Shown: piece after piece, positions 1-64,000 of the stretch | Layout of the letters: each line of letters starts with the position of its first letter | Position numbering within the stretch: the stretch's first letter is position 1 | Assembly (NCBI GenBank): GCA_022795735.1 | Contig: JAAWHG010000002.1 | Location: 62,001-126,000, forward strand | Origin: Oscillospiraceae bacterium | Lineage (GTDB): Bacteria > Bacillota > Clostridia > Oscillospirales > Oscillospiraceae | Length of the DNA: 64,000 nt | Reading direction: 5' to 3' | The notes under the pieces: generated by a model | Seen by the model: the letters and a program-made list of their open reading frames with translations, nothing else | Database searches by the model: none | What the model was told of the DNA's origin: nothing | Program-made: the position numbers and the translations under genes

Positions 1-50
1 CAGGCTTCTCATACGAGGAGCCTTTGCGTGGAGCGTGGAGGTATTACCGA

Positions 51-359
51 ATGAACAACCGCAACAAGCGATCTGATCCGGATAACGGCCTGTACCGTGC
101 CATTCTGCTGTTGGAGACGCCAGAACAGTGCTATGACTTTTTTGTGGACCTCTGTACCGTTTCGGAGCTCAAGGCGATGGAGCAGCGCTTCGAGGTCGCA
201 AAACTGCTCGATGAGGGTATGATTTACAACGACATCCTTGAACAGACTGGAGCCAGCAGCGCCACCATCAGCCGCGTCAACCGCAGTTTGAACTACGGCA
301 CAGATGCCTATCGCGCCATCTTTGCCAAGCTCAAGAAACAGGCGGAGGGCGGCGCGTGA
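51..359 (+). CDS. yerC: YerC/YecD family TrpR-like regulator
   Basis: The product is about 102 residues and resembles the YerC/YecD family, small helical DNA-binding proteins of the TrpR fold. The visible part is a helical core followed by a helix-turn-helix around the residues TGASSATISRVNRSL. ATG at 51 is preferred over TTG at 24 because a GGAGG lies 8-10 bases before it. The stop overlaps the GTG start of the following methyltransferase by 4 bp, which implies translational coupling. The regulated genes are unknown; the family usually sits beside housekeeping genes. The upstream region lies outside the window. Confidence 0.85.
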   Translation: MNNRNKRSDPDNGLYRAILLLETPEQCYDFFVDLCTVSELKAMEQRFEVAKLLDEGMIYNDILEQTGASSATISRVNRSLNYGTDAYRAIFAKLKKQAEGGA

Positions 360-1099
360 ACGCTTATGGTGCGCTGGCGGCGTCCTACGACGGGCTGACC
401 CGCGATATTCCCTATGAAGCGGTGCTGAATTTTTTGGAGCTGGTGCTCCGGGCGTTAAACCGGTCTCCCAGGACGGTGCTGGACCTCGCCTGCGGGACCG
501 GTTCCCTGTCTGTCCTGCTGGCGAGGCGGGGCTACGCGGTGACCGGGGCGGATTTGTCCGAGGAGATGCTGACCGAGGCCATGGACAAGGCGCTGGCGTT
601 GGAGGCGAACCGCCCATATTTTATCTGTCAGCCTATGCAGGCCCTGTCGCTGCCCCAGCCGGTAGCACTGGCGGTATGCTGTCTGGACAGCCTCAACTAT
701 CTGACTAAACCGGACGATTGCCGCGAGACCTTCCGGCGTGTTTTTGCCAACCTGGAACCGGGCGGCGTCTTCTTTTTTGACGTCAACACCCCCGAAAAAC
801 TTTGCGCCCTGGACGGACAGGTCTTTCTGGACGAGACGGATGACGCCTATTGTGTCTGGCGGGCGGCGTTCTGCGAAGAGGAGCATATATGCTATTATGG
901 CATGGACCTCTTCCAGAGGGCGGGCAAGCTGTGGCGGCGCAGCTTTGAGGAACACGCCGAGTATGCGTATGACCTGAACGACCTGACGGCCTGGCTGCTG
1001 GAGGCTGGCTTTTCCACGGTGCGGACCTACGGGGACCGCAGGATGGAGCCGCCAAAGGAAGGGGAGGAACGGGTCTATTTCGCGGCGTTGAAGGAGTAG
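356..1099 (+). CDS. Class I SAM-dependent methyltransferase
   Basis: This 247-residue protein has a Rossmann-type methyltransferase core. The glycine-rich SAM motif I reads VLDLACGTGSLSVLL near residue 40, followed by the acidic residue of motif II in VTGADLSEEML. A later FFFDVNTPEKL segment fits the post-core region of the ubiE/methyltransferase-11 type. The start is GTG at 356, overlapping the previous stop by 4 bp. The substrate cannot be told from sequence. It lies between a TrpR-like regulator and hslO and is probably co-transcribed with both. Confidence 0.85.
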   Translation: MNAYGALAASYDGLTRDIPYEAVLNFLELVLRALNRSPRTVLDLACGTGSLSVLLARRGYAVTGADLSEEMLTEAMDKALALEANRPYFICQPMQALSLPQPVALAVCCLDSLNYLTKPDDCRETFRRVFANLEPGGVFFFDVNTPEKLCALDGQVFLDETDDAYCVWRAAFCEEEHICYYGMDLFQRAGKLWRRSFEEHAEYAYDLNDLTAWLLEAGFSTVRTYGDRRMEPPKEGEERVYFAALKE

Positions 1100-1102
1100 A
1101 GT

Positions 1103-1990
1103 ATGAACGATCACATTGTCCGCGCCATTACCGGCGACGGGTATCTCAAGGCGGCCGCTGTTCTGTCCACCGACATGGTGGAGCGGGCCAGGGACGTCCA
1201 CAAGACCTTCCCAACGGCCACTGCCGCGCTGGGGCGGCTGTTGACGGCGGCCTCCATGATGGGAAACATGCAGAAAATCGAGGATGGTTCCCTGACGCTG
1301 CAAGTTCGGGGCGACGGTCCACTGGGGACGCTGCTGGCGGTGTCCGACGCCGCAGGCAACGTCCGGGGGTATGTGACCAACCCGCAGATTTCCCTGCTGG
1401 AAAAGTACCGGGGCAAGCTGGACGTAGGTGCTGCCGTAGGGCGGGGGATGCTGACGGTGATTCGCGACCTCCGGCTCAAAGAACCCTATATCGGCAGTGT
1501 GGAGCTGGTGTCGGGCGAGATTGCCGAGGATATCGCGGCCTATTTTGTGCAGAGCGAGCAGATTCCGACGGCCTGCGCGTTGGGCGTGCTGGTGGACGTG
1601 GACCAAAGGGTCAAGGCAGCGGGCGGTTATCTCCTTCAACTATTGCCCGGCGCGCCCGACACGTTGATTGACCGTGTGGAGGCGGGTGTGCGGAAGGCCG
1701 GGGCGGTGACCGGTATTTTACAGGAGGACCCGGACCCTGCGGCTCTGCTGCGGCGGGTGTTGGACGGGTTTGAACTGGAGATTTTGGAGACCACGCCGGT
1801 AGAATACCGCTGCTACTGTTCCCGCAACCGGGTCCGCGCGACGTTGGTGAGCTTGGGCGCGGCGGAGCTCCGGGATATCGTGGACAAAGGCGAGACCGTC
1901 CATGTTGGCTGCCAGTTCTGCGACGCCGACTATGGGTTCGGGCCGGAGGAAGTTGCGGGAATTTTAGCGGAAATTGAAAATAGGGCTTGA
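1103..1990 (+). CDS. hslO: Hsp33 redox-regulated chaperone
   Basis: This 295-residue cytosolic holdase is activated by oxidation. The N-terminal domain matches Hsp33 throughout, including RGDGPLGTLLAVSDAAGN and GYVTNPQ. The C-terminal zinc/redox centre is visible as CYC near residue 238 and CQFC near residue 271, the CxC...CxxC arrangement that binds zinc when reduced and forms disulfides under oxidative stress. The start ATG lies 3 bp after the methyltransferase stop with AAGGAG upstream. The TGA stop is overlapped by the -35 box of the tRNA-Asp promoter. Confidence 0.97.
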   Translation: MNDHIVRAITGDGYLKAAAVLSTDMVERARDVHKTFPTATAALGRLLTAASMMGNMQKIEDGSLTLQVRGDGPLGTLLAVSDAAGNVRGYVTNPQISLLEKYRGKLDVGAAVGRGMLTVIRDLRLKEPYIGSVELVSGEIAEDIAAYFVQSEQIPTACALGVLVDVDQRVKAAGGYLLQLLPGAPDTLIDRVEAGVRKAGAVTGILQEDPDPAALLRRVLDGFELEILETTPVEYRCYCSRNRVRATLVSLGAAELRDIVDKGETVHVGCQFCDADYGFGPEEVAGILAEIENRA

Positions 1991-2015
1991 CATTTTGGAG
2001 CGGGTCGGTTATAAT
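1987..2015 (+). promoter_or_regulatory. Consensus sigma-A promoter for tRNA-Asp
   Basis: TTGACA (1987-1992), 17-bp spacer, TATAAT (2010-2015): a perfect housekeeping promoter. The -35 hexamer contains the TGA stop codon of hslO. The tRNA begins 21 bp after the -10 box. Confidence 0.9.
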
Positions 2016-2035
2016 CATTATCGTTGAGACCAATT

Positions 2036-2112
2036 GGCCCGGTGGTGCAGTCGGTTAGCACGCCAGCCTGTCACGCTGGAGGTCGACAGTTCGAGTCTGT
2101 TCCGGGTCGCCA
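2036..2112 (+). tRNA. tRNA-Asp (anticodon GTC)
   Basis: The 77-nt gene has encoded CCA. The acceptor stem GGCCCGG pairs with CCGGGTC through one G-T pair. The anticodon arm CCAGC-CTGTCAC-GCTGG gives anticodon GTC (Asp), and the T arm is GACAG-TTCGAGT-CTGTT. D-loop GG and TTCGA are present. It is single, not part of a tRNA cluster in this window. Confidence 0.97.
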
Positions 2113-2117
2113 GCTCA

Positions 2118-2179
2118 GAAATTCCCATGACCGCTCTGTTTTCGCCTCGCGGCAAAAACTGCGCTATCATGGGAATTTC
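2118..2179. repeat. Long inverted repeat after tRNA-Asp
   Basis: A perfect 13-bp inverted repeat (2118-2130 with 2167-2179, GAAATTCCCATGA and its complement) encloses 36 nt that contain a smaller imperfect TTTTCGCC/GGCAAAA stem. No T-tract follows, so it is not a standard terminator. It could be a dispersed palindromic element or an RNA-processing structure in the tRNA transcript. Confidence 0.6.
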
Positions 2180-2187
2180 TTCGCTTT

Positions 2188-2220
2188 CAGCCGCGAATCG
2201 CTCCGCTGGATTCGCGGCTG
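2188..2220. repeat. Second inverted repeat after tRNA-Asp
   Basis: A perfect 12-bp inverted repeat, CAGCCGCGAATC (2188-2199) and its complement (2209-2220), with a 9-nt loop. It lies 8 bp after the first inverted repeat and is not followed by T residues. The two together look like one composite palindromic element. Confidence 0.6.
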
Positions 2221-2248
2221 AGGGGGACGGGGGATACGGTTTTTTATG

Positions 2249-2298
2249 ACACAAAAGAAGCTGCACTATTTTACAATGCGGCTTCTTTTGTGTTTTCT
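2249..2298 (+). terminator. Rho-independent terminator after tRNA-Asp
   Basis: A 13-bp perfect stem, ACACAAAAGAAGC (2249-2261) with 2281-2293, and a 19-nt loop. TTTCTATTT follows on the plus strand. It separates the tRNA from the convergent azlD and may act weakly in the other direction. Confidence 0.75.
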
Positions 2299-2605
2299 AT
2301 TTAAGAAAAAACTCTGAGATAAATACCACGACGCAGCATACCACCGCCGTAGGCAGCAGTCCCGCCCCCAACCAGGCGGAAATGATCCCCGCCGCCAAGG
2401 CGAGCGCACCGGCTATGGGGCTTCCGGTGGCCTCCAGAATGGCGGGAAAAGTCATCACCGACAATGTGACATAGGGGACGTAGTAGAGAAAAGAGCGCAA
2501 AAAACGGTTCTGTATTGGTCTGCGTATGAGGGTAAGGGGCAATACACGGATTAGATAGCTGGTCACAGCCATCACCGCGATATATGCCCAGATATTATGC
2601 CGCAT
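2297..2605 (-). CDS. azlD: AzlD family branched-chain amino acid export protein
   Basis: This 102-residue integral membrane protein has three or four hydrophobic segments and matches the AzlD family throughout, for example SYLIRVLPLTLIRRPIQNRF and the YVPYVTLSVMTFPAIL segment. AzlD is the small partner of AzlC. Such pairs export branched-chain amino acids or their analogues. Its start overlaps the end of azlC by 11 bp, so the two are translationally coupled. Confidence 0.92.
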   Translation of the reverse strand: MRHNIWAYIAVMAVTSYLIRVLPLTLIRRPIQNRFLRSFLYYVPYVTLSVMTFPAILEATGSPIAGALALAAGIISAWLGAGLLPTAVVCCVVVFISEFFLK

Positions 2606-3311
2606 CCCGCGCCTCCTCCCTCACCGGAAACAAAATGGCGGCGGCGGCGCAGAGCACAACCGTCAGCACAATGGTCCGCATGCCGGACGAAAGCCCCGGA
2701 ACCAGCTTAGAGACCGCGAAGCTTGCCACAAACGAGGCCAGCACCAACCCGGCGACCGCCTTGCTTTTCCGGCTGGGCGGGATGACCACCGCCAGAAACA
2801 TGCCGTAGAGGGCGACGCTCAACGCCGTGACAACCCGGCCGGGCAGGATGTTTCCCGCCACGATGCCCAGCGCCGTCCCCGACGACCAGCCCAGGAGGGG
2901 GAGGGACATGGCTCCGTAGAAGTACCGGGGCGGCAGCCAGCCCTCTCGGGCGACGGCGAGCCCGAACAGCTCGTCGGTGACGTCGAAGCCAATCAGCAGC
3001 CGGTGGTAGGATTTTGTTTCCGGGGAAATACGTTGACTGAGGGCGCAGCTCATCAGTAAGTACCGGGCGTTGGCAATCAGGGTGATGAGAGCGACCTCGG
3101 CGTAAGCGGCGTTTGCGGCAATGGCGGTGAACGCCGCGTATTCGCCGGCGGAGGCGTTGTTCAGGAGACTGGCGGCGAAACCCTGGAGAGGGGACAGTCC
3201 CGCCCCTCTTGCCATGATGCCCAGAGAAAAGCTGACCGCCAGATAACCCAAGGCCACCGGGATTCCGTCCCGCACGCCCTGCAAAAAGATTGTCGTTTTC
3301 TGTCTGTTCAA
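2595..3311 (-). CDS. azlC: AzlC family branched-chain amino acid permease
   Basis: This 238-residue membrane protein has several transmembrane helices. It is the large subunit of the AzlCD exporter, recognised by GIPVALGYLAVSFSLGIMA near the N terminus and the SLLNNASAGEYAA segment. The start appears to be TTG at 3311, with GGAGG about 10 bases upstream. It overlaps the upstream DUF5662 gene by 4 bp. Order in the operon: DUF5662 gene, azlC, azlD. Confidence 0.93.
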   Translation of the reverse strand: MNRQKTTIFLQGVRDGIPVALGYLAVSFSLGIMARGAGLSPLQGFAASLLNNASAGEYAAFTAIAANAAYAEVALITLIANARYLLMSCALSQRISPETKSYHRLLIGFDVTDELFGLAVAREGWLPPRYFYGAMSLPLLGWSSGTALGIVAGNILPGRVVTALSVALYGMFLAVVIPPSRKSKAVAGLVLASFVASFAVSKLVPGLSSGMRTIVLTVVLCAAAAILFPVREEARDAA

Positions 3312-3862
3312 AAATGATCTTCCTCCGCAAAGCGTTCTTCCCGCAGAACATGCTTTCGTATGTAGGCAAAGGTGGCGTTTTCACCTTGCTCAGCCAGCAT
3401 AGTCAAAAGAAACCGCAGCTTTTTTTCGGTGTCCTCGTGCATCAGGCCGGCGTCCAAAGTTTTGTTCAGATAGGTGAGGGGGTCGGCGTTGGTATACCGC
3501 TTACCGTTGTAGGTTTTACAGGCTGCGATGCGGTCCATAACCATCTCGGCCAGATAGCGCGGCGGCATGGGGACCGGGCTGTATTGGCGGGTGCCGGGGC
3601 GCAGGTCCGACCAATATTCAAAATGGTGGCGGTTGCGGCCCTTGTGGTGCATCCAGGCGGTGGAATACCCATTTAGCTCACGTTCGGCGGCGTTGGGGCT
3701 GCGGGTGCCCTGATAGTAACGGATGCCGATTAAAAACTCGGAAGGGGAGAATTTGGAGAGATCGTGGGTCAGTCCCTGCCAGATCAGTCCTACCCGGAAG
3801 CAGTGGACCATGACCAGCCAGCGATGCTTTGTGACCGTTTTTAGATGGCCCCACAAGTGCAT
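3308..3862 (-). CDS. DUF5662 family protein
   Basis: This 184-residue soluble protein matches the uncharacterised DUF5662 family. It is rich in His, Trp and Tyr, with conserved-looking HDLSKFSPSEF near the N terminus and WMHHKGRNRHHFEYW in the middle. The spaced His/Asp residues suggest a metal-binding helical enzyme, but no activity is known to me. It is first gene of an operon with azlCD and is driven by a good promoter 32 bp upstream of its ATG. Confidence 0.8.
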   Translation of the reverse strand: MHLWGHLKTVTKHRWLVMVHCFRVGLIWQGLTHDLSKFSPSEFLIGIRYYQGTRSPNAAERELNGYSTAWMHHKGRNRHHFEYWSDLRPGTRQYSPVPMPPRYLAEMVMDRIAACKTYNGKRYTNADPLTYLNKTLDAGLMHEDTEKKLRFLLTMLAEQGENATFAYIRKHVLREERFAEEDHF

Positions 3863-3893
3863 AGCATTCTCCCCCCTTTCTGCGTGCTTTGTT

Positions 3894-3922
3894 ATTATAA
3901 TACCGCTCGATCAAAAACGCAA
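3894..3922 (-). promoter_or_regulatory. Sigma-A promoter for DUF5662-azlCD operon
   Basis: On the minus strand: TTGCGT (3922-3917), 17-bp spacer, TATAAT (3899-3894). It directs transcription into the DUF5662 gene, whose start has a strong GGGGGGAG Shine-Dalgarno sequence. Confidence 0.75.
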
Positions 3923-4110
3923 GCAGCGTATACAAAGACGTGGGCTGCAAAGAGTGACAGATGAGCGCATCCAGATGTTGGCATACAAAAACAATCTTCC
4001 ATGACTGTTTGGCCATCAATGAAGCTATAGACAATCTCAAATCTCTCAAATTTTCACCCGCTTCTGTTGTTCACCGGCCGCGTAGGCGTCGGACACAATG
4101 ATCCGGAAGA
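3923..4110. other. Intergenic region between divergent promoters
   Basis: This lies in the 330-bp stretch between the DUF5662 gene and the membrane protein gene. Besides the two divergent promoters I see no gene. On the minus strand, short stretches (RIIVSDAYAAGEQQKRVKI, then FEIVYSFIDG in another frame) faintly recall the C-terminal tail of large serine recombinases. The match is too short and broken to call a remnant with confidence. Confidence 0.3.
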
Positions 4111-4139
4111 TTGATTCACCCGCCTTTCTATGCTATAAT
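4111..4139 (+). promoter_or_regulatory. Sigma-A promoter for small membrane protein gene
   Basis: TTGATT (4111-4116), 17-bp spacer, TATAAT (4134-4139) preceded by TG (extended -10). The start codon of the next gene is 54 bp downstream. Confidence 0.75.
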
Positions 4140-4192
4140 ATCAGCCAATCAGGCAATAGGACTGGAATGAGATATGGGAAGGTTTGCTTACA

Positions 4193-4633
4193 ATGCTGGA
4201 TGCGGTAAAAATATTTTGCGCGGGTATGTCGCCCCTGCTTGCCGGGATTTTATTTAACTATCTTCTGATGTATTTGCCGGTGTGGAGCCTCTTGATGCTT
4301 CTTGAGATTGTCCTCATAGCTGCTTGGGTCTATTTGGCATTTAAAGTGTCAAAATCGGGAAAGAATCCGTTTATACAGGCGTCTTTGCTGTCCGCATTTG
4401 GTCTATTGATGTTAGCGCTGGCCCTATTTCAGGAACTTGTTATGGGACGGTATTGGCTGAATTTGATTGGAATTGGGCCGCAGTTGTTTTTTCTCCCATT
4501 CGTGACCTTGGCCTCGTTGATTACGGTGCCGTTTATGGATGTGATTCGTCCCTGGCCCGCATATATTGTGATTTGGGCCGGTCTGTTCCTCACTGGGTGG
4601 ATGGGCTGCTGGATCAAACAGCGTAAGGCATAA
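4193..4633 (+). CDS. Hypothetical four-helix membrane protein
   Basis: The 146-residue product has about four hydrophobic helices (roughly residues 10-30, 34-52, 64-84 and 90-135) and a basic C terminus (WIKQRKA). I do not recognise a family. ATG at 4193 is preferred over TTG at 4184 because GGGAAGG ends 10 bases before the ATG but only 1 base before the TTG. It has its own promoter, and the downstream dlt-like operon has a separate one, so a functional link is uncertain. Confidence 0.65.
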   Translation: MLDAVKIFCAGMSPLLAGILFNYLLMYLPVWSLLMLLEIVLIAAWVYLAFKVSKSGKNPFIQASLLSAFGLLMLALALFQELVMGRYWLNLIGIGPQLFFLPFVTLASLITVPFMDVIRPWPAYIVIWAGLFLTGWMGCWIKQRKA

Positions 4634-4685
4634 GGAGATTTTGGATGCAGCCGGGTCCCAATCTACAGAGACACGGGGTGCGCGA

Positions 4686-4713
4686 TTGACTTTTTCGACA
4701 AATGCGTTATAAT
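4686..4713 (+). promoter_or_regulatory. Sigma-A promoter of the dlt-like operon
   Basis: TTGACT (4686-4691), 16-bp spacer, TATAAT (4708-4713). It gives a leader of about 55 nt before the ATG at 4774. No other clear promoter is seen until the region after 16248, so it probably drives the whole envelope operon. Confidence 0.8.
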
Positions 4714-4773
4714 AACATCTGATTTTAACAGACGCGGCGCGTCGGACATCACTTGGAAGGGGGCGGAAACCAA

Positions 4774-7700
4774 ATGAAACGGATTCTTTGCGCCCTGCTC
4801 TGCCTGACGCTTCTGGCGTCATGTTCCGCCCCGGCGTCTGTTCCCACAGTGCAGGAACCTTTGCCGTCCTTACAAAGCACGGAGGAGCTGACGGCGGCGT
4901 TGGCAGCGCGGGACGGCTATCACCTCCGGGCGGTGGTGCTGCACGGAGAAGAGGGTGGGTGCTGGCGCGAAACGCTGGAGTATTTGGAACAGCCCATGAT
5001 GCTCAACCTGGAGGCCGAGGCCATGGACCTCTCGGCTGACTTCTCAGGCGCGGATGTCCTTTATTTAGATGAGAGCTTGCTTACCGAGCCCAGCTGGGAC
5101 ACAGCGGCGCGGCAAATTATGGATTTTACAAAAGCGGGCGGTGCTGTGTTGGTCCCCAATGCCTTTTCCGGGGCGTTTCCCGCCGGATACTTGGGCGCGT
5201 CGGATTTTGAACCGCTGACCTTCCGGGAGGAGATTGTCCTTCCCGCCGGCTTAGGGGACCTATCCGATCTACAGGGACTGATTGCCGACTTCCACGCGCT
5301 TTACAAGGGCTTTACAGACTACGAGACACTAAAAGGCCGCGATTACGGCGTGGCTATGGTTCCCGATACGGCAGTCCCGCTGGTCTTGTCTGACGACGGC
5401 GGGCTGGCGCTTTACGCGGTCAACCGCTGGGGAGAGGGCGCGGTGCTGTTTACCAACCCGCTGCTGCCCAACGGCTATGTCCAGGGCGACCTGTCCATGG
5501 CCCCCCGGGACCTGTCTCAGCCCGCCTTTGCCTCCACCGTCGCTTCCTGTAACCAGCTCTTCCTCAGCGAGTGGGCGGCCTACGTTTCCAAGCTGCGCTA
5601 CGGCTTCGCGTTGGACCGTGTGTTTGGCTGCTACGGCTCTCCTTCCATGTGCTGGTCTCTCCATTATGAGGAGATCACCGCGTTTGAAAACGATTCCCTG
5701 CGGCAGTTTTCCGCCCTGGCTGAAGCGGCGGGACAGATTCCATCCCTTGTTTTAATCCGCAACGCCTACCAATGGTTTGCCCGCGTTGAGACCATGACCT
5801 ACCTGCTGGGGCAGGCGGAGGGAACGCCCTTCCGGATGGACTATCAGGAGAGCGCCTATTCCTCCGGCGCCCACGTGGACAGTGGCGGACAATGGCTGAC
5901 GCAAGGCTGGCTGGAGGAGGGGGGCAGCTATTTTGACGACCACCCTGAGTTTCGTCAGCGGCTTTCCCCTTGCGCCGTCGATTATAATGGAGATGGACTT
6001 GCCGACTTCTTCTGCGGCGCGTCGGACGGCAGCGTCACCTATTATGAAAATCTGGGTATGACCGGCCTGGACGGGCGGCTCCGGGTGTCCGAGGCCCAGC
6101 CCGTTTTCACAACGGATGGTTCTCCCTTGAAGATGGACTATTATACCGCCACCGCCATGATGGATGTGGACGGCGACGGCCAGTTGGACCTGCTGGTGGG
6201 CGGTCCCGACGGCAACGTCCACTGGTACCGCGGCGACGGGACGCTCTATTTTGAACCCAAGGGCATCCTGATTGAAACCGGCTTCCAGGGGGTCAACCTG
6301 CCCGCAACGGGCGACATCGACGGCGACGGCGTGACCGATCTGGCTGTCGGCTCGGAACAGGGAATCCTGCTGATTTATTTTGGACAAAAAGTGGGCAAGG
6401 CGACCGTTTACTCTTCCAGCCAGATGGCGGCGCTGTCCCGCGACTGCGCCGACTGGGAGCTTGGTCATTGGCTGGCCCCATTTCTGACCGACTACGACGG
6501 CGATGGAAAAACCGACCTGCTTGTCGGGACCTTCGACGGCTATATCGCCCTTCTGCTTGGCAACGGAAAGGGGCAGTTCTTCTTTGACGGCTATCTCCGC
6601 TGCAACGAGAATAATTACAAAGGCAACGACCGAATCAAATTCGGTAACTTTGCCACGCCGCTCCTGCTGGACCTCAACGGTGACGGTGTGCGTGACCTGC
6701 TCTGCGGTCATCAGGAGTATGGTATGAACTATCCCATTGATTCACCCTATTTCCCACAGCGGGACAGACTACAGGACCAGATCAATTTTGCGAAAGCGCG
6801 TCACTACTATATGGGCCTTCATTTTTATACCAATTCCTACGCCTCGGAGGATCGGGAAGCTTTTGAGCTGTCGGCGCACAAAAAGGCGATGGAGGCATAC
6901 GGGATACAAACGGAGGGGATTGGCGCGAACCAGCACACCTGGTACACCTCAACCCTGGACCCGGCCCAATCCATGCGCAGTCTATGGAACGCGGGCTTGC
7001 TCTGGCAGTCTGGCTACGCGGGAGCTGGTTCCACCTATATTGCGCCCCAGATGTCGCCCGAGGCGGCGGTCTCGCTTCCCTTTTTCCTGACTAGTGAGGG
7101 AGAGCGAACCCTGCTCATGCAGAACTGCTCGGTTCTGCCTTACTGCGATGAGACCGTGAGCGACATAAGCGGCAAATACGCCGTCCCGGTTGTCGTCTAC
7201 TATCACTGCGACCTGATTTACCGTTCTGATGAGGAGGCACGGGACTATATTGAAAAGCTGTCCGTCTTCCAGCGGAAATTTGGATATAATTTTACCCGGG
7301 AAGATCAATTGATGAAGGCCAGCGCGGCGGCCTACAACCTGACTGTGGAGGTACAGGCGGCGGATGGCGGCTTCGTTATCACCCCCGGAGCGGCTTCGAC
7401 GGATTTTCCCCTCTACGACGGGGCGTTCCAGAGAGCCGCCGGGCTGCGGATTGACTTTACCGACGGACTGGAAGAAATGTTCACCCCCGACGCGAGGGTT
7501 TGGAAGCGGACGGCGGACGGCTTTGCCGTCGGTCTGGACGCTCCGGTGACCTTCCGCCAAGGCGGGGGAGAGGGGCAGCATGTCCTTCAGCTCAACGTCC
7601 CGGCGGAGATTGCCGGCACGGACGCCGGTGCGGAAATTTCCTTTACCAGAGAGGGAATGCTCCAGGCAGTGGTGTCGGGCAACGCGGAGACGGCGGACGA

Positions 7701-7794
7701 GGGATGGACGGCGGACCATTACGACGGCAAGACCGTATTCACCAAATTCGGCGGCCCGACGGCGCTGCACGTGCGATATATGGGAGGAAATTGA
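4774..7794 (+). CDS. Large FG-GAP/VCBS repeat lipoprotein
   Basis: The 1006-residue product is exported and lipid-anchored: a basic N terminus, a hydrophobic core and the lipobox LLASC give a modified Cys17. Residues about 40-250 form an alpha/beta domain without a recognised catalytic motif. Residues about 400-650 hold five calcium-binding FG-GAP-type repeats, each with a DxDGDG-like loop (DYNGDGLADFF, DVDGDGQLDLLVGG, DIDGDGVTDLAVGS, DYDGDGKTDLLVGT, DLNGDGVRDLLCG). The C-terminal part is of unknown fold. ATG at 4774 follows a GGGGGCGG ribosome site; the upstream TTG at 4753 would delay the signal peptide. It heads the dlt-like operon and may be a surface scaffold or polymer-handling protein (inference). 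Confidence 0.85.
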   Translation: MKRILCALLCLTLLASCSAPASVPTVQEPLPSLQSTEELTAALAARDGYHLRAVVLHGEEGGCWRETLEYLEQPMMLNLEAEAMDLSADFSGADVLYLDESLLTEPSWDTAARQIMDFTKAGGAVLVPNAFSGAFPAGYLGASDFEPLTFREEIVLPAGLGDLSDLQGLIADFHALYKGFTDYETLKGRDYGVAMVPDTAVPLVLSDDGGLALYAVNRWGEGAVLFTNPLLPNGYVQGDLSMAPRDLSQPAFASTVASCNQLFLSEWAAYVSKLRYGFALDRVFGCYGSPSMCWSLHYEEITAFENDSLRQFSALAEAAGQIPSLVLIRNAYQWFARVETMTYLLGQAEGTPFRMDYQESAYSSGAHVDSGGQWLTQGWLEEGGSYFDDHPEFRQRLSPCAVDYNGDGLADFFCGASDGSVTYYENLGMTGLDGRLRVSEAQPVFTTDGSPLKMDYYTATAMMDVDGDGQLDLLVGGPDGNVHWYRGDGTLYFEPKGILIETGFQGVNLPATGDIDGDGVTDLAVGSEQGILLIYFGQKVGKATVYSSSQMAALSRDCADWELGHWLAPFLTDYDGDGKTDLLVGTFDGYIALLLGNGKGQFFFDGYLRCNENNYKGNDRIKFGNFATPLLLDLNGDGVRDLLCGHQEYGMNYPIDSPYFPQRDRLQDQINFAKARHYYMGLHFYTNSYASEDREAFELSAHKKAMEAYGIQTEGIGANQHTWYTSTLDPAQSMRSLWNAGLLWQSGYAGAGSTYIAPQMSPEAAVSLPFFLTSEGERTLLMQNCSVLPYCDETVSDISGKYAVPVVVYYHCDLIYRSDEEARDYIEKLSVFQRKFGYNFTREDQLMKASAAAYNLTVEVQAADGGFVITPGAASTDFPLYDGAFQRAAGLRIDFTDGLEEMFTPDARVWKRTADGFAVGLDAPVTFRQGGGEGQHVLQLNVPAEIAGTDAGAEISFTREGMLQAVVSGNAETADEGWTADHYDGKTVFTKFGGPTALHVRYMGGN

Positions 7795-7796
7795 CA

Positions 7797-9335
7797 TTGA
7801 GGATACATTCCGCAGTCCGTCTTCTGGACGAGGCGGCGGCGCGTTTCGCGGACCGCTGCGCCGTGGAGGACGAGACCGCGTCGCTGACCTATGCCCAGTA
7901 CCGGGACACCGCCCGTAAGATTGGCGCGGGCCTGCTCGCGGCGGGGGCGGTCCGGCGGCCCGTGGTGGTCTATCTGCCCAAAAGCGCGCGGGCGCTGTGC
8001 GTCTTTTTGGGCGCGCAGTACGCCGGCTGCCCTTACGCGCCGGTGGACGCCCACATCCCGATGGCGCGGCTGGACAAAATTATTGACAGCCTGCGCCCCG
8101 GCTGTATCGTCACCGACGGGACGTTGGCCCCCAATTTAGAAGGGCTGGATTTGCGGGGGGCGAAGGTTTGCCTCTACGACAGCCTTGCGGCCTCTGCGGT
8201 GGACGGGGAACGGCTGGACGCCGCCGCCGGCGCGGTGAACGACGCCGACCCGATTTATATCATGTACACCTCCGGCTCCACCGGGACGCCCAAAGGGGTG
8301 ACCATCCCGCATCGGGGTATTCTGGATTACGCGGACTGGGTGGTGAAGACCTTCGGCTTTACCGAGGAGACGGTAATGGCCGGACAGGCGCCGTTTTACT
8401 TCGACAATTCCACCTTTGATATCTACGGCTCCATCCGCTGCGGCGGCAAGCTGGTGCTGATTCCCGACGCGCTGGTGCTCTATCCGCTCCGGCTGCCCCA
8501 ATTCCTGGCCGAGAAAGAGATTACGGCTATTTTCTGGGTACCGACGGTGCTCATCAACATTGCCAACTCGGGCGCGTTGGAGGGAGCGGACCTGCCCGCC
8601 CTCCGAACGGTGGCATTCTGCGGGGAGGTCATGCCCAACAAGCAGCTGAACGTCTGGCGTAGGGCGCTGCCCGGGCGGACCTTTGCCAACCTCTACGGCC
8701 CCACGGAGATTACCGATGTCTGCTGCTACTATATTGTGGACCGGGAGTTCGCGGATTCCGAACCGCTGCCCATTGGCAAAGCCTGCGAAAATATGCGCGT
8801 TTTGATTTTGCGCGAGGACGGCACGGAGGCGGCGGCAGGGGAACAGGGGGAGCTGTGCGTACTGGGCTCCGGTGTTGCATTGGGGTATTGGAACGCGCCC
8901 GAGCTGACGGCCCGCGCATTTTGCCCCAACCCAGCCAACCGGGCTTGGGGAGAACGGATGTACCGTACCGGTGATCTGGCTTTCTGGGACGGAGACGGTC
9001 TGCTGCAATTCTGCGGCAGGCGGGACAACCAAATCAAACTCAAGGGCAACCGTATTGAGCTGGGAGAGCTTGAGACGGCGGCAATGTGCGTCGAAGGGGT
9101 GGAAAACGCGGCGGCGGTCTTTGACAAGGAGCGGGAACGGATTGTGCTCTTTGTGGAGACCCAAGGAACCCTCCCGTTACGGCGGTTCAACCTGGAGTTG
9201 AAAAAGCACATCCCGCAGTATATGCTGCCCGGGCAGTTGGTTCCCATGGAAAAGCTGCCCCACACGCCCAACGACAAGATTGACCGGCAGGCCCTCAAGG
9301 CGAAGCTGGACGGGGAGGGGAGCGAGCATGTATAA
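7797..9335 (+). CDS. DltA-like amino acid adenylating enzyme 1
   Basis: This 512-residue ANL-superfamily ligase should adenylate an amino acid and load it onto the carrier protein encoded downstream. Visible motifs: P-loop YTSGSTGTPKGV (about residue 157), FDNSTFDIY with the aspartate that binds the amino group, FCGEVMP with Cys275, YGPTE (about 300), YRTGD (about 388), GRRDNQIKLKGNRIELGE, and the catalytic Lys of NDKIDRQ near 493. Length and order match DltA. Cys275 aligns with the DltA cysteine reported to help select D-alanine, so D-Ala is the likely substrate. The start is TTG at 7797, 9 bases after GGAGG; it begins 2 bp after the lipoprotein stop. A paralogue follows directly. Confidence 0.88.
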   Translation: MRIHSAVRLLDEAAARFADRCAVEDETASLTYAQYRDTARKIGAGLLAAGAVRRPVVVYLPKSARALCVFLGAQYAGCPYAPVDAHIPMARLDKIIDSLRPGCIVTDGTLAPNLEGLDLRGAKVCLYDSLAASAVDGERLDAAAGAVNDADPIYIMYTSGSTGTPKGVTIPHRGILDYADWVVKTFGFTEETVMAGQAPFYFDNSTFDIYGSIRCGGKLVLIPDALVLYPLRLPQFLAEKEITAIFWVPTVLINIANSGALEGADLPALRTVAFCGEVMPNKQLNVWRRALPGRTFANLYGPTEITDVCCYYIVDREFADSEPLPIGKACENMRVLILREDGTEAAAGEQGELCVLGSGVALGYWNAPELTARAFCPNPANRAWGERMYRTGDLAFWDGDGLLQFCGRRDNQIKLKGNRIELGELETAAMCVEGVENAAAVFDKERERIVLFVETQGTLPLRRFNLELKKHIPQYMLPGQLVPMEKLPHTPNDKIDRQALKAKLDGEGSEHV

Positions 9336-10824
9336 CGTTGTGGAGCTGTTGGAGCGGGCTGCGTCCCGGTTCCCGGACCGCCCCGCGCTGGAGGACGACA
9401 AAGAGGTTATCGGTTATGCCCTCCTCCGGGAGCGCAGCCGGAGCGTTGCGGCGGCTCTGCTGAAGCTGGGGCTTGACCGCCGTTGTCCGGTGGCGGTTTT
9501 CCTGCCCAAATCGGTATCCGCCGTTGTGGTGTTCTACGCCGCCATGTACTGCGGCCTCCCCTATGTGCCGCTGGATTACGACGCCCCGGACGGACGGCTG
9601 CGGGCTACTTTGCAAAACTTACAGCCCGGCTGCATTGTCACAGACCAGAAAGGGGCGGCAGCCCTGCCGGAGGCCGCGTGTCCTATTTTACTGATTGATT
9701 CGCTTGCGGGAGACGGAGGCGAAGCGGTGGACCGGGCGGCGGAGGCTGTGACCGACCAGGACCCAGCTTATATTATGTACACGTCCGGCTCCACCGGGAC
9801 CCCCAAGGGGGTGATTATCCCCCACCGGGGCGTGTTGGATTACGCCGCATGGATTGCGGAAACGTTTTCCCTGAACGAGCGGTCGGTCACCGGCCTGCAA
9901 TCGGGGTTTCACTTTGACAATTCGGTGTTCGACCTCTATGCGGCGGCGGCCTGCGGGGCCAAGGTGGTTATCATCCCGGAAATTCTGTTCCGCTACCCCG
10001 GCAAGCTGCTGGCTTATCTGGCGGAGAAGGCGGTCACCTGCATTTTCTGGGTGCCCACGGTGATGATTAGTACCGCCAACTGCGGGGCGTTGGACGAGGT
10101 CAGGCTTCCCAAGCTTGAGACGGTGGTGTTTGCCGGAGAGGTCATGCCGAACAAGCAGCTCAATGTCTGGCGGAGGGCGCTGCCCGGGCGGGTTTTTGCC
10201 AATCTCTACGGGCCCACCGAGGTTACGGTGGACTGCACGTGCTATATAGTGGATCGGGAATTTGCGGACGGCGACCCGCTGCCCATCGGCTACGCGCGGC
10301 CCAACATGCGGGTGCTGGTGCTGCGGGAGGACGGCGGGGAAGCCGCCCCCGGCGAGACGGGAGAGCTCTGCGTCCTGGGGAGCCAATTGGCCCTTGGTTA
10401 TTGGAACAACCCGGAGGAGACCGTCCGCGCCTTTGTGGACAATCCGCACAACGCCGCCTTTCCCGAGCCGATGTACCGCACCGGCGACCTGGTCAGCCGG
10501 GACGCGGACGGCCTGCTTTGGTTCCAGGGCCGAAAGGACAGCCAGATCAAGCTTCGGGGAAACCGAATTGAGTTGGGCGATGTGGAAAACGCGGCCCGCA
10601 GCGTCCCCGGGGTGAAGAATGTGGCGGCTCTTTTTGACGTGGAAAACGAACGTATTGTGCTTTTCCTTGAGACGGCGCAGGAGGTACAGCTCCGGCGCTT
10701 CAATCTGGAATTGGGCAAATATCTGCCCAAGTATATGCTGCCCGGACGGCTGGTCTGTATGGAGGCCTTGCCCCTCAACGCCAACCGCAAGATTGACCGG
10801 GTCTTGCTCAGGACAATGCTATGA
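9328..10824 (+). CDS. DltA-like amino acid adenylating enzyme 2
   Basis: This 498-residue paralogue of the preceding ligase has the same motifs: YTSGSTGTPKGVIIPHRG, FDNSVFDLY, NLYGPTEVT, YRTGDLV, GRKDSQIKLRGNRIELGD and NANRKIDR with the terminal-domain lysine. The pocket differs: the DltA-type cysteine is replaced by alanine (Ala269, FAGEVMP), and the residues after YGPTE are VTVDC instead of ITDVC. It probably activates a different small amino acid, or the same one with relaxed chirality (inference). ATG at 9328 overlaps the previous gene by 8 bp. Tandem duplication is the simplest origin. Confidence 0.87.
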   Translation: MYNVVELLERAASRFPDRPALEDDKEVIGYALLRERSRSVAAALLKLGLDRRCPVAVFLPKSVSAVVVFYAAMYCGLPYVPLDYDAPDGRLRATLQNLQPGCIVTDQKGAAALPEAACPILLIDSLAGDGGEAVDRAAEAVTDQDPAYIMYTSGSTGTPKGVIIPHRGVLDYAAWIAETFSLNERSVTGLQSGFHFDNSVFDLYAAAACGAKVVIIPEILFRYPGKLLAYLAEKAVTCIFWVPTVMISTANCGALDEVRLPKLETVVFAGEVMPNKQLNVWRRALPGRVFANLYGPTEVTVDCTCYIVDREFADGDPLPIGYARPNMRVLVLREDGGEAAPGETGELCVLGSQLALGYWNNPEETVRAFVDNPHNAAFPEPMYRTGDLVSRDADGLLWFQGRKDSQIKLRGNRIELGDVENAARSVPGVKNVAALFDVENERIVLFLETAQEVQLRRFNLELGKYLPKYMLPGRLVCMEALPLNANRKIDRVLLRTML

Positions 10825-11330
10825 ATACGGAATACGCGGTCCGAGACGCCAGGGAGGAAGAGCTGGACACCCTCCTGACCCTGTACCGCTCCTACTATCG
10901 GGAGCTAAAGGGCTGTGGTATAAACTACGAGCTGGACGAGGCCCAGCTTCCCGACGTCCTGCGGGCAAGAATGAAATCCCGCCTGCTTCTGGCCGCCGTG
11001 GCCGAGGGAGAGGATGGGAGACTGGTTGGCTTTGCCTTTTGCGCCATTTCCCGTCTGGGGCGGGAGCACCGGTGCCGGGGTAAGAACAGCGTCGGCTTTT
11101 TACAGGAGCTGTACGTCGTCCCAGAGGCCCGACGCCACGGTCTGGCAAGCCGTCTGGCGGACTATGCCAGGGACTGGCTTTGGGGCAACGATATCACAAC
11201 CCTGAGCCTGGAAGTCCTGTGCGGCAACCCGGCGGGGCTGGCCTTTTGGAAACGGCAGGGTCTGGTCCCCGTGGCGACCATCTGCCAACAAAACTTGGAC
11301 GAAGGAGACCACCCATGGAAAAGAATGTGA
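10821..11330 (+). CDS. GNAT family N-acetyltransferase
   Basis: The 169-residue product has the GNAT fold. The acetyl-CoA-binding motif A is seen in LQELYVVPEARRHGLASRL (about residues 95-113; a variant of the R/QxxGxG/A loop), followed by the motif B region NPAGLAFWKRQGL. The start overlaps the upstream ligase by 4 bp (ATGA) and its end overlaps the carrier gene by 16 bp, so it is made together with the aminoacylation machinery. GNAT genes are not part of ordinary dlt operons. It might acylate the amino group of the attached amino acid or a carrier-bound intermediate (inference). Confidence 0.82.
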   Translation: MNTEYAVRDAREEELDTLLTLYRSYYRELKGCGINYELDEAQLPDVLRARMKSRLLLAAVAEGEDGRLVGFAFCAISRLGREHRCRGKNSVGFLQELYVVPEARRHGLASRLADYARDWLWGNDITTLSLEVLCGNPAGLAFWKRQGLVPVATICQQNLDEGDHPWKRM

Positions 11331-11572
11331 AAGATACCCTGCGTGATTATATCATCCAATATGCCTCCATTGAGCCGGACGACCCGGATTTCTCCGATGA
11401 TGTGGACCTGTTTGACTATGGCTTCGTGGACTCCCTCGGGGCCACCGAAATCGTTCTCTTTCTGGAGGAGACCTTTGGCATTGAGATTACCCAGGCCGAC
11501 ATTACCCTTTACCCAATGAACACCATTGATGAGATTGCCGGGGTAGTGGAGCAGAAGCTGCAAGAAAAATAA
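11315..11572 (+). CDS. DltC-like acyl carrier protein
   Basis: The 85-residue acidic four-helix carrier has the phosphopantetheine attachment site DSLG at Ser40 (FVDSLGATEIVLFLEETFGI). It should receive aminoacyl groups from the two ligases upstream as thioesters and hand them to the MBOAT protein. DltC and this protein share size and the LFDYGFVDS-type lead-in. Only one carrier is present for two ligases. ATG at 11315 lies inside the end of the GNAT gene, with AAGGAG 8-9 bases upstream. Confidence 0.9.
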   Translation: MEKNVKDTLRDYIIQYASIEPDDPDFSDDVDLFDYGFVDSLGATEIVLFLEETFGIEITQADITLYPMNTIDEIAGVVEQKLQEK

Positions 11573-11596
11573 ACTGCTGGAAGCGGGGAGAAGCCT

Positions 11597-12742
11597 ATGT
11601 GGTATTTGCAAGTTGATACCCTCCTGCTGACGTTGGCCCTGGCGGTCCTCTTTGGAATTGGAGGGTGGCTGGCGGCCCGGCGGCGGCCGGGGCTGCGGAT
11701 TACCCGCTTTCTGCTGGTGGCCGGCTTGGCGCTGCTGGCCCATGTGTCGCCCAAGCTGGCGGTGTTCTACTTCGCTTACGCGCTGGGAAGCTATCTGCTC
11801 ATCCGCCTGCTACGGGCGGCACGGCATGGACGGCGGGTTCTGTTTGTACTGTTCTGCCTGTTGGACGCGGCTCCCTTTTTCTATGTCCGGGCTGCGGCGT
11901 TGGTTCCGGCCCTGCCGGCGTTCGCCGTTATTGTGGGCTTTTCATATAATATGCTAAAGGCCATTGACGGCCTGTTCTTTGTCTACTATACAGGAAGGCA
12001 TATCCCGCTGCTGACCTACGCCAACTTTCTGCTATTTTTTCCGGTGATTACCGCCGGGCCCATCTTCCGTTACCGCGACTTCCAAAAGCTCTACGAGCAC
12101 CCCGTCCTCCCCGATGCGGAAGGGGTGGAACGGCAGGTCAAGCGGCTGATTCGGGGCCTGTTCAAAAAGCTGGTTCTGGTGGTGTGGTTCCGGGGGGCGC
12201 TGGACTATGTGCTGACGCTGGGACAGCATTTCTATGCCACGCTAGCGCTGGTAATTTTAAGCTATGCCTTGCTCTACCTCGATTTATCGGGCTACAGTGA
12301 TATCGCAATCGCCGTTGGGTCATTCACTGGAATCGCCGTCCCGGAGAATTTCAAGAAACCGTTATCCGCTGCCTCCTTCACCCAGTTCTGGCGGCGGTGG
12401 CACGTCACCCTCAGCGAATGGATTCGAGAGCACATTTTCGTGGTGGTCAACGGCAAGCGGCTAAACCGGTACGCCTCCGCTCTGATCGGCCTGCTGACCA
12501 TGCTGGTTATGAGCCTGTGGCACAATTTCAGCTTGCTGGCGGTGTGCAACGGCCTTTATATGGGCGGCTTGCTGGCCCTTGAAAACCTCTTCGGCCTGAC
12601 CACGGTAGACCGAAAGGCCAAAAAGCCGGTGCTTTATCTGCGCCGCGCGGCGGTTGCGTTTCTCTTCGGAATTAACGCCATGTTCTTCCTGTTGGAGCCG
12701 CCGCAGCTCCTGACGGCATTGGGAGGGTTGTGGAAGCTATGA
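11597..12742 (+). CDS. DltB-like MBOAT membrane O-acyltransferase
   Basis: The 381-residue polytopic protein of the membrane-bound O-acyltransferase family has about ten hydrophobic segments. Signature residues are FWRRWHVTLSEWIREHIF (about 262-279) and the catalytic histidine His309 in MSLWHNF. In the dlt pathway DltB takes the aminoacyl group from the carrier and passes it across the membrane. The following genes encode DltD-like and DltX-like partners, which supports the same role here. The start is ATG at 11597 with GGGGAG upstream; the stop overlaps the next start by 4 bp. Confidence 0.92.
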   Translation: MWYLQVDTLLLTLALAVLFGIGGWLAARRRPGLRITRFLLVAGLALLAHVSPKLAVFYFAYALGSYLLIRLLRAARHGRRVLFVLFCLLDAAPFFYVRAAALVPALPAFAVIVGFSYNMLKAIDGLFFVYYTGRHIPLLTYANFLLFFPVITAGPIFRYRDFQKLYEHPVLPDAEGVERQVKRLIRGLFKKLVLVVWFRGALDYVLTLGQHFYATLALVILSYALLYLDLSGYSDIAIAVGSFTGIAVPENFKKPLSAASFTQFWRRWHVTLSEWIREHIFVVVNGKRLNRYASALIGLLTMLVMSLWHNFSLLAVCNGLYMGGLLALENLFGLTTVDRKAKKPVLYLRRAAVAFLFGINAMFFLLEPPQLLTALGGLWKL

Positions 12743-13626
12743 AGATGTTAAACGCCCTCCGCCGGTGGCGGTTCCCCTTGCTGCTTGCGGTCTTCTTTGT
12801 GGGCCTGGACTGGATGGCCTCGGCCTTGCTGGGGCCGTGGCTGGTGTCCAGCGGGCGGTTTATCCTCAATGATTATGAGATCGTCCGCCGTGCCCATCCC
12901 GAGGCGGTTTGGGATCAGGTTTTCTTTGGTAATTCCATCGTCATCTCCGCCTATCTGGAGGAGGAGAGCGAGAGCGGCTATGTGAATCTGGGCGTCGATT
13001 ACGGCGTGGTGACCGACCTTTGGGATATGCTACGCAAGAAGGAAATCCAGGTGGGCAGCGAGCTGGTGATTGGCCTCAACGACCTGACCCTCTACGACGA
13101 GTTCCCCACCAATCCCGCCTATCCCTGGCATCGAGAGCCGTTGGAGCCCTTCTTGTATTTCTACCGGGACCGGCTCAGGCTGTTGGTGGAAGAGACGGCC
13201 GCGCAGGCGTTTACGGGGTTTGTTCCGGAATACGGGAAGTACGCCGGTCAGGAACGGGCGTACTATTACGGCTCCCTCTCGCAGACCAAGCTGGACGAAA
13301 AGGCAGCGTCGTCGCCCTATCTGGCGCTGCCTATGGAGGACTTTGAGGAAAACTTCGCCGCCCTGGAGGAGATTGCCGCCTGGTGTGGGCGAAACGGCGT
13401 CCGGCTGCGGCTGTTGTGGATGCCCTTAAACCCGGATTTTCAGGTTCCGAAATCCACGCTGGCGGTCAAAGCGCGGACCGAAGCGCTGTGCGCGCAGTTG
13501 GGGTTGGAGTTCAAGGATTGGAGCGGCGCGCTGGACCGGGCCTGCTTCTACGACTTCGGCCACCTGAATCATGAATACGGCGCACATGTTTTTACAAAGG
13601 AGATCGACCAATGGCTGCTATCCTGA
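12739..13626 (+). CDS. DltD-like SGNH-fold envelope protein
   Basis: The 295-residue protein has one N-terminal signal anchor (residues about 12-31) and an extracytoplasmic SGNH/GDSL-like domain. The nucleophile Ser66 lies in FFGNSIV, and the Asp/His pair is Asp272-x-x-His275 in FYDFGHLNHE near the C terminus. DltD uses this triad to transfer D-Ala to lipoteichoic acid. This protein is shorter than classical DltD (about 400 residues) and only distantly similar, so the acceptor may differ. ATG at 12739 overlaps the MBOAT stop (ATGA); its own end overlaps the next small gene by 16 bp. Confidence 0.85.
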   Translation: MKMLNALRRWRFPLLLAVFFVGLDWMASALLGPWLVSSGRFILNDYEIVRRAHPEAVWDQVFFGNSIVISAYLEEESESGYVNLGVDYGVVTDLWDMLRKKEIQVGSELVIGLNDLTLYDEFPTNPAYPWHREPLEPFLYFYRDRLRLLVEETAAQAFTGFVPEYGKYAGQERAYYYGSLSQTKLDEKAASSPYLALPMEDFEENFAALEEIAAWCGRNGVRLRLLWMPLNPDFQVPKSTLAVKARTEALCAQLGLEFKDWSGALDRACFYDFGHLNHEYGAHVFTKEIDQWLLS

Positions 13627-13754
13627 AGCGTTGGAAAGCTTTTCTGAAAACCCCGCCGGGGCGGCTGCTGGAAGCCCTGTGCTACGCGGCGCTGCTGGCG
13701 TTGATCTTAATTTATTTTACCGGAAACGGACAGTTTATTTACGAGGCGGTATAA
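13611..13754 (+). CDS. DltX-like small membrane peptide (47 aa)
   Basis: Residues 1-18 are basic (MAAILKRWKAFLKTPPGR), residues about 19-37 form one transmembrane helix, and the protein ends in QFIYEAV. DltX of classical dlt operons has the same build: about 50 residues, one helix and a C-terminal FIYNEF-type motif whose tyrosine has been proposed to carry the D-alanyl group between DltB and DltD. Here Tyr44 is kept. It overlaps the DltD-like gene by 16 bp and ends 1 bp before the synthase gene. In most known operons dltX precedes dltA, so its position after dltD is unusual. Confidence 0.75.
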   Translation: MAAILKRWKAFLKTPPGRLLEALCYAALLALILIYFTGNGQFIYEAV

Positions 13755-13755
13755 C

Positions 13756-16248
13756 ATGAGTGAAACAAAGAAACCCCGTCAATTTTATGGGAGGCTTTTC
13801 CTCTTCTGGTTTGGGGCGCTGTTGCTGTTGGAGCTGACGCTGCATCTGACGGTCTACCACGGAATGACCCTGCGGATTCTGACAAGCCTCCTGTTTGACA
13901 TGTCGTTTGCGGCCGCGCTGACCCTGATTACCTCCTTTTTCCGGAAGGAGCGGATCAGCTATGTGCTCCGGTACGTGTTGGCGGCGCTGCTGTTTGTCCT
14001 TTACAGCGTGCAGTTGATTTACTACCGGGTTTTCGACACCCTGCTCTCCCTGTCCTACATGGGCATGGGCGGGGACGCGATTGACAACTTCATGCCCACC
14101 ATCCTTCGCGCCATTGGCGCGAGCTGGCTGCAGCTGCTGCTGTTTGTCCTTCCCCTTCCCATTCTCTTTTTGCTGCACCGCCGGGGGGTTTTGCCCAACG
14201 AGAGAATGTCCGGGCGCGGTATGCTGATGGCGGTGGGTACTGTGCTGGTGCTCCACATTTTGGGCATGCTCCCGATCTGGATTGCCGGCAAGACCAGTAC
14301 GATTTACCGGACCTACAAGGACCCCTACGGAGACGTGACCCTTCAGTGCGAATACTTCGGCCTGCCAACGGCGGAACGTTTGGAGCTGGGCCGGCTGATG
14401 AAAGGAACGGCGGGGATCAACGACGAAGCAATGGACTTGGGCGAGACCAAGGAAGAGGTGCCCGAGGACGTCCTGGAGCTGCCGGACCGAAACATCATGC
14501 CGGAATTGGATTTGACCGGTCTGGACCTGCTGACTGAAGATAAAAATATCATTCAGCTCAACGGGTATTTTGACAAGCTGTCGGGAACCCTGCGCAATGA
14601 ATACACCGGCAAATTCGCCGGGTATAACCTGATTCAAATCTGTGCCGAATCCTTCTCGCCCTACATGGTGGACCCGGAGATCACACCTACCCTGTACCGG
14701 CTGACCCATGAGGGATTCCTCTTTGAGAATTTTTATTGCAGCTTCCCCAGTATGACCACCAACGGCGAATACAGCCTGTGCATGGGTCTGATGCCCGACA
14801 TGAGCCGGGTGAGCTTCGCCACCTCCATGTACAACTATGTTCCCTTTACGCTGGGCAACCGTTTCTCCGAACTGGGCTTGAAGCCCAAGGCCTACCACAA
14901 CAACATCGCCACCTTCTACAACCGCATCAATACCCACCCGAATATGGGATACACCTTTAAGGCGGTGGACTTTGGCCTGGACATGGAGAAGGGCTCGCCG
15001 GCCTCCGACCTGGAGATGATGCGCAAAACCGTGGACGACTATATTGATGAGGAGCAGTTTATCGTCCACTATATGACCTATTCGGGCCACTGCGACTACA
15101 ACTTTGTAGACAACGACATGTGCATTAAAAATGAGAAGCGGGTGGAGGGACTGGACCTGCCCGAGGACTTGAAGGCATATTACGCCTGCCAATTGGAGTT
15201 GGAAGACGCCATGACCTATTTGCTGGGCCGGCTCGAAGAGGCCGGTGTGGCCGATAGAACGGTCATTGTCCTCACCGGCGATCACTACCCCTACGGTCTG
15301 AGCAACGAGTCTTATGAGCTGCTGGCTGGCGACGCGGCGAAGGACGACCCCTTCTGGCGCTACCGCAACAGCTTTGCCCTGTGGAACGGCGGGATGGAGG
15401 AGCCTGTTTCGGTACAGGAATATTGCTGTACCCAGGACATCCTGCCCACGGTGCTCAATCTGTTTGGAATGCCTTACGAATCCCGTTTTCTCACCGGTAT
15501 GGATGTGCTGTCGGAGGGAATTCATGTGGCCATCCTCCAAGACGGCAGCTTCCTGACCGACGCGCTGACCTATGACGCCCACGACGGCAAGGTGGAATGG
15601 AAGAAGCCGAAGGAGGATTATCCCGATGGCTACGACCAGGAGATGATTCGGACGGTAAAGAACCAGTTTTCGGTGTCAGCTTCCATCCTGCGGAGCGACT
15701 ATTACCGCTTTGTCTTCACCTCGCTCGGTCTTGCCGACCCGGAGCAGGAGCAGGAACGCTATTACAGCTACGCCGATACGGTGGGAACCTGGTACGCCGA
15801 GGATGTGGAGATTCTGACCGGCTGTGGCGTGCTGACCGGCAACCATGGCAGCTTCAATGGCGAAGATCCATGTACCCGGGCCAACTTTGTCGTCATGCTG
15901 GCGCGGGCCCTGGAGCTGGATGTCGGCGGCGCGTCGGCCCCCCCGTATACCGATATCCAGGAAACCGCCTGGTATTATGACAGCCTGGTTGCGGCATGGA
16001 GAGCGGGTATCCTGGAGGAGAGCGGCACATTCCGCGCCAATGCCCCCATCACCATGGAGGAGGCCGAGCGGATGATGACCGCAGCCGCCAAGTACACCTA
16101 TGTAAATGGCGGCGCAGATTGGGTGGAATCGGTGATCGAGGACGCGAAGAGCCGCGCTGGGGCGGAAGAGATTGACGAAAACAGCCTTTCCAGAGGCTTC
16201 ACCGCCGCCTTGATTTCCCCCATGACGATAACGGTTGACGAGGAATAA
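13756..16248 (+). CDS. LtaS-like sulfatase-fold synthase with C-terminal SLH domains
   Basis: The 830-residue protein has about five N-terminal transmembrane helices (residues 10-190) and an extracellular sulfatase-fold domain (about 290-620). Catalytic features of the LtaS/phosphoglycerol transferase family are visible: Glu in CAESFSPYM, the nucleophile Thr334 (or 335) in SMTTNGEYSL, and the metal ligands of LTGDHYPYG. Residues about 670-780 contain two S-layer homology-like modules: WYAEDVEILTGCGVLTG with TRANFVVMLARAL, and AWYYDSLVAAWRAGILEE with PITMEEAERMM. LtaS polymerises glycerolphosphate onto a lipid anchor; SLH modules bind pyruvylated wall polymers. It is last gene of the dlt-like operon and may make its polymer (inference). 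Confidence 0.85.
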   Translation: MSETKKPRQFYGRLFLFWFGALLLLELTLHLTVYHGMTLRILTSLLFDMSFAAALTLITSFFRKERISYVLRYVLAALLFVLYSVQLIYYRVFDTLLSLSYMGMGGDAIDNFMPTILRAIGASWLQLLLFVLPLPILFLLHRRGVLPNERMSGRGMLMAVGTVLVLHILGMLPIWIAGKTSTIYRTYKDPYGDVTLQCEYFGLPTAERLELGRLMKGTAGINDEAMDLGETKEEVPEDVLELPDRNIMPELDLTGLDLLTEDKNIIQLNGYFDKLSGTLRNEYTGKFAGYNLIQICAESFSPYMVDPEITPTLYRLTHEGFLFENFYCSFPSMTTNGEYSLCMGLMPDMSRVSFATSMYNYVPFTLGNRFSELGLKPKAYHNNIATFYNRINTHPNMGYTFKAVDFGLDMEKGSPASDLEMMRKTVDDYIDEEQFIVHYMTYSGHCDYNFVDNDMCIKNEKRVEGLDLPEDLKAYYACQLELEDAMTYLLGRLEEAGVADRTVIVLTGDHYPYGLSNESYELLAGDAAKDDPFWRYRNSFALWNGGMEEPVSVQEYCCTQDILPTVLNLFGMPYESRFLTGMDVLSEGIHVAILQDGSFLTDALTYDAHDGKVEWKKPKEDYPDGYDQEMIRTVKNQFSVSASILRSDYYRFVFTSLGLADPEQEQERYYSYADTVGTWYAEDVEILTGCGVLTGNHGSFNGEDPCTRANFVVMLARALELDVGGASAPPYTDIQETAWYYDSLVAAWRAGILEESGTFRANAPITMEEAERMMTAAAKYTYVNGGADWVESVIEDAKSRAGAEEIDENSLSRGFTAALISPMTITVDEE

Positions 16249-16255
16249 AAAGCGT

Positions 16256-16298
16256 CAGGCGCGGACGGCCCAATCGGCTGTCCGCGTCTGTATTTTCC
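16256..16298 (+). terminator. Terminator of the dlt-like operon
   Basis: A GC-rich stem of about 16 bp with some G-U pairs (16256-16271 with 16275-16290) and a short loop, followed by TATTTT. It lies 8 bp after the synthase stop. Confidence 0.75.
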
Positions 16299-16379
16299 CC
16301 CGGTGTTTATGGGGAAAGGGAAGGACGGCATCTCGTATTTTGCATGAATTACCCCCTATATTTTTTCAGGGGAATATGA

Positions 16380-16385
16380 TATAAT
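16380..16385 (+). promoter_or_regulatory. Probable -10 box upstream of second FG-GAP lipoprotein
   Basis: TATAAT at 16380-16385 lies 32 bp before the GTG start. No good -35 hexamer stands at 17 bp. After the terminator just upstream, it suggests a separate transcription unit for lipoprotein, response regulator and kinase. Confidence 0.5.
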
Positions 16386-16417
16386 GAATTCTAAATCGAG
16401 CGAGGGAGGCGGCGCGT

Positions 16418-17755
16418 GTGGGGAAATGGAAGCGGATTTTGGCGTTTTTGCTGTCGCTGTGCTGCGCGCCCTCCTTATCCGGCTGCCTGTTTCGCTCCGG
16501 CGAGGAGCTCTACGCCCTGCCCCGGCAGCCGCAGGAACTCTATGAGCTTCAAAAAGCCATTGACGCACTGATGACTCCCGGCACGGTCTGTTTGGCCCCC
16601 ACAGCTGGGGCCAACCGCCAGCCGATTCAGCTGGCCGATCTGGACGGCGACGGGCTGGATGAGGCCATCGTTTTCCTCAAGACCGGCGGCGACATGCCCC
16701 TCAAGACCTGTATTTTGGACCAGGCAGAGGACGGGCTGGCGTGTATCGCGACCATTGAGGGGGACGGGACCGGCTTCGCCACTGCTGAATATGCCCAGAT
16801 CGACGGCAAACCGGGTCTGGAGATCATCCTAGGCCGGCAGGTCAACGACCAAGTGCTCCAGTCCATGAGCGTCTACGCCCTGCGGGAGGGACGCGCGGTA
16901 GAGCTGATGAGCGCCAGCTATTCGGCCTATACCACCTGTGATTTGAACAATGACGGCAACACCGATCTCTTTTTGATCCGCCTCAACGCGGAGGAGGGCG
17001 GTGGGGTTGCCGAGTACTACCGCTACACCGGAGAACAGATCGAGCGGGAGCCGGAGGCGTCCATGTCCCTGGGAGCCGGAGCGGTCAAGCGGATTCTCAC
17101 CGGAAAGGTGGCGGGCGGCGTACCGGCGGTCTTTGTCGCCAGCCTCTACGGGGAGGACAGCATTGTCACCGACATTTTCGCTCTGCGCGGCAAATCCTTT
17201 TTGAACATCACAACCGCCGGCGCGGCGGGCACCAGCGCGGGGACCGTCCGCAATTACTATGTCTACGGCACCGACATTGACCGGGACGGCGTGATTGAAC
17301 TGCCGCAGCCCATCCAGCTCCCATCTCGGGGCGGCGCAGAGGACGCATACTGGATCATTGAATGGTACAAGATGGACCTCTATGGCCGCTGTACCCGGGA
17401 GACCACCACCTATCACAACTATTCAGGCGGCTGGTATGTGACCCTGCCCGATGAATGGAGCGATACGTTGACCATCTCCCGGAGCGCGGAGGTGTCGGGT
17501 GTCCGGGGGTATGTCTTCTCCCATTGGCACGGCGCCGAGCGGGAGCCGGAGGAGATCTTTACAATCTATCCCTTCACCGGCGAGGGCCGGGACGCGCTGG
17601 CGACGGGGGACGGCCGCTTTCTACTGAAGGGGAAGGGGGACGTCAGTTATGCCGCGTCCCTGGGGACTGCGGCGGAGGCGGAAAACCTCACGCCGGAAAC
17701 TTTAAAGGAAATGTTTAACTTTATTTGGGTTGATTGGAATACGGGGGAGGTTTAA
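16418..17755 (+). CDS. FG-GAP/VCBS-type lipoprotein
   Basis: The 445-residue exported lipoprotein has lipobox LSGC (Cys23). Three acidic, Ca-binding-like loops recall FG-GAP repeats: ADLDGDGLDEAIVFL (about residue 70), CDLNNDGNTDLFLIRL (about 175) and TDIDRDGVIELPQPI (about 285). The start is GTG at 16418, 8 bases after GGGAGG. It ends 5 bp before a response regulator gene, and similar lipoprotein-regulator-kinase arrangements suggest it may modulate the sensor kinase in the envelope (inference). No enzyme motif is seen. Confidence 0.8.
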   Translation: MGKWKRILAFLLSLCCAPSLSGCLFRSGEELYALPRQPQELYELQKAIDALMTPGTVCLAPTAGANRQPIQLADLDGDGLDEAIVFLKTGGDMPLKTCILDQAEDGLACIATIEGDGTGFATAEYAQIDGKPGLEIILGRQVNDQVLQSMSVYALREGRAVELMSASYSAYTTCDLNNDGNTDLFLIRLNAEEGGGVAEYYRYTGEQIEREPEASMSLGAGAVKRILTGKVAGGVPAVFVASLYGEDSIVTDIFALRGKSFLNITTAGAAGTSAGTVRNYYVYGTDIDRDGVIELPQPIQLPSRGGAEDAYWIIEWYKMDLYGRCTRETTTYHNYSGGWYVTLPDEWSDTLTISRSAEVSGVRGYVFSHWHGAEREPEEIFTIYPFTGEGRDALATGDGRFLLKGKGDVSYAASLGTAAEAENLTPETLKEMFNFIWVDWNTGEV

Positions 17756-17760
17756 ACCAA

Positions 17761-18447
17761 ATGAAAAAGGTTTTAATATTGGAGGACGAGGTCAGTATTC
17801 GCAGCTTTGTGGTCATCAACCTCAAGCGGGCCGGATACGAGGCGATTGAAGCGGGGACCGGGGCGGAGGCTTTGGAGAAGCTCAAGGAGAATCCGGACGC
17901 CGGCGTCGCCATTTTAGACATCATGCTGCCCGACATTGACGGCTTTGAGGTCTGCCGGACCATTCGGGCCACCAATAAGTCCATCGGCATTATTATGCTG
18001 ACGGCCCGTACCCAGGAGATGGACAAGGTGACCGGCCTGATGACCGGGGCGGACGACTATGTGACCAAGCCCTTTTCCCCGGCCGAGCTGACCGCCCGGA
18101 TTGACGCTCTATACCGCCGCATCGGCCCCGACGGCGGAGGGGAGAGCGGGGAACAGCAGCAGGGGCCCTTCCTGCTCAACACCCGGAACCGGACGCTGGA
18201 AAAGAACGGAAAGCGAATTAAGCTGACCCAGGTGGAGTATGCCATCATGAAGCTGTTCATGCAGAACCCGGGCCGCGCCCTGTCCAGAGAGGATATCCTG
18301 ACCAGCGTTTGGGGGCGCGACTTTGACGGAGAGCTGAAAATCGTGGACGTGAACATCCGCCGCCTTCGCATAAAGATCGAAGACGACACCGCCAACCCCA
18401 CCTATATCACAACGATCTGGGGGTTTGGCTACAAGTGGGGCGTATAA
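17761..18447 (+). CDS. OmpR/PhoB family response regulator
   Basis: This 228-residue DNA-binding regulator has a receiver domain at residues 1-120: acidic cluster LEDE, phosphoacceptor Asp in AILDIMLPDIDG, Thr in MLTART and Lys in VTKPFSP. A winged-helix output domain follows (about 135-228) with LTQVEYAIMKLFMQNPGRAL and the DVNIRRLRIKI recognition region. ATG at 17761 follows GGGGGAGG by about 10 bases. The next gene encodes its likely partner kinase. Targets are unknown; the upstream lipoprotein and dlt-like operon are candidates. Confidence 0.95.
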   Translation: MKKVLILEDEVSIRSFVVINLKRAGYEAIEAGTGAEALEKLKENPDAGVAILDIMLPDIDGFEVCRTIRATNKSIGIIMLTARTQEMDKVTGLMTGADDYVTKPFSPAELTARIDALYRRIGPDGGGESGEQQQGPFLLNTRNRTLEKNGKRIKLTQVEYAIMKLFMQNPGRALSREDILTSVWGRDFDGELKIVDVNIRRLRIKIEDDTANPTYITTIWGFGYKWGV

Positions 18448-18466
18448 TCCAAAGAGCGGACAGGCG

Positions 18467-19894
18467 GTGAGCGCATTGAAGAAGCGGACCGGCATCCAGA
18501 AGCGCTGGATGTTCAACAACCTGAGCATTGTCATTTTGCTGGTGTTGGCGGTTGTGGTGGCATTCCCTCTGGCCTTTACCATGTACTACTACTCCAATAT
18601 GCAGTCCGGCTTGGAGGCCAAGGCCAAGACCACCACCGACTTCTTCGGCAACTATCTGGGTCAGAGCTACAACGAATATTACCAGTCCTGCATCAACGTC
18701 GCCCACAACTTTGAGGATAAAAATACCCTGGAGCTTCAGTTTATCAGCCCGAGCGGGCGTCTGGTGGCCTCGTCCTACGGCCAATGGGCCGGGAAGGGGC
18801 CCGGAACCAGCGATGTGGATGCCGCCATCGAAACCAAGCGGCTGGCGATTTTTAACGGGACGAACCCCGCCACCGGCGAACGGATTATGGCGGTTTCCAG
18901 CCCGATGATCTATACCAACGGCGAGGTCATCGGCGTCCTGCGCTACGTCACCAGCCTCAAGAACGTGGGACGGCAGATTCTGATGCTGACCGCCGTGACG
19001 GTGGTGGTGGGCGTGCTGTTTATCCTCCTGATAATGTACAACAGCCGCTATTTCATCCGCTCCATCATTGAGCCGGTATCGGAAATCACCGAAACGGCCA
19101 AGCGTATTTCCGCCGGCGGCTATGGCGTGCAGATTAAAAAGAAGTTTGACGACGAGATCGGCGAGCTGACCGACACCATCAACGACATGTCGGTCAAGCT
19201 GGGGCAGGCCGAGCGGATGCAGTCGGAGTTTGTCTCCTCGGTCTCCCATGAGCTGCGGACGCCGCTGACCGCCATTTCAGGGTGGGGCGAGACCATTTTG
19301 TCAGCTGAGACAATGGACCCGGTGGAGACCCGGCGGGGGATGGTTATCATCCTGCGGGAGACCCGGCGGCTGACCGACATGGTGGAGGAGCTCTTGGAGT
19401 TCACCCGAATGCAGGACGGCCGGTTTACCCTCAATGTGGAGCCGGCGGACCTCCAGGCCGAATTTGAGGACACTGTGTTTATGTATGGCAGCCGCCTCAA
19501 GCAGGAGGGCATTGAGCTGGTCTACCTGGAAAACGACGACGTTTTGCCCGAAATTCCCTGTGACATCAGCCGGATGCGTCAGGTGTTCCTGAACATTCTG
19601 GACAATGCAGCCAAGCATGGCGGCGAGGGGCGCAGGATTACGGCGGAGATTCGCCAGGAGGGTGAATACGCGGCGGTACGCATCCGCGACTTCGGCCCCG
19701 GCATTCCGGAGGACGAGCTGCCCCACGTGAAGATGAAATTCTATAAGGGTAGCACCAAGGCACGGGGAAGCGGCATCGGTTTGGCGGTCTGTGAGGAGAT
19801 CGTCACTATGCACGGCGGACAGCTGGTGCTGTCCAACGCCGAGGGCGGCGGCACATTGGTGACAATCCGTCTGCCGATTGGCGAGGGCGCGTAA
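18467..19894 (+). CDS. Sensor histidine kinase
   Basis: The 475-residue membrane kinase has TM1 at about residues 18-40, an extracytoplasmic sensor region to about 175, TM2 at about 178-200, a HAMP linker, an H-box SHELRTPLTAISGWGETIL with the phosphorylated His, and an ATPase domain with the N-box NILDNAAKHGG, DFGPGIPEDELPHV and GSGIGLAVCEEIV. The start is uncertain: GTG at 18467 or TTG at 18476; starts further upstream overlap the regulator gene. It directly follows the OmpR-type regulator and forms a two-component pair with it. Confidence 0.92.
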   Translation: MSALKKRTGIQKRWMFNNLSIVILLVLAVVVAFPLAFTMYYYSNMQSGLEAKAKTTTDFFGNYLGQSYNEYYQSCINVAHNFEDKNTLELQFISPSGRLVASSYGQWAGKGPGTSDVDAAIETKRLAIFNGTNPATGERIMAVSSPMIYTNGEVIGVLRYVTSLKNVGRQILMLTAVTVVVGVLFILLIMYNSRYFIRSIIEPVSEITETAKRISAGGYGVQIKKKFDDEIGELTDTINDMSVKLGQAERMQSEFVSSVSHELRTPLTAISGWGETILSAETMDPVETRRGMVIILRETRRLTDMVEELLEFTRMQDGRFTLNVEPADLQAEFEDTVFMYGSRLKQEGIELVYLENDDVLPEIPCDISRMRQVFLNILDNAAKHGGEGRRITAEIRQEGEYAAVRIRDFGPGIPEDELPHVKMKFYKGSTKARGSGIGLAVCEEIVTMHGGQLVLSNAEGGGTLVTIRLPIGEGA

Positions 19895-19935
19895 GGGCAC
19901 CCATTCATTCCCGTAACAAAAAGAAGGAAAAACAT

Positions 19936-20886
19936 ATGGCTAACCAAAATCCACAGGAAAAATTTAAAACGCTGATCGGCGGTCAGGCTCTGATCGAAGG
20001 GATTCTGATGCGTGGACCGGAAAAGCAGGCGATTGTAGTCCGCAGCCCCGAAGGGCTGGTGAAAAAGGTCGAGGACCTGAGACTGACCAAGAAGCGGGCC
20101 AAGATTCTGAGCTGGCCCCTGATTCGGGGGGTGGTCAACTTTGGCGCATCTATGTTCAACGGCGTCAAGGCGCTGATGTTCTCGGCGGAGTATTTCCCCG
20201 ACGAGGAGAGTGACGCCGAGCCATCCCGTTTTGAGAAGTGGGCGGAGAAACACCTTGGCTCTGAATGGGTGGAAAAGGCGGTGACCTACTTCGCCGTCGT
20301 GGTGGGCATCGCGTTCTCGGTGGGCCTGTTCATTTTGCTGCCCACCTTCCTGACCGGCCTGATCTCCGGGCTCCGGGAAAATTATTTGGCCCGCAACCTG
20401 ACCGAGGGCGCGGTCAAAATCGTCCTGTTCCTCGGTTATATGATTCTGGTTTCGCAGATGAAGGACATGAAACGGGTCTTCTCCTATCACGGCGCGGAGC
20501 ATAAGACGATTCGCTGTTACGAGGCAAAGCTGCCATTGACGGTGGAAAACGTCCGGCCTATGACCCGTTTCCACCCCCGCTGCGGCACCAGCTTTTTGCT
20601 GGTGGTGGTGTGCATCAGCATCCTGTGCGGCGCGTTTTTGCGGGTGAGTAATACCTTTGCCCGGATGGGCCTGCATCTGCTGATGCTGCCGGTAATCGTG
20701 GCAATCAGCTATGAGATCAACCGTTTTGTCGGGCGGCACGACAATGCCTTTACCCGCGCGCTGACCACGCCGGGACTGTGTATGCAGCGCTTTACCACCA
20801 ACGAACCGGACGATTCTATGATTGAAGTTGCGATAGAAGCGCTGACCGCCGTCATTCCGGAAGAGGAAGGGGCTGACCAATGGTGA
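19936..20886 (+). CDS. yqhQ: YqhQ-like DUF1385 membrane protein
   Basis: The 316-residue membrane protein of family DUF1385 (YqhQ) shows the IGGQALIEGILMRGP N-terminal motif, central transmembrane helices, the SYHGAEHKTIRCYE segment and HPRCGTSFLLVV. Its biochemical role is not established to my knowledge. Only 41 bp separate it from the kinase gene and no terminator is seen between them. Its last codons overlap the start of prmC by 7 bp, the typical clostridial arrangement. Confidence 0.93.
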   Translation: MANQNPQEKFKTLIGGQALIEGILMRGPEKQAIVVRSPEGLVKKVEDLRLTKKRAKILSWPLIRGVVNFGASMFNGVKALMFSAEYFPDEESDAEPSRFEKWAEKHLGSEWVEKAVTYFAVVVGIAFSVGLFILLPTFLTGLISGLRENYLARNLTEGAVKIVLFLGYMILVSQMKDMKRVFSYHGAEHKTIRCYEAKLPLTVENVRPMTRFHPRCGTSFLLVVVCISILCGAFLRVSNTFARMGLHLLMLPVIVAISYEINRFVGRHDNAFTRALTTPGLCMQRFTTNEPDDSMIEVAIEALTAVIPEEEGADQW

Positions 20887-21749
20887 AAACCTTCGCTGAT
20901 CTTTATCAGGAGGTCCGGAGCGAGCTGTTGGAGACCGAGGGACCGGAGGGGGCCGCCCGCATTGCCAGGGAGCTGGTCTGTGCCGCAACGGGGCAGACAA
21001 AGGCCGACCTGCTGGCGGGCCGCGAGGCGGTAGTGGACAGCCGTGCGGTGCACCGGCTGCGGGATTTCGTAGTCCGCGCCCGGGAAGGGGAGCCCCTGGC
21101 CTATATCATCGGGGAGTGGGACTTTTGCGGTATGACGCTGAGCGTGACCCGGGACGTGCTGATTCCCCGGGACGATACCATGGCGGTCACCGAGCTGGCG
21201 ATGAAGAAGGCCATGTTCCTCGAACAAAACCCGAGAGTGCTGGACCTCTGCGCCGGCAGCGGCTGCATCGGCCTTGCGGTGGCACATAAGGTCAAGGACG
21301 CGCGGGTGACGCTGGGGGAGGTCTCGCCGGAGGCCATCCGGGTGGCAAAGAAAAACATCGCCGATCAAAAGCTTTCCGGACGGGTGAGCTGTATTCAGCT
21401 GGACGTGAGGCAGCCTGCGGCCAAGTTTCTGGGAACCTTTGACCTAATTGTATCCAACCCGCCCTACGTGACCACCGGGGAGTATGAGCGTTTAGACCCG
21501 TCGGTGCGCGACTACGAGCCCCGTATGGCGCTGGACGGCGGCGCGGACGGTCTGGATTTCTACCGGGCAATTGTGAAAAACTTCACCTCTGCGCTGAAGC
21601 CGGGCGGCTTTCTCTGCTTTGAGTTTGGTCTCGGCCAACAGGAGGCGGTATGCGCGATTCTGGAGCAGGGCGGCTATGAGGTCTGCCAGCTTCGGGACGA
21701 TAATCAAGGGATTACCAGGGCGGTGATTGCGCAGCATACCGGCAGATAG
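20880..21749 (+). CDS. prmC: Release factor glutamine N5-methyltransferase
   Basis: The 289-residue enzyme methylates the glutamine of the GGQ motif in peptide-chain release factors. The helical N-terminal domain is followed by a SAM-binding core with VLDLCAGSGCIGLAVA (about residue 120) and the catalytic NPPY motif in LIVSNPPYVTTGEYE (about 190). ATG at 20880 overlaps yqhQ by 7 bp. The gene is not followed by prfA here; recA comes next after about 60 bp. Confidence 0.95.
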   Translation: MVKTFADLYQEVRSELLETEGPEGAARIARELVCAATGQTKADLLAGREAVVDSRAVHRLRDFVVRAREGEPLAYIIGEWDFCGMTLSVTRDVLIPRDDTMAVTELAMKKAMFLEQNPRVLDLCAGSGCIGLAVAHKVKDARVTLGEVSPEAIRVAKKNIADQKLSGRVSCIQLDVRQPAAKFLGTFDLIVSNPPYVTTGEYERLDPSVRDYEPRMALDGGADGLDFYRAIVKNFTSALKPGGFLCFEFGLGQQEAVCAILEQGGYEVCQLRDDNQGITRAVIAQHTGR

Positions 21750-21812
21750 GCGGTTTTCTGCGCGGACGAAGTGTGTCCGGGCGATTGATACATATGAGAA
21801 GGGTTGATAAGT

Positions 21813-22934
21813 ATGGCAAAAGCGAAATCCGCCTATCAGGCCCCCGCGCCTGCGGAGGACAAAAAAAAGGCGTTGGAGACCGCGCTGCATCAAATTGAAA
21901 AGAATTTCGGTAAGGGAACGGTCATGCGCTTGGGCGACAGGCCCGAGATGCAGGTGGACGCCATTCCCACCGGCTCCCTGGCCTTGGACGCGGCGCTGGG
22001 CATCGGCGGCGTACCGAGGGGACGTATCGTGGAAATCTACGGGCCGGAGTCGTCCGGCAAGACCACGCTGGCCCTGCACATCCTGGCCCAGGCCCAGAAG
22101 ATGGGCGGCGAGGTGGCGTTTGTGGACGCTGAACACGCGCTGGACCCGGAATACGCGGCCGCTCTCGGCGTGAACATTGACGCCATGCTGGTGTCTCAGC
22201 CGGACACCGGCGAACAGGCGCTGGAAATCACCGACGCGCTGGTCCGTTCTGGCGCGGTGGACGCCATTGTGGTGGACTCGGTGGCCGCGCTGACCCCACG
22301 GGCCGAGATCGAGGGGGAGATGGGAGACAGCTTTGTGGGTCTCCAGGCGCGGCTGATGTCCCAGGCTTTGCGCAAGCTGGCCGGCACCATTGCCAAGACT
22401 AACTGCGTGGTCATCTTTATCAACCAGATTCGCTTGAAAATCGGCGTGATGTACGGCAATCCTGAGACGACGACGGGCGGCAACGCCCTGAAATTTTACG
22501 CCTCGGTGCGAATTGATATTCGCCGCATAGAGGCGATTAAGGACGGTTCCACCCTGATCGGCAACCGGACCCGGGCCAAGGTAATCAAAAACAAGTGCGC
22601 CCCTCCGTTCCGGGAGGCGGTATTTGACATCATGTATGGCGAGGGTATTTCACGGTATGGTGAAATGATTGACCTGGGGGTTGACTTGGAGCTGGTGCAG
22701 AAGAGCGGAAGCTGGTTCTCAATGGGAGAAGAGCGCATCGGCCAGGGCAGGGACAACGCCAGACAGTATCTGATGGACCACCCGGAGGCGGCGGAGCAGT
22801 TGGAGAAGGACATTCGCGAAAACCTCTACAAGCTCCAGGGAAGCCACGCCAAGGCGGCGCTGAAGCCGGCAAGCAAGCCGGTGGACGTCTCGGCCGAGGA
22901 CTTTGACGACGAGTCGGACGGCAATGCGGATTGA
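21813..22934 (+). CDS. recA: Recombinase A
   Basis: The 373-residue protein performs homologous strand exchange and triggers the SOS response. Visible elements are the Walker A motif GPESSGKTT, the MAW-type [16 protein letters not shown] segment, the L1/L2 loop region with [20 protein letters not shown] and [13 protein letters not shown], and an acidic C-terminal tail ([14 protein letters not shown]). ATG at 21813 with GAGAAGGG upstream is preferred to TTG at 21804. It overlaps recX by 11 bp. Confidence 0.98.
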
Positions 22935-23550
22935 GCGGTTACAGGAGCCCGGGCGGAAGGGCGGACGGTGGACGGTCTTCTTCGAGGGAGGCCAACGGCT
23001 CCGCTTGCTGCCCTCGGTAATCGGCGACTTCGGGCTGCGGCCCGGGTTGGAGTTACCGGCGGAGGAACTGCCCCGGCTGAAGGAGGCCGCGGCGGCGGCT
23101 TCGGCCAAGGAACGGGCTGTGCGCATCATTTCGGCCTCCAATGTAACGCAAAAGGAATTGCGCCGCCGTCTGGTGCAAAAGGGGGAGAGCGAGGAAAACG
23201 CCGAAGCGGCGGTGTCCTGGCTCTCCAGCCTGGATTTGCTGGACGATTTGGAGACCGCCAAGCAGTTGGTTCGTTCGGCGGGCCGAAAGGGCTATGGACG
23301 GGCGAGGGCAAGACAGATTCTCTACCAGAAGGGGGTTGACAAATCCCTCTGGGACGAAGCGTTGGAGGAGCTTCCTGAGCCGGACGGGGCCATCGACCGT
23401 TTTTTGGCGTCGCGGTTTCGGGGGGAGGCACCGGACCGGCCGGAGGTCAAACGGGCCGCCGACGCGCTGATGCGGCGGGGCCACCGTTGGGAAGATATTC
23501 GCACGGCGCTGCGGCGCTACACCGATACACTGGAAGAAGAGGAGTGCTGA
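22924..23550 (+). CDS. recX: Regulatory protein RecX
   Basis: The 208-residue modulator of RecA filaments is made of three-helix RecX repeats ([24 protein letters not shown] is the kind of segment repeated three times). It starts at ATG 22924 inside the recA 3' end, an arrangement common to many bacteria that keeps RecX levels below RecA. The N-terminal region includes a short beta-rich extension. No catalytic motif is expected. Confidence 0.92.
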
Positions 23551-23553
23551 AAG

Positions 23554-24882
23554 ATGGCCGAATCTGTGGGCTTTGTCTCGCTGGGCTGCGCGAAAAATCT
23601 GGTCAATACGGAGCAGATGATTTTCCTCCTGCGGGAGGCGGGGTATTCCATCTCCGAGGTTCCCGATCAGGTGGATTTGGCGGTGATTAACACCTGTGGC
23701 TTTATTGAAGCGGCCAAATCGGAGGCCATTGAACAAATCCTGCTGGCGGCCCAGAGCAAGGCCGAGGGCCGGGTGGGAAAGCTGCTGGTGACCGGCTGTC
23801 TCTCTCAGCGCTATCGGGACGAGATTATGGAGGAGATTCCCGAGATTGACGGGGTATTGGGCACCGGGAGCTATCAGGATATCGTCGAGGCGGCGAACCG
23901 GGTGCTCCGAGGGGAACGGGTCCGCATGTTCGGCGATATTGACGCGCCCTTGGAGGAGCCGGAACGGGTGCTGACCACGCCGCCTTGGTACGCCTATCTG
24001 CGCATTGCCGAGGGGTGTGACAACCATTGCGCCTATTGCGTCATTCCCAGCATTCGGGGCCGTTACCGTAGCAGGCCGATGGAGGAGTTGGTGCAGGAGG
24101 CCAAGAGCATGGCCGCCGCCGGCGTCAAAGAGCTGATTGTGATTGCCCAGGATACCAGCCGCTACGGGCTGGACCTCTACCATGAGCGGAAGCTTCCCGA
24201 TTTGCTGCGCCGGCTGTGCCGGATTGACGGGTTCCGCTGGATTCGGGTGCATTACCTCTATCCCGACGAGCTGTCCGATGAGCTGATTGACGTGCTGGCG
24301 GGCGAGGAGAAGATCGTCAAGTATCTGGACATCCCGATTCAGCACGTCAACGACGGGATTTTGAAAAAAATGCGCCGCCGGGGCGGGCATGCCTGTTTGG
24401 AGGATCTGTTCACCCGTCTGCGCGAGAAAATTCCCAACCTTGTCCTGCGTACCAGTCTGATCGCGGGCCTCCCCGGCGAGGATGAGGCGGCGTTTGAGGA
24501 GCTGTGCGCGTTTTTGAAGAAACACAAGCTGGAGCGCGTTGGGGCTTTCGTCTTTTCCCCGGAGGAGGGGACGCCGGCGGCTGAAATGGAGTTCCCCCCC
24601 GAGGAGGTGGCCCGGCGGCGCGCCGATTTGCTGGACGAGCTGAGCTCGCGGGTGATCGACGAATACAATGCGCGGAAACGGGATACCCGCGAGACGGTCC
24701 TTTGCGAGGGCTTCGACGGGACGCGCTACTTCGGCAGAAGCTACGCAGAATCTCCCGACATCGACGGGCGAATCTGGTTTACAGCTGCGGAAACGGTGCT
24801 GCCGGGCGCGTTTGTCACCGTCCGTTTGGACGGGGCGGAGGATGGCGAGCTGTACGGGCATTTGGAGGAGGACGAGGCATGA
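23554..24882 (+). CDS. rimO: Ribosomal protein S12 methylthiotransferase
   Basis: The 442-residue radical SAM enzyme adds a methylthio group to an aspartate of ribosomal protein S12. It has the UPF0004 domain with cluster cysteines in SLGCAKNLVNTE and INTCGFIEAAK, the radical SAM motif CDNHCAYC (CxxxCxxC, about residue 150), and a C-terminal TRAM domain. The fingerprint LGCAKN...CGFI separates RimO from MiaB. It lies 3 bp after recX and overlaps pgsA by 4 bp. Confidence 0.96.
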   Translation: MAESVGFVSLGCAKNLVNTEQMIFLLREAGYSISEVPDQVDLAVINTCGFIEAAKSEAIEQILLAAQSKAEGRVGKLLVTGCLSQRYRDEIMEEIPEIDGVLGTGSYQDIVEAANRVLRGERVRMFGDIDAPLEEPERVLTTPPWYAYLRIAEGCDNHCAYCVIPSIRGRYRSRPMEELVQEAKSMAAAGVKELIVIAQDTSRYGLDLYHERKLPDLLRRLCRIDGFRWIRVHYLYPDELSDELIDVLAGEEKIVKYLDIPIQHVNDGILKKMRRRGGHACLEDLFTRLREKIPNLVLRTSLIAGLPGEDEAAFEELCAFLKKHKLERVGAFVFSPEEGTPAAEMEFPPEEVARRRADLLDELSSRVIDEYNARKRDTRETVLCEGFDGTRYFGRSYAESPDIDGRIWFTAAETVLPGAFVTVRLDGAEDGELYGHLEEDEA

Positions 24883-25397
24883 CCACCGCGAGTAAGCTGA
24901 CCCTTTTGCGGGTTGTGATGATTCCGGCTTTTATGGCGCTGCTGCTGCTGGGATTTTCCTGGTTCGCGCTGGCCGTGTTCATTCTGGCGAGCCTGACCGA
25001 CTTTGTGGACGGGTATGTCGCCCGGCATTACAATCAGGTGAGTGATTTTGGTAAGTTCCTCGACCCCCTGGCCGACAAGCTGCTGGTCTTCGCGGCAATG
25101 CTGATTTTTGTCCAATGGAACCGGATGCCCGCCTGGGCGGTGATGGTCGCGCTGGCCCGCGAGTTCGCGGTGAGCGGTTTGCGGATGGTCGCGGCAAGCA
25201 AGGGGGAGGTGCTTGCCGCCGCTTGGAGCGGGAAAATCAAGACCGCCGCTACCATGGCGGGCCTGTGCGCGATGATTGCGTTTCCCTCGTCCCTTCTGGA
25301 TCAGGTTGTCACCTGGGTCATTATTTTGACGACCCTTTACTCCGGGTGTGAATATTTCGCGAAGAATTGGGGCTGCCTGGGCTTGGGCGGCAAGTGA
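24879..25397 (+). CDS. pgsA: CDP-diacylglycerol--glycerol-3-phosphate 3-phosphatidyltransferase
   Basis: The 172-residue membrane enzyme makes phosphatidylglycerol phosphate, the precursor of phosphatidylglycerol that also feeds lipoteichoic acid synthesis. The CDP-alcohol phosphotransferase signature is complete in DFVDGYVARHYNQVSDFGKF followed by LDPLADK. Several transmembrane helices are visible. ATG at 24879 overlaps rimO by 4 bp. It is last gene of the recA-recX-rimO-pgsA run, before a strong hairpin. Confidence 0.95.
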   Translation: MTTASKLTLLRVVMIPAFMALLLLGFSWFALAVFILASLTDFVDGYVARHYNQVSDFGKFLDPLADKLLVFAAMLIFVQWNRMPAWAVMVALAREFAVSGLRMVAASKGEVLAAAWSGKIKTAATMAGLCAMIAFPSSLLDQVVTWVIILTTLYSGCEYFAKNWGCLGLGGK

Positions 25398-25428
25398 ACA
25401 CATCGACCGGGCCGTGCCTGCGGCTGCT

Positions 25429-25480
25429 CAAACGCCCAACGACGGGCAGGAGTCCGTCGTTGGGCGTTTGGACTGTTTTA
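25429..25480 (+). terminator. Terminator after pgsA
   Basis: A perfect 17-bp stem (25429-25445 with 25454-25470), an 8-nt loop and GACTGTTTTA downstream. It lies between convergent pgsA and the triple winged-helix gene and could stop transcription from both sides. Confidence 0.85.
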
Positions 25481-25486
25481 ACCGGT

Positions 25487-26410
25487 TCATTCCGCGAATC
25501 GCTGTTCGCAGTATTGCCTGCCCTGGTCCGACAGGGCGTAATAATTGCAATGCTTGACGGTTTCCTTTTTGACGAACCCCTCTAAAATCAAATTCTGCAT
25601 GTCCCGGTACATGTTCCCGTGGGGCCGGTCCAGGCGGGCGCATAAGTCGGACAGCGGGATATCCTCCGTCTCGTACAGGACCCGCATGATGTTGGCGAAG
25701 TTCCGCTCGTTGACAACCGTGACCGGCTTTTCCCCGCGCTTTTCCGGTTTCGGTTCCGGCGGCTTCGCTTTCTGTCCCGGCGGCAGATGGTGTTCCTCAT
25801 AATACCGCGCCCCGGCGGGGGATAGACGGTAGGTCCGTCTGATGTTGTCGCGGCCCTCTTCCACGTACCCCGCCTCAATCATCCGCTTGATGTGAAGGAA
25901 GGTATTTCCCGGGGAAATGCCAAGCCGCGCCGCGAGGTCGTTTTTTAACAGGGTCTTATTCTCATACAGCAGCCGAAGGATGGTTTCAAAATGGCGGCCC
26001 TGTTTGACAGGGGGCCGAGGCCCGGCCTCCTGCTGGGCGCGCAGCGCTTTGGCCAGTTCCTCTAACTTCGCCAGGCTTTTGGTCAGTTGGGACAGAACGC
26101 CGGTCAGATAGTCCGGGGGTTGGGTAACTTCTGCGGCGGGAAGCGCCTGTTCACATTCCGTCGGGGGGAGATAATTCGTTTCGTAGTAGGCCGCGCCCTT
26201 TTCGAGCAGACGGTAGGTCTTGCAGCGGCCCTCCTTTTGCTGCTGGACAAAGCCGAGGGCGTCCAGCTCGTTCATGTTCAAGCACACGACCCCCTTGCTG
26301 ATGCCCAGGGCGGCGGCGATATCCTTTTGCCGGACCGTCTTTTCCTGGTACAACAGTTGCAGGAGATTTTGAAAGTTTTTTCGCGCGAATACCGACTCCA
26401 GCGTGTCCAT
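25487..26410 (-). CDS. Protein with three tandem winged-helix domains
   Basis: The 307-residue protein consists of three similar winged helix-turn-helix modules: about residues 10-82, 140-213 and 233-305. Each repeats the pattern LLY-E-K-...-DIAAALGIS-G...-L---GFV...Y--L---G--YYE. Two proline- and charge-rich linkers separate them. Modules resemble MarR/PadR-type DNA-binding domains, but no effector domain is seen. It lies 84 bp downstream of flagellin on the same strand, with a GC-rich hairpin between. A role in regulating motility or flagellin is an inference from position only. Confidence 0.75.
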   Translation of the reverse strand: MDTLESVFARKNFQNLLQLLYQEKTVRQKDIAAALGISKGVVCLNMNELDALGFVQQQKEGRCKTYRLLEKGAAYYETNYLPPTECEQALPAAEVTQPPDYLTGVLSQLTKSLAKLEELAKALRAQQEAGPRPPVKQGRHFETILRLLYENKTLLKNDLAARLGISPGNTFLHIKRMIEAGYVEEGRDNIRRTYRLSPAGARYYEEHHLPPGQKAKPPEPKPEKRGEKPVTVVNERNFANIMRVLYETEDIPLSDLCARLDRPHGNMYRDMQNLILEGFVKKETVKHCNYYALSDQGRQYCEQRFAE

Positions 26411-26440
26411 TCCGCAGCCCTCCTCGCCGGGGAAATTTGG

Positions 26441-26469
26441 GCCGCCCCCGGCGGGATGCCGGGGGCGGT
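26441..26469 (-). terminator. GC-rich hairpin downstream of flagellin
   Basis: A 12-bp stem (26441-26452 with 26458-26469) with a 5-nt loop, located between flagellin and the winged-helix gene. On the minus strand it is followed by CCCAAATTTCC, a poor T-tract, so partial readthrough into the next gene is possible. Confidence 0.55.
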
Positions 26470-26494
26470 TGGGCTGTATGCCCGTTGGCGTGTA

Positions 26495-28384
26495 TTAGCC
26501 GAGCAGCTGGAGCACGCCCTGCGGGAGCTGGTTGGCCTGGGCCAGCATGGCCTGTGCGGACTGGACCAGAATGTTGTTCTTGGTATAGGCCATCATTTCC
26601 TTGGCAACGTCCACGTCGCGGATGGTGGCCTCGGCGTCCTGGATGTTCTCCTGGGCGACCGACAGGCTGTTGATGGTGTGGTCCAGACGGTTCTGGAGCG
26701 CGCCCAGACCGCCGCGCACGTCGGAGACATAGTTGGTCGCGTTCTTGATGACCGCCATGGCCTTGGAGGCGTCTTCCTGGTTGGAGATGTCCACATCGGC
26801 CAGCGTCATGCCGTCGGCGGCTTTCATGTAGCCGGTCGCATCGGCGGCGGCGGTATATTTCATCGCGGCGGTGTGCATGTCGTTCACCGAGACCGTCAGC
26901 ATGTTGAAGTCTTCGGCGGTGTCGCCAATCTGCATCCGCAGGCCGCCGCTGCCCTCGTGCTTGCCAGTCGCGCCGGGGTCACGGAAAATGACTTTTGTAC
27001 CAGTGTTACCAGCGGTGAAACTGATAGCGCCTGTGGTGTTGTCTACGGCGCTTGTACCCTGAACTACCTGGAGGCCGGTAGCGGCTGCCATCTTATCAGC
27101 CATCTTGGTTACATCTCCAGCGGCAACAGTGTCATCGGTTGCAACCTCAATCCAGTGGTCAATCCCAGCGTCGCGCAGTGCTTGCATGACGTCTACGTCC
27201 TTTTCCTTGCCACTTTGGATAAAGACAAATTTCTCGCCGTTGATATCAATCACGGCATCCTCTAGACGTTTTGTGCTGGTAGTAGAAGCGTCGGCTGCGT
27301 TCAGATCGAAAATCAAGCTCTTGCTGAGGTCATATGCAGACTTTTCATCTTCCGCGACAACACCCGCAGTTTTGGCGGTTTGACTGCTGGCGAGCGACAC
27401 GTCCCAGTGATTTTCCGCTTGAACATTGGTGCTACCCTTCTTACGAAAATCAATGGACATGGAGTTGACCTTGGCGCCGTCCGTACCGGCTTTACGAGAC
27501 TCCAGGGTAATGCCTTTGGCTGTGCCGTCCTGGTCTATGTTTGTGACAGTGAAAGCAGCATTCAAATCTCCATCCTTTTTGAACGCTGTCTGCAAAGCCG
27601 TGGCCAATTCAGTGTTTACCACCTTATTTGCAGCGTTCAAATCAATAAGATAAACGCCATCTTCGGAGCCGTCATCCAGGTAAAGGCCCTTGCCTGCGGT
27701 GCCATCGGAGGCTTCACCAATCTTGAAGTTAATCTCCTTAGTTTGGCTCAAACCGTTGGTATCGGTATAATTCAGGGTAAAGGTCAGCTTGTCGCCAGCG
27801 ACCATGTCCAACGTACCGGCTGTGTTTTGATCGTCAAAGAAGGTGCCGCTGACAACCTTGCCCTTGGTAGCGGAGATGGTGGTGATGTTGTTCATGACCT
27901 CGACGCCAGCCGAGACGTTGACGCCCAGGCTGCCGCCGCCCTTGGTAGTACCTTCGGCGGAGAGGGAACCGTCGAGGAGCTTGATGCCGTTGTAGTTGGT
28001 CGCGTCGGCGATGCGGTCGATTTCTTCGCGGAGGGAGTTAACCTCCTTTTGGAGCTGCTTGCGGTCGGTGGTGTCGTCGTAGGTGCCGTTGGCAGACTGC
28101 TCAGCGAGGTCGTACATGCGGTTGAGCATGTCATGGACTTCGGTGAGGGCGCCCTCAGCGGTCTGGACCAGGTTGATACCGGCCTTGGCGTTATCCTGGG
28201 CTTTTGCCAGACCGGTGATCTGGATGCGCATTTTCTCGGAAATGGCGAGACCGGCGGCGTCGTCACCGGCGCGGTTGATTTTGTAGCCGGTGGACAGCTT
28301 TTCCAGGTTTTTGGCGACCTTGCTGACATTGTTGCTGTAGTTGCGATAGGAGTTCATCGCGGGAATGTTGTGTTGAATCCTCAT
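26495..28384 (-). CDS. hag: Flagellin
   Basis: The 629-residue filament subunit starts with MRIQHNIPAMNSYRNYS and has the conserved N-terminal D0/D1 coiled-coil region to about residue 150 (SGTGYKI-type LEKLSTGYKINRAGDDAAGL). A variable surface-exposed region spans about 150-500. The C-terminal D1/D0 region ends in NILVQSAQAMLAQANQLPQG. It is longer than a minimal flagellin (about 270 residues) because of the variable insert, which is visibly poorer in GC than the ends. The start is preceded by AAAGGAAG. No other flagellar gene is in the window. Confidence 0.96.
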   Translation of the reverse strand: MRIQHNIPAMNSYRNYSNNVSKVAKNLEKLSTGYKINRAGDDAAGLAISEKMRIQITGLAKAQDNAKAGINLVQTAEGALTEVHDMLNRMYDLAEQSANGTYDDTTDRKQLQKEVNSLREEIDRIADATNYNGIKLLDGSLSAEGTTKGGGSLGVNVSAGVEVMNNITTISATKGKVVSGTFFDDQNTAGTLDMVAGDKLTFTLNYTDTNGLSQTKEINFKIGEASDGTAGKGLYLDDGSEDGVYLIDLNAANKVVNTELATALQTAFKKDGDLNAAFTVTNIDQDGTAKGITLESRKAGTDGAKVNSMSIDFRKKGSTNVQAENHWDVSLASSQTAKTAGVVAEDEKSAYDLSKSLIFDLNAADASTTSTKRLEDAVIDINGEKFVFIQSGKEKDVDVMQALRDAGIDHWIEVATDDTVAAGDVTKMADKMAAATGLQVVQGTSAVDNTTGAISFTAGNTGTKVIFRDPGATGKHEGSGGLRMQIGDTAEDFNMLTVSVNDMHTAAMKYTAAADATGYMKAADGMTLADVDISNQEDASKAMAVIKNATNYVSDVRGGLGALQNRLDHTINSLSVAQENIQDAEATIRDVDVAKEMMAYTKNNILVQSAQAMLAQANQLPQGVLQLLG

Positions 28385-28580
28385 TTTAATAGCTTCCTTT
28401 CTATTATGGATTTGTTGTGAAGGATTTGTTGAGCCGTTCTGTCCTACAGTCCGGCGCGGCGGGGTTGCGAACCGGCTTTGGCCGTGGCCTTGGGCCGCCG
28501 TCGTTCGCGCCAGGGGTGTGGTTCATCCGGCTTGCGCGGGCCGGGTGAGAGCGGGGGCGTTTCCCTGAAATTGGGAAATC

Positions 28581-28606
28581 GTTCGGGAAAGTATACTTTT
28601 CCGAAC
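28581..28606. repeat. Palindrome 1 centred on GTATAC
   Basis: GTTCGGGAAAGTATACTTTT continues to CCGAAC as a 26-bp near-perfect palindrome with a single non-matching pair. Such symmetry fits a dimeric regulator's operator. It is preceded 20 bp upstream by TTCCCTGAAATTGG, a sequence repeated before palindrome 2. Confidence 0.6.
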
Positions 28607-28631
28607 GAAAAAATTTTTTTGAAAAAGGTAT

Positions 28632-28658
28632 TAACTTTTCGGAAAATCAGACCGATAC
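28632..28658 (+). promoter_or_regulatory. Possible sigma-D/FliA (flagellar) promoter
   Basis: TAAC (28632-28635), 15-bp spacer, ACCGATAC (28651-28658), against the flagellar sigma consensus TAAA-N15-GCCGATAA: 3 of 4 and 6 of 8 matches. It points away from flagellin, towards a terminator at 28734, and could make a short RNA of about 100 nt. Confidence 0.35.
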
Positions 28659-28699
28659 ATATAGTGAGCGGAAAAAATAAGTTCCCTAAATTGGCGGTT

Positions 28700-28717
28700 G
28701 GAAAAGTATACTATTCC
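28700..28717. repeat. Palindrome 2 centred on GTATAC
   Basis: GGAAAAGTATACTATTCC is an 18-bp imperfect palindrome with the same core as palindrome 1, 115 bp away centre to centre. TTCCCTAAATTGG precedes it, so the surrounding sequence is a diverged duplicate. Confidence 0.55.
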
Positions 28718-28733
28718 GTACAAGTTTGGTTCG

Positions 28734-28766
28734 CCGGAGGCAGGATTTGTCTCCGGTTTCTTTTTT
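28734..28766 (+). terminator. Plus-strand terminator upstream of psuG promoter
   Basis: CCGGAG (28734-28739) pairs with CTCCGG (28751-28756) over an 11-nt loop, followed by TTTCTTTTTT. No gene precedes it on this strand within 350 bp, which implies an untranslated transcript entering from upstream. Confidence 0.6.
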
Positions 28767-28773
28767 GTTCCTC

Positions 28774-28802
28774 TTGCATCCTTCGTCATAAACTGGTACA
28801 AT
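28774..28802 (+). promoter_or_regulatory. Sigma-A promoter for psuG
   Basis: TTGCAT (28774-28779), 17-bp spacer, TACAAT (28797-28802), 27 bp before the psuG ATG, which has AGGAGG upstream. Confidence 0.8.
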
Positions 28803-28829
28803 CTATAAAAACAGGAGGTAAACACGCTT

Positions 28830-29750
28830 ATGAACGTGAATCGTTATCTGGACATCGCCCCGGAGGTTGCCGGGGCCCTCGCGGCGGGAAAGCCGGTCGT
28901 CGCCCTGGAATCCACCATCATCTCCCACGGAATGCCCTATCCCCAGAACGTGGAAACCGCGCTCAAGGTGGAGGCCATCGTGCGGGAGAGCGGCGCGGTC
29001 CCGGCCACCATCGCCGTCATCAAGGGCCGCCTCAAGGCCGGGCTGTCGGCGGAGGAAATCGAGTACCTGGGCAAGGAGGGGACCAAGGTCAATAAGGCCT
29101 CCCGGCGCGACCTCGCGGTGCTGATTGCCAAGGGAGCGGACGGCGCGACCACCGTCACCACCACCATGATCATTGCGGCAATGGCGGGCATCCGCGTCTT
29201 CGCCACCGGCGGCGTCGGCGGCGTGCACCGGGGGGCGGAGACCACCATGGACGTGTCCGCTGACCTGGAGGAGCTGGCCCATACGCCGGTCATGGTCATC
29301 TGCGCCGGGGCCAAGTCCATCCTGGACCTGGGGCTGACCCTGGAATATCTGGAAACCCACGGCGTGCCGGTCATCGGCTACGGGACCAAGGAGCTGCCCG
29401 CCTTTTACACCCGCAAGAGCGGTTTCCAGGTGGACTACCGGCTGGACACTCCGGAGGAACTGGCAAAGGCGTTTTCGGTGCAGCTTGAGCTGGGCTTCCC
29501 CGGCGGCATGCTGGTGACAAACCCCATCCCCGAGGAATATTCAATGGACCCCGACGTCATTAACAAGGCGATAGACGAGGCGGTGGCGGAGGCCAAGGCA
29601 AAGGGCATCCACGGCAAGGAGACCACCCCCTTCCTGCTGGCGAAAATCAAGGACATCACCGGCGGGGACTCGCTGGACTCCAACATTCAATTGGTGTTCA
29701 ACAACGCGCGGCTGGCCGCCAAAACCGCCGCAGCGCTGTGCGCGCTCTGA
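28830..29750 (+). CDS. psuG: Pseudouridine-5'-phosphate glycosidase
   Basis: The 306-residue enzyme splits pseudouridine 5'-phosphate into uracil and ribose 5-phosphate, allowing salvage of modified RNA nucleosides. The family is recognised by ALESTIISHGMPYPQN near the N terminus, the glycine-rich FATGGVGGVHRGAE segment, GYGTKELPAFY and the C-terminal GGDSLDSNIQLVFNNA. Length matches the family. The kinase partner psuK is not adjacent. It has its own promoter and terminator. Confidence 0.96.
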   Translation: MNVNRYLDIAPEVAGALAAGKPVVALESTIISHGMPYPQNVETALKVEAIVRESGAVPATIAVIKGRLKAGLSAEEIEYLGKEGTKVNKASRRDLAVLIAKGADGATTVTTTMIIAAMAGIRVFATGGVGGVHRGAETTMDVSADLEELAHTPVMVICAGAKSILDLGLTLEYLETHGVPVIGYGTKELPAFYTRKSGFQVDYRLDTPEELAKAFSVQLELGFPGGMLVTNPIPEEYSMDPDVINKAIDEAVAEAKAKGIHGKETTPFLLAKIKDITGGDSLDSNIQLVFNNARLAAKTAAALCAL

Positions 29751-29766
29751 CCGAATCAATATGGAG

Positions 29767-29812
29767 CCGCGGACGCAGGCCGGAGAACCGGCCGCGTCCG
29801 CGGTTTCTTTTG
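29767..29812 (+). terminator. Terminator after psuG
   Basis: A strong GC stem of about 16 bp with a 1-base bulge (29767-29783 with 29788-29803), followed by TTTCTTTT. Confidence 0.85.
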
Positions 29813-29843
29813 CGCGCCGCGTCAATTTTTATGCGGTTTCTTA

Positions 29844-29872
29844 TTGACAGAAGGCGCTGTGAGGATTAATAT
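29844..29872 (+). promoter_or_regulatory. Sigma-A promoter for hybrid kinase gene
   Basis: TTGACA (29844-29849), 17-bp spacer, TAATAT (29867-29872), 35 bp before the ATG at 29908. Confidence 0.85.
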
Positions 29873-29907
29873 AAATTGAAAAGATTTGCCATGCTGGAGG
29901 GAACGAA

Positions 29908-32900
29908 ATGTATCGCTGCCATATGCAATTCTACCTCGTCAACTGTCCGCCCAAGGTGCTGGAAACCATAGCGGACCTGCCCGCGTTGGAGGGGTTTGAC
30001 CACGCCTTTACGAGCAGCCGCGAGCCGAAGAGGGAGCTGCTGGCCCGGGCCGATGTGGTTTTGGCGGTCCCAACGGGGGGAGAAGAAGCGGTGCGGGCTT
30101 TGACGGAGGGCGGCAAGCCGTCGGCGCAGCTGATCCTTTTGGCGGATAAGGAGCAGACGGCGGCGTTGGGCGGCGGTCTGGCGCTGGCCGGCGAGCTGTG
30201 GACGCTGCCGTTAACCGACGCGGAGCTGCGCTTCCACTTCCGGCGCTGGCAGGAGAAGCAGAAGACCCGCTGGGACTTGTGGCAGACCAACCAGTATTTG
30301 GAGGCCACGATCAACAGCACCCCCAGCCTGGTCTGGTATAAGAACAAGAACGGCATTCACGAAAAGGTGAATGACGCGTTCTGCGCCACGGTAAATAAGA
30401 CCAAGGAACAGGTACAGGGCAGGGGACACGCCTACATCTGGGACGTGGAACAGGACGACCCCGCCTGCATTGAGTCCGAGCGGATTGTAATGGAGAGCGG
30501 AAAGACCTGCATGTCGGAGGAGACTGTCCAGACCGGCGAGGGAAAGCAGCGGCTGCTGACCACCTACAAGTCCCCCCTGTACAACTGCGACGGCAGTGTG
30601 ATGGGCACGGTGGGCGTGGCCATTGACGTGACCCAGGAGCGGACTTACGAGAAGCAGATCATCGACAAAAACCGGGAGCTGGAGCGTCTTTTTACTACCA
30701 TGGACTGCGGCGTGATGTGCCACACGCTGGACGGCACCCGGATTCTCAGCGTCAACCGCGCGGCGCTCCGGATACTGGGCTACGATTCCAAAGAAGAGAT
30801 GCTGGCCGATGGCTTTCAAATGATCGCCTCCTCCGTGGTGGCGGAGGATCAGCCCCGTCTCCTGTCCTGCATCGAGACGCTGGCCAATGTGGGGGACAAT
30901 GTAAACATTGAGTATCGCGTCCAACATGCCGACGGGGAAATCCTTCATGTGATGGGCAATGTCAAACTGATGGAGGAAAACGGGGAATTGTACTACCAGC
31001 GTTTTCTTCTGGATTACACAACGCAGAAACTGCGGGAGGAAGAGCGCCGTGTTGAGGAGGAGCGCCAGCAAATAGAGCTGATTCAGGCGCTGTCTATCGA
31101 CTATAATCTGGTATGTTTCTTTGACCTGGATACCGGGGTGGGCCAGCCCCTGCGGCTCAACGCGTGCCGGCTGGGAATCTTGAACGAGGTCTTCTCAGGT
31201 GAGCTGACCTTGGAGGACTGCATGGCGCAGTACATAGACCGGTGCGTCCATATTGAGGACAAGGAGCAGCTCCGGCAAATCTGCGACCGGGCGTACCTGC
31301 GCCATGAGCTGGAGACGCAGGGAAGGTTCTATCACAACTACCGGACGCTGTGCGGCGAAGAGACGCGCTATTTCCAGATGAAGGCCGTGCGGACGGGGGA
31401 TTGGGAGAGAAGCCGGAGTGTGGTGCTGGGCTTCCGCAACGTGGACGAAGAGACCCGCAAGGAAATGAAGCGGATGGACGTCCTGAAAGATGCTCTGGAA
31501 CAGGCCAACCGGGCCAGCAGGGCAAAGAGCGTTTTCCTGTCCAACATGTCCCACGACATCCGCACCCCCATGAACGCCATCATCGGCTTTACGGCCTTGG
31601 CTACCACCCACATCAATCAGAGGGACCAGGTGGAAGGCTATCTGAAAAAAATCATGACGTCGGGCAACCATCTCCTCAGCCTCATCAACGACGTGTTGGA
31701 CATGAGCCGGATTGAGAGCGGCAAGATGTCGCTGGAAGAGAAGCCCTGTTCCATGCCGGACATCCTGCATGGCCTGCGCAGCATCGTGCAGGCGGATGTC
31801 CATGCCAAGCAGCTGGAGTTGTACATGGACGCAGTGGATGTTCTGAACGAGGAAATATACTGTGACCGCCTGCGGCTCAATCAGGTGCTGCTCAATTTGC
31901 TGAGCAACTCGGTGAAATACACCCCAGCGGGGGGCGTGGTGAGCATTCGGGTGACCGAGAAGCCGGGCGCGCCAGCGGGCCAAGCCACCTATGAGTTTTG
32001 CATCAAGGATACCGGCATCGGCATGAGCGAGGAATTTGTATCCCGGATTTTCGAGCCATTTGAGCGGGAGCGCAATTCCACCACCAGCGGTATCCAGGGC
32101 ACCGGACTGGGCATGGCGATCACCAAAAACATTGTGGAGATGATGAACGGTACCATTACCGTCAAGAGCAAGCAGGGGGTGGGTACGGAGTTTGTGGTGA
32201 CGGTCACCTTCCGGCTGTGTTCGGAAGAAAAGGTGGCCAAGGCCATTCCCGAACTGAAAAATTGCCGGGCCCTGGTGGTGGACGACGACTTCAACACCTG
32301 TGACAGCGTGTCCTGCATGCTCCAGCAGATCGGGATGCGGGCCGAGTGGACCCTCTCGGGCAAGGAGGCGGTACTCCGTACCCGTCAGGCTGTGATGCGC
32401 AACGACAGTTACAGCGTCTATATCATCGACTGGCTGCTGCCCGACATGAACGGCATCGAAGTGGCCCGCCGCATCCGGAAGGAGACCGACGAACAGGTGC
32501 CCATCATCGTACTCACAGCCTACGATTGGTCGGACATTGAGGATGAGGCACGAGAGGCGGGGATTAACGCCTTCTGCAGCAAGCCGCTGTTCCTGTCGGA
32601 GCTGCGCAGCTGCCTGATTTCTGTCGTGGGCGCGGAGGAAGGCAACGAGGAGGAAAATCAGCAGGCGCAAGTGGCTAAGACCGGCCGTATTCTCTTGGTA
32701 GAGGACAACGAGCTGAATCAGGAGATTGCCATCGCCATTCTCAGCGAGGCCGGTTTCCAGGTGGAGCTGGCGCAAAATGGCCAGGAGGCGGTGGACATGG
32801 TGGCCCAGTCCCAGCCGGGGTGGTATCAAATGGTGCTGATGGACGTTCAGATGCCCGTGATGAACGGCTACGAGGCAACCCAGCGCATCCGGCGGCTGGA

Positions 32901-33057
32901 AAATAAGGAGTTAGCCTCGATTCCCATTCTGGCCATGACGGCCAACGCCTTTGAGGAGGACAAACAGGAGGCGATGCGTTCGGGGATGAACGGCCATATC
33001 TCCAAGCCCATTGACATCATTAAACTGCTGGAGACCTTGAATAAAATGTTAAGTTGA
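29908..33057 (+). CDS. Soluble hybrid sensor histidine kinase with two receiver domains
   Basis: The 1049-residue protein has no transmembrane segment. Order: an N-terminal receiver-like or pseudo-receiver region (1-115), PAS domains at about 130-240 and 255-370, a third sensory region to about 520, a coiled linker, an H-box NMSHDIRTPMNAIIGF (about 548), an ATPase domain with NLLSNSVKYTPAGG and GTGLGMAITKNIVEMM, then two receivers. Receiver 1 has VDDDF, IIDWLLPDMNG and SKPLF; receiver 2 has VEDNELNQ, LMDVQMPVMNG and SKPID. Both keep the phosphoacceptor Asp. No HPt domain or DNA-binding output is present, so a separate partner is expected. ATG at 29908 follows GGAGGG. Confidence 0.9.
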   Translation: MYRCHMQFYLVNCPPKVLETIADLPALEGFDHAFTSSREPKRELLARADVVLAVPTGGEEAVRALTEGGKPSAQLILLADKEQTAALGGGLALAGELWTLPLTDAELRFHFRRWQEKQKTRWDLWQTNQYLEATINSTPSLVWYKNKNGIHEKVNDAFCATVNKTKEQVQGRGHAYIWDVEQDDPACIESERIVMESGKTCMSEETVQTGEGKQRLLTTYKSPLYNCDGSVMGTVGVAIDVTQERTYEKQIIDKNRELERLFTTMDCGVMCHTLDGTRILSVNRAALRILGYDSKEEMLADGFQMIASSVVAEDQPRLLSCIETLANVGDNVNIEYRVQHADGEILHVMGNVKLMEENGELYYQRFLLDYTTQKLREEERRVEEERQQIELIQALSIDYNLVCFFDLDTGVGQPLRLNACRLGILNEVFSGELTLEDCMAQYIDRCVHIEDKEQLRQICDRAYLRHELETQGRFYHNYRTLCGEETRYFQMKAVRTGDWERSRSVVLGFRNVDEETRKEMKRMDVLKDALEQANRASRAKSVFLSNMSHDIRTPMNAIIGFTALATTHINQRDQVEGYLKKIMTSGNHLLSLINDVLDMSRIESGKMSLEEKPCSMPDILHGLRSIVQADVHAKQLELYMDAVDVLNEEIYCDRLRLNQVLLNLLSNSVKYTPAGGVVSIRVTEKPGAPAGQATYEFCIKDTGIGMSEEFVSRIFEPFERERNSTTSGIQGTGLGMAITKNIVEMMNGTITVKSKQGVGTEFVVTVTFRLCSEEKVAKAIPELKNCRALVVDDDFNTCDSVSCMLQQIGMRAEWTLSGKEAVLRTRQAVMRNDSYSVYIIDWLLPDMNGIEVARRIRKETDEQVPIIVLTAYDWSDIEDEAREAGINAFCSKPLFLSELRSCLISVVGAEEGNEEENQQAQVAKTGRILLVEDNELNQEIAIAILSEAGFQVELAQNGQEAVDMVAQSQPGWYQMVLMDVQMPVMNGYEATQRIRRLENKELASIPILAMTANAFEEDKQEAMRSGMNGHISKPIDIIKLLETLNKMLS

Positions 33058-33062
33058 GAAAC

Positions 33063-33107
33063 AAAACCACGGATTTCATCTGGTACGTAGATGAAATCCG
33101 TGGTTTT
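33063..33107 (+). terminator. Terminator after hybrid kinase
   Basis: A perfect 19-bp stem (33063-33081 with 33089-33107) with a 7-nt loop; the stem ends in TTTT on the plus strand and AAAA on the other side, so it can terminate in both directions. Confidence 0.85.
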
Positions 33108-33145
33108 GATACAAACAGCTGACGGTTTTGAACGGCTTGTTGGAT

Positions 33146-33916
33146 TTACTGAAATTTACCGTTACCGCGTCCGCCGCGGTGACCGTGACCGTGGCCGTGA
33201 TGGCCGGTTTCCCATCCGCTGTCCGTTGGGCCTTGACTGGCAGAGCCGGCTGACAGAGCGGCGATTAAATCCCAAATTTCTCTCATTGTCATACCCTGAA
33301 TGATTTCGGGGGTGATACTTGGGTCCAGTTTGCTCACCTCCAAAAAGGCAATGTATTTTCCGCAGGAAAGGCCGGCCTCGTGAGCGGAGGCGGCTTGTTC
33401 GGAAGACGCGAAATGGCAGGAGGTATTTTGATGGTGTACCGTATAGGACTCAACATTTAGGTAGATTTTGGCGGATTGCGATTCATCCGGGCCGCTGACA
33501 GTAATGGTCATAATTTCGTTGTTGGACAGCAGGGCGGCGACCGTGCCATGATTTAAAATCTGTTCCAGCGCGTCCTCATAATTTTTGTACTTGATATCAA
33601 GGGCGTTTAAAAGAGCCTGTCCATCCTCGTTAAAATCGTGGACAGAAATAACCCGGTCAAACCGGTTAATGTGCAATTCTATCGAGGGATTAATGTCAAT
33701 GCTGATTTCCGCTGTTGGGGTAAAGTATAGCCAGCGTCCTCCAAGCAGCGCGAGAAGCAGGCAGGCGCACGCGGCAGCGTAACGGTAGTAGAGACATCTT
33801 TTTGCTTTGGAACGGGAATACCCGTGTGTTTTCTTTGCGAGAAACAATTTGGTGCTATTTTTAATATCTTCTCCGGCATGCATCTGATTCAGAATTTCTT
33901 TCAGCTTAAAATTCAT
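33146..33916 (-). CDS. RsgI-like transmembrane anti-sigma factor with His-rich tail
   Basis: The 256-residue protein has a cytoplasmic N-terminal segment (1-44), one transmembrane helix (about 45-64) and an outer RsgI-middle-type domain beginning ISIDINPSIELHINRFDRVI. The Asn-Pro in DINPS is the bond reported to self-cleave in clostridial RsgI proteins. The C-terminal tail is rich in His, Gly and Arg (GHHGHGHGHRGGRGNGKF), suggesting metal binding. No zinc-type HxxxCxxC anti-sigma motif is seen. ATG at 33916 is preferred (GGGAGG 8 bases upstream) over GTG 33925. It overlaps the sigma gene by 11 bp and probably holds that sigma factor. Confidence 0.82.
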   Translation of the reverse strand: MNFKLKEILNQMHAGEDIKNSTKLFLAKKTHGYSRSKAKRCLYYRYAAACACLLLALLGGRWLYFTPTAEISIDINPSIELHINRFDRVISVHDFNEDGQALLNALDIKYKNYEDALEQILNHGTVAALLSNNEIMTITVSGPDESQSAKIYLNVESYTVHHQNTSCHFASSEQAASAHEAGLSCGKYIAFLEVSKLDPSITPEIIQGMTMREIWDLIAALSAGSASQGPTDSGWETGHHGHGHGHRGGRGNGKFQ

Positions 33917-34391
33917 ATCCATCACCTCCCAGCCTTTCCCTGAGCATCTGCTTGGAACGAGTCAGGAGCGTATAAATCGTATTGACATTTTTATGTAAAA
34001 TGCGGCTGATCTGGGGAGCGGTATAATCCTCAAAATAATGCAGGTAAACGACATTCCTGTATTTTGGGGGCAGCGACAGTACTGCGTCCAATACGTCCCG
34101 GTGATCGGGAGAAAGCTGAGCGGGCTGTTCCATAACCTCCTCCAAGGAAACGGTATGGCTGCGAAAAAAGCTTTTGAGCAAGTCTTTACAGGCGTTGATG
34201 GTAACCCGGATAAACCATGCTTTTTCATGTTCTTCATCTTGAAAGGAAACGGAGCTAAGGACATACTTCAAAAACACAGTTTGAAATATGTCCTCGGTGT
34301 CGGCGTCATTTTTTAAATGTAGCAGGCAGAGCCGCCGAACGGTATCGGAATACCGTTCGATGGCTCTGATTGCTTCTTGTTCGCTCCGCAT
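33906..34391 (-). CDS. ECF-type RNA polymerase sigma factor
   Basis: The 161-residue sigma-70 family protein has region 2 (DTVRRLCLLHLKNDADTEDIFQTVFLKY, starting near residue 17 with the D--Q-VF core) and region 4 (VLSLPPKYRNVVYLHYFEDYTAPQISRILHKN, a helix-turn-helix). Regions 1 and 3 are absent, as in ECF factors. ATG at 34391 is chosen because AAAGGAA stands 7 bases before it and the region 2 alignment begins there. It is flanked by the anti-sigma gene (11-bp overlap) and a small secreted protein gene, which together look like a signalling cassette. Confidence 0.88.
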   Translation of the reverse strand: MRSEQEAIRAIERYSDTVRRLCLLHLKNDADTEDIFQTVFLKYVLSSVSFQDEEHEKAWFIRVTINACKDLLKSFFRSHTVSLEEVMEQPAQLSPDHRDVLDAVLSLPPKYRNVVYLHYFEDYTAPQISRILHKNVNTIYTLLTRSKQMLRERLGGDGYEF

Positions 34392-34402
34392 AATAAGTTC
34401 CT

Positions 34403-34657
34403 TTATGCTCTGTGGCATCCACCCCGGAAACCGCAGCCATGCCCGTGTCCTCTGCCGTGTGTGGACGCGCAATAATCGCAGATGCCGTCGCCGTCAGCGT
34501 CGGTGTAGACACAGTAGCTGCCGGCATAATCGCAAACGCCGTCCCCATTTGCATCGACGTAGTTGCGTCCGGCTCTGTGGCATGCGGCAAAGGCGCTTGC
34601 CGAGGCGACAGACAATGCGATCACGATTGCTAAGACTCCAGAGATTACTTTTTTCAT
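34403..34657 (-). CDS. Small secreted Cys/His-rich protein with EF-hand-like loops
   Basis: The 84-residue precursor has a signal peptide (MKKVISGVLAIVIALSVASA, cleavage near SAFA). The mature part has two DxNGDGxCD-type loops, YVDANGDGVCDY and YTDADGDGICDYC, resembling calcium-binding dockerin or EF-hand loops with added cysteines. The C-terminal tail HGRGHGHGCGFRGG resembles the tail of the anti-sigma factor. It is first gene before sigma and anti-sigma, 11 bp from the sigma start. A metal- or calcium-related ligand for the anti-sigma factor is possible (inference). GGAGG precedes its ATG. Confidence 0.75.
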   Translation of the reverse strand: MKKVISGVLAIVIALSVASASAFAACHRAGRNYVDANGDGVCDYAGSYCVYTDADGDGICDYCASTHGRGHGHGCGFRGGCHRA

Positions 34658-34762
34658 GATGATTCCTCCGTTATTGTTTGATAGCCGTTACCGGCTTCAT
34701 CTATAACACGATTGAGAAAGGAGAAACCATTCAAAAAATTTATATTTTTTTTTGAGTCACGC

Positions 34763-37063
34763 TTATAGGCCGCTCAACCAAAACAAAAGCCGCCTCCACT
34801 TGGACATACTTTCCCAAGCACGCTCCCGCTGGCTGTCTGCAAGGGAGAGCATTTGTGCCCGTTCCGCTTCGGTAAGGGCATGCTGGCTGAACTTGGCCCG
34901 TTGTGCCAGGGAAATTGCCTCCGGCTCAATGTTACCGCCCCAACGAACCAGCCGCTCCATATAACCATAGGCCGCAATCACCGCCCTGTTGCACCCCGGC
35001 GCGTTGAGCCGTCGGTCAAGCAGCTCACGGCGCAGGGCGGACTGGGCGGAAAGGACGGCCAGCGCCAAAAGCAGCGGCGGAATCCAGAGCCAGAGGACCG
35101 AGCGGGGCTTGGTTTGTATGACCTCCGGCTGTGGCGTATTGGGTGTGGAAGGGGGGGTGGGCTCCGGTTTGTCAAGGTCGGGCTTGGGGGGCTCCTCGGT
35201 GTCCTTTTTGGAGTCCTCGGGGGGATCGGTTTCGGGCTCGTCGGGTAGTTTCTCACCCAATGTACTGTGGGCTTCAATGCCGGTGCCGCCCGGCGGGGTC
35301 ATATCTACCGGATACCAGCCGTAACCGTCCAAATAAATCTCAACCCAGGCGTGGGCGTCACTGTCCAGGACCGAAGCCGTGCCGAATTTCGGTACGACGG
35401 TGGTATAACCCTCGACATACCGGGCCGGAACGCCGCTTGCCCGCATCAACAGGACGCCCGCGCTGGCAAAGTGCACGCAGTACCCCCGGTGGCTCTCATT
35501 GAGAAAGTAGTCCACGAAATCCGCGCCGTCCGGGGTGTAGGGGGTATCCAGGTCGTATTTGGAGGTCAGCTCGAGCAGCAGGGCGTACCAGTCGGCCAAC
35601 AACAACGGATGGTCGTAGCGGCCAGGCGGATACAGACGGATGACATTGCCCCACGATTCCATGGCCCTAGCCTGCGCTTCCGGATTTTCCTCGAGAATTT
35701 GATTAAGCCGCTGCTCCCAGCGGTCGACAGTTTGCTGGAAGTCAGACGGGAGGGAAGTATAATTGTCGTAAACAAATTTACGATAGACCTCCTCGGCGCC
35801 GGCTGCCGTTCTGGGGAGAAGCATGGCGGATTCGGGGGCGGCGTCGGGGCGGTAGAACAGGTTTTTCTGCTGTATGCCGAAGCGTCGAGAGAGCCAGGAG
35901 TCGTTTTGGAAGGTTACGCCCTCAATCTCGTCGGGCGCGGTGGCAAGCTGATAGGGGGCGTACATGCAGCCGGACAGGGAATTGCTGTAATCAATACGCA
36001 GCTCGCTGTAATCCGGTTCTGATGCGGTCAGGGACGGCAGGTTGAACGGCGACACCCCATGAATCAGATTGTTGTCCCCGTCAAGGCCGATTTCGGCGTA
36101 GTCGTCGTCCTCCAGCGGTTCCCAGGCAGAGCCGGTATAGCTGGCCGACGACACGCCGCGCAGGTAGACCCGGCCCGGCGTGTCGCCGCTGACGGTAAAC
36201 ACCGTCTGGCCGGTAAACTGGCGGGGACCGGCGCAGTCCAGACGGACGGTAGTTTCAACCGCGCCGCCGGGGAGCAGACTGCCCAAGCTGTTGTTGTCCA
36301 TGAGGGAGGCGGCGATCTCCTCCGTGCGCGCCCGGAATGTACCGGCCCACTGCGGGGCGGTGTACGTTTTGGGTATCAGCAGGGTGAGCGCGCCGAGCAG
36401 CAGCGCGGCAAAGGGCATGCAGAGCAGAGTAAAGCGGGCGCTGCCCCGGGGGTCGTGCCGCGCGGAGAGGGAAGCCAGAAGCAGCAGGCAGTAGCAAAAA
36501 GTCAAGGCCATCAGGGACAGCCAGTCGGGGAGCGCGCCGGCCAGCAGCGCCGGCAGGAAAAGGAGAAGGCTCAACAGAAGGGTCAGGGCGGGAGAACGGG
36601 CGCGGATTACGCTCCAGCCCAGAAAGCCCCCCAGGGGGATAACGGCCATAGACAGGGTCCACGTCACCAGCTCCCGCCGCGCAGCGGCGGACATGTCCGG
36701 GATCACGGGCATTCCCACCTCGAAGACCTCCGCGAGGGTGCCGAGGACATACCCTGCGATTTGCAGCGCGCCGTTCAGCATAACGTCCCGTTTTAACCAG
36801 AGGGCGGTTCCCCAGAGGACCGCGATCAAAATTGCGCCAGGTAGCATGGCCCGGGGCCATGAGAAAAGAAATAAGTAAAGGGCGCAGAGCAACAGGCAGA
36901 CGCTCCCCAGCCAGAGGGCGTCCGCCTCGATGCCGTAAGCCGAAACCGCGGTGAAGACCGTCCCCCACAGGGTCAGCAGCAGAAGGATGCCGTCAACGGC
37001 GACGCGCACCGCGTCCCGGCCCGGTACAGCCAGGCTCCAATCGCTGATTTTGACCCGCTTCAT
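34763..37063 (-). CDS. TgpA-like membrane transglutaminase-domain protein
   Basis: The 766-residue protein has about seven N-terminal transmembrane helices (to about residue 230), an outer domain, a transglutaminase-like catalytic domain with Cys in HRGYCVHFASAG (about 528) and His/Asp in DAHAWVEIYLDGYGWYPVDMTP, a proline-rich linker, a late transmembrane helix and a cytoplasmic DUF4129-like end. ATG at 37063 follows AGAGGAGG. It overlaps the DUF58 gene by 4 bp. With MoxR and DUF58 it forms a widespread three-gene module whose substrate is unknown; neighbours suggest a cell-wall role. Confidence 0.9.
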   Translation of the reverse strand: MKRVKISDWSLAVPGRDAVRVAVDGILLLLTLWGTVFTAVSAYGIEADALWLGSVCLLLCALYLFLFSWPRAMLPGAILIAVLWGTALWLKRDVMLNGALQIAGYVLGTLAEVFEVGMPVIPDMSAAARRELVTWTLSMAVIPLGGFLGWSVIRARSPALTLLLSLLLFLPALLAGALPDWLSLMALTFCYCLLLLASLSARHDPRGSARFTLLCMPFAALLLGALTLLIPKTYTAPQWAGTFRARTEEIAASLMDNNSLGSLLPGGAVETTVRLDCAGPRQFTGQTVFTVSGDTPGRVYLRGVSSASYTGSAWEPLEDDDYAEIGLDGDNNLIHGVSPFNLPSLTASEPDYSELRIDYSNSLSGCMYAPYQLATAPDEIEGVTFQNDSWLSRRFGIQQKNLFYRPDAAPESAMLLPRTAAGAEEVYRKFVYDNYTSLPSDFQQTVDRWEQRLNQILEENPEAQARAMESWGNVIRLYPPGRYDHPLLLADWYALLLELTSKYDLDTPYTPDGADFVDYFLNESHRGYCVHFASAGVLLMRASGVPARYVEGYTTVVPKFGTASVLDSDAHAWVEIYLDGYGWYPVDMTPPGGTGIEAHSTLGEKLPDEPETDPPEDSKKDTEEPPKPDLDKPEPTPPSTPNTPQPEVIQTKPRSVLWLWIPPLLLALAVLSAQSALRRELLDRRLNAPGCNRAVIAAYGYMERLVRWGGNIEPEAISLAQRAKFSQHALTEAERAQMLSLADSQRERAWESMSKWRRLLFWLSGL

Positions 37064-38031
37064 GGTTCCTCCTCTGCGGCAATGTGATAACAAAGACAGC
37101 CCGCCGTCTCGACCCTCGGCGTGGGAACGCCCTGCAATGGCGCGGGGCAGGCCAGTATAGCGGCCATACAGCGCTCCAACGCCCGGCGTCCTTCAATTTG
37201 ATAGCTGCGGAGCCGCCCATTCCCCTGTTCCAGCCAGCGGACGGTATGGGGCCGTCTTTCCTCGACCAGCGCTGCGGAAAGGGCGTTGAGCCGGTCCAAC
37301 ACGCGGTCCAACGCCTCGGGCGGGCCGAAATGGTCAAAGGTCAGGAGAGGCTCCGCCTTTTGAATTTCCAAAACCTCCCGCAGGACGGTTTGATCGCGCT
37401 TACAGGTCAGCTTCCAGTGAATCATTTTGACTGGGTCGCCAGGGCGGTACGGACGGATTTCATAGTCCTCGCCCGGACCGCCGCCGGGGCGTGGGTTGAG
37501 GACGGGCGGCCCGCCTTGCACGTCGGGCAGGGTTTCCGGTTCAATGGGGACGGGAAGCACCGGCAGCAGGGCGGGAGCAGGAAGCCGTTTGTACAACGTA
37601 AACAATCCCAGGCAGTCGCACACCCGCAGGCGGGTCACACGCGCTTCCAGGAGGCCGCAGTGCCCGGTGTCGGCGGGGAGGGTTAAAAAGCTCCCTGTCG
37701 GGGTGCCCAGAAGCCGAAGGCGTTGGGAACTCTCAGCGCCGGTCATGCGGTTTTTGAAGTGCAGCCGCACGTCGGCCCGCGCAATGCTAAGGTGAAAGCG
37801 GCTTCCGGTCTCCAGCCGCCAGAAGGCGGTCCCGTCCCGGACCGTGCCGGAACCTTGAGGCTGCAGCCGGATACGCAGCCCAAGCATACCGGGCAGACTG
37901 AGCAAAAAGGCCAGCACCGGCAGGGACAACACCAGAATCAGCAGAAAACCGGTCAGATAGGTTTCAAAATAGGCCGCCATCAGAACTGCTGCCAGCAGGG
38001 ACAACAGATAGCCAATCCGTCGCAGCAGCAT
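37060..38031 (-). CDS. DUF58 domain membrane protein
   Basis: The 323-residue protein has two N-terminal transmembrane helices (about 5-50) and a cytoplasmic vWA-like DUF58 domain. The family motif is clear: YEIRPYRPGDPVKMIHWKLT followed by KRDQTVLREV (about residues 195-225). DUF58 proteins pair with MoxR ATPases and transglutaminases, as here, where the MoxR gene ends 2 bp upstream and the transglutaminase start overlaps the stop. Confidence 0.92.
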   Translation of the reverse strand: MLLRRIGYLLSLLAAVLMAAYFETYLTGFLLILVLSLPVLAFLLSLPGMLGLRIRLQPQGSGTVRDGTAFWRLETGSRFHLSIARADVRLHFKNRMTGAESSQRLRLLGTPTGSFLTLPADTGHCGLLEARVTRLRVCDCLGLFTLYKRLPAPALLPVLPVPIEPETLPDVQGGPPVLNPRPGGGPGEDYEIRPYRPGDPVKMIHWKLTCKRDQTVLREVLEIQKAEPLLTFDHFGPPEALDRVLDRLNALSAALVEERRPHTVRWLEQGNGRLRSYQIEGRRALERCMAAILACPAPLQGVPTPRVETAGCLCYHIAAEEEP

Positions 38032-38033
38032 GG

Positions 38034-38954
38034 CTAACGGATGCGGGGGGCCGGGACCTGTTCCAGCACCTCTGCGGCGACGGCATCATCTTCACCTGCG
38101 CCGCCGGCTGAGAGAATGAGGCGGTGGGCAATGGTATCCACAAAAACGGCCTTGACGTCTTCGGGGATTACGTAGTCCCGGCCCTGCAAGAAGGCGCAGG
38201 CGCGGCTGATGGAGGCCAGCGCCAAAGTGGCGCGGGGACTGGCGCCCTGAAGGATGCGGGGATGGGTTCGGGTGGCGGTCGCGAGGCGTACCAGATAGTC
38301 CAGCACTTCGTCGGCAATGTGAATCGCGGACACCGTTTCCCGGAGCGACATCAATTCCATCGGGTCCATGACCTGTTGAACATCCTGAAGGGAGGAGCGG
38401 CGGCGCAGCAGGGCAAGCTCGTCCTGTGGGGCGGGGTAACCGATGCGCAGCCGGAGCAGAAAGCGGTCGAGCTGGGAGTCAGGCAGGAGCTGGGTACCGG
38501 AAGCGCCCACCGGGTTCTGCGTCGCAATGACCAGAAAGGGCTTGGGGATTGGATGGCTTTGACCGTCCACGGTGACCTGGCCCTCTTCCATGGCCTCCAG
38601 CAGGGCGGACTGGGTGCGGCTGGTGGCGCGGTTGAGCTCGTCGGCCAGGAAGAGATTGCAGAGCAGCGCCCCGGGCTGGTAAACCATCCGGTTGGTCTCC
38701 CGGTCGAAGACCGAGAAGCCGGTCAAATCGGAGGGCATCACGTCGGGGGTGAACTGCATCCGTCCATAGTGGAGCCCCAGGGATTTGGAGAAAGCTAGCG
38801 CCATGGTGGTCTTTCCCACGCCGGGGATGTCCTCCAACAGCACATGACCACCGGCCAAAACGGCCAGCAGCACCCGAATTAACACCTGGTCCTTGCCGAC
38901 GATGGCCTTTTTGACCTCGGCGACCACTTGGGCCGCCAGCCTTGTGTCGTTCAT
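38034..38954 (-). CDS. moxR: MoxR family AAA+ ATPase
   Basis: The 306-residue AAA+ ATPase has Walker A EDIPGVGKTTMA (about 38-49), the sensor region with RMQFTPDVMPSDLTGFSVFD, Walker B FLADELNRA and an arginine finger region ATQNPVGASGTQLLPDSQLD. MoxR ATPases act as chaperones that mature vWA or DUF58 partners. It overlaps the aldo/keto reductase gene by 4 bp and precedes DUF58 by 2 bp. Confidence 0.95.
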   Translation of the reverse strand: MNDTRLAAQVVAEVKKAIVGKDQVLIRVLLAVLAGGHVLLEDIPGVGKTTMALAFSKSLGLHYGRMQFTPDVMPSDLTGFSVFDRETNRMVYQPGALLCNLFLADELNRATSRTQSALLEAMEEGQVTVDGQSHPIPKPFLVIATQNPVGASGTQLLPDSQLDRFLLRLRIGYPAPQDELALLRRRSSLQDVQQVMDPMELMSLRETVSAIHIADEVLDYLVRLATATRTHPRILQGASPRATLALASISRACAFLQGRDYVIPEDVKAVFVDTIAHRLILSAGGAGEDDAVAAEVLEQVPAPRIR

Positions 38955-40099
38955 GTGCCGAACAGCTCCCGGGCGCGCCGCATATTTTCCACGGCGGGTA
39001 CTTCAAAGGGACAGCGCTCCTCGCAGGCCCCGCACTCGACGCAATCTCCGGCGTGGTGGGGGAGGACCTTGTAATGCTCCCGCACGGTTTCGGGGACCGT
39101 TCCCTGGGCGCGGGCGAGGTTCAGAAACTTGGTGACCGACGCCACGTCGATGCCCTGGTGGCAGGGGGCGCAGTGACCACAGTACATACAGTGGCCCTTC
39201 CAACTGATACGCGGAAAGGCGGCGAAGGCAGCGGCATAGTCTTTTTCGTGATCGGAGGCGGTCTCGTAGGCCGCAGCCCGGACAAGCTCCTCCACCGAAT
39301 GGGCTCCTGCCATGACGCAGGCCACGGCGGGCCGGGTCAGGGCGTAATGCAGGCACTGGAACTCGGTCAGCGCCTTTCCGGCAAGGGACAGCTTGTCGCT
39401 CAGCAGATCGCCGCCGCCAAAAGCTTTCATGACGGTGATGCCAACGCCGAGCCGTTGGCAGGTTTCATAGAGATTGGCCCGGGCGGGGTCCATGTTGACC
39501 AGCGGGTTTTCGTAATTCTTCTCATCCCAGAGGGCATCCACGTCCTCGGTGGCGGGAAGCAGATCATAGCAGGGGTTGACGCTGAACATGAGAACTTGAA
39601 TCAAGCCGCTCTCTACGGCGGCAAGGGAGACCTCCGGGTTATGACTGCTCATACCAATACAGCCGATGACGCCGCGTTTCTTCAAATCCAGCGCGTAGGC
39701 CATGACCGGCCCGTCTTTGACGGTGTGCCAGTCGTCCATGGAGTCCACGTAGTGAATCATGCCGATTTCAACATGATCGGTTCCCAGCCGTTCCAACTGA
39801 TCCTCAAAGGATGCTTTCACCTTGTCGATTTCCCGGGAACGTTCATACTGTCCGTCCTGCCAGATGGTGCACAGGTGGGCTTGAAGGACGAACGTTTCCT
39901 GGCGGCCCTTGAGCGCCTCGCCCAAGTTGGTGCGAAAGCCCGGATTGGGGGCGTAGAGGTCGATGCAGTTGACGCCAAGCTCCTCCATTTTGTCCACATA
40001 GGCGCGGACCTCCGCCGGCGTCTTGTCCAGGAAACCCTCGCAGCCAATACCGATTTCGCCTACCTTGAGACCGGTGTTTCCCAATGTGCGGTAGTTCAT
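38951..40099 (-). CDS. Aldo/keto reductase with C-terminal 4Fe-4S domain
   Basis: The 382-residue NAD(P)H-dependent oxidoreductase has a TIM-barrel AKR domain from MNYRTLGNTGLKVGEIGIG to about residue 285, followed by a ferredoxin-like domain with two cysteine groups, CMYCGHCAPC (about 307-316) and CVECGACEERCPF (about 355-367). Such AKR-ferredoxin fusions are common in anaerobes; the substrate is unknown. It lies 9 bp after gatD and overlaps moxR, so it is embedded in the cell-wall operon. Confidence 0.93.
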   Translation of the reverse strand: MNYRTLGNTGLKVGEIGIGCEGFLDKTPAEVRAYVDKMEELGVNCIDLYAPNPGFRTNLGEALKGRQETFVLQAHLCTIWQDGQYERSREIDKVKASFEDQLERLGTDHVEIGMIHYVDSMDDWHTVKDGPVMAYALDLKKRGVIGCIGMSSHNPEVSLAAVESGLIQVLMFSVNPCYDLLPATEDVDALWDEKNYENPLVNMDPARANLYETCQRLGVGITVMKAFGGGDLLSDKLSLAGKALTEFQCLHYALTRPAVACVMAGAHSVEELVRAAAYETASDHEKDYAAAFAAFPRISWKGHCMYCGHCAPCHQGIDVASVTKFLNLARAQGTVPETVREHYKVLPHHAGDCVECGACEERCPFEVPAVENMRRARELFGT

Positions 40100-40108
40100 A
40101 TGTCTCTC

Positions 40109-40843
40109 CTATTTCTTTGATAACAGTCTGTTTTCCATATATTGATGGGCGTTTCGTTCCAGGGTGTCGTCCAACGGAGCCAACGCCGCCTCGCCGTATT
40201 TGGCGGCCAGCGCCGTAGTCAGAATGTGGTCGCAGAGGGCAGGGTTTTTGGGCAGGAGGCAGCCGTGGGAATAGGTGGCGAATACGTTCCGGTAACGCGC
40301 CCCCTCGCCGCCGTCTTCGCCGTTGTTGCCGCTTCCCGACAAGACGCGCCCAATCGGGCGGACACCCTCGCCAAGAAAGGTTTTTCCCGAGTGGTTTTCA
40401 AAGCCGACGACGTTGATGCCGGGCAATTCCTCACAGGTGAAAGCGTAATTGCCGATCATCCGTTCCTTCTGGCCCACTGTGTAGAGGTTTAGCGCGCCGA
40501 TGAAGTCGCATTGATGGCCGTCCCAAGTCTTGTAGTACGCTCCTAGCATTTGATAGCCGCCGCAGATGGCGAGAAAGGTCTTTCCATCGTCTACGGCAGC
40601 TTTAATTTCGTTGCTTTTGCCAGTTTTGAGGTCTTCCAAAAGGACCTCCTGTTCAAAATCCTGTCCTCCGCCGATGAAAAAGAGGTCATAGCTGGATACG
40701 TTCAGGGGCTGGCCAATGGAGACCCCTTCGCTGGTGACCGAAATACCGCGCCAGCGGAGACGTTTTTCCATACAGAGGATATTCCCCCTGTCGCCGTAGA
40801 GGTTCAATATGTCGGGGTACAGATGACAGATTTTTAATTCCAT
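40109..40843 (-). CDS. gatD: Lipid II isoglutaminyl synthase, glutaminase subunit
   Basis: The 244-residue class I glutamine amidotransferase of the CobB/GatD type supplies ammonia for amidation of the D-glutamate in lipid II. The catalytic cysteine is in FLAICGGYQMLG (about residue 94) and the histidine in FATYSHGCLLPKNP (about 192). The start MELKICHLYPDILNLYGDRGN is typical. MurT is encoded 7 bp upstream; the two act as a complex. Confidence 0.95.
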   Translation of the reverse strand: MELKICHLYPDILNLYGDRGNILCMEKRLRWRGISVTSEGVSIGQPLNVSSYDLFFIGGGQDFEQEVLLEDLKTGKSNEIKAAVDDGKTFLAICGGYQMLGAYYKTWDGHQCDFIGALNLYTVGQKERMIGNYAFTCEELPGINVVGFENHSGKTFLGEGVRPIGRVLSGSGNNGEDGGEGARYRNVFATYSHGCLLPKNPALCDHILTTALAAKYGEAALAPLDDTLERNAHQYMENRLLSKK

Positions 40844-40850
40844 AGCCCTT

Positions 40851-42221
40851 TTACTCCCAAAATTCCTTGAAGCCGTACAGCTTGCTGATTCGGTCCCGCA
40901 GGCCCAGCATGGCGGTGTAGGTGGGCATGATATAGACCGGCTTGTCCTGCGAGACGCAGGCTTTCAGCAGCGCGTCATAGTCCTTGATGACGGAAAGCTT
41001 GTCCGCCGGCACGCCGGCATACTTAAAGCGCAGCGCCATATCGTCGGCCCGAACGCCGGAGAGGAGCAGCTTGTCCAGCCGGCCGTCCATCCCGGCTACT
41101 TTCTCGAAGTCCACGTCCCAAATCCAACTGACGTCCTTGCCATCCTGGGCGCGGTCATTGAGGAGAACGACAAAGACCGACGGCTCGGTGGTGTTGGTCA
41201 GAAAATTGAGCACCTGATTGCAGCCCGCCGGGTTTTTGATGAGAATCATCCGCAGGCTGGTTCCGTCGATTTCAAACTTTTCCATCCGTCCGAAGCCGCA
41301 GGCGAAGGTGGAGAGGGAAGCGGCGGTGACCTTGCCGTCCAAGCCCAGCGCGAAGCCGCAGGCCATGGCGGCGCAGGCGTTGTAGATGTTGTAACCGCCG
41401 GGCAGGTTGATGTTGGCGTCGTACTCGGCCTCTCCGGCGCGGAGCAGAATGTGGGAGCCCTCGGCGTCGGTGGAATAGACCGTCTTGACCGAGACGTCTG
41501 GATTGGGGCGGCTGTAACCGCAGTTGGGACAGTGATAACCGCCCATGTGGCCGTAGGTCACATAGTCATACTGGTATTCATGCTTGCAGCGGATGCAGTA
41601 GGGCGCGTCGGACAGCTCATCCACCCGCCGCTCGTAGATGGGGGTGTCCACACCGTAAAAGACGACCCGGTTGTCCATCGACTCGGTCAGGGAACGGGTC
41701 AGCGAGTCGTCGGCGTTGAGGCAGACGACGGCGCCCGGGCAGTGAGAGAGGCCGATCTGAATATTTTCCAGGGTATGGGTGACCTCGCCGTAGCGGTCAA
41801 GCTGGTCGCGGAAGACATTGGTTACCACGACGGCCTTGGCCTTGACAAAGGTGCTGATGGCCTTGAACGCCGCCTCGTCGGCCTCAATCAGGGCATAGGG
41901 ATATTTGCATTTGCCGGTGTTTGTGGAGTGTGCGGCAAACTCGGCGGTAACGCCGCTGAGGAGGTTTGCGCCGGAACGGTTGGCAAAGAAAGAGATTCCA
42001 GAGTCGGCAAGAGACTGTTCAATCATACGGGAGGTTGTCGTCTTGCCGTTGGTGCCCGTGACGAGGATGACCGTCACGTCCTTTGCCAACGCGCCGAGCA
42101 GATTGGGGCACAGCTTGAGGGCAATGCGGCCCGGAAAGTCTGTGCCGCCCCGGCCCAGCAGCCGGATGACGGACCGGCTGAGCTTGCAGGCGATTACCGA
42201 TAACATAACTCTCAGTTTCAT
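40851..42221 (-). CDS. murT: Lipid II isoglutaminyl synthase, Mur ligase subunit
   Basis: The 456-residue ATP-dependent ligase activates the D-isoglutamate carboxylate of lipid II for amidation. It has the Mur ligase P-loop VTGTNGKTTTSRM, a zinc-ribbon insertion with CIRCKHEYQYDY and CPNCGYSRP, and a C-terminal DUF1727-like domain. ATG at 42221 fits the MurT N terminus (KLSRSVIRLLGRGGTDFPG). No ribosome site precedes it, and the promoter places the transcription start at or next to this ATG; MLSV at 42206 is the alternative. It heads the gatD-AKR-moxR-DUF58-transglutaminase run. Confidence 0.93.
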   Translation of the reverse strand: MKLRVMLSVIACKLSRSVIRLLGRGGTDFPGRIALKLCPNLLGALAKDVTVILVTGTNGKTTTSRMIEQSLADSGISFFANRSGANLLSGVTAEFAAHSTNTGKCKYPYALIEADEAAFKAISTFVKAKAVVVTNVFRDQLDRYGEVTHTLENIQIGLSHCPGAVVCLNADDSLTRSLTESMDNRVVFYGVDTPIYERRVDELSDAPYCIRCKHEYQYDYVTYGHMGGYHCPNCGYSRPNPDVSVKTVYSTDAEGSHILLRAGEAEYDANINLPGGYNIYNACAAMACGFALGLDGKVTAASLSTFACGFGRMEKFEIDGTSLRMILIKNPAGCNQVLNFLTNTTEPSVFVVLLNDRAQDGKDVSWIWDVDFEKVAGMDGRLDKLLLSGVRADDMALRFKYAGVPADKLSVIKDYDALLKACVSQDKPVYIMPTYTAMLGLRDRISKLYGFKEFWE

Positions 42222-42227
42222 GCTGTC

Positions 42228-42256
42228 ATTATAGCATGAAAAGGGAAGTTTTACAA
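42228..42256 (-). promoter_or_regulatory. Promoter giving a leaderless murT mRNA
   Basis: On the minus strand: TTGTAA (42256-42251), 17-bp spacer, TATAAT (42233-42228). Transcription would start about 7 bases downstream, at 42221, exactly the A of the murT ATG. Confidence 0.75.
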
Positions 42257-42266
42257 CGGCAAATAA

Positions 42267-42313
42267 TTCGCGCCTCCCATGCGAAATCAACAAATTCGCA
42301 TGGGAGGCGCGAA
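42267..42313 (-). terminator. Strong hairpin between ACT-domain gene and murT
   Basis: A perfect 19-bp stem (42267-42285 with 42295-42313) with a 9-nt loop. On the minus strand it is followed by TTATTTGCC, a modest T-tract. It most likely ends transcription from the upstream ACT-domain gene before the murT promoter. Confidence 0.7.
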
Positions 42314-42352
42314 GGAGCGTATATGTTTTTGCCCGGCAAGAGGTAACTTCGA

Positions 42353-42718
42353 TTAAACAAAGGTATATCCTGCTTTCATCAAAGCATCCACTGCCCGATA
42401 GAAGTTTTCTGCTTTCACAAGGATATAGTCGGTGTTGTAGGTCGAAACAGCAAATATCCCAATGTCGTTTTCAGCCAATACTTTTGATAACCTTGACAGA
42501 ATGCCAATCAGAGAAAAATCAAGCGTCCCCTGAACGCGAAACCCCTTCCAGCCATCGTCTCGTTCGATTGTATGCGGTGGCGCGTTGTTAGTGGGACAGA
42601 CAAGCGAAATTTCATCGCCGGTTTTGCCGATAAAGTAAAATTCTGTGTGGAAGTCTATATCAGTAATAGACGCGACTTTGCAGACGGTTAAATCATAATC
42701 CAGCTTTTTCAGTTCCAT
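42353..42718 (-). CDS. ACT domain-containing protein
   Basis: The 121-residue protein contains a C-terminal ACT-type domain (FSLIGILSRLSKVLAENDIGIFAVSTYNTDYILV, about residues 70-105), a fold that binds amino acids or other small ligands. The N-terminal half is a related beta-rich module. Such stand-alone double-ACT-like proteins are common; the ligand is unknown. It is not obviously in an operon with murT because of the intervening hairpin. Confidence 0.85.
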   Translation of the reverse strand: MELKKLDYDLTVCKVASITDIDFHTEFYFIGKTGDEISLVCPTNNAPPHTIERDDGWKGFRVQGTLDFSLIGILSRLSKVLAENDIGIFAVSTYNTDYILVKAENFYRAVDALMKAGYTFV

Positions 42719-42742
42719 ATTTTCCGCCTCGGTTCAGTCATA

Positions 42743-43018
42743 TCATTTTTTGCTGCCAATCCAATAGCATCCGGCGCCTATGACAGCGGCAAGAAACTCA
42801 ATGGCCTTTACATAAACGTTAAACTCTCGCCAACCAATCACAAAATCAGAACTCCAATGAATGATGGCAAACACCACAACGGACAAAATTGTTCGTTGCA
42901 TGACTTCTTTTGTCATTTTTTTGTGTTTGACAAGCAGCATTCCGATAGAAACGGACGCGAACAAAATGACGGCGAAAATTACAATAGAGAGTATGAAATC
43001 TGTCAGTACATTCCCCAT
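42743..43018 (-). CDS. Small hypothetical membrane protein
   Basis: The 91-residue product has three hydrophobic stretches (about 6-28, 42-62 and 70-86) and a basic loop KHKKMTKEVMQR. I do not recognise the family. ATG at 43018 is preferred over GTG 43027, because GAGG lies 8 bases before the ATG and adjoins the GTG. It is 24 bp upstream of the ACT-domain gene on the same strand and probably co-transcribed with it. It is AT-richer than its neighbours. Confidence 0.65.
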   Translation of the reverse strand: MGNVLTDFILSIVIFAVILFASVSIGMLLVKHKKMTKEVMQRTILSVVVFAIIHWSSDFVIGWREFNVYVKAIEFLAAVIGAGCYWIGSKK

Positions 43019-43049
43019 AAGATTCACCTCGCAATGTTATAATAAGCCT

Positions 43050-43670
43050 TTATAGAGCGGCTATTTCCCGGTCAATGGCTTCCTTAAACTGACCAATATG
43101 GAGGCCGTCAATGGTCCGGTGATTGATGTCAACCGACAGGTGGACCCAGAGCCCGCCCTTGTCCTCGTAGTAACGTCCCCAGGCCAAGCGAGGGATGGTA
43201 TCGTCCCGATTGGCGGGGCGTTCGTTGGTCAGAGACGTGAAGTCAAACCAGGGGGTGCAGGAGAAATAAATCAAAGCGTCGGTTTCGGACTCCTGGTGAA
43301 GGAAAGTGGTCTGCGCTTCGCAACGTTCCTTGGCGTGAGCGCAGAAAGCGGCGGGGTCCTCCTCCCAAGGCATAGTGATGATCTGAAACGCCTCTGAGCC
43401 GGGGCGCAGGGTGGTGAAACTGGGATCGGTCCGGTCCAGCCGCACTATCTCCTCCCCGCGAATGCGGAGCCGAAATGCCGGGACGGAATTGAGAGCCTTG
43501 GTGCAGAGCCAGACCATCAGGTGATAGAAGGAAAGGCCGCGCTCCCGGGAGGCCGCCTTGACGCGGGTGACCTCCAACGGGATTGTAACTGCGTAAAAGG
43601 GCCAGTCCACTTGGGAAAAGAGTGAAAAAGCTTCCCGGCGGGACCAGGTGTTCAGGTCGATATGTTCCAT
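43050..43670 (-). CDS. Chloramphenicol acetyltransferase-like protein (CatA family)
   Basis: The 206-residue protein matches type A chloramphenicol acetyltransferases along its length: WSRREAFSLF at the start, FRLRIRGEEIVRLD, a TPWFDFTSL motif and the catalytic histidine in HRTIDGLHIGQF (HxxxDG, about residue 183). These trimers use acetyl-CoA to acetylate a hydroxyl group. Size agrees with the family. Whether chloramphenicol is the real substrate cannot be decided. It lies 44 bp after dnaE, same strand, with no mobile element near it. Confidence 0.88.
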   Translation of the reverse strand: MEHIDLNTWSRREAFSLFSQVDWPFYAVTIPLEVTRVKAASRERGLSFYHLMVWLCTKALNSVPAFRLRIRGEEIVRLDRTDPSFTTLRPGSEAFQIITMPWEEDPAAFCAHAKERCEAQTTFLHQESETDALIYFSCTPWFDFTSLTNERPANRDDTIPRLAWGRYYEDKGGLWVHLSVDINHRTIDGLHIGQFKEAIDREIAAL

Positions 43671-43714
43671 AAGATAAGCTCCTTGTGGTTAAGATTCAGC
43701 CGTTGCCGCCAGCG

Positions 43715-46700
43715 CTATTGTAGAACTACGTTTTCTGTACCCAGAATGTCTCGCAGTTCTTGAAACAGATCTTGGTCGGGGAGGCAGGTGGTTCCCCGTT
43801 TCACACGGGTATCGGCAAAGAACAAAATCACCGGCATCCGACCGGGGAACATATTCAGAACCGCGCGAGTCTTTCGCAGGCAGGGCGCGCTTTCGCTAGG
43901 GAAGCGAAGATAGAGCTTTTGGCCGGTGGAAAGCTGGTTCCGCTGGATGCTTGGATCAAAGTCCGCGATGGGACAGGCCCGGTCAAGCAGCATCTGGGGG
44001 GACTTCTCGTCGCGGATGGAGAGCTTACCATCCACCACCACAGCCGCGTTTTCCGCGAGACAGGACCCATACTGGTTCAGACTGTTGGAGAAGACCAGCA
44101 GCTCTATGGAACCGCTGTCGTCCTCCAAGGTGACATAGGCCATCATGGTGTTGTTGCGCGTGTTTTTCATCCGCACAGTTTGGACGACGCCGGCCACCTG
44201 AAGGAATTGCTCGTCCCGGAAGCGGCCGTCACCCTCGGCTATGCTGGAAAGGACGTCTCCCAAAGCGGTGACCTTGGTGTTGCGGAGCTTGTCCCGGTAT
44301 TCGTCCATGGGATGGCCGGAGAGGTAGAGACCGGTGGTTGCCTTTTCAAAGGCCATCCGCTCCCACCGGCTAAGCTCGGGAAGCTTGGGGACCGCGATGG
44401 CGGGGGCCTCCGTTTCGCCGCCCGAGTCGAAAAAGCCAATCTGGCCCTCAACGTTTTTGCGTCTGGCCTCAGCGGCGGCGTCCAATACCCGTTCATAGAT
44501 GCTCAGAAGCTGAGAGCGGTACAGGCCGAAGCCGTCCAGCGCGCCGCATTTGATGAGGTTTTCCAGCGCCCGCTTGTTGAGGTCGGTTCCGCAGAGACGG
44601 TCACAGAGATTTTCCAGGCTCTGAAACGGTCCGTTTTCCACTCGCTCCCGTTCTACGGTTCGGACAAATCCGCGGCCGATGTTTTTGACCGCCGCCAGAC
44701 CAAAGCGGATGCCGTCCGGCGCGACGGTAAAATCGGCCTCCGACTGATTGATATCGGGGGGCAGAAGGGAGATGCCGCAATCCCGGCATTCGCGAATGTA
44801 GACCGCCACCTTGTCGGTGTTATCAAGAACGCTGGTCAGGAGGGCCGCCATATATTCCCGAGGGTAGTGGCATTTAAAATAGGCGGTCTGATAAGCCACC
44901 ACCGCATAAGCGACGGCGTGTGCCTTGTTAAAGGCGTAGTTGGCGAAGTCGTAAATTTCGTTGTAAACGCTCTGCGCGACGGTCTCGTCAATCCCCCTGG
45001 CGAGGCAGCCCGAAATGCCGCGCTCCGGGTCTCCGTGGAGGAAGGCTTCCCGTTCCTTTTCGATGTCCTTGACCTTTTTCTTGCTCATGGCGCGGCGTAC
45101 CATGTCGGCTTGTCCCAGCGAGTAGCCGGCCAGCTCCTGGAAGACCTTGATGACCTGCTCCTGGTAGACGATGCAGCCGTAGGTGTTGGACAGGATGGGC
45201 TCCAGGAGGGGATGCTTGTAAGTTACCTTTTTGGGGTCCTGCGCGCAGGCAAGGAACTTGGGGATGGAGTCCATGGGGCCGGGGCGGTAGAGCGCGATAA
45301 CGGCGGTGATATCCTCAATGCTCTTGGGCTTGAGGCCGGCGCAAACGCCGGTCATGCCCCCCGATTCCAACTGAAACACGCCCGAGGTCTTGCCGTCGGA
45401 GAGCATGCGATAGGTTTCCGGGTCGTCCTCGGGAATATCTTCGAGACGGAAATCGGGCTGGTCTTTTTGGAGCATCCGCACCGCGTCGTCCAGGACGGTC
45501 AGGTTGCGGAGGGCCAGAAAATCCATTTTGAGCAGGCCCAGCTCTTCCAAGGTGGTCATCGTGTACTGGGTGACGATGGTGTCATCATTCCGGGCGAGAG
45601 GGACGTAATCGCAGACCGGAAGCTTGGTGATGACTACGCCGGCGGCGTGGGTGGAGGCGTTGCGGGGCATTCCCTCGAGGCCCATAGCGGTATCGATCAG
45701 CTCCTGGACCCGCGTATCGCTGTCGTACATGGATTTGAGCCGCGGCTCTTTGCGCATAGCCTCGGCGAGGGTGATGTGCAGGTTGCCGGGGCCGCCGGGG
45801 ACCAGCTTGGCCACAACGTCGGCTTCGGCATAGGTGAAGTTGAGGGCGCGGGCGACGTCGCGAATCGCGCCCCGCGCGGCCATGGTGCCAAAGGTGACGA
45901 TCTGAGCCACCCGGTCCTCGCCATATTTCCGCTTAACGTATTCAATGACCTCGTCCCGCCGGGTGTCGCCGAAGTCCATGTCGATATCGGGCATGCTGAC
46001 CCGCTCGGGATTTAAGAACCGCTCAAAGTACAGCCCGTATTTAGGCGGGTCGATGTCGGTAATTTTGAGGCAGTAAGAAACCATCGCACCCGCCGCGCTG
46101 CCTCGCCCGGGGCCAACGGGAATGCCGGATTTCCGGGCGAAATCCACAAAGTCGGCGACGATCAGAAAATAATCGACATAGCCCATTTTCTCGATCATCT
46201 GCATCTCGTAGTCGAGCTGTTCCCGGTAGCCGTCAGGCGGGGTGGGATAACGTTCCTGGAAACCTTCCAGACAGAGCTGACGAAACCAGGAGACATTGGT
46301 GTGTCCCTCTGGGATCGGGAATTGGGGGAGATGGTACTTACCAAAGGTGAAGTCCATGTTGCACCGTTCGGCGATTTCCGCCGTGCGGTCAAAAGCCTCG
46401 GGGCAGTCGGGGAGAAGGGCGCGCATCTCCTCTTCGCTCTTGATGTAGAACTGGTCGGTCTCAAAGCGCATCCGGTCCGGATCGTCCACCGTCTTTTGCA
46501 TCTGAATGCACATCAGAACGTCTTGGAGACGGCTGTCTTCCCGCGTCAGGTAATGCGCGTCGTTGGTGGCGACCAGGGGCAGGCCGGTTTCCTTGGCGAT
46601 ACGGCGAATGCCGGCGTTGACCTTTTGCTGAATGTCCAGACCATGATCTTGAAGTTCCAGATAGAAACGGTCCGGAAAGATTCCGGCGTATTCCAACGCC

Positions 46701-47170
46701 TTGGCCTTGGCGGCCGCAAAGCCGTCTTGCAGCAGGAGCTGGGGCACCTGCCCGGCGACGCAGGCCGAGAGGGCAATTAAACCCTCGCTGTGGGCCTGTA
46801 AGAGCGCAAAGTCCACCCGAGGCTTGCCATAAAAGCCGTTTAGAAAGGACTGGGAGACCATATAGCTGAGATTCTCATATCCGGTCTGGTCCATGCAAAG
46901 CAGCACCAGATGAAAGGAGTCGTTGTCCAGACCGTGGATGCGGTCATGACGGGAGCGGGGGGCGACGTAGACCTCGCAGCCGATGATGGGTTTGATTCCG
47001 GCGGCCTTGGCGGCCTTGTAAAAGTCCACCGCGCCGTACATAACGCCGTGATCGGTGATGGCGACGGCATTCTGGCCCAGAGACTGGACCCGTTCGATCA
47101 GGCGGGGGATACGGCACGCGCCGTCCAGAAGGCTGTATTCGCTGTGGACATGGAGATGCACAAAAGACAT
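43715..47170 (-). CDS. dnaE: DNA polymerase III subunit alpha
   Basis: The 1151-residue replicative polymerase of the DnaE1 type has an N-terminal PHP domain (HLHVHSEYSLLDGA), a polymerase core with the catalytic acidic residues in MPDIDMDFGDTRR (about residue 397), GRGSAAGAMVSYCL, a helix-hairpin-helix region and a C-terminal OB fold (LQVAGVVQTVRMKNTRN). Clostridia also have PolC, so this DnaE may assist in primer extension or repair. whiA lies 27 bp upstream. Confidence 0.97.
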   Translation of the reverse strand: MSFVHLHVHSEYSLLDGACRIPRLIERVQSLGQNAVAITDHGVMYGAVDFYKAAKAAGIKPIIGCEVYVAPRSRHDRIHGLDNDSFHLVLLCMDQTGYENLSYMVSQSFLNGFYGKPRVDFALLQAHSEGLIALSACVAGQVPQLLLQDGFAAAKAKALEYAGIFPDRFYLELQDHGLDIQQKVNAGIRRIAKETGLPLVATNDAHYLTREDSRLQDVLMCIQMQKTVDDPDRMRFETDQFYIKSEEEMRALLPDCPEAFDRTAEIAERCNMDFTFGKYHLPQFPIPEGHTNVSWFRQLCLEGFQERYPTPPDGYREQLDYEMQMIEKMGYVDYFLIVADFVDFARKSGIPVGPGRGSAAGAMVSYCLKITDIDPPKYGLYFERFLNPERVSMPDIDMDFGDTRRDEVIEYVKRKYGEDRVAQIVTFGTMAARGAIRDVARALNFTYAEADVVAKLVPGGPGNLHITLAEAMRKEPRLKSMYDSDTRVQELIDTAMGLEGMPRNASTHAAGVVITKLPVCDYVPLARNDDTIVTQYTMTTLEELGLLKMDFLALRNLTVLDDAVRMLQKDQPDFRLEDIPEDDPETYRMLSDGKTSGVFQLESGGMTGVCAGLKPKSIEDITAVIALYRPGPMDSIPKFLACAQDPKKVTYKHPLLEPILSNTYGCIVYQEQVIKVFQELAGYSLGQADMVRRAMSKKKVKDIEKEREAFLHGDPERGISGCLARGIDETVAQSVYNEIYDFANYAFNKAHAVAYAVVAYQTAYFKCHYPREYMAALLTSVLDNTDKVAVYIRECRDCGISLLPPDINQSEADFTVAPDGIRFGLAAVKNIGRGFVRTVERERVENGPFQSLENLCDRLCGTDLNKRALENLIKCGALDGFGLYRSQLLSIYERVLDAAAEARRKNVEGQIGFFDSGGETEAPAIAVPKLPELSRWERMAFEKATTGLYLSGHPMDEYRDKLRNTKVTALGDVLSSIAEGDGRFRDEQFLQVAGVVQTVRMKNTRNNTMMAYVTLEDDSGSIELLVFSNSLNQYGSCLAENAAVVVDGKLSIRDEKSPQMLLDRACPIADFDPSIQRNQLSTGQKLYLRFPSESAPCLRKTRAVLNMFPGRMPVILFFADTRVKRGTTCLPDQDLFQELRDILGTENVVLQ

Positions 47171-47197
47171 AGCGGAAGCCCCCCTATTTTTTTGTCT

Positions 47198-48097
47198 TTA
47201 TGATTCAGACGCCAGCTCCATCAGCTTGCGCATCCGATGGTTCATGGCCGACTTGCTTACCGGAGGGTCGGACAGTTCAGCCAACTCCGCAAGGGTGGCC
47301 TCAGGGTTGCTTGCCCGGAGGGCGGCGGCGCTGCGGAGCTTGTCCGACAGGGTGTCCAGCGCGCCGCGCGCTTCCAGCTTTTTGATGGCGGCAATCTGGT
47401 CCTGGGCGGCGTCCACCACCTTTGTCAGGTTGGCGGTGTCGCAGTTGACCCGGCGGTTGACGCCGTTGCGGAGCTCCTTCTCCACCTTGGCCTCCATCAG
47501 CGCCATGGCGCAGACTGGTGCGCCCATGGTGGTCAGCAAATCTTCGATTATGTTGGAGTGCTTGAAGTAGAGGACATAGGAACCGTTCCGCGCCGCCGTC
47601 TTGGGGCGGAAGCCCAGCTCCAGAAGGAGGACCTCGGTCTCGCGTCCCGCTTTTTGATGGGAGGTGGTCAATTCCAAATGGTAACGCTTGGCCGGGTCGG
47701 TGACGCTTCCCCCCGCGAGAAAAGCGCCCCGCAGAAACGATACTTGACAGCAGGGTTCCTCCAGAATGCCGAAATTGACGTGAAGGGTCAACTGGGACGC
47801 CAAGGAAAAGCCAAACGCGTGATAGACATGGGAGAGCTTTTCCAGGTCTTCAATCAGGAAGGTACGTTTGCCGCCCGGGTTTGGTGTGGACTCGCTGTCG
47901 AAACCGAAGCCAAAGGCGCGCTTGAACAGCTTGGGCAGTCTCGCGGCCAGGTCCTCGCATTCGGTTATGATTTTTATCAGAGAGGGCGAAAAGGTGTTGG
48001 CGTAGAGCAGCACGCCGAAAGCCTCGGCCACGGCGCAGCAATGCTTGCCGAGCGGCGGGCGGCAGAGCTCCCGCTTGACGTTGGATGAAAAGGACAT
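47198..48097 (-). CDS. whiA: DNA-binding protein WhiA
   Basis: The 299-residue protein has an N-terminal LAGLIDADG-like domain (FLRGAFLAGGSVTDPAKRYHLE is its hallmark, near residue 122) and a C-terminal helix-turn-helix (LAELAELSDPPVSKSAMNHR). WhiA regulates cell division and nucleoid-related functions in Gram-positive bacteria. It is placed directly after yvcK and rapZ, as in most Firmicutes. The start is ATG at 48097. Confidence 0.96.
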   Translation of the reverse strand: MSFSSNVKRELCRPPLGKHCCAVAEAFGVLLYANTFSPSLIKIITECEDLAARLPKLFKRAFGFGFDSESTPNPGGKRTFLIEDLEKLSHVYHAFGFSLASQLTLHVNFGILEEPCCQVSFLRGAFLAGGSVTDPAKRYHLELTTSHQKAGRETEVLLLELGFRPKTAARNGSYVLYFKHSNIIEDLLTTMGAPVCAMALMEAKVEKELRNGVNRRVNCDTANLTKVVDAAQDQIAAIKKLEARGALDTLSDKLRSAAALRASNPEATLAELAELSDPPVSKSAMNHRMRKLMELASES

Positions 48098-48165
48098 AAG
48101 GGATGCCTCCGGTAACAGCTTCTGTGCGGGACGCCGCCGGCTGAAACACTTTGCCAGCAGCGTCC

Positions 48166-49176
48166 TCAGGGGGCCCAGGTCTCATAAGTATCCAGCAGGG
48201 CCAGGGCGAGGGCGTCGGGGTTGTGCCGCGCGACAGAACCTGCGGACAACAGGGGATAGGTCCGCACCTGGATTCCCATTGCCTCGATCTCCTCCCGCCG
48301 GAGCTCCACCGGACCTGCGTCCTCGGCCAGATAGGCGTCGAGCAGGGCGGGGGGAACCGGGGAATTGTTGGCGACGCAGACGTCCACAACATGGCTGCCC
48401 CCGTGGGACAGAACGGCGCGGACGTGATCGGGGCCGGTATAACCCTCCGTCTCGCCCTCCTGGGTCATAATGTTGAGCACAAGCACCCGGCAGGCGGTGG
48501 ACACGGCTACCGCCTCCGCGATGCCATCGACCAAAAAGTTGGGGATGATGCTTGTGTAGAGGCTGCCCGGGCCCAGGACAATGAGGTCGGCGTTTTTGAT
48601 GGCCTCGACGCTCTCCTCTAAGGCTTTGGCGTGCTCGGGGACCAGACGAACCTGCTTGATGCGGCAGTCCAGCTCTTTCTTCTGGTAGGCAATCCGGCTC
48701 TCTCCGAGGACCCGCTCGCCGTTCTCAAACTCGGCCTCCAGCCGAATATTCTGATTGGTCACCGGCAGGACCCGGCCCGTAATTGCGAGTACGTCGGCCA
48801 CGCGATGCACCGCCTCGTCGAAGCTGGTGGACACCCCGTACATGGCGGCGAGGAAGAGATTGCCGAAGCTCTGCCCCGCCAGCGCCCCTTCGGGGAAGCG
48901 GTAATCGAACAGCCGCTCCATCAAGGGCTCGGTGTTGGCGAGGGCCAAAATACAGTTTCGAATGTCGCCGGGGGGCGGCATATCCAGATCGCGGCGCAGC
49001 ATGCCGGAGCCGCCGCCGTCGTCGGCCACGGTGACGATGGCGGTCAGGGAACGGGTGTAGCGTTTGAGGCCCCGGAGCATGGCGGATAGGCCGTGCCCGC
49101 CTCCGAGGCAGACAATGCGCGGCTCTCGGCCCTTGGGACGGTAGACGCGCACGGAATCGTCATGGCAATGATCCAT
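48166..49176 (-). CDS. yvcK: YvcK/gluconeogenesis factor family protein
   Basis: The 336-residue protein is related to CofD and binds UDP-sugars; in Bacillus it is needed for growth on gluconeogenic substrates and affects cell shape. Visible motifs are VCLGGGHGLSAMLRGLK, VTVADDGGGSGMLRRD and DLIVLGPGSLYTSIIPN. ATG at 49176 begins 1 bp after the rapZ stop, with GAGGG upstream. It belongs to the murB-rapZ-yvcK-whiA run. Confidence 0.95.
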   Translation of the reverse strand: MDHCHDDSVRVYRPKGREPRIVCLGGGHGLSAMLRGLKRYTRSLTAIVTVADDGGGSGMLRRDLDMPPPGDIRNCILALANTEPLMERLFDYRFPEGALAGQSFGNLFLAAMYGVSTSFDEAVHRVADVLAITGRVLPVTNQNIRLEAEFENGERVLGESRIAYQKKELDCRIKQVRLVPEHAKALEESVEAIKNADLIVLGPGSLYTSIIPNFLVDGIAEAVAVSTACRVLVLNIMTQEGETEGYTGPDHVRAVLSHGGSHVVDVCVANNSPVPPALLDAYLAEDAGPVELRREEIEAMGIQVRTYPLLSAGSVARHNPDALALALLDTYETWAP

Positions 49177-49177
49177 A

Positions 49178-50038
49178 TCATTCCCTCGAGATGTCCCGGT
49201 GGGCGATGGAGGTGGAGAACCCCAGCTTGGAGACAAATTTAGCGACCTCGACGGCGATGGCGACCGAGCGGTGATGTCCGCCGGTACAGCCGACGGCGAT
49301 AACCAGATTGGTCTTGCCCTCCTCGACGTAGTAGGGGAGCGAGAGGGAGAGCAAATCCTCCAATTTTTCCAGGAAGTCCTTGCTCTGCTGGTAGGAGAAG
49401 ACGAAATCCCGGACCGGCTTTTCCAACCCGGTGTGATGCTTGAGCTCGGGGATATAAAAGGGGTTGGGCAAAAGGCGGACGTCGAACACCAGGTCGGCGT
49501 CCATAGGCAGGCCGTACTTGAAGCCAAAGGAGAGAACGTTGACGCTCATGGCGTGGTCCTGCCCCTCTCCGGCGAAGAGACCGGCGAGCTCGCCCCGGAG
49601 CTTGGCGGAGGAGAGGTTGGTGGTGTCGAGAATATAATTGGCCCGGTTTCGCACCGGCTCCAACAGCTTGCGCTCCCGCTCCACCGCCGCCAAGAGGTCG
49701 GAGCCGTCCTTGGTCAGCGGATGCTTGCGGCGGGTCTCTTTGAAACGCTTAATCAGGGCCTCGTCGGAGGCCTCGATGAAGACAATGGAGTATTTGCAGC
49801 CAATCCGGTCCAACTGCTCCAGAGCGGGGGCCAGACCTTCGAAGGTGAGGCCGCTGCGCACGTCGGTGACCAGAGCCACTCGCTCATATTTGGATTTGGT
49901 TGCCATACAGTGCTGGGCAAACTGGGGGATCATGTCCTCCGGGAGGTTATCCAGGCAGTAGAAGTCCAAATCCTCCAACGTGGAGAGGGTCTTGCTCTTG
50001 CCCGCGCCGGAGAGGCCGGAAATAATCAGGAATTGCAT
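49178..50038 (-). CDS. rapZ: RNase adapter/nucleotide-binding protein RapZ (YvcJ)
   Basis: The 286-residue P-loop protein has Walker A ISGLSGAGKSKTL at the N terminus, the DNLP motif in YCLDNLPEDMIPQF, and the conserved IAVGCTGGHHRSVAIAV near the C terminus. YvcJ/RapZ homologues bind nucleotides and sense UDP-GlcNAc-linked metabolism. ATG at 50038 follows AGGAGGAG; longer starts would add an unrelated extension. It overlaps murB by 13 bp. Confidence 0.95.
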   Translation of the reverse strand: MQFLIISGLSGAGKSKTLSTLEDLDFYCLDNLPEDMIPQFAQHCMATKSKYERVALVTDVRSGLTFEGLAPALEQLDRIGCKYSIVFIEASDEALIKRFKETRRKHPLTKDGSDLLAAVERERKLLEPVRNRANYILDTTNLSSAKLRGELAGLFAGEGQDHAMSVNVLSFGFKYGLPMDADLVFDVRLLPNPFYIPELKHHTGLEKPVRDFVFSYQQSKDFLEKLEDLLSLSLPYYVEEGKTNLVIAVGCTGGHHRSVAIAVEVAKFVSKLGFSTSIAHRDISRE

Positions 50039-50946
50039 TGCTCTCCTCCTAAAATTCGCACTTCCGTCTCCAGACGGACGCCGGAATGGGCGTAGACCTT
50101 TTCCTGCACCGCAGCAATAAGGGCGAGGACGTCGGCGCATGTGGCGTTCTGATCGTTCACCACAAAGCCCGCGTGCTTGGCCGACACCGACGCGCCCCCC
50201 ACCCGCAGCCCTTTCAGGCCGGCCTGTTCGATGAGGGCGGCGGCGTAGCCCTGGGCGGGACGTTTGAAGGTGCTCCCCGAGGAGGGGAGGTTCAACGGCT
50301 GAGAATTGCGGCGTTTTTGTTGAAGCTCCCGCATGGTGGCCTGTATCACGCCCGGGTCGCCGGGCGCGAGACGGAAACGGGCCTTGACGATGACTTTGCC
50401 CATAGACTGGAAAGCGCTGGAGCGGTAGCCGAAGCGCTGTTCCGCACCGGAAAGGGTGGAAAGGGTTCCGTCAAAGCCCATAACGTCGGTTTCAAGGGCG
50501 ACCTGCGACATTTCACCGCCGTAGGCCCCGGCGTTCATAAATAAACCGCCGCCGGTGCTGCCTGGAATGCCGTGGGCGAACTCCAGGCCGGTGAGGGCGT
50601 GCTCTTGGGCGAAGACCGCCAGCTTGTGGAGAGGAACGCCCGCCCCTGCCTCGATGATATTGCCGGGCAGAAGCCGTAAGAGGGAGAGGCCGCCGAGCAG
50701 AGAGATGGCGAGGGTATCCAGTCCGCCGTCAGGGGGGAGCAGGTTGGTGCCCGCGCCGATGATGATAGGCTTGATGTCCCTCCCGTGGCAGAACCACAGC
50801 AGGGTGGCGAGCTCTCCCTCCGACTTTGGAAAGGCCATCGCTGCGGCGGGGCCGCCGACGCGCATGGAGACATGCTTGGACAAGGGTTCGGAAAAACGCA
50901 GTTCTATATTGGGACAGACCGTTTGCAGCTCCTCCAGCCATTTCAT
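50026..50946 (-). CDS. murB: UDP-N-acetylenolpyruvoylglucosamine reductase
   Basis: The 306-residue flavoenzyme makes UDP-MurNAc. FAD-binding segments VSMRVGGPAAAMAFP and IIGAGTNLL are present, with the catalytic GYRSSAF motif, the SSGSTFKRP segment carrying the serine proton donor, and a type II-like C-terminal domain (AKHAGFVVNDQNATCADV). ATG at 50946 is chosen because AAGGGG stands 8 bases upstream; GTG at 50952 is too close to it. It lies between hprK and rapZ. Confidence 0.96.
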   Translation of the reverse strand: MKWLEELQTVCPNIELRFSEPLSKHVSMRVGGPAAAMAFPKSEGELATLLWFCHGRDIKPIIIGAGTNLLPPDGGLDTLAISLLGGLSLLRLLPGNIIEAGAGVPLHKLAVFAQEHALTGLEFAHGIPGSTGGGLFMNAGAYGGEMSQVALETDVMGFDGTLSTLSGAEQRFGYRSSAFQSMGKVIVKARFRLAPGDPGVIQATMRELQQKRRNSQPLNLPSSGSTFKRPAQGYAAALIEQAGLKGLRVGGASVSAKHAGFVVNDQNATCADVLALIAAVQEKVYAHSGVRLETEVRILGGEQCNS

Positions 50947-51003
50947 GCGCACAACCCCTTTTTTGTCAGAATACTATAGCATATGCAGTTTCAGTCAAGA
51001 ATA

Positions 51004-51055
51004 GGCCCTGTTTGGAACATGCGCCCCGCCGGGCGGCATAATAAAAAACAGGACC
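51004..51055. terminator. Hairpin between hprK and murB
   Basis: A 10-bp stem with one G-U pair (51004-51013 with 51046-51055) encloses an inner GC hairpin. On the minus strand a T6 tract lies inside the first arm, after a GCGCCC/GGGCGC stem at about 51070-51086. Some termination between hprK and murB is plausible but the structure is not canonical. Confidence 0.35.
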
Positions 51056-51090
51056 CACTGAATTGAGCGCCCGCGCAGGGCGCCCATTCA

Positions 51091-52038
51091 TTAAAAACTC
51101 TCGCCGTAGGAGGTGTCGAAGTGCTTGTTGATTTGTTCGGTAAATTCGGCGGCGGCGTTGTAACCCATCTTTTTTTGACGGTTGTTCATAGCCGCCACCT
51201 CAAGAATGACCGCCAGATTGCGGCCCGGGGTGATGGGGATGGTGATGGAGGGAATTTTAACCCCCATAATTTCGGTGTACTGGTTTTCCAGCCCCAGGCG
51301 GTCATAGACCTCGCCGTTCTGCCAGGGGACGATATTGATAATGAGGTCGATGTCGGCGCTCTCCTTGACGGCGGCCATGCCGAAGAGCTTGGCGACATTG
51401 ATGACGCCTATGCCGCGCAGCTCGATATAGTGACGGATTAACTCAGGGGCGGTGCCGAAGCACTTTTTGGAGGAGACGCGCTTAATCTCCACCGCATCGT
51501 CGGCGATCAGCCGGTGTCCGCGCTTGAGAAGCTCCACTGCCGCCTCGCTCTTGCCGATACCGCTCTCGCCCAGCAGCAGGAGGCCCTCGCCGTAGACCTC
51601 CACCAGCACGCCGTGGCGGGTGATGCGTGGGGCCAGGTAAACCTTGAGAGCTGAGATAAGGCTGGAGATAATATAAGAGGTGGTCTCGCTGCCCTGAAGA
51701 ATGGAGATGTCATGCTTCTCGGCCATTTCCAAGCACTCGGGCAGGGGGTCGAGGTCACGGGAGATGATGAGGGCGGGAATTTTGTAGGCGAAAAGGCGGT
51801 CAAATACAGAGGACCGCTCCTCGCTGGTCAGGGTGTTGAGATAAGTGGTCTCGACGGTGCCGATGACCTGGAGGCGCATGGGCTCAAAGTGGTCAAAGTA
51901 GCCCACGAGCTGTAGGCCAGGGCGGCTGATGTCGTCAACCGTAATATTGATGCCCTTGTAGTCGGTGGATGTGTAGAGAGGCCGCAGGTTGAACTCCTTA
52001 GCCAGCCGGGTCAGGGGGACACTGTAGGAATGTATCAT
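51091..52038 (-). CDS. hprK: HPr kinase/phosphorylase
   Basis: The 315-residue enzyme phosphorylates and dephosphorylates Ser46 of HPr and so controls carbon catabolite repression. It has an N-terminal DRTGG-like domain, Walker A LGESGIGKSEAAVEL (about residue 156), the family signature LRGIGVINVAKLFG (about 205) and the C-terminal PGRNLAVILEVAAMNNRQ. The start is ATG at 52038. The transcript probably continues into murB-rapZ-yvcK-whiA. Confidence 0.97.
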   Translation of the reverse strand: MIHSYSVPLTRLAKEFNLRPLYTSTDYKGINITVDDISRPGLQLVGYFDHFEPMRLQVIGTVETTYLNTLTSEERSSVFDRLFAYKIPALIISRDLDPLPECLEMAEKHDISILQGSETTSYIISSLISALKVYLAPRITRHGVLVEVYGEGLLLLGESGIGKSEAAVELLKRGHRLIADDAVEIKRVSSKKCFGTAPELIRHYIELRGIGVINVAKLFGMAAVKESADIDLIINIVPWQNGEVYDRLGLENQYTEIMGVKIPSITIPITPGRNLAVILEVAAMNNRQKKMGYNAAAEFTEQINKHFDTSYGESF

Positions 52039-52097
52039 GTCTTCACCTCGTCAAGGTTAAGGGCGCCGAAAGCCAGCGGCGGTTCCCTTTTGCTTCT

Positions 52098-52126
52098 ATT
52101 ATAGCTTGTATTTTCCATTTGCGCAA
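52098..52126 (-). promoter_or_regulatory. Sigma-A promoter for hprK
   Basis: Minus strand: TTGCGC (52126-52121), 17-bp spacer, TATAAT (52103-52098), 59 bp before the hprK ATG. Confidence 0.8.
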
Positions 52127-52157
52127 CCGGGAGACGAAAAAAACTTTTGAAAACCCC

Positions 52158-52186
52158 TTGCTTTTTTCTCCGAAATCTGCTAATAT
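52158..52186 (+). promoter_or_regulatory. Sigma-A promoter for rpmB
   Basis: TTGCTT (52158-52163), 17-bp spacer, TAATAT (52181-52186), 51 bp before the rpmB GTG. Divergent from the hprK promoter. Confidence 0.75.
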
Positions 52187-52237
52187 AGCATCTGCATGTT
52201 TTGCAAGTAATTTCAGAGTGGCAAGGAGGTGCAGCCA

Positions 52238-52426
52238 GTGGCAAAGTGCAGTGTCTGCGGCAAGGGCGTCACGTTTGGGATTAAGGTTTCCCACTCGCAC
52301 AGACGATCCAACCGCGCGTGGAAGCCCAACGTCAAGCGTGTCAAGGCGATTGTCGACGGTTCTCCGTGCCACGTTTACGTCTGTACAAGATGTTTGCGGT
52401 CCAATAAGGTGCAGAGAGCGGTCTAA
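52238..52426 (+). CDS. rpmB: 50S ribosomal protein L28
   Basis: The 62-residue ribosomal protein contains CSVCGKG near the N terminus and CTRCLRS near the C terminus, that is two CxxC pairs, the zinc-binding form of L28. Bacteria may carry both a zinc and a zinc-free copy; only this one is in the window. The start is GTG at 52238, since AAGGAGGT at 52223-52230 ends 7 bases upstream; the earlier GTG at 52229 overlaps that site. Confidence 0.96.
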   Translation: MAKCSVCGKGVTFGIKVSHSHRRSNRAWKPNVKRVKAIVDGSPCHVYVCTRCLRSNKVQRAV

Positions 52427-52444
52427 GGACGGCGCACATAGTTT

Positions 52445-52486
52445 CAGGGAACCGGCATAGCTTTGCTGTGTCGGTTCCCTGTTTTT
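52445..52486 (+). terminator. Terminator after rpmB
   Basis: A 17-bp stem with two G-U pairs (52445-52461 with 52465-52481), a 3-nt loop and T5, 18 bp after the rpmB stop. Confidence 0.9.
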
Positions 52487-52608
52487 GTTTGGGATTGGTG
52501 ATTTTCGAGACGAACGATCAAAAAATGCGATGCTATTGGTGTCTATTCAAGATTTATTCATTCAGGAAAAGCTCGCAGCTCTGGATTGGACATTGGACCA
52601 AGGAACGG

Positions 52609-52953
52609 TCACTTCCTGCCGGGGCGCATTTGCCGCGCGTCCGGGTATTCCTCCAAGCACATCATGTACAGCAATTCCAAATCATCGCGGTGGTCGTCGT
52701 CGCGCTCCTTGTAATCCAGCTTTTTCAGCAGCGACCATTGAAAAGCGTTGGGATTTGCGGTAAAGGCTTGCTGCAGCTCACGATTCGGCCAGGACCCAAG
52801 CTTCAACTGAAACAAGCTGCTGTTGTAATCTGTCTTTGCGTCCTTTGAGATAGCAATCCACATGGTTTCGCCATTTTGCCAGCAGACAATTCCCATGTCA
52901 GGCTTTCTCTGGTCGTACTGTATGCGAAGCTCCTTTTTGGTTTCTTTTTCCAT
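52609..52953 (-). CDS. Small GIY-YIG-like family protein
   Basis: The 114-residue protein resembles a family of short GIY-YIG-type proteins of Firmicutes: KPDMGIVCW near residue 18, FQLKLGSWPNRELQQAF in the middle and a C-terminal acidic helix. The GIY and YIG signatures themselves are degenerate (GIVCW and MWIAI), so nuclease activity is doubtful. It stands alone between rpmB and cbiK and has AT-richer codons than the surroundings. Confidence 0.55.
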   Translation of the reverse strand: MEKETKKELRIQYDQRKPDMGIVCWQNGETMWIAISKDAKTDYNSSLFQLKLGSWPNRELQQAFTANPNAFQWSLLKKLDYKERDDDHRDDLELLYMMCLEEYPDARQMRPGRK

Positions 52954-53013
52954 TGATTAAACTCCTTTATTTCTTTTTCAAATCTATGTACTATCCGCCT
53001 GAGCGGTTTGTAT

Positions 53014-53042
53014 TTGACAATGCAATAGAAAGCCGTTACACT
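53014..53042 (+). promoter_or_regulatory. Sigma-A promoter for cbiK
   Basis: TTGACA (53014-53019), 17-bp spacer, TACACT (53037-53042), 31 bp before the ATG; AGGGGG is the ribosome site. Confidence 0.8.
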
Positions 53043-53073
53043 ATCTTTATACGAAAGATAGGGGGAACGACCG

Positions 53074-53820
53074 ATGACACAGGCGCTTGTAATGCTCAGC
53101 TTCGGCACCAGTGTGCCAGAAGCGCGTGTCAGTATTGAGGCGGTAGAAAAGGCGTTGGGGGAGGCCGCCGCCGAATATACGGCAGTGCGGGCCTACACGA
53201 GCCCGACCATCCGGCGTATTCTTGCGGGACGTGGAGAGAAAGTCCTCAGCCTGACAGAAGCGTTGGAACAACTGTACAGCGAGGGTGTGAAACGTGTGCT
53301 GGTGCAGCCGACCCATCTTCTATATGGATACGAGTACGATAAACTGAAGGCGGAGGCGGAGAAATATTTTGACCGTTTTGAAAAGCTGATTGTGGGAGAA
53401 CCGCTGCTAGCAAACCATAGCGATATTCTGCGTTTTGCGGAGAAAATTGTGGAGACGTGTCCCCGGCAACAAGGGGAGGCCATCATGTACATGGGGCATG
53501 GAACAGGGCACGCTGCCAATGCGGTGTATTCCGCCTTGCAGACAGCTCTCAATCAGGCGGGCAGAAGCGACATTTATGTTGGGACGGTGGAGGGCTGGCC
53601 CGGATTGGCGGAAATACTTCAAATGTTAAAAGCCCCCTGTAAGGTCAGACTGTTGCCGCTGATGCTGGTAGCAGGGGATCACGCTAGAAAGGACATGGCG
53701 GTTGTCTGGAAAAAAGAGCTGGAACAGGCCGGACATATGGTTCAGTGTGCGTTTACTGGGTTGGGGGAGCTTTCGTGGGTACAGGGGATGTATCAGGATA
53801 AACTGATGAAGATACTTTGA
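53074..53820 (+). CDS. cbiK: Sirohydrochlorin cobaltochelatase
   Basis: The 248-residue class II chelatase inserts Co(II) into sirohydrochlorin on the anaerobic cobalamin route. The metal-binding histidines are in YMGHGTGH (about residue 142-149) and LMLVAGDHARKDM (about 207). It begins MTQALVMLSFGTSVPEAR, typical of CbiK. No other cobalamin gene is adjacent, so it is either an isolated gene or serves siroheme-type metabolism. Confidence 0.92.
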   Translation: MTQALVMLSFGTSVPEARVSIEAVEKALGEAAAEYTAVRAYTSPTIRRILAGRGEKVLSLTEALEQLYSEGVKRVLVQPTHLLYGYEYDKLKAEAEKYFDRFEKLIVGEPLLANHSDILRFAEKIVETCPRQQGEAIMYMGHGTGHAANAVYSALQTALNQAGRSDIYVGTVEGWPGLAEILQMLKAPCKVRLLPLMLVAGDHARKDMAVVWKKELEQAGHMVQCAFTGLGELSWVQGMYQDKLMKIL

Positions 53821-53859
53821 ACGGTATATGATCTGTAAGACCGGCCGCGCATCACCATG

Positions 53860-54237
53860 CTATTTCTGATTCCCGGCGTTGCACAGTTCATCAATCGCAC
53901 TGAAGCGATCTGGCTGAAAGTAAAAAGAATTGCCCTTGTTGCTCTCATAGATAAAATCTTTCAGCGGTTTACTGGTGTGCTTGGAAAAGTCTCCAAAATA
54001 TGGCGAGCCGAATGCCATAGTTCGTAAACTTTTGTAAGATTTCCCCGGCCAGGCAGGTGCTCAGTACAAAAAATAGTCAGTGATGGCTTCTTTGTTAATC
54101 GCGATGTTTGTGCTGCCCGTTTCATATTTAACCGACATCGCCAAATCCAGGGCGGACTGCGGATCGGTGATTACGGGCTCGCCGGCGGTTACTACAGCAA
54201 CTGATAGATTATTCTTGTGAACGGTTTCAATATTCAT
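53860..54237 (-). pseudogene. Frameshifted DUF4180 gene
   Basis: Read on the minus strand, ATG at 54237 gives a DUF4180 N terminus (VAVVTAGEPVITDPQSALDL, then SVKYETGSTNIAINKEAI) that meets a stop near 54060. Continuing in other frames restores the family: LAGEILQKF, then GDFSKHTSKPLKDFIYESNK, ending in a stop at 53860-53862. One base is missing in a run at 54068-54073 and one is extra in a run at 53995-53998, so the full span is again a multiple of three (126 codons). It is either a true pseudogene or two homopolymer errors in the assembly. AGGAGAA precedes the ATG. Confidence 0.75.
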
Positions 54238-54265
54238 ACAGTTTTTCTCCTATATCTATATCAAT

Positions 54266-54296
54266 AAAAAGAGGGTCTGTGCCGGAGCACAGACCC
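54266..54296 (-). terminator. Terminator after first ferredoxin
   Basis: A 10-bp stem GGGTCTGTGC (54273-54282) with 54287-54296 and a 4-nt loop. On the minus strand TTTTT follows; the plus side also shows T7, so it can act both ways. Confidence 0.85.
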
Positions 54297-54308
54297 TTTT
54301 TTTGGGGC

Positions 54309-54488
<180 letters not shown>

Positions 54489-54531
54489 TCACCTCCATCA
54501 TGATCTATCCGTTGCCGGATGTTACGCTACC

Positions 54532-54559
54532 ATTCTATCATAGATTATGAAAAAAGCAA
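54532..54559 (-). promoter_or_regulatory. Sigma-A promoter for ferredoxin copy 1
   Basis: Minus strand: TTGCTT (54559-54554), 16-bp spacer, TAGAAT (54537-54532), 52 bp before the ATG. Confidence 0.7.
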
Positions 54560-54616
54560 TAGAGAAATCTTAACATACGGAAAAGTCCCGTCTTACCACC
54601 GGCCCGTTGCCGGGAA

Positions 54617-54787
54617 TCAGTCTACATGAATGGCATCGTTGGGACAGATGTCGGCACAGGTGCCGCACTCAACACACTCCTCCGCGTTGATGACATATTT
54701 GCCATTCGCCTCAGAAATCAGCTCCAGGGGGCACTCATCCTTGCAACTGCCGCATTGGACGCAAGTATCGGTAATTACATATGCCAT
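54617..54787 (-). CDS. 2[4Fe-4S] ferredoxin, copy 2 (56 aa)
   Basis: A 56-residue paralogue of the next ferredoxin, beginning MAYVITDTCVQCGSC and ending NDAIHVD. Cysteine motifs are CVQCGSCKDECP and CVECGTCADICP. Differences from copy 1 include PLELISEANGKYVINAEE in place of [18 protein letters not shown]. It lies 137 bp upstream of copy 1 with its own promoter; a tandem duplication is likely. Confidence 0.95.
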   Translation of the reverse strand: MAYVITDTCVQCGSCKDECPLELISEANGKYVINAEECVECGTCADICPNDAIHVD

Positions 54788-54842
54788 AATTAAGTAGAAT
54801 ACACCTCCATACAGTATCGGGCGTTGAATTTGCTACAACCCC

Positions 54843-54870
54843 ATTTTACCATAAAATTTCAAAAATGCAA
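54843..54870 (-). promoter_or_regulatory. Sigma-A promoter for ferredoxin copy 2
   Basis: Minus strand: TTGCAT (54870-54865), 16-bp spacer, TAAAAT (54848-54843), 55 bp before the ATG. Confidence 0.7.
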
Positions 54871-54976
54871 TTGTAAAATCGAGGGGCGGCCGCCGTTTTC
54901 CAGCCGGTACAGGCTGGTATAAAAGCGGCTGGAATGGGAAAGATTTTCAGGCAAGGAAAAGAAAGGGGGCGGGCCT

Positions 54977-57316
54977 ATGCGCGTAGACCGTATGAACGGT
55001 GAGATGAGCCGGATGCTGCTGCGTGCCAAGTCGGTAGCCGGCGGCTGGGGCCACAGCCACGTGGGCAGCGAACACCTGCTGCTCTCGGCCAGCCTGGAGG
55101 GCGCCTCGTCCATGGCGCTGCGCTGCCAAGGCGTGAGGCCGTCGCTGCTTTGCGCGGCCCTCCGGGAGCTGAGAGGCCAGGGCAGGCGGGGAACCGCCCC
55201 GCCCCAAGGGCTGACGCCCCGGGCGAAAAAACTGCTGGCCGGTGCGGCGCGGGAGGCGAAGGCCACCGGCAGCGGCGGGATTTGGCCGGAACACTTCCTC
55301 CTGGCCCTTGCCAGGGACGACGCGGCGGCGGGACATAAGCTGCTGCTCCGCTGCGGCGTCAGCATAGACGACCTCTTTACCGGCGTCTATCTGGGCGTAC
55401 TGGACCGGAGAAAACAAGATTTGGAAAGAGAGCAGGTGACCAAAACGAGACTGGTGGATCAGTTCTGTGAGAACTTGGTGGAAAAAGCTCCGACCATGGA
55501 GCCGGTGATCGGCAGAGAGCGGGAAATCGACACCGTCATGCAGATTCTTTGCCGTAAGCATAAAAACAACCCCGCTCTGGTGGGGGAGCCGGGCGTTGGA
55601 AAGACCGCCATTGTGGAAGGTCTGGCCCAACGAATTGCGATGGGTCAGATTCCGGAAGGGCTGCGGGGAAAACGGGTTTTATCGTTGGACATGGCCAGCG
55701 TCATCGCCGGGACCAAGTATCGCGGCGAATTTGAGGAGCGCATTCGTGACTTGATAGCGGAAATCAAACGGGCGGGGAATGTAATTCTGTTCATTGACGA
55801 GCTGCACACCATCGTCGGCGCGGGGGCGGCGGAGGGGGCCATTGACGCCTCCAACCTGATGAAACCGGCCTTGGGCAGAGGAGAGATTCAGGTGATCGGC
55901 GCGACGACGCTGGAAGAGTACCGAAAATATATTGAAAAGGACGCCGCTCTGGAGCGGCGCTTCCGCCAGGTGACAGTTCCGGAGCCCAGCCGGGATGAGA
56001 CCCGCCGGATTCTCCGTGGATTGCGCCCCGGCTTGGAGCGGCACCACCGCCTGCAAATCACCGATGAGGCGGTAGATGCGGCGGTGGAGCTGTCTTGCCG
56101 CTACTTGCCCGAAAAGTTCTTGCCCGACAAGGCGGTAGACCTTCTGGACGAGGGGGCGGCCCGCTGCCGGATGGCTGGACGGCGGCGCGACCCGCTGGAG
56201 CAGCAGGAGCGCATCCTCAGCCGGGACCTGGACGCTGCGATCCGGGAGAAGCGTTTTGAACAGGCCGCGGAGCTGCGGGATAAGCTGCAAAATCTGGTCC
56301 AGCGGCAGCTTGCCCCCTTCTCGTGGAGCCGGAAGCTCACAGGACAGGACATCGCCGAAACCGTGTCCGAACGCACCGGGGTACCCTTGGGACAGCTGAC
56401 CGGCAGCGAAAAACAAAGACTGCTTGGACTGGAAGAGGAGCTGCGCCGTAGCGTCGTGGGACAGGAGCATGTCCTCTCCCTGGTGGCGCGAGCGGTACGC
56501 CGGGGCCGTTCCGGGCTGTCCGACGGACGGAGGCCGCTGGCGTCCATGCTCTTTACCGGCCCAACGGGTGTTGGCAAGACCGAGCTGTGCAAAGCGCTTG
56601 CAAAGGCGGTGTACGGGACGGCGGACGCCATGGTGCGTTTGGACATGTCGGAGTATATGGAGAAGCATACGGTCTCCCGCCTGTTGGGAGCGCCCCCCGG
56701 CTATATCGGACACGGAGAGGGCGGGGAACTGACCGAAAAGGTCCGCCGCCGTCCCTATTCGCTGGTTTTGTTCGACGAATTGGAAAAGGCCCACCGGGAT
56801 GTCTGCGGCATTCTGCTTCAGATCATGGAGGACGGCGTTCTGACCGATTCCATGGGGCGGCGGGTGGATTTCCGCAACACCATGATTGTAATGACCTCCA
56901 ATTTAGGCGGTGAGGAACAGCGTAAAGGGGGCTTGGGTTTCGCGCCGGCGGCAGGGGAGAGCCGGGTGATGGCACAGCTCAAGGAACGCTTTCCGGCGGA
57001 GTTCCTGGGTCGTATTGACTGTACGGCGGTATTCCGTCCCCTGGGGGAACCGGAGCTGACCGGCGTGGCGCGGAAGCTGTTGGAGGAGACCGCCCTGCGT
57101 GCTGTCGCCACGGGGGTGGACCTCCGGGTGAGTCCCGAGGCGGCGGGCAGCCTGGCGCGGGCCTGCCTTCGCAAGGAGAGCGGCGCCAGGGAACTGCGCC
57201 ATACGATTCAGCGGGAGGTAGAGGACCCTCTGGCGGAACTGCTGCTGACCGGCCCCTGCCGGAGCGCGTCGGTGGTTGCCAGCGGCGAGGGGGTTGCTCT
57301 GAAGACACAAAAATAG
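54977..57316 (+). CDS. clpC: ClpC-type AAA+ unfoldase
   Basis: The 779-residue HSP100 ATPase has an N-terminal double Clp repeat (to about residue 145), a first AAA+ module (Walker A GEPGVGKTAIVEGLAQR, about 203), a UVR-type coiled segment (LDAAIREKRFEQAAELRDKL, about 418), and a second AAA+ module (GPTGVGKTELCKALA, about 527; MSEYMEKHTVSRLLGAPPGY). It unfolds proteins for ClpP. The N domain is rather divergent and the ctsR-mcsAB genes usual in Bacillus are absent. ATG at 54977 follows a GGGGGCGGG site. Confidence 0.93.
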   Translation: MRVDRMNGEMSRMLLRAKSVAGGWGHSHVGSEHLLLSASLEGASSMALRCQGVRPSLLCAALRELRGQGRRGTAPPQGLTPRAKKLLAGAAREAKATGSGGIWPEHFLLALARDDAAAGHKLLLRCGVSIDDLFTGVYLGVLDRRKQDLEREQVTKTRLVDQFCENLVEKAPTMEPVIGREREIDTVMQILCRKHKNNPALVGEPGVGKTAIVEGLAQRIAMGQIPEGLRGKRVLSLDMASVIAGTKYRGEFEERIRDLIAEIKRAGNVILFIDELHTIVGAGAAEGAIDASNLMKPALGRGEIQVIGATTLEEYRKYIEKDAALERRFRQVTVPEPSRDETRRILRGLRPGLERHHRLQITDEAVDAAVELSCRYLPEKFLPDKAVDLLDEGAARCRMAGRRRDPLEQQERILSRDLDAAIREKRFEQAAELRDKLQNLVQRQLAPFSWSRKLTGQDIAETVSERTGVPLGQLTGSEKQRLLGLEEELRRSVVGQEHVLSLVARAVRRGRSGLSDGRRPLASMLFTGPTGVGKTELCKALAKAVYGTADAMVRLDMSEYMEKHTVSRLLGAPPGYIGHGEGGELTEKVRRRPYSLVLFDELEKAHRDVCGILLQIMEDGVLTDSMGRRVDFRNTMIVMTSNLGGEEQRKGGLGFAPAAGESRVMAQLKERFPAEFLGRIDCTAVFRPLGEPELTGVARKLLEETALRAVATGVDLRVSPEAAGSLARACLRKESGARELRHTIQREVEDPLAELLLTGPCRSASVVASGEGVALKTQK

Positions 57317-57318
57317 AT

Positions 57319-57366
57319 GCGGGATTTCCCCACCCCACAACACAGGTTGGGGCGGGGAAATTCCGC
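57319..57366 (+). terminator. Hairpin after clpC
   Basis: A long imperfect stem (57319-57337 with 57347-57366) rich in G and C, 3 bp after the clpC stop. It lacks a T-tract, so it may be a weak terminator or a 3'-end stabiliser. Confidence 0.5.
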
Positions 57367-57476
57367 TAAGCGGCGTTGGCACACAGCGTATTAGAACATA
57401 TGTTTAAAATTAGAATAATAAAAGAAATCACACAAATAAAGCAAAAAACAGGGGGAAATTAATCTCAAAAAAGTGA

Positions 57477-57505
57477 TTGCAATCTGAAGAGAATAGGGTT
57501 ATAGT
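57477..57505 (+). promoter_or_regulatory. Sigma-A promoter of the mra/division cluster
   Basis: TTGCAA (57477-57482), 17-bp spacer, TATAGT (57500-57505), upstream of mraZ and immediately before the MraZ-type repeats. Confidence 0.8.
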
Positions 57506-57511
57506 ATTAGT

Positions 57512-57548
57512 GTGGAGCGAAGTGGAGTGAAAGTACAGGAAAGTGGAG
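57512..57548 (+). promoter_or_regulatory. MraZ-type operator repeats
   Basis: GTGGAG occurs at 57512, 57522 and 57543, the first two exactly 10 bp apart and the third about two turns on. MraZ is known to bind TGGGN-like direct repeats with 10-bp spacing before its own gene, so this is probably an autorepression site lying just downstream of the promoter. Confidence 0.7.
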
Positions 57549-57563
57549 CGGAGGTGAAGCGGT

Positions 57564-57980
57564 ATGTATGGAAAGTACAGGCATACCGCCGATCCGAAGG
57601 GCCGCCTAATTGTGCCAAGTAAGCTCCGCGACGAACTGGGGGACGCCTTTTACGTCACGTTGGGCCTGGACCACTGCCTGACGGTTTATACTGAGGAGGG
57701 CTGGCAGGGCATTCTGGACCGTTATAACGCCATGCCCATCTCCCAGTCCCGCAAAATCCGCTTCCTGTTTGCCAACGCGGCAAAATGCGAGCCGGACAAG
57801 CAAGGGCGTTTTCTGCTCCCCACCGAGCTGCGGGAATATGCCGGACTACAGCAGGAAGTCACCTTTATCGGACAGGGCGGACATGCCGAGATTTGGGACA
57901 GCGGGACATACGACGCCCTTGAGAAAGAAACACTGACGCCGGAGAACCTGGCGGCCGCCATGGAGGAGCTGGGTTTTTGA
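57564..57980 (+). CDS. mraZ: Transcriptional regulator MraZ
   Basis: The 138-residue protein with two SpoVT/AbrB-like swapped-hairpin repeats, DPKGRLIVPSKLRDEL (about 10-25) and DKQGRFLLPTELREYAG (about 78-94), forms ring oligomers that bind repeats upstream of the division cluster. ATG at 57564 has GGAGGTGAAG upstream. The stop overlaps the rsmH start (TGATG). Confidence 0.97.
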   Translation: MYGKYRHTADPKGRLIVPSKLRDELGDAFYVTLGLDHCLTVYTEEGWQGILDRYNAMPISQSRKIRFLFANAAKCEPDKQGRFLLPTELREYAGLQQEVTFIGQGGHAEIWDSGTYDALEKETLTPENLAAAMEELGF

Positions 57981-58912
57981 TGGATTTTCACCATATTACG
58001 GTTTTACTGGACGAGACGATAGAGCAGATGCAAATCGATCCTTCCAAGGTGTATCTCGACGGCACTTTGGGCGGCGGAGGACACGCTTCGGCGATTGCGG
58101 CAAAGCTGACCACAGGCCGTTTGATTGGCTTGGACCGCGATGAAAAGGCCTTGACGGCGGCGCGGGAACGGCTTGCGCCCTGGATGGACCGGGTAACCCT
58201 TCTTCACCGGAATTTCCGGGAGCTGGACAACGCGCTGGACGGGCTGGGGCTCGAAGCCGTTGACGGCATGGTCTTTGACCTGGGGGTATCGTCGCCGCAG
58301 CTTGACGACGGAGCCCGGGGCTTCTCATATCGGACGGACGCGCCGCTGGACATGCGCATGGACGCCACCCAACGGCTGACGGCATGGGAGCTGGTCAACC
58401 GTTGGCCCCGAGAGCAGCTCAAGCGCATTTTCTACGACTACGGGGAAGAGCGCTATGCCCCGCAGATCGCCGCCGCCATTGAAAAGCGGCGGGAGAGCGC
58501 CCCCATTGAGACCACGTTAGAACTCGTGGACGTCATCAAAAGCGCGATGCCGCCCCAGGCCCTGCGGGAAAAACAGCACCCCGCCAAGCGAAGCTTTCAG
58601 GCCATCCGCATCGCGGTCAACGACGAATTGGGCGCGCTGGACACGCTGATGGGGATGGCGGTGGACAGGCTCGACCCCGGCGGACGGCTGGCGGTCATCA
58701 CCTTCCACTCCTTAGAGGACCGCATCGTCAAGAGCGCGCTTCAGGAGGCGGCCCGGGGCTGCGTCTGCCCGCCGGAGTTTCCGGTCTGCGTCTGCGGACG
58801 GAAACCCAAGGTACGTTTGATTACGAGAAAGCCGATTCTCCCCGGAACGCGGGAATTGGAAGCAAACCCCCGCGCCAGAAGCGCCAAGCTCCGGGTCGCG
58901 GAAAGGCTATAG
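57980..58912 (+). CDS. rsmH: 16S rRNA (cytosine-1402 N4) methyltransferase
   Basis: The 310-residue SAM-dependent enzyme methylates C1402 of 16S rRNA. The sequence starts MDFHHITVLLDETIEQM, with motif I YLDGTLGGGGHASAIA, the catalytic-site DLGVSSPQLDDGARGFSY (about 95-112) and the C-terminal RSAKLRVAERL. ATG at 57980 shares one base with the mraZ stop. It is followed by the ftsL-like gene after 24 bp. Confidence 0.97.
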   Translation: MDFHHITVLLDETIEQMQIDPSKVYLDGTLGGGGHASAIAAKLTTGRLIGLDRDEKALTAARERLAPWMDRVTLLHRNFRELDNALDGLGLEAVDGMVFDLGVSSPQLDDGARGFSYRTDAPLDMRMDATQRLTAWELVNRWPREQLKRIFYDYGEERYAPQIAAAIEKRRESAPIETTLELVDVIKSAMPPQALREKQHPAKRSFQAIRIAVNDELGALDTLMGMAVDRLDPGGRLAVITFHSLEDRIVKSALQEAARGCVCPPEFPVCVCGRKPKVRLITRKPILPGTRELEANPRARSAKLRVAERL

Positions 58913-58936
58913 CAATATTAAAAGGAGGGCAGCGGT

Positions 58937-59491
58937 ATGGCACAAAGGAGAAGAAGAAACGGCTATATGAGCGACGGGACGGCGGCCTATGATCTTCGTC
59001 TCCAGCGGGAAATGGCCGAACGGGAGACCGTTCGGGTGGAACAGACGCCGCTCCCGGAAGAACGGCCCCAACCGCCGAAAAAGGTTCGTGTCAAGGCAAA
59101 GACACTGGTTTCTCCTTTTGCGGTTTTGGGCATGCTGACGGCCGGCTTTTTTGTCATTCTGGTGATTTTCAGTTATGTGCAGCTCTATGAGGCCACGTCG
59201 GAGGTGGGACGGCTGAACAGCGAGCTGGAGGCGGTGGAGCTGAACAATCAGATTCTGCGCTCCCAGTACGAGGGCAAGATCGACTTGGCCGCCATTGAGG
59301 AGCGGGCCATTCACGAGCTGGGAATGGTGCAGCCGACCGCCAGCCAAAACGTCTACCTGAATCTCTCGGGCAGCGACCGGGCGGAGATTGTGGAGGTGGA
59401 GAAAACCGGCTTCTTTGCGACGCTGGCGGAGGCCTGTTCCACGGGTGTCCGAGATCTGGCGGCCTATCTGGGCCGAAAGCCGGCGGGATAA
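58937..59491 (+). CDS. ftsL: FtsL-like cell division protein
   Basis: The 184-residue bitopic protein has a basic, disordered N terminus (to about residue 55), one transmembrane helix (about 62-80) and an outer coiled coil (TSEVGRLNSELEAVELNNQI). The C-terminal tail to 184 is longer than in typical FtsL. The gene order rsmH - ftsL - PBP supports the assignment, because sequence conservation is low. GGAGGG precedes the ATG. Confidence 0.8.
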   Translation: MAQRRRRNGYMSDGTAAYDLRLQREMAERETVRVEQTPLPEERPQPPKKVRVKAKTLVSPFAVLGMLTAGFFVILVIFSYVQLYEATSEVGRLNSELEAVELNNQILRSQYEGKIDLAAIEERAIHELGMVQPTASQNVYLNLSGSDRAEIVEVEKTGFFATLAEACSTGVRDLAAYLGRKPAG

Positions 59492-59532
59492 TAATCCGGC
59501 GGACAGATACATATAGTTCTTTGGAGAATAAA

Positions 59533-59572
59533 TGAACGCGGACGGAAAGCTGCGACTTCCCGCCCGCGTTCA
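59533..59572 (+). other. Hairpin in the ftsL-PBP spacer
   Basis: An 8-bp perfect outer stem TGAACGCG (59533-59540) with 59565-59572, extended by an imperfect inner stem. It lies 20 bp before the PBP start and could affect mRNA stability or translation. No T-tract. Confidence 0.45.
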
Positions 59573-59592
59573 CGATGTAAGGGGGCGAGGCA

Positions 59593-61932
59593 ATGAAACG
59601 GAACGTAAAAAAGCAACAGGGTGCGGAGTCCGGCCAATGGGCGAACCGTACCGTGCTGCGCCGGACGCTGGTTATGATGGGAATCGGCATAGCGGCCTTC
59701 CTGCCCCTGGTGGCCCAACTGTTCAGCCTGATGATTCTCCGGCACGACGAGCTGGAGGCCAGAGCCATCAACAATCAGACCCGCTCGACGGCGATCACGG
59801 CGGACCGGGGGGTAATCTATGACCGGAACATGAATATTCTGGCCACCTCCAAAACGGTGGAAAATGTCTTCGTGGACCCTGTGGAGATTAAGCAGAAGAA
59901 GCAGGACGTCGCGGTGCTGGCGGAGGGACTCGGCAAGGCTCTCGGCGTGGAGGAAAGCCTTGTCTACGAGCAGGCGGCGGATACCACCAAGCGTTACAAG
60001 ATCATCAAGCGCCGGGTCGAGGAGGAGGAGGCCCAAAAGGTCCGCGACTTTATCAATGAAAAAGACGTGGACGGGGTCTATCTGGAACCGGATTCCAAGC
60101 GGTACTATCCCTACGGCTCCCTCTGCGCCCAGGTGTTGGGCTTCACCCAGTCGGACAACGTCGGGGCCGAGGGCCTTGAGAAATACTACGACGAAAGTCT
60201 ATCGGGAATTTCGGGCAAAATAATCACCACCAAGGGCAACTACGGCTCCGAAATGCTTTATACCAATGAAAAATACTACGACGCGACAAACGGCAACAGC
60301 TTGGTCTTGACCTTGGACACGACGGTGCAGTATTACTTGGAAAAGAACCTGGAGACCGCCATTGAAAAGTATGACGTCTTGAATGGCGCGTTTGGTCTGG
60401 TGATGGACGTGAACACCGGCGAAATTCTGGGCATGGCGACGCTGGGGAGCTACGACCCGAACAATTACGTCGAGGTCTATGATTCGGAGCTCTCGCAGGA
60501 ACTGGAGCAGCAATATCTACAAGCCCAGCTTCTCCCAGAGGGCAGCCCGGCCTATAAAGAGGCCATTGACGAGTACAACCAGGCGATGAGCGCGGCGCGG
60601 CTCAAACAGTGGCGCAACCGCGCCGTATCGGACGGCTATGAGCCGGGATCCACCTTTAAGGTTGTAACCCTGGCCTCTGCGTTGGAAGAGCAGGCCGTTA
60701 CCTTGGAAAATCAATTCTATTGCGGAGGCGCCGCCAACTTTGCCGAGCGCGACAGGCCGCTCAAATGCTGGAAGGCCGCGGGCCATGGCGCGGAAGACAC
60801 AAGACAGGCCTTGGGCAATTCCTGCAATATCGCTTTCGCAAATATAGGGCTTGCTTTAGGCGGAGACACCTTATACAGGTATGTACGAGATTTTGGATTA
60901 CTAGAAAAAACCGGGATTGATTTACCAGGTGAGGCCGTTGGCTATTTCTACAGCAAGGAAGCCATTGACCCCCATGCCGTGGGTGGCGGGAGTAACACCA
61001 TTACCGCATCCTTTGGACAAAGCTTTAAAATTACGCCGGTTCAACTGGTACGGGCTATTTCCGCAGTGGTTAACGGCGGTTATCTGGTTGAGCCCCATAT
61101 TGTTGGACAAATTCTTGACGAGAGCGGCGCAGTGGTGCAGAAAAATGAGCGAACGGTCCTCCGTCAGGTTATCAGCGAGGACACGTCGGCTACCATGCGA
61201 GAGCTGATGGAGTATGTTGTAACCGATGGCACTGCGGGAAACGCCAAGGTTGCGGGGTATCGTATCGGCGGCAAGACGGGCACATCTGAAAAGCTGGATG
61301 TCTACGACGAAAACGGCAAGGCTACCGAGGATAAAATTGTATCCTTCGTTGGAGTAGCCCCAATTGATGATCCGCAGTATGTTGTTCTGGCGGCCTTGGA
61401 CACCCCGTCCCGGGAAACAGGAATTTACATCTCCGGAGGCGTTATGGCGGCCCCAACCGTGGGCAATATCCTTTCCGATATCCTGCCCTATTTGGGTGTG
61501 GAGCCCGACTATACCGACGCCGACATTGGCCGGATCAACGTAACGGTACCCAACGTGCTCACCCTCACCGAAGCCGAGGCGGCAAAGGCCCTCAAGGAAA
61601 AGAGCCTGACCTACCGCGTCGTGGGTGAAGGGGAGACGGTCACCGATATGATACCCACGCCCAATTCGGAGGTTCCGGGCACTTCAGAGATTGTCCTTTA
61701 CATGGGAGAGGCCAAGCCAACCGATCATGTTACGGTCCCCGATTTTTACGGCATGAACATGGCGCAGGCCAACGAGGCGGCGGTCAACAACGGACTCTAC
61801 CTTCTGGCGCGGGGAACCGATTACAACGGCGCGACGGTCAACGTCACCTGGCAGAACATCGATCCGGGGACCGAGGTGGTACGCGGAACCACCGTCACGG
61901 TGGAATTTACAGACCACAGCGCGCAGGACTGA
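59593..61932 (+). CDS. Class B penicillin-binding protein with two PASTA domains
   Basis: The 779-residue FtsI/SpoVD-type transpeptidase has one N-terminal transmembrane helix (about 20-44), a dimerisation domain, a transpeptidase domain with the active serine in PGSTFK (about residue 352), SCN in LGNSCNIAF (about 409) and KTG in IGGKTGTSEK (about 559), and two C-terminal PASTA modules (about 655-710 and 715-775). It cross-links septal peptidoglycan. Whether it is the vegetative FtsI or the sporulation SpoVD cannot be settled from one copy; the position in the mra cluster favours division. GTG/ATG choice: ATG at 59593 follows GGGGGCGAGG. Confidence 0.94.
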   Translation: MKRNVKKQQGAESGQWANRTVLRRTLVMMGIGIAAFLPLVAQLFSLMILRHDELEARAINNQTRSTAITADRGVIYDRNMNILATSKTVENVFVDPVEIKQKKQDVAVLAEGLGKALGVEESLVYEQAADTTKRYKIIKRRVEEEEAQKVRDFINEKDVDGVYLEPDSKRYYPYGSLCAQVLGFTQSDNVGAEGLEKYYDESLSGISGKIITTKGNYGSEMLYTNEKYYDATNGNSLVLTLDTTVQYYLEKNLETAIEKYDVLNGAFGLVMDVNTGEILGMATLGSYDPNNYVEVYDSELSQELEQQYLQAQLLPEGSPAYKEAIDEYNQAMSAARLKQWRNRAVSDGYEPGSTFKVVTLASALEEQAVTLENQFYCGGAANFAERDRPLKCWKAAGHGAEDTRQALGNSCNIAFANIGLALGGDTLYRYVRDFGLLEKTGIDLPGEAVGYFYSKEAIDPHAVGGGSNTITASFGQSFKITPVQLVRAISAVVNGGYLVEPHIVGQILDESGAVVQKNERTVLRQVISEDTSATMRELMEYVVTDGTAGNAKVAGYRIGGKTGTSEKLDVYDENGKATEDKIVSFVGVAPIDDPQYVVLAALDTPSRETGIYISGGVMAAPTVGNILSDILPYLGVEPDYTDADIGRINVTVPNVLTLTEAEAAKALKEKSLTYRVVGEGETVTDMIPTPNSEVPGTSEIVLYMGEAKPTDHVTVPDFYGMNMAQANEAAVNNGLYLLARGTDYNGATVNVTWQNIDPGTEVVRGTTVTVEFTDHSAQD

Positions 61933-62000
61933 TGTACATACGGATGGCATGGCAAGTAAATTGACGGCATATCCGGAATGATGATGAGAGAAGGGATTTC

Positions 62001-63443
62001 ATGAAGCTTTCCCAACTGCTTTCCGGTGTTCACGTGACCGAATTGAAAGCGGACCCCAATTTAGAAATCAGCGGCGTAAGCTACGACTCGCGGACGACCA
62101 AGCCGGGCGATCTGTTCGTCGCGGTGACGGGTTTTGCCGCCGACGGGCACAAATTCATCCCAATGGCCCTGGAAAAGGGCGCGGCAGCCGTCCTCTGCGA
62201 GCATGGACCGGTGGGAGCCCCCTATATTTTGACCGGTTCCAGCCGCGCCGCCCTGGCGGCTGTGGGAGCCAACTGGTTCGGACATCCCGCCGAATCCATG
62301 AAAATAACCGGCATAACCGGAACCAACGGCAAAACCACCTCAACGTACCTCTTAAAGACCGTCCTGGAACGCTGTTTGGGAGCCAGGGTGGGGCTGATCG
62401 GCACCATCTGCAACATGATTGGCAGCGAAGAGCTGGAGACCGAGCGTACCACGCCTGAGAGCTTTGAGGTGCAGGCGCTGCTTGCCCAAATGCGGGACGC
62501 CGGATGCACCCATGTGGTGATGGAAGTTTCCTCCCATGCGCTGCTGCTCAACCGGGTGGACTGCATACCATTTGCGGTAGGCGTTTTCACAAACCTGACC
62601 GAGGACCACTTGGACTTTCACAAGACAATGGAGGCGTATGCCGAGGCAAAAGCGCTGCTGTTTACCAGATGCAAGGAGAGTGTCTTAAACCTGGACGACG
62701 AATGGGTAGACCGGATGCGCGAAAAGGTCAACGGCCCGCTCCTGACCTACGCCGTCAAAAACGCGGCCGATTTAACGGCCCGGGACATTCAATTGGAATC
62801 AGACCATGTGACCTTTACCGCCGCCTGCGGCGGGGAATCACTGCCGGTTCGCCTGGACATTCCCGGCGGCTTCACGGTGTACAACGCCCTGTCCGTCATT
62901 GGCGCGGCCCTGCGGCTGGGGGCAAAGCTCCCCGACATTGCCGCCGCTCTGCGGGAGGCCAAGGGGGTCAAGGGCAGGGTAGAGGTAGTCCCCACGCCGG
63001 GAAAGGATTATACAATCCTGATTGACTACGCGCACACCCCGGACAGCTTGGAGAACGTACTCAAATCGGTTCGGGGCTTCTGCAAGGGGCGGGTCATCGC
63101 GGTTTTCGGCTGCGGCGGCGACCGCGACCCCATCAAGCGGCCCATCATGGGGAGGATTGGCGTGGAGCTTTCCGACCTGGCGGTGATTACCTCCGATAAC
63201 CCCCGCACCGAAGACCCCAATGAGATCATACGGCAAATTACAGCTGGCTTCGAAGGCAGTGGAAAACCCCACCAAGTTATTGAAAACCGCCGTCAAGCCA
63301 TACGCTGGGCAATGGATCACGCGGAGAAGGACGACATCATCGTGCTCTGCGGCAAGGGCCATGAGACCTATCAGATTTTGGGCACGGAAAAGACCCACCT
63401 GGACGAAAGAGAGGAAGTAGCCGCTCACCTGGAGGCAAGATAG
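62001..63443 (+). CDS. murE: UDP-MurNAc-tripeptide synthetase, meso-DAP adding
   Basis: The 480-residue Mur ligase adds the third peptide residue to UDP-MurNAc-L-Ala-D-Glu. The ATP P-loop is GITGTNGKTTST (about 108), the Mur signature TNLTEDHLDFHKTMEAY (about 200), and the substrate-selecting motif is TSDNPRTEDP; DNPR is the mark of meso-diaminopimelate enzymes. The carbamylated lysine region is LLFTRCKES. It follows the PBP by 68 bp and precedes murF by 19 bp. Confidence 0.97.
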   Translation: MKLSQLLSGVHVTELKADPNLEISGVSYDSRTTKPGDLFVAVTGFAADGHKFIPMALEKGAAAVLCEHGPVGAPYILTGSSRAALAAVGANWFGHPAESMKITGITGTNGKTTSTYLLKTVLERCLGARVGLIGTICNMIGSEELETERTTPESFEVQALLAQMRDAGCTHVVMEVSSHALLLNRVDCIPFAVGVFTNLTEDHLDFHKTMEAYAEAKALLFTRCKESVLNLDDEWVDRMREKVNGPLLTYAVKNAADLTARDIQLESDHVTFTAACGGESLPVRLDIPGGFTVYNALSVIGAALRLGAKLPDIAAALREAKGVKGRVEVVPTPGKDYTILIDYAHTPDSLENVLKSVRGFCKGRVIAVFGCGGDRDPIKRPIMGRIGVELSDLAVITSDNPRTEDPNEIIRQITAGFEGSGKPHQVIENRRQAIRWAMDHAEKDDIIVLCGKGHETYQILGTEKTHLDEREEVAAHLEAR

Positions 63444-63462
63444 AGAGGGGAAGCGAACAAGC

Positions 63463-64000
63463 ATGAAATTGCTGAGTCTAAAGCAGATTGCCGCCTGGAC
63501 CGGCGGAAAACTGGACCCGAAATATAACGACGTCCTGGTCCGCGGCGTCAACACCGACTCCCGGGAGGTCAAGCCGGGCCAGCTTTTCATTCCTCTGGCG
63601 GGCACGCGGGTAGACGGCCACAACTTCATTGGCCGCGCCATGGACGCCGGCGCGGCAGGCGTACTGACCGCGAAGACCCCAAAGCGGGACATCCCCGCAG
63701 TCCAGGTCCGCGACACATTGGAGGCGTTTGGCATGCTGGCCGCGGCCTACCGGGCCTCGCTGTCCGTAAAGGTAATCGCCATCACCGGCAGTGTTGGCAA
63801 AACGACCACCAAGGAGATGCTGGCCGCCATCCTCCGACAGCGTTTCAGCACCACCTGGACCGAGGGCAATCACAATAATAACCTGGGTCTCCCCATGTCC
63901 ATTATGGACATTGAGCCCAAGACGGAACTGTCGGTGCTGGAACTTGGGATGAACCATTTTGGAGAGATATCCTATTTGACCAAGATTGCCCGCCCCAATA
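63463..64000 (+). CDS. murF: UDP-MurNAc-pentapeptide ligase (partial)
   Basis: The first about 179 residues of MurF, cut by the window edge. The start MKLLSLKQIAAWTGGKL is typical, followed by the Mur N-terminal domain (VNTDSREVKPGQLFIPL), the P-loop AITGSVGKTTTKEML (about residue 108), and the EGNHNNNLGLP motif that distinguishes MurF. It adds D-Ala-D-Ala. GAGAGGGGAAG precedes the ATG. Confidence 0.95.
   Translation, partial: MKLLSLKQIAAWTGGKLDPKYNDVLVRGVNTDSREVKPGQLFIPLAGTRVDGHNFIGRAMDAGAAGVLTAKTPKRDIPAVQVRDTLEAFGMLAAAYRASLSVKVIAITGSVGKTTTKEMLAAILRQRFSTTWTEGNHNNNLGLPMSIMDIEPKTELSVLELGMNHFGEISYLTKIARPN

Follow-up and report, generated by a model that had tools for sequence, protein, structure and literature searches.

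Nine genes of a 64-kb window (the window being the whole stretch of DNA analyzed) probably encode a second, paralogous Dlt-type machine that uses two amino acids and acts on a surface polymer, not necessarily lipoteichoic acid. The Dlt-type system itself is real, conserved, and apparently undescribed, and the mechanism proposed for it below is plausible. Literature searches for this gene set in open-access papers found no description of it, in agreement with the original prediction, which knew of no described system with this exact set.

Gene content, distribution, and gene orders

The nine genes are tightly packed between 4774 and 16248 and run in one direction, in the order FG-GAP lipoprotein, ligase 1, ligase 2, GNAT, carrier, MBOAT, SGNH protein, 47-aa DltX-like microprotein, and LtaS-SLH. 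Family assignment by Pfam and NCBIfam gave FG-GAP, two AMP-binding (amino-acid adenylation subfamily), GNAT, PP-binding, MBOAT, and sulfatase plus SLH matches. From the lipoprotein to LtaS the junctions are -4, -8, -4, -16, +24, -1, -16, and +1 nt, and a gap of 169 nt separates LtaS-SLH from the next gene. As the original prediction had stated, each named gene was found at its coordinates and strand, and one promoter-like site at 4686, the best scoring in the region by consensus matches only, precedes a near gap-free run (junctions of -16 to +24 nt). The features are as follows.

4686–4713, + strand: promoter-like site TTGACT-16-TATAAT, 11/12 matches (consensus only)
4774–7794, + strand: lipoprotein gene (A), lipobox LLASC, with predicted Rossmann-like domain, PelA/CE4-like barrel interrupted by an FG-GAP propeller (about 356–653), and C-terminal beta-sandwich (Pfam/NCBIfam, AF2 model, match to PelA 9cgy, conserved residues)
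7791–9335, + strand: adenylation ligase 1, pocket DNFFACLDVK, TTG start overlapping the preceding stop (Pfam/NCBIfam, pocket, tree)
9328–10824, + strand: adenylation ligase 2, pocket DNFFVALVDK (Pfam/NCBIfam, pocket, tree)
10821–11330, + strand: GNAT acyltransferase, accessory (Pfam/NCBIfam)
11315–11572, + strand: single carrier protein, phosphopantetheine Ser40 in DSLGA (PP-binding match; DS in 46/46 homologues)
11597–12742, + strand: DltB-like MBOAT, His269 and His309 (family match; both His in 44/44)
12742–13626, + strand: DltD-like SGNH protein, N-terminal TM helix, Ser65/Asp271/His274 (AF2 model, Foldseek; triad in 42/42)
13611–13754, + strand: 47-aa DltX-like microprotein (X), ending in the acyl-shuttle motif FIYEAV (motif; PF12459 only at E=0.076)
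13756–16248, + strand: LtaS/LtaP-like phosphoglycerol transferase with C-terminal SLH repeats (sulfatase and SLH matches; lineage-specific partner)
16256–16290, + strand: terminator-like hairpin, 15-pair stem, the best terminator-like site of the region (consensus only)

In surveys of 150 and later 400 family genomes, close relatives of ligase 1 were identified in about 20 genomes, and they lay beside the same genes wherever the full stretch was read. A scan of named genomes with a profile of the lipoprotein gave 59 loci, with hosts among the Oscillospiraceae, Flavonifractor sp. An306, Agathobaculum desmolans, Candidatus Avoscillospira, Scatomorpha, other Clostridia, and Lachnospiraceae MD329. 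Flavonifractor sp. An306 has both ligases, A. desmolans ATCC 43058 a single one. The same gene order, for which the original prediction had proposed to search, was thus found in many genomes. The core common to the loci consists of the ligase(s), carrier, MBOAT, SGNH protein, microprotein, and lipoprotein, and because this core recurs in many genomes and in several gene orders, the cluster is not a chance assembly. LtaS and GNAT fall outside the conserved core.

Three layouts were observed. Type 1, as in the window, reads lipoprotein, ligase 1, (ligase 2), (GNAT), carrier, MBOAT, SGNH protein, microprotein, (LtaS), the genes in brackets being optional. Type 2 (nine loci) reads ligase 1, ligase 2, carrier, MBOAT, SGNH protein, microprotein, lipoprotein. 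In the split layout (10 loci) the microprotein and lipoprotein genes stand alone, and a ligase 1, ligase 2, carrier, and MBOAT block was found elsewhere in the genome in 8/8 genomes fetched, with the SGNH gene where the contig was long enough. An unusual gene order was seen in L151, a single-ligase cassette with lipoprotein genes on both flanks. Within the genus the cassette is accessory: six congeners keep the downstream histidine kinase and none of them (0/6) has a close cassette ligase, and the five that were fetched carry the FG-GAP gene, the two-component genes, and the DUF1385 gene in the same order with other genes upstream. Just downstream of the cassette (window positions 16418–19894) lie a second FG-GAP lipoprotein and a two-component system, which are kept in congeners without the cassette.

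Relation to the canonical dlt operon

The same genome carries a canonical dltA-dltB-dltC-dltD set on another contig (L079 4490–8681, contig 64), with a DltX-like frame ending in FVYSEF beside dltD. Its products score 484 (DltA, NF003417), 410 (DltB), 55.6 (DltC), and 270 bits (DltD), all of which pass; by TIGR01734 the DltA falls below the cut-off (479 vs 559.85 bits), and it lies above that of NF003417 (476 bits). The window proteins stay below every curated cut-off. The two ligases reach 298/290 and 305/293 bits with these DltA equivalog models (TIGR01734, NF003417), the MBOAT 156 bits with TIGR04091 (DltB, cut-off 375), and the carrier 24.7 bits with TIGR01688 (DltC, cut-off 52.35), while the SGNH protein has no match to TIGR04092 (DltD, cut-off 150). 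The microprotein gives 13 bits (E 0.076) with PF12459 (DltX, cut-off 25), a model that matches, even weakly, just 4/9 members. In the tree, the window ligases lie far from canonical DltA. Since a canonical dlt exists elsewhere, the window proteins score below the cut-offs, and the ligases are far from DltA, the cassette represents a second, paralogous machine, and the proposed expansion of the dlt operon itself was not borne out. Labels such as DltA-like to DltX-like describe Dlt-like proteins correctly but do not place any of them in the curated Dlt families. Near the canonical dlt there is also a separate AlgI-like MBOAT ending in FIYQQF (L079 13459–14793).

Judged from its sequences, the cassette would nevertheless work like Dlt. 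It shares with canonical dlt (DltX, DltA, DltB, DltC, DltD; teichoic acid D-alanylation) a ligase, a carrier, an MBOAT, an SGNH protein, and a microprotein with a shuttle motif, and the catalytic residues are conserved. The Dlt-type set was found in full: the carrier Asp-Ser is invariant in 46/46 homologues, His269 and His309 of the MBOAT in 44/44, and Ser65, Asp271, and His274 of the SGNH protein in 42/42, and the FxYxxF-type shuttle has FxY near the end in 44/44 distinct microproteins, of which 39 end in FxYxx[FWY]. The window microprotein, ending in FIYEAV, does not keep the last F. For the SGNH protein neither Pfam nor NCBIfam gave an informative match, and its assignment comes from the fold; its AlphaFold model (pLDDT 88) matches SGNH hydrolases in Foldseek, the significant matches including DltD (6o93), and it has both the SGNH hydrolase fold and the block I/V residues. 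Unlike canonical dlt, with which it coexists in one genome, the cassette has two ligases with other pockets and a PelA-like FG-GAP lipoprotein.

In DltX, the tyrosine of the shuttle motif FXYXXF carries D-Ala from DltB to DltD, and in MBOAT-SGNH O-acetylation the acyl group likewise goes from the MBOAT to the tyrosine of a C-terminal FxYxxF and on to the SGNH protein (PMC12148441). PatA/PatB and AlgI-type O-acetylation systems share this route with the cassette, whose expected donor is a loaded carrier and not acetyl-CoA, and whose shuttle, unlike theirs, is a separate microprotein, or, in a few loci, is fused to another polytopic protein. In L042, L146, L192, L198, and L221 the motif forms the C-terminus of a polytopic membrane protein of 400–520 aa (e.g., L042 12056–13258 and L146 12140–13678); these proteins are possibly GT-C-like, and PMT_2 weakly matches one of them (E 0.012).

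The PelA-like lipoprotein

FG-GAP repeats are present in the lipoprotein as claimed, but the protein contains more than repeats, as its AF2 model (pLDDT 78) has a PelA-like (CE4/CE21) barrel, a Rossmann domain, and a C-terminal domain. The predicted model matches PelA (9cgy) with Z 21.5 and rmsd 6.5 over 516 residues, spanning 46–1003; PelA is the only match with this span and lies well above the other matches that extend beyond the propeller. The match covers the Rossmann, barrel, and C-terminal domains, and the FG-GAP propeller is predicted to interrupt the barrel. On this predicted model the lipoprotein has the PelA (CE21) fold. Profile searches against PDB sequences and Pfam matched propellers only, so the link to PelA comes from the model. 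E299, E339, H683, H721, and E843 are invariant in 59 lipoprotein homologues, and H367, H297, and H811 nearly so. The metal/base motif of PelA consists of H526/D528/D530 and H600/H604 (PMC12022489); in a comparison of conserved residues, H297, E299, E/D300, and H367 are conserved and the first His of HxxxH apparently is not. The lipoprotein thus shares with PelA/PelADA, an exopolysaccharide de-N-acetylase (CE21, PMC12022489, PMC13254593), a predicted fold of Rossmann, barrel, and C-terminal beta domains. It differs in the propeller inserted in the barrel, the missing glycosidase domain, apparently altered metal motifs, a lipid anchor, and its link to an acyl-shuttle microprotein.

The lipoprotein gene lies directly 3' of the microprotein gene in 18 loci, and this adjacency suggests that the two form a functional pair. 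Seven genomes with a lipoprotein homologue have only AlgI-like MBOATs, and thus the lipoprotein may have other roles, or these genomes are incomplete. In two loci (L213 6632–9846 and L222 3124–6358) the microprotein-lipoprotein pair follows speD-, Orn/Lys/Arg decarboxylase-, and spermidine synthase-like genes, which reflects either a polyamine link or chance.

A narrower form of the best explanation, overlapping with it, is that a Pel/galactosaminogalactan-type exopolysaccharide is decorated, with the lipoprotein acting as de-N-acetylase or glycosidase and aminoacyl groups being added to its product. The PelA match across 46–1003, the almost invariant His/Glu set, and the 18 microprotein neighbors are consistent with this. 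Pel synthase genes are absent from the operon (a count that covers the operon only), the HxxxH metal pair is apparently not conserved, and a fold match does not give a substrate; we regard this narrower form as unlikely.

Two ligases with different pockets

The ten specificity positions were read in GrsA numbering after alignment on motifs, in a family alignment including the genome's own DltA. In most loci the pocket of ligase 1 is DNFFxCLDVK. That of ligase 2 varies with the layout: type 1 loci have DNFFVALVDK or DNFFAALVDK, whereas DNFFLAMDIK prevails in the type 2 and split layouts. The canonical DltA of the same genome has DVCVVCAVLK. The type 1 ligase 2 sequences form one clade in the first tree (100/99), and type 1 and type 2 ligase 2 sequences together form one clade in a wider tree (98/91). 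Some single-ligase lineages branch before the duplication and others nest inside ligase 1; the latter have therefore lost ligase 2. By these sequence comparisons, the two ligases, with different conserved pockets, come from one old duplication, and the single-ligase forms are partly secondary losses. Recent redundant copies are ruled out by the tree and the pockets. Decoration with one or two amino acids, as originally proposed, is strengthened by pockets that have been kept different since the duplication, and both ligases could still load the same residue.

Other ligases of this kind were also observed. In the type 2 cassette of L191, a third ligase (pocket DAFFTVLVAK) separates the carrier from the MBOAT. 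In L049–L055, other stand-alone adenylation ligases (pockets DLKIIGLVDK, DAKCAGLGMK, and DGKQLGLVDK) are linked to AlgI-sized MBOATs, some with carriers, and the family probably contains more systems of this sort.

LtaS-SLH, GNAT, and alternative explanations

The best solved match of LtaS-SLH is LtaP (4uop), with which the sulfatase-type catalytic Thr and Gly-Asp-His are aligned. It shares this catalytic domain with the lipoteichoic acid synthases LtaS/LtaP and, unlike them, has C-terminal SLH repeats (SLH matches are kept in several orthologues), reaches only 90.8 bits with the LtaS model NF053595 (cut-off 970), and has only a lineage-specific link to the cassette. In the 400-genome survey a full-length LtaS-SLH homologue was present in 6/6 two-ligase and 0/15 single-ligase genomes, and 10/400 genomes of the family had LtaS-SLH without a close match to a cassette ligase. 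Among 41 cassette genomes, window included, it was found in 10/10 with a Val-Asp type 1 ligase 2 and in 0/31 of the others (this count and that of the survey are uncorrected for phylogeny), two of which have a shorter LtaS, 36–39% identical. LtaS adjoins the cassette in the window, L185, L188, L192, L198, and L221. This pattern makes LtaS a lineage-specific partner and not a core part; as a defining part of the system it was rejected, being missing beside most cassettes and in most cassette genomes. For the same reason (31/41 cassette genomes without LtaS-SLH) the operon need not make a glycerol/ribitol-phosphate-type polymer, and that part of the original prediction is unsupported. The suggested N-acylation is optional at most, because GNAT is present in only 15/59 loci. 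Elsewhere in the genome (L080 5641–8586, contig 11) there is an XrtG-associated glycosyltransferase fused to a phosphoglycerol-transferase domain, 982 aa.

These data also bear on the improbable explanation that the cassette is an ordinary dlt duplicate, both ligases loading D-alanine and the lipoteichoic acid made by the neighboring LtaS being D-alanylated. In its favor, the operon includes LtaS, its MBOAT, SGNH protein, and microprotein resemble their Dlt counterparts, and by our alignment Cys at code position 301 of ligase 1 corresponds to Cys269 of B. cereus DltA, the D/L-selecting residue; with Ala in its place the D/L preference is relaxed (PMC4176424). Against this, both ligases fall far outside canonical DltA in the tree, both carry an Asp in the pocket (at 330 or 331) in place of the Val/Leu of the canonical DltA of this genome, most cassette genomes lack LtaS-SLH, and a canonical dlt is already present. 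A small NRPS-like pathway, in which ligases, GNAT, and carrier make an (N-acyl) dipeptide or aminoacyl metabolite for export or lipid attachment by the MBOAT/SGNH pair, is quite improbable, since the resemblance of stand-alone adenylation domains, carrier, and GNAT to NRPS-like clusters, and of the ligases to NRPS A domains (their best structural sequence matches), is set against the absence of condensation and thioesterase domains, the usual lack of GNAT, and a DltX-like shuttle and conserved SGNH triad that indicate extracytoplasmic transfer.

Proposed mechanism and significance

For the two-amino-acid Dlt-type machine, the order of reactions is proposed by analogy to Dlt. Ligases 1 and 2 would activate different amino acids (or enantiomers) by adenylation, and both would load the same single carrier. 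The MBOAT would then carry the aminoacyl group across the membrane to the tyrosine in the FIYEAF-type motif at the microprotein C-terminus, and the microprotein would pass it to Ser65 of the SGNH protein, by which the surface polymer would be esterified. The PelA-like propeller lipoprotein, in the outer leaflet, may bind the polymer and trim or deacylate it as a dedicated partner of the microprotein. In lineages with the Val330-Asp331 pocket of ligase 2, the SLH-tagged LtaS probably provides the acceptor or lengthens it. Tentatively, the two amino acids may both be other than alanine, share carrier, MBOAT, and shuttle, and be placed on a polysaccharide processed by the lipoprotein in a system widespread in gut Clostridia, the second amino acid being linked, in one lineage, with a phosphoglycerol polymer anchored to the S-layer; this fuller version is possible but doubtful as a whole.

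Amino-acid esters on surface polymers determine the charge of the envelope, and they influence both immune recognition and how well the cell withstands host peptides. To our knowledge, only D-alanine esterification by dlt is well understood in Gram-positive bacteria. Many gut Clostridia have a machine of this kind, which in this genome comes on top of an ordinary dlt operon. It apparently attaches one or two different amino acids to one carrier and then to a surface polymer handled by the PelA-like lipoprotein, and the envelope chemistry of these organisms is probably richer than known. If common gut genera (Flavonifractor, Agathobaculum, Avoscillospira) have a second machine with two ligases and one carrier, this would be a new surface chemistry, and the cassette makes it possible to test directly how a single carrier and a single shuttle deal with two substrates.
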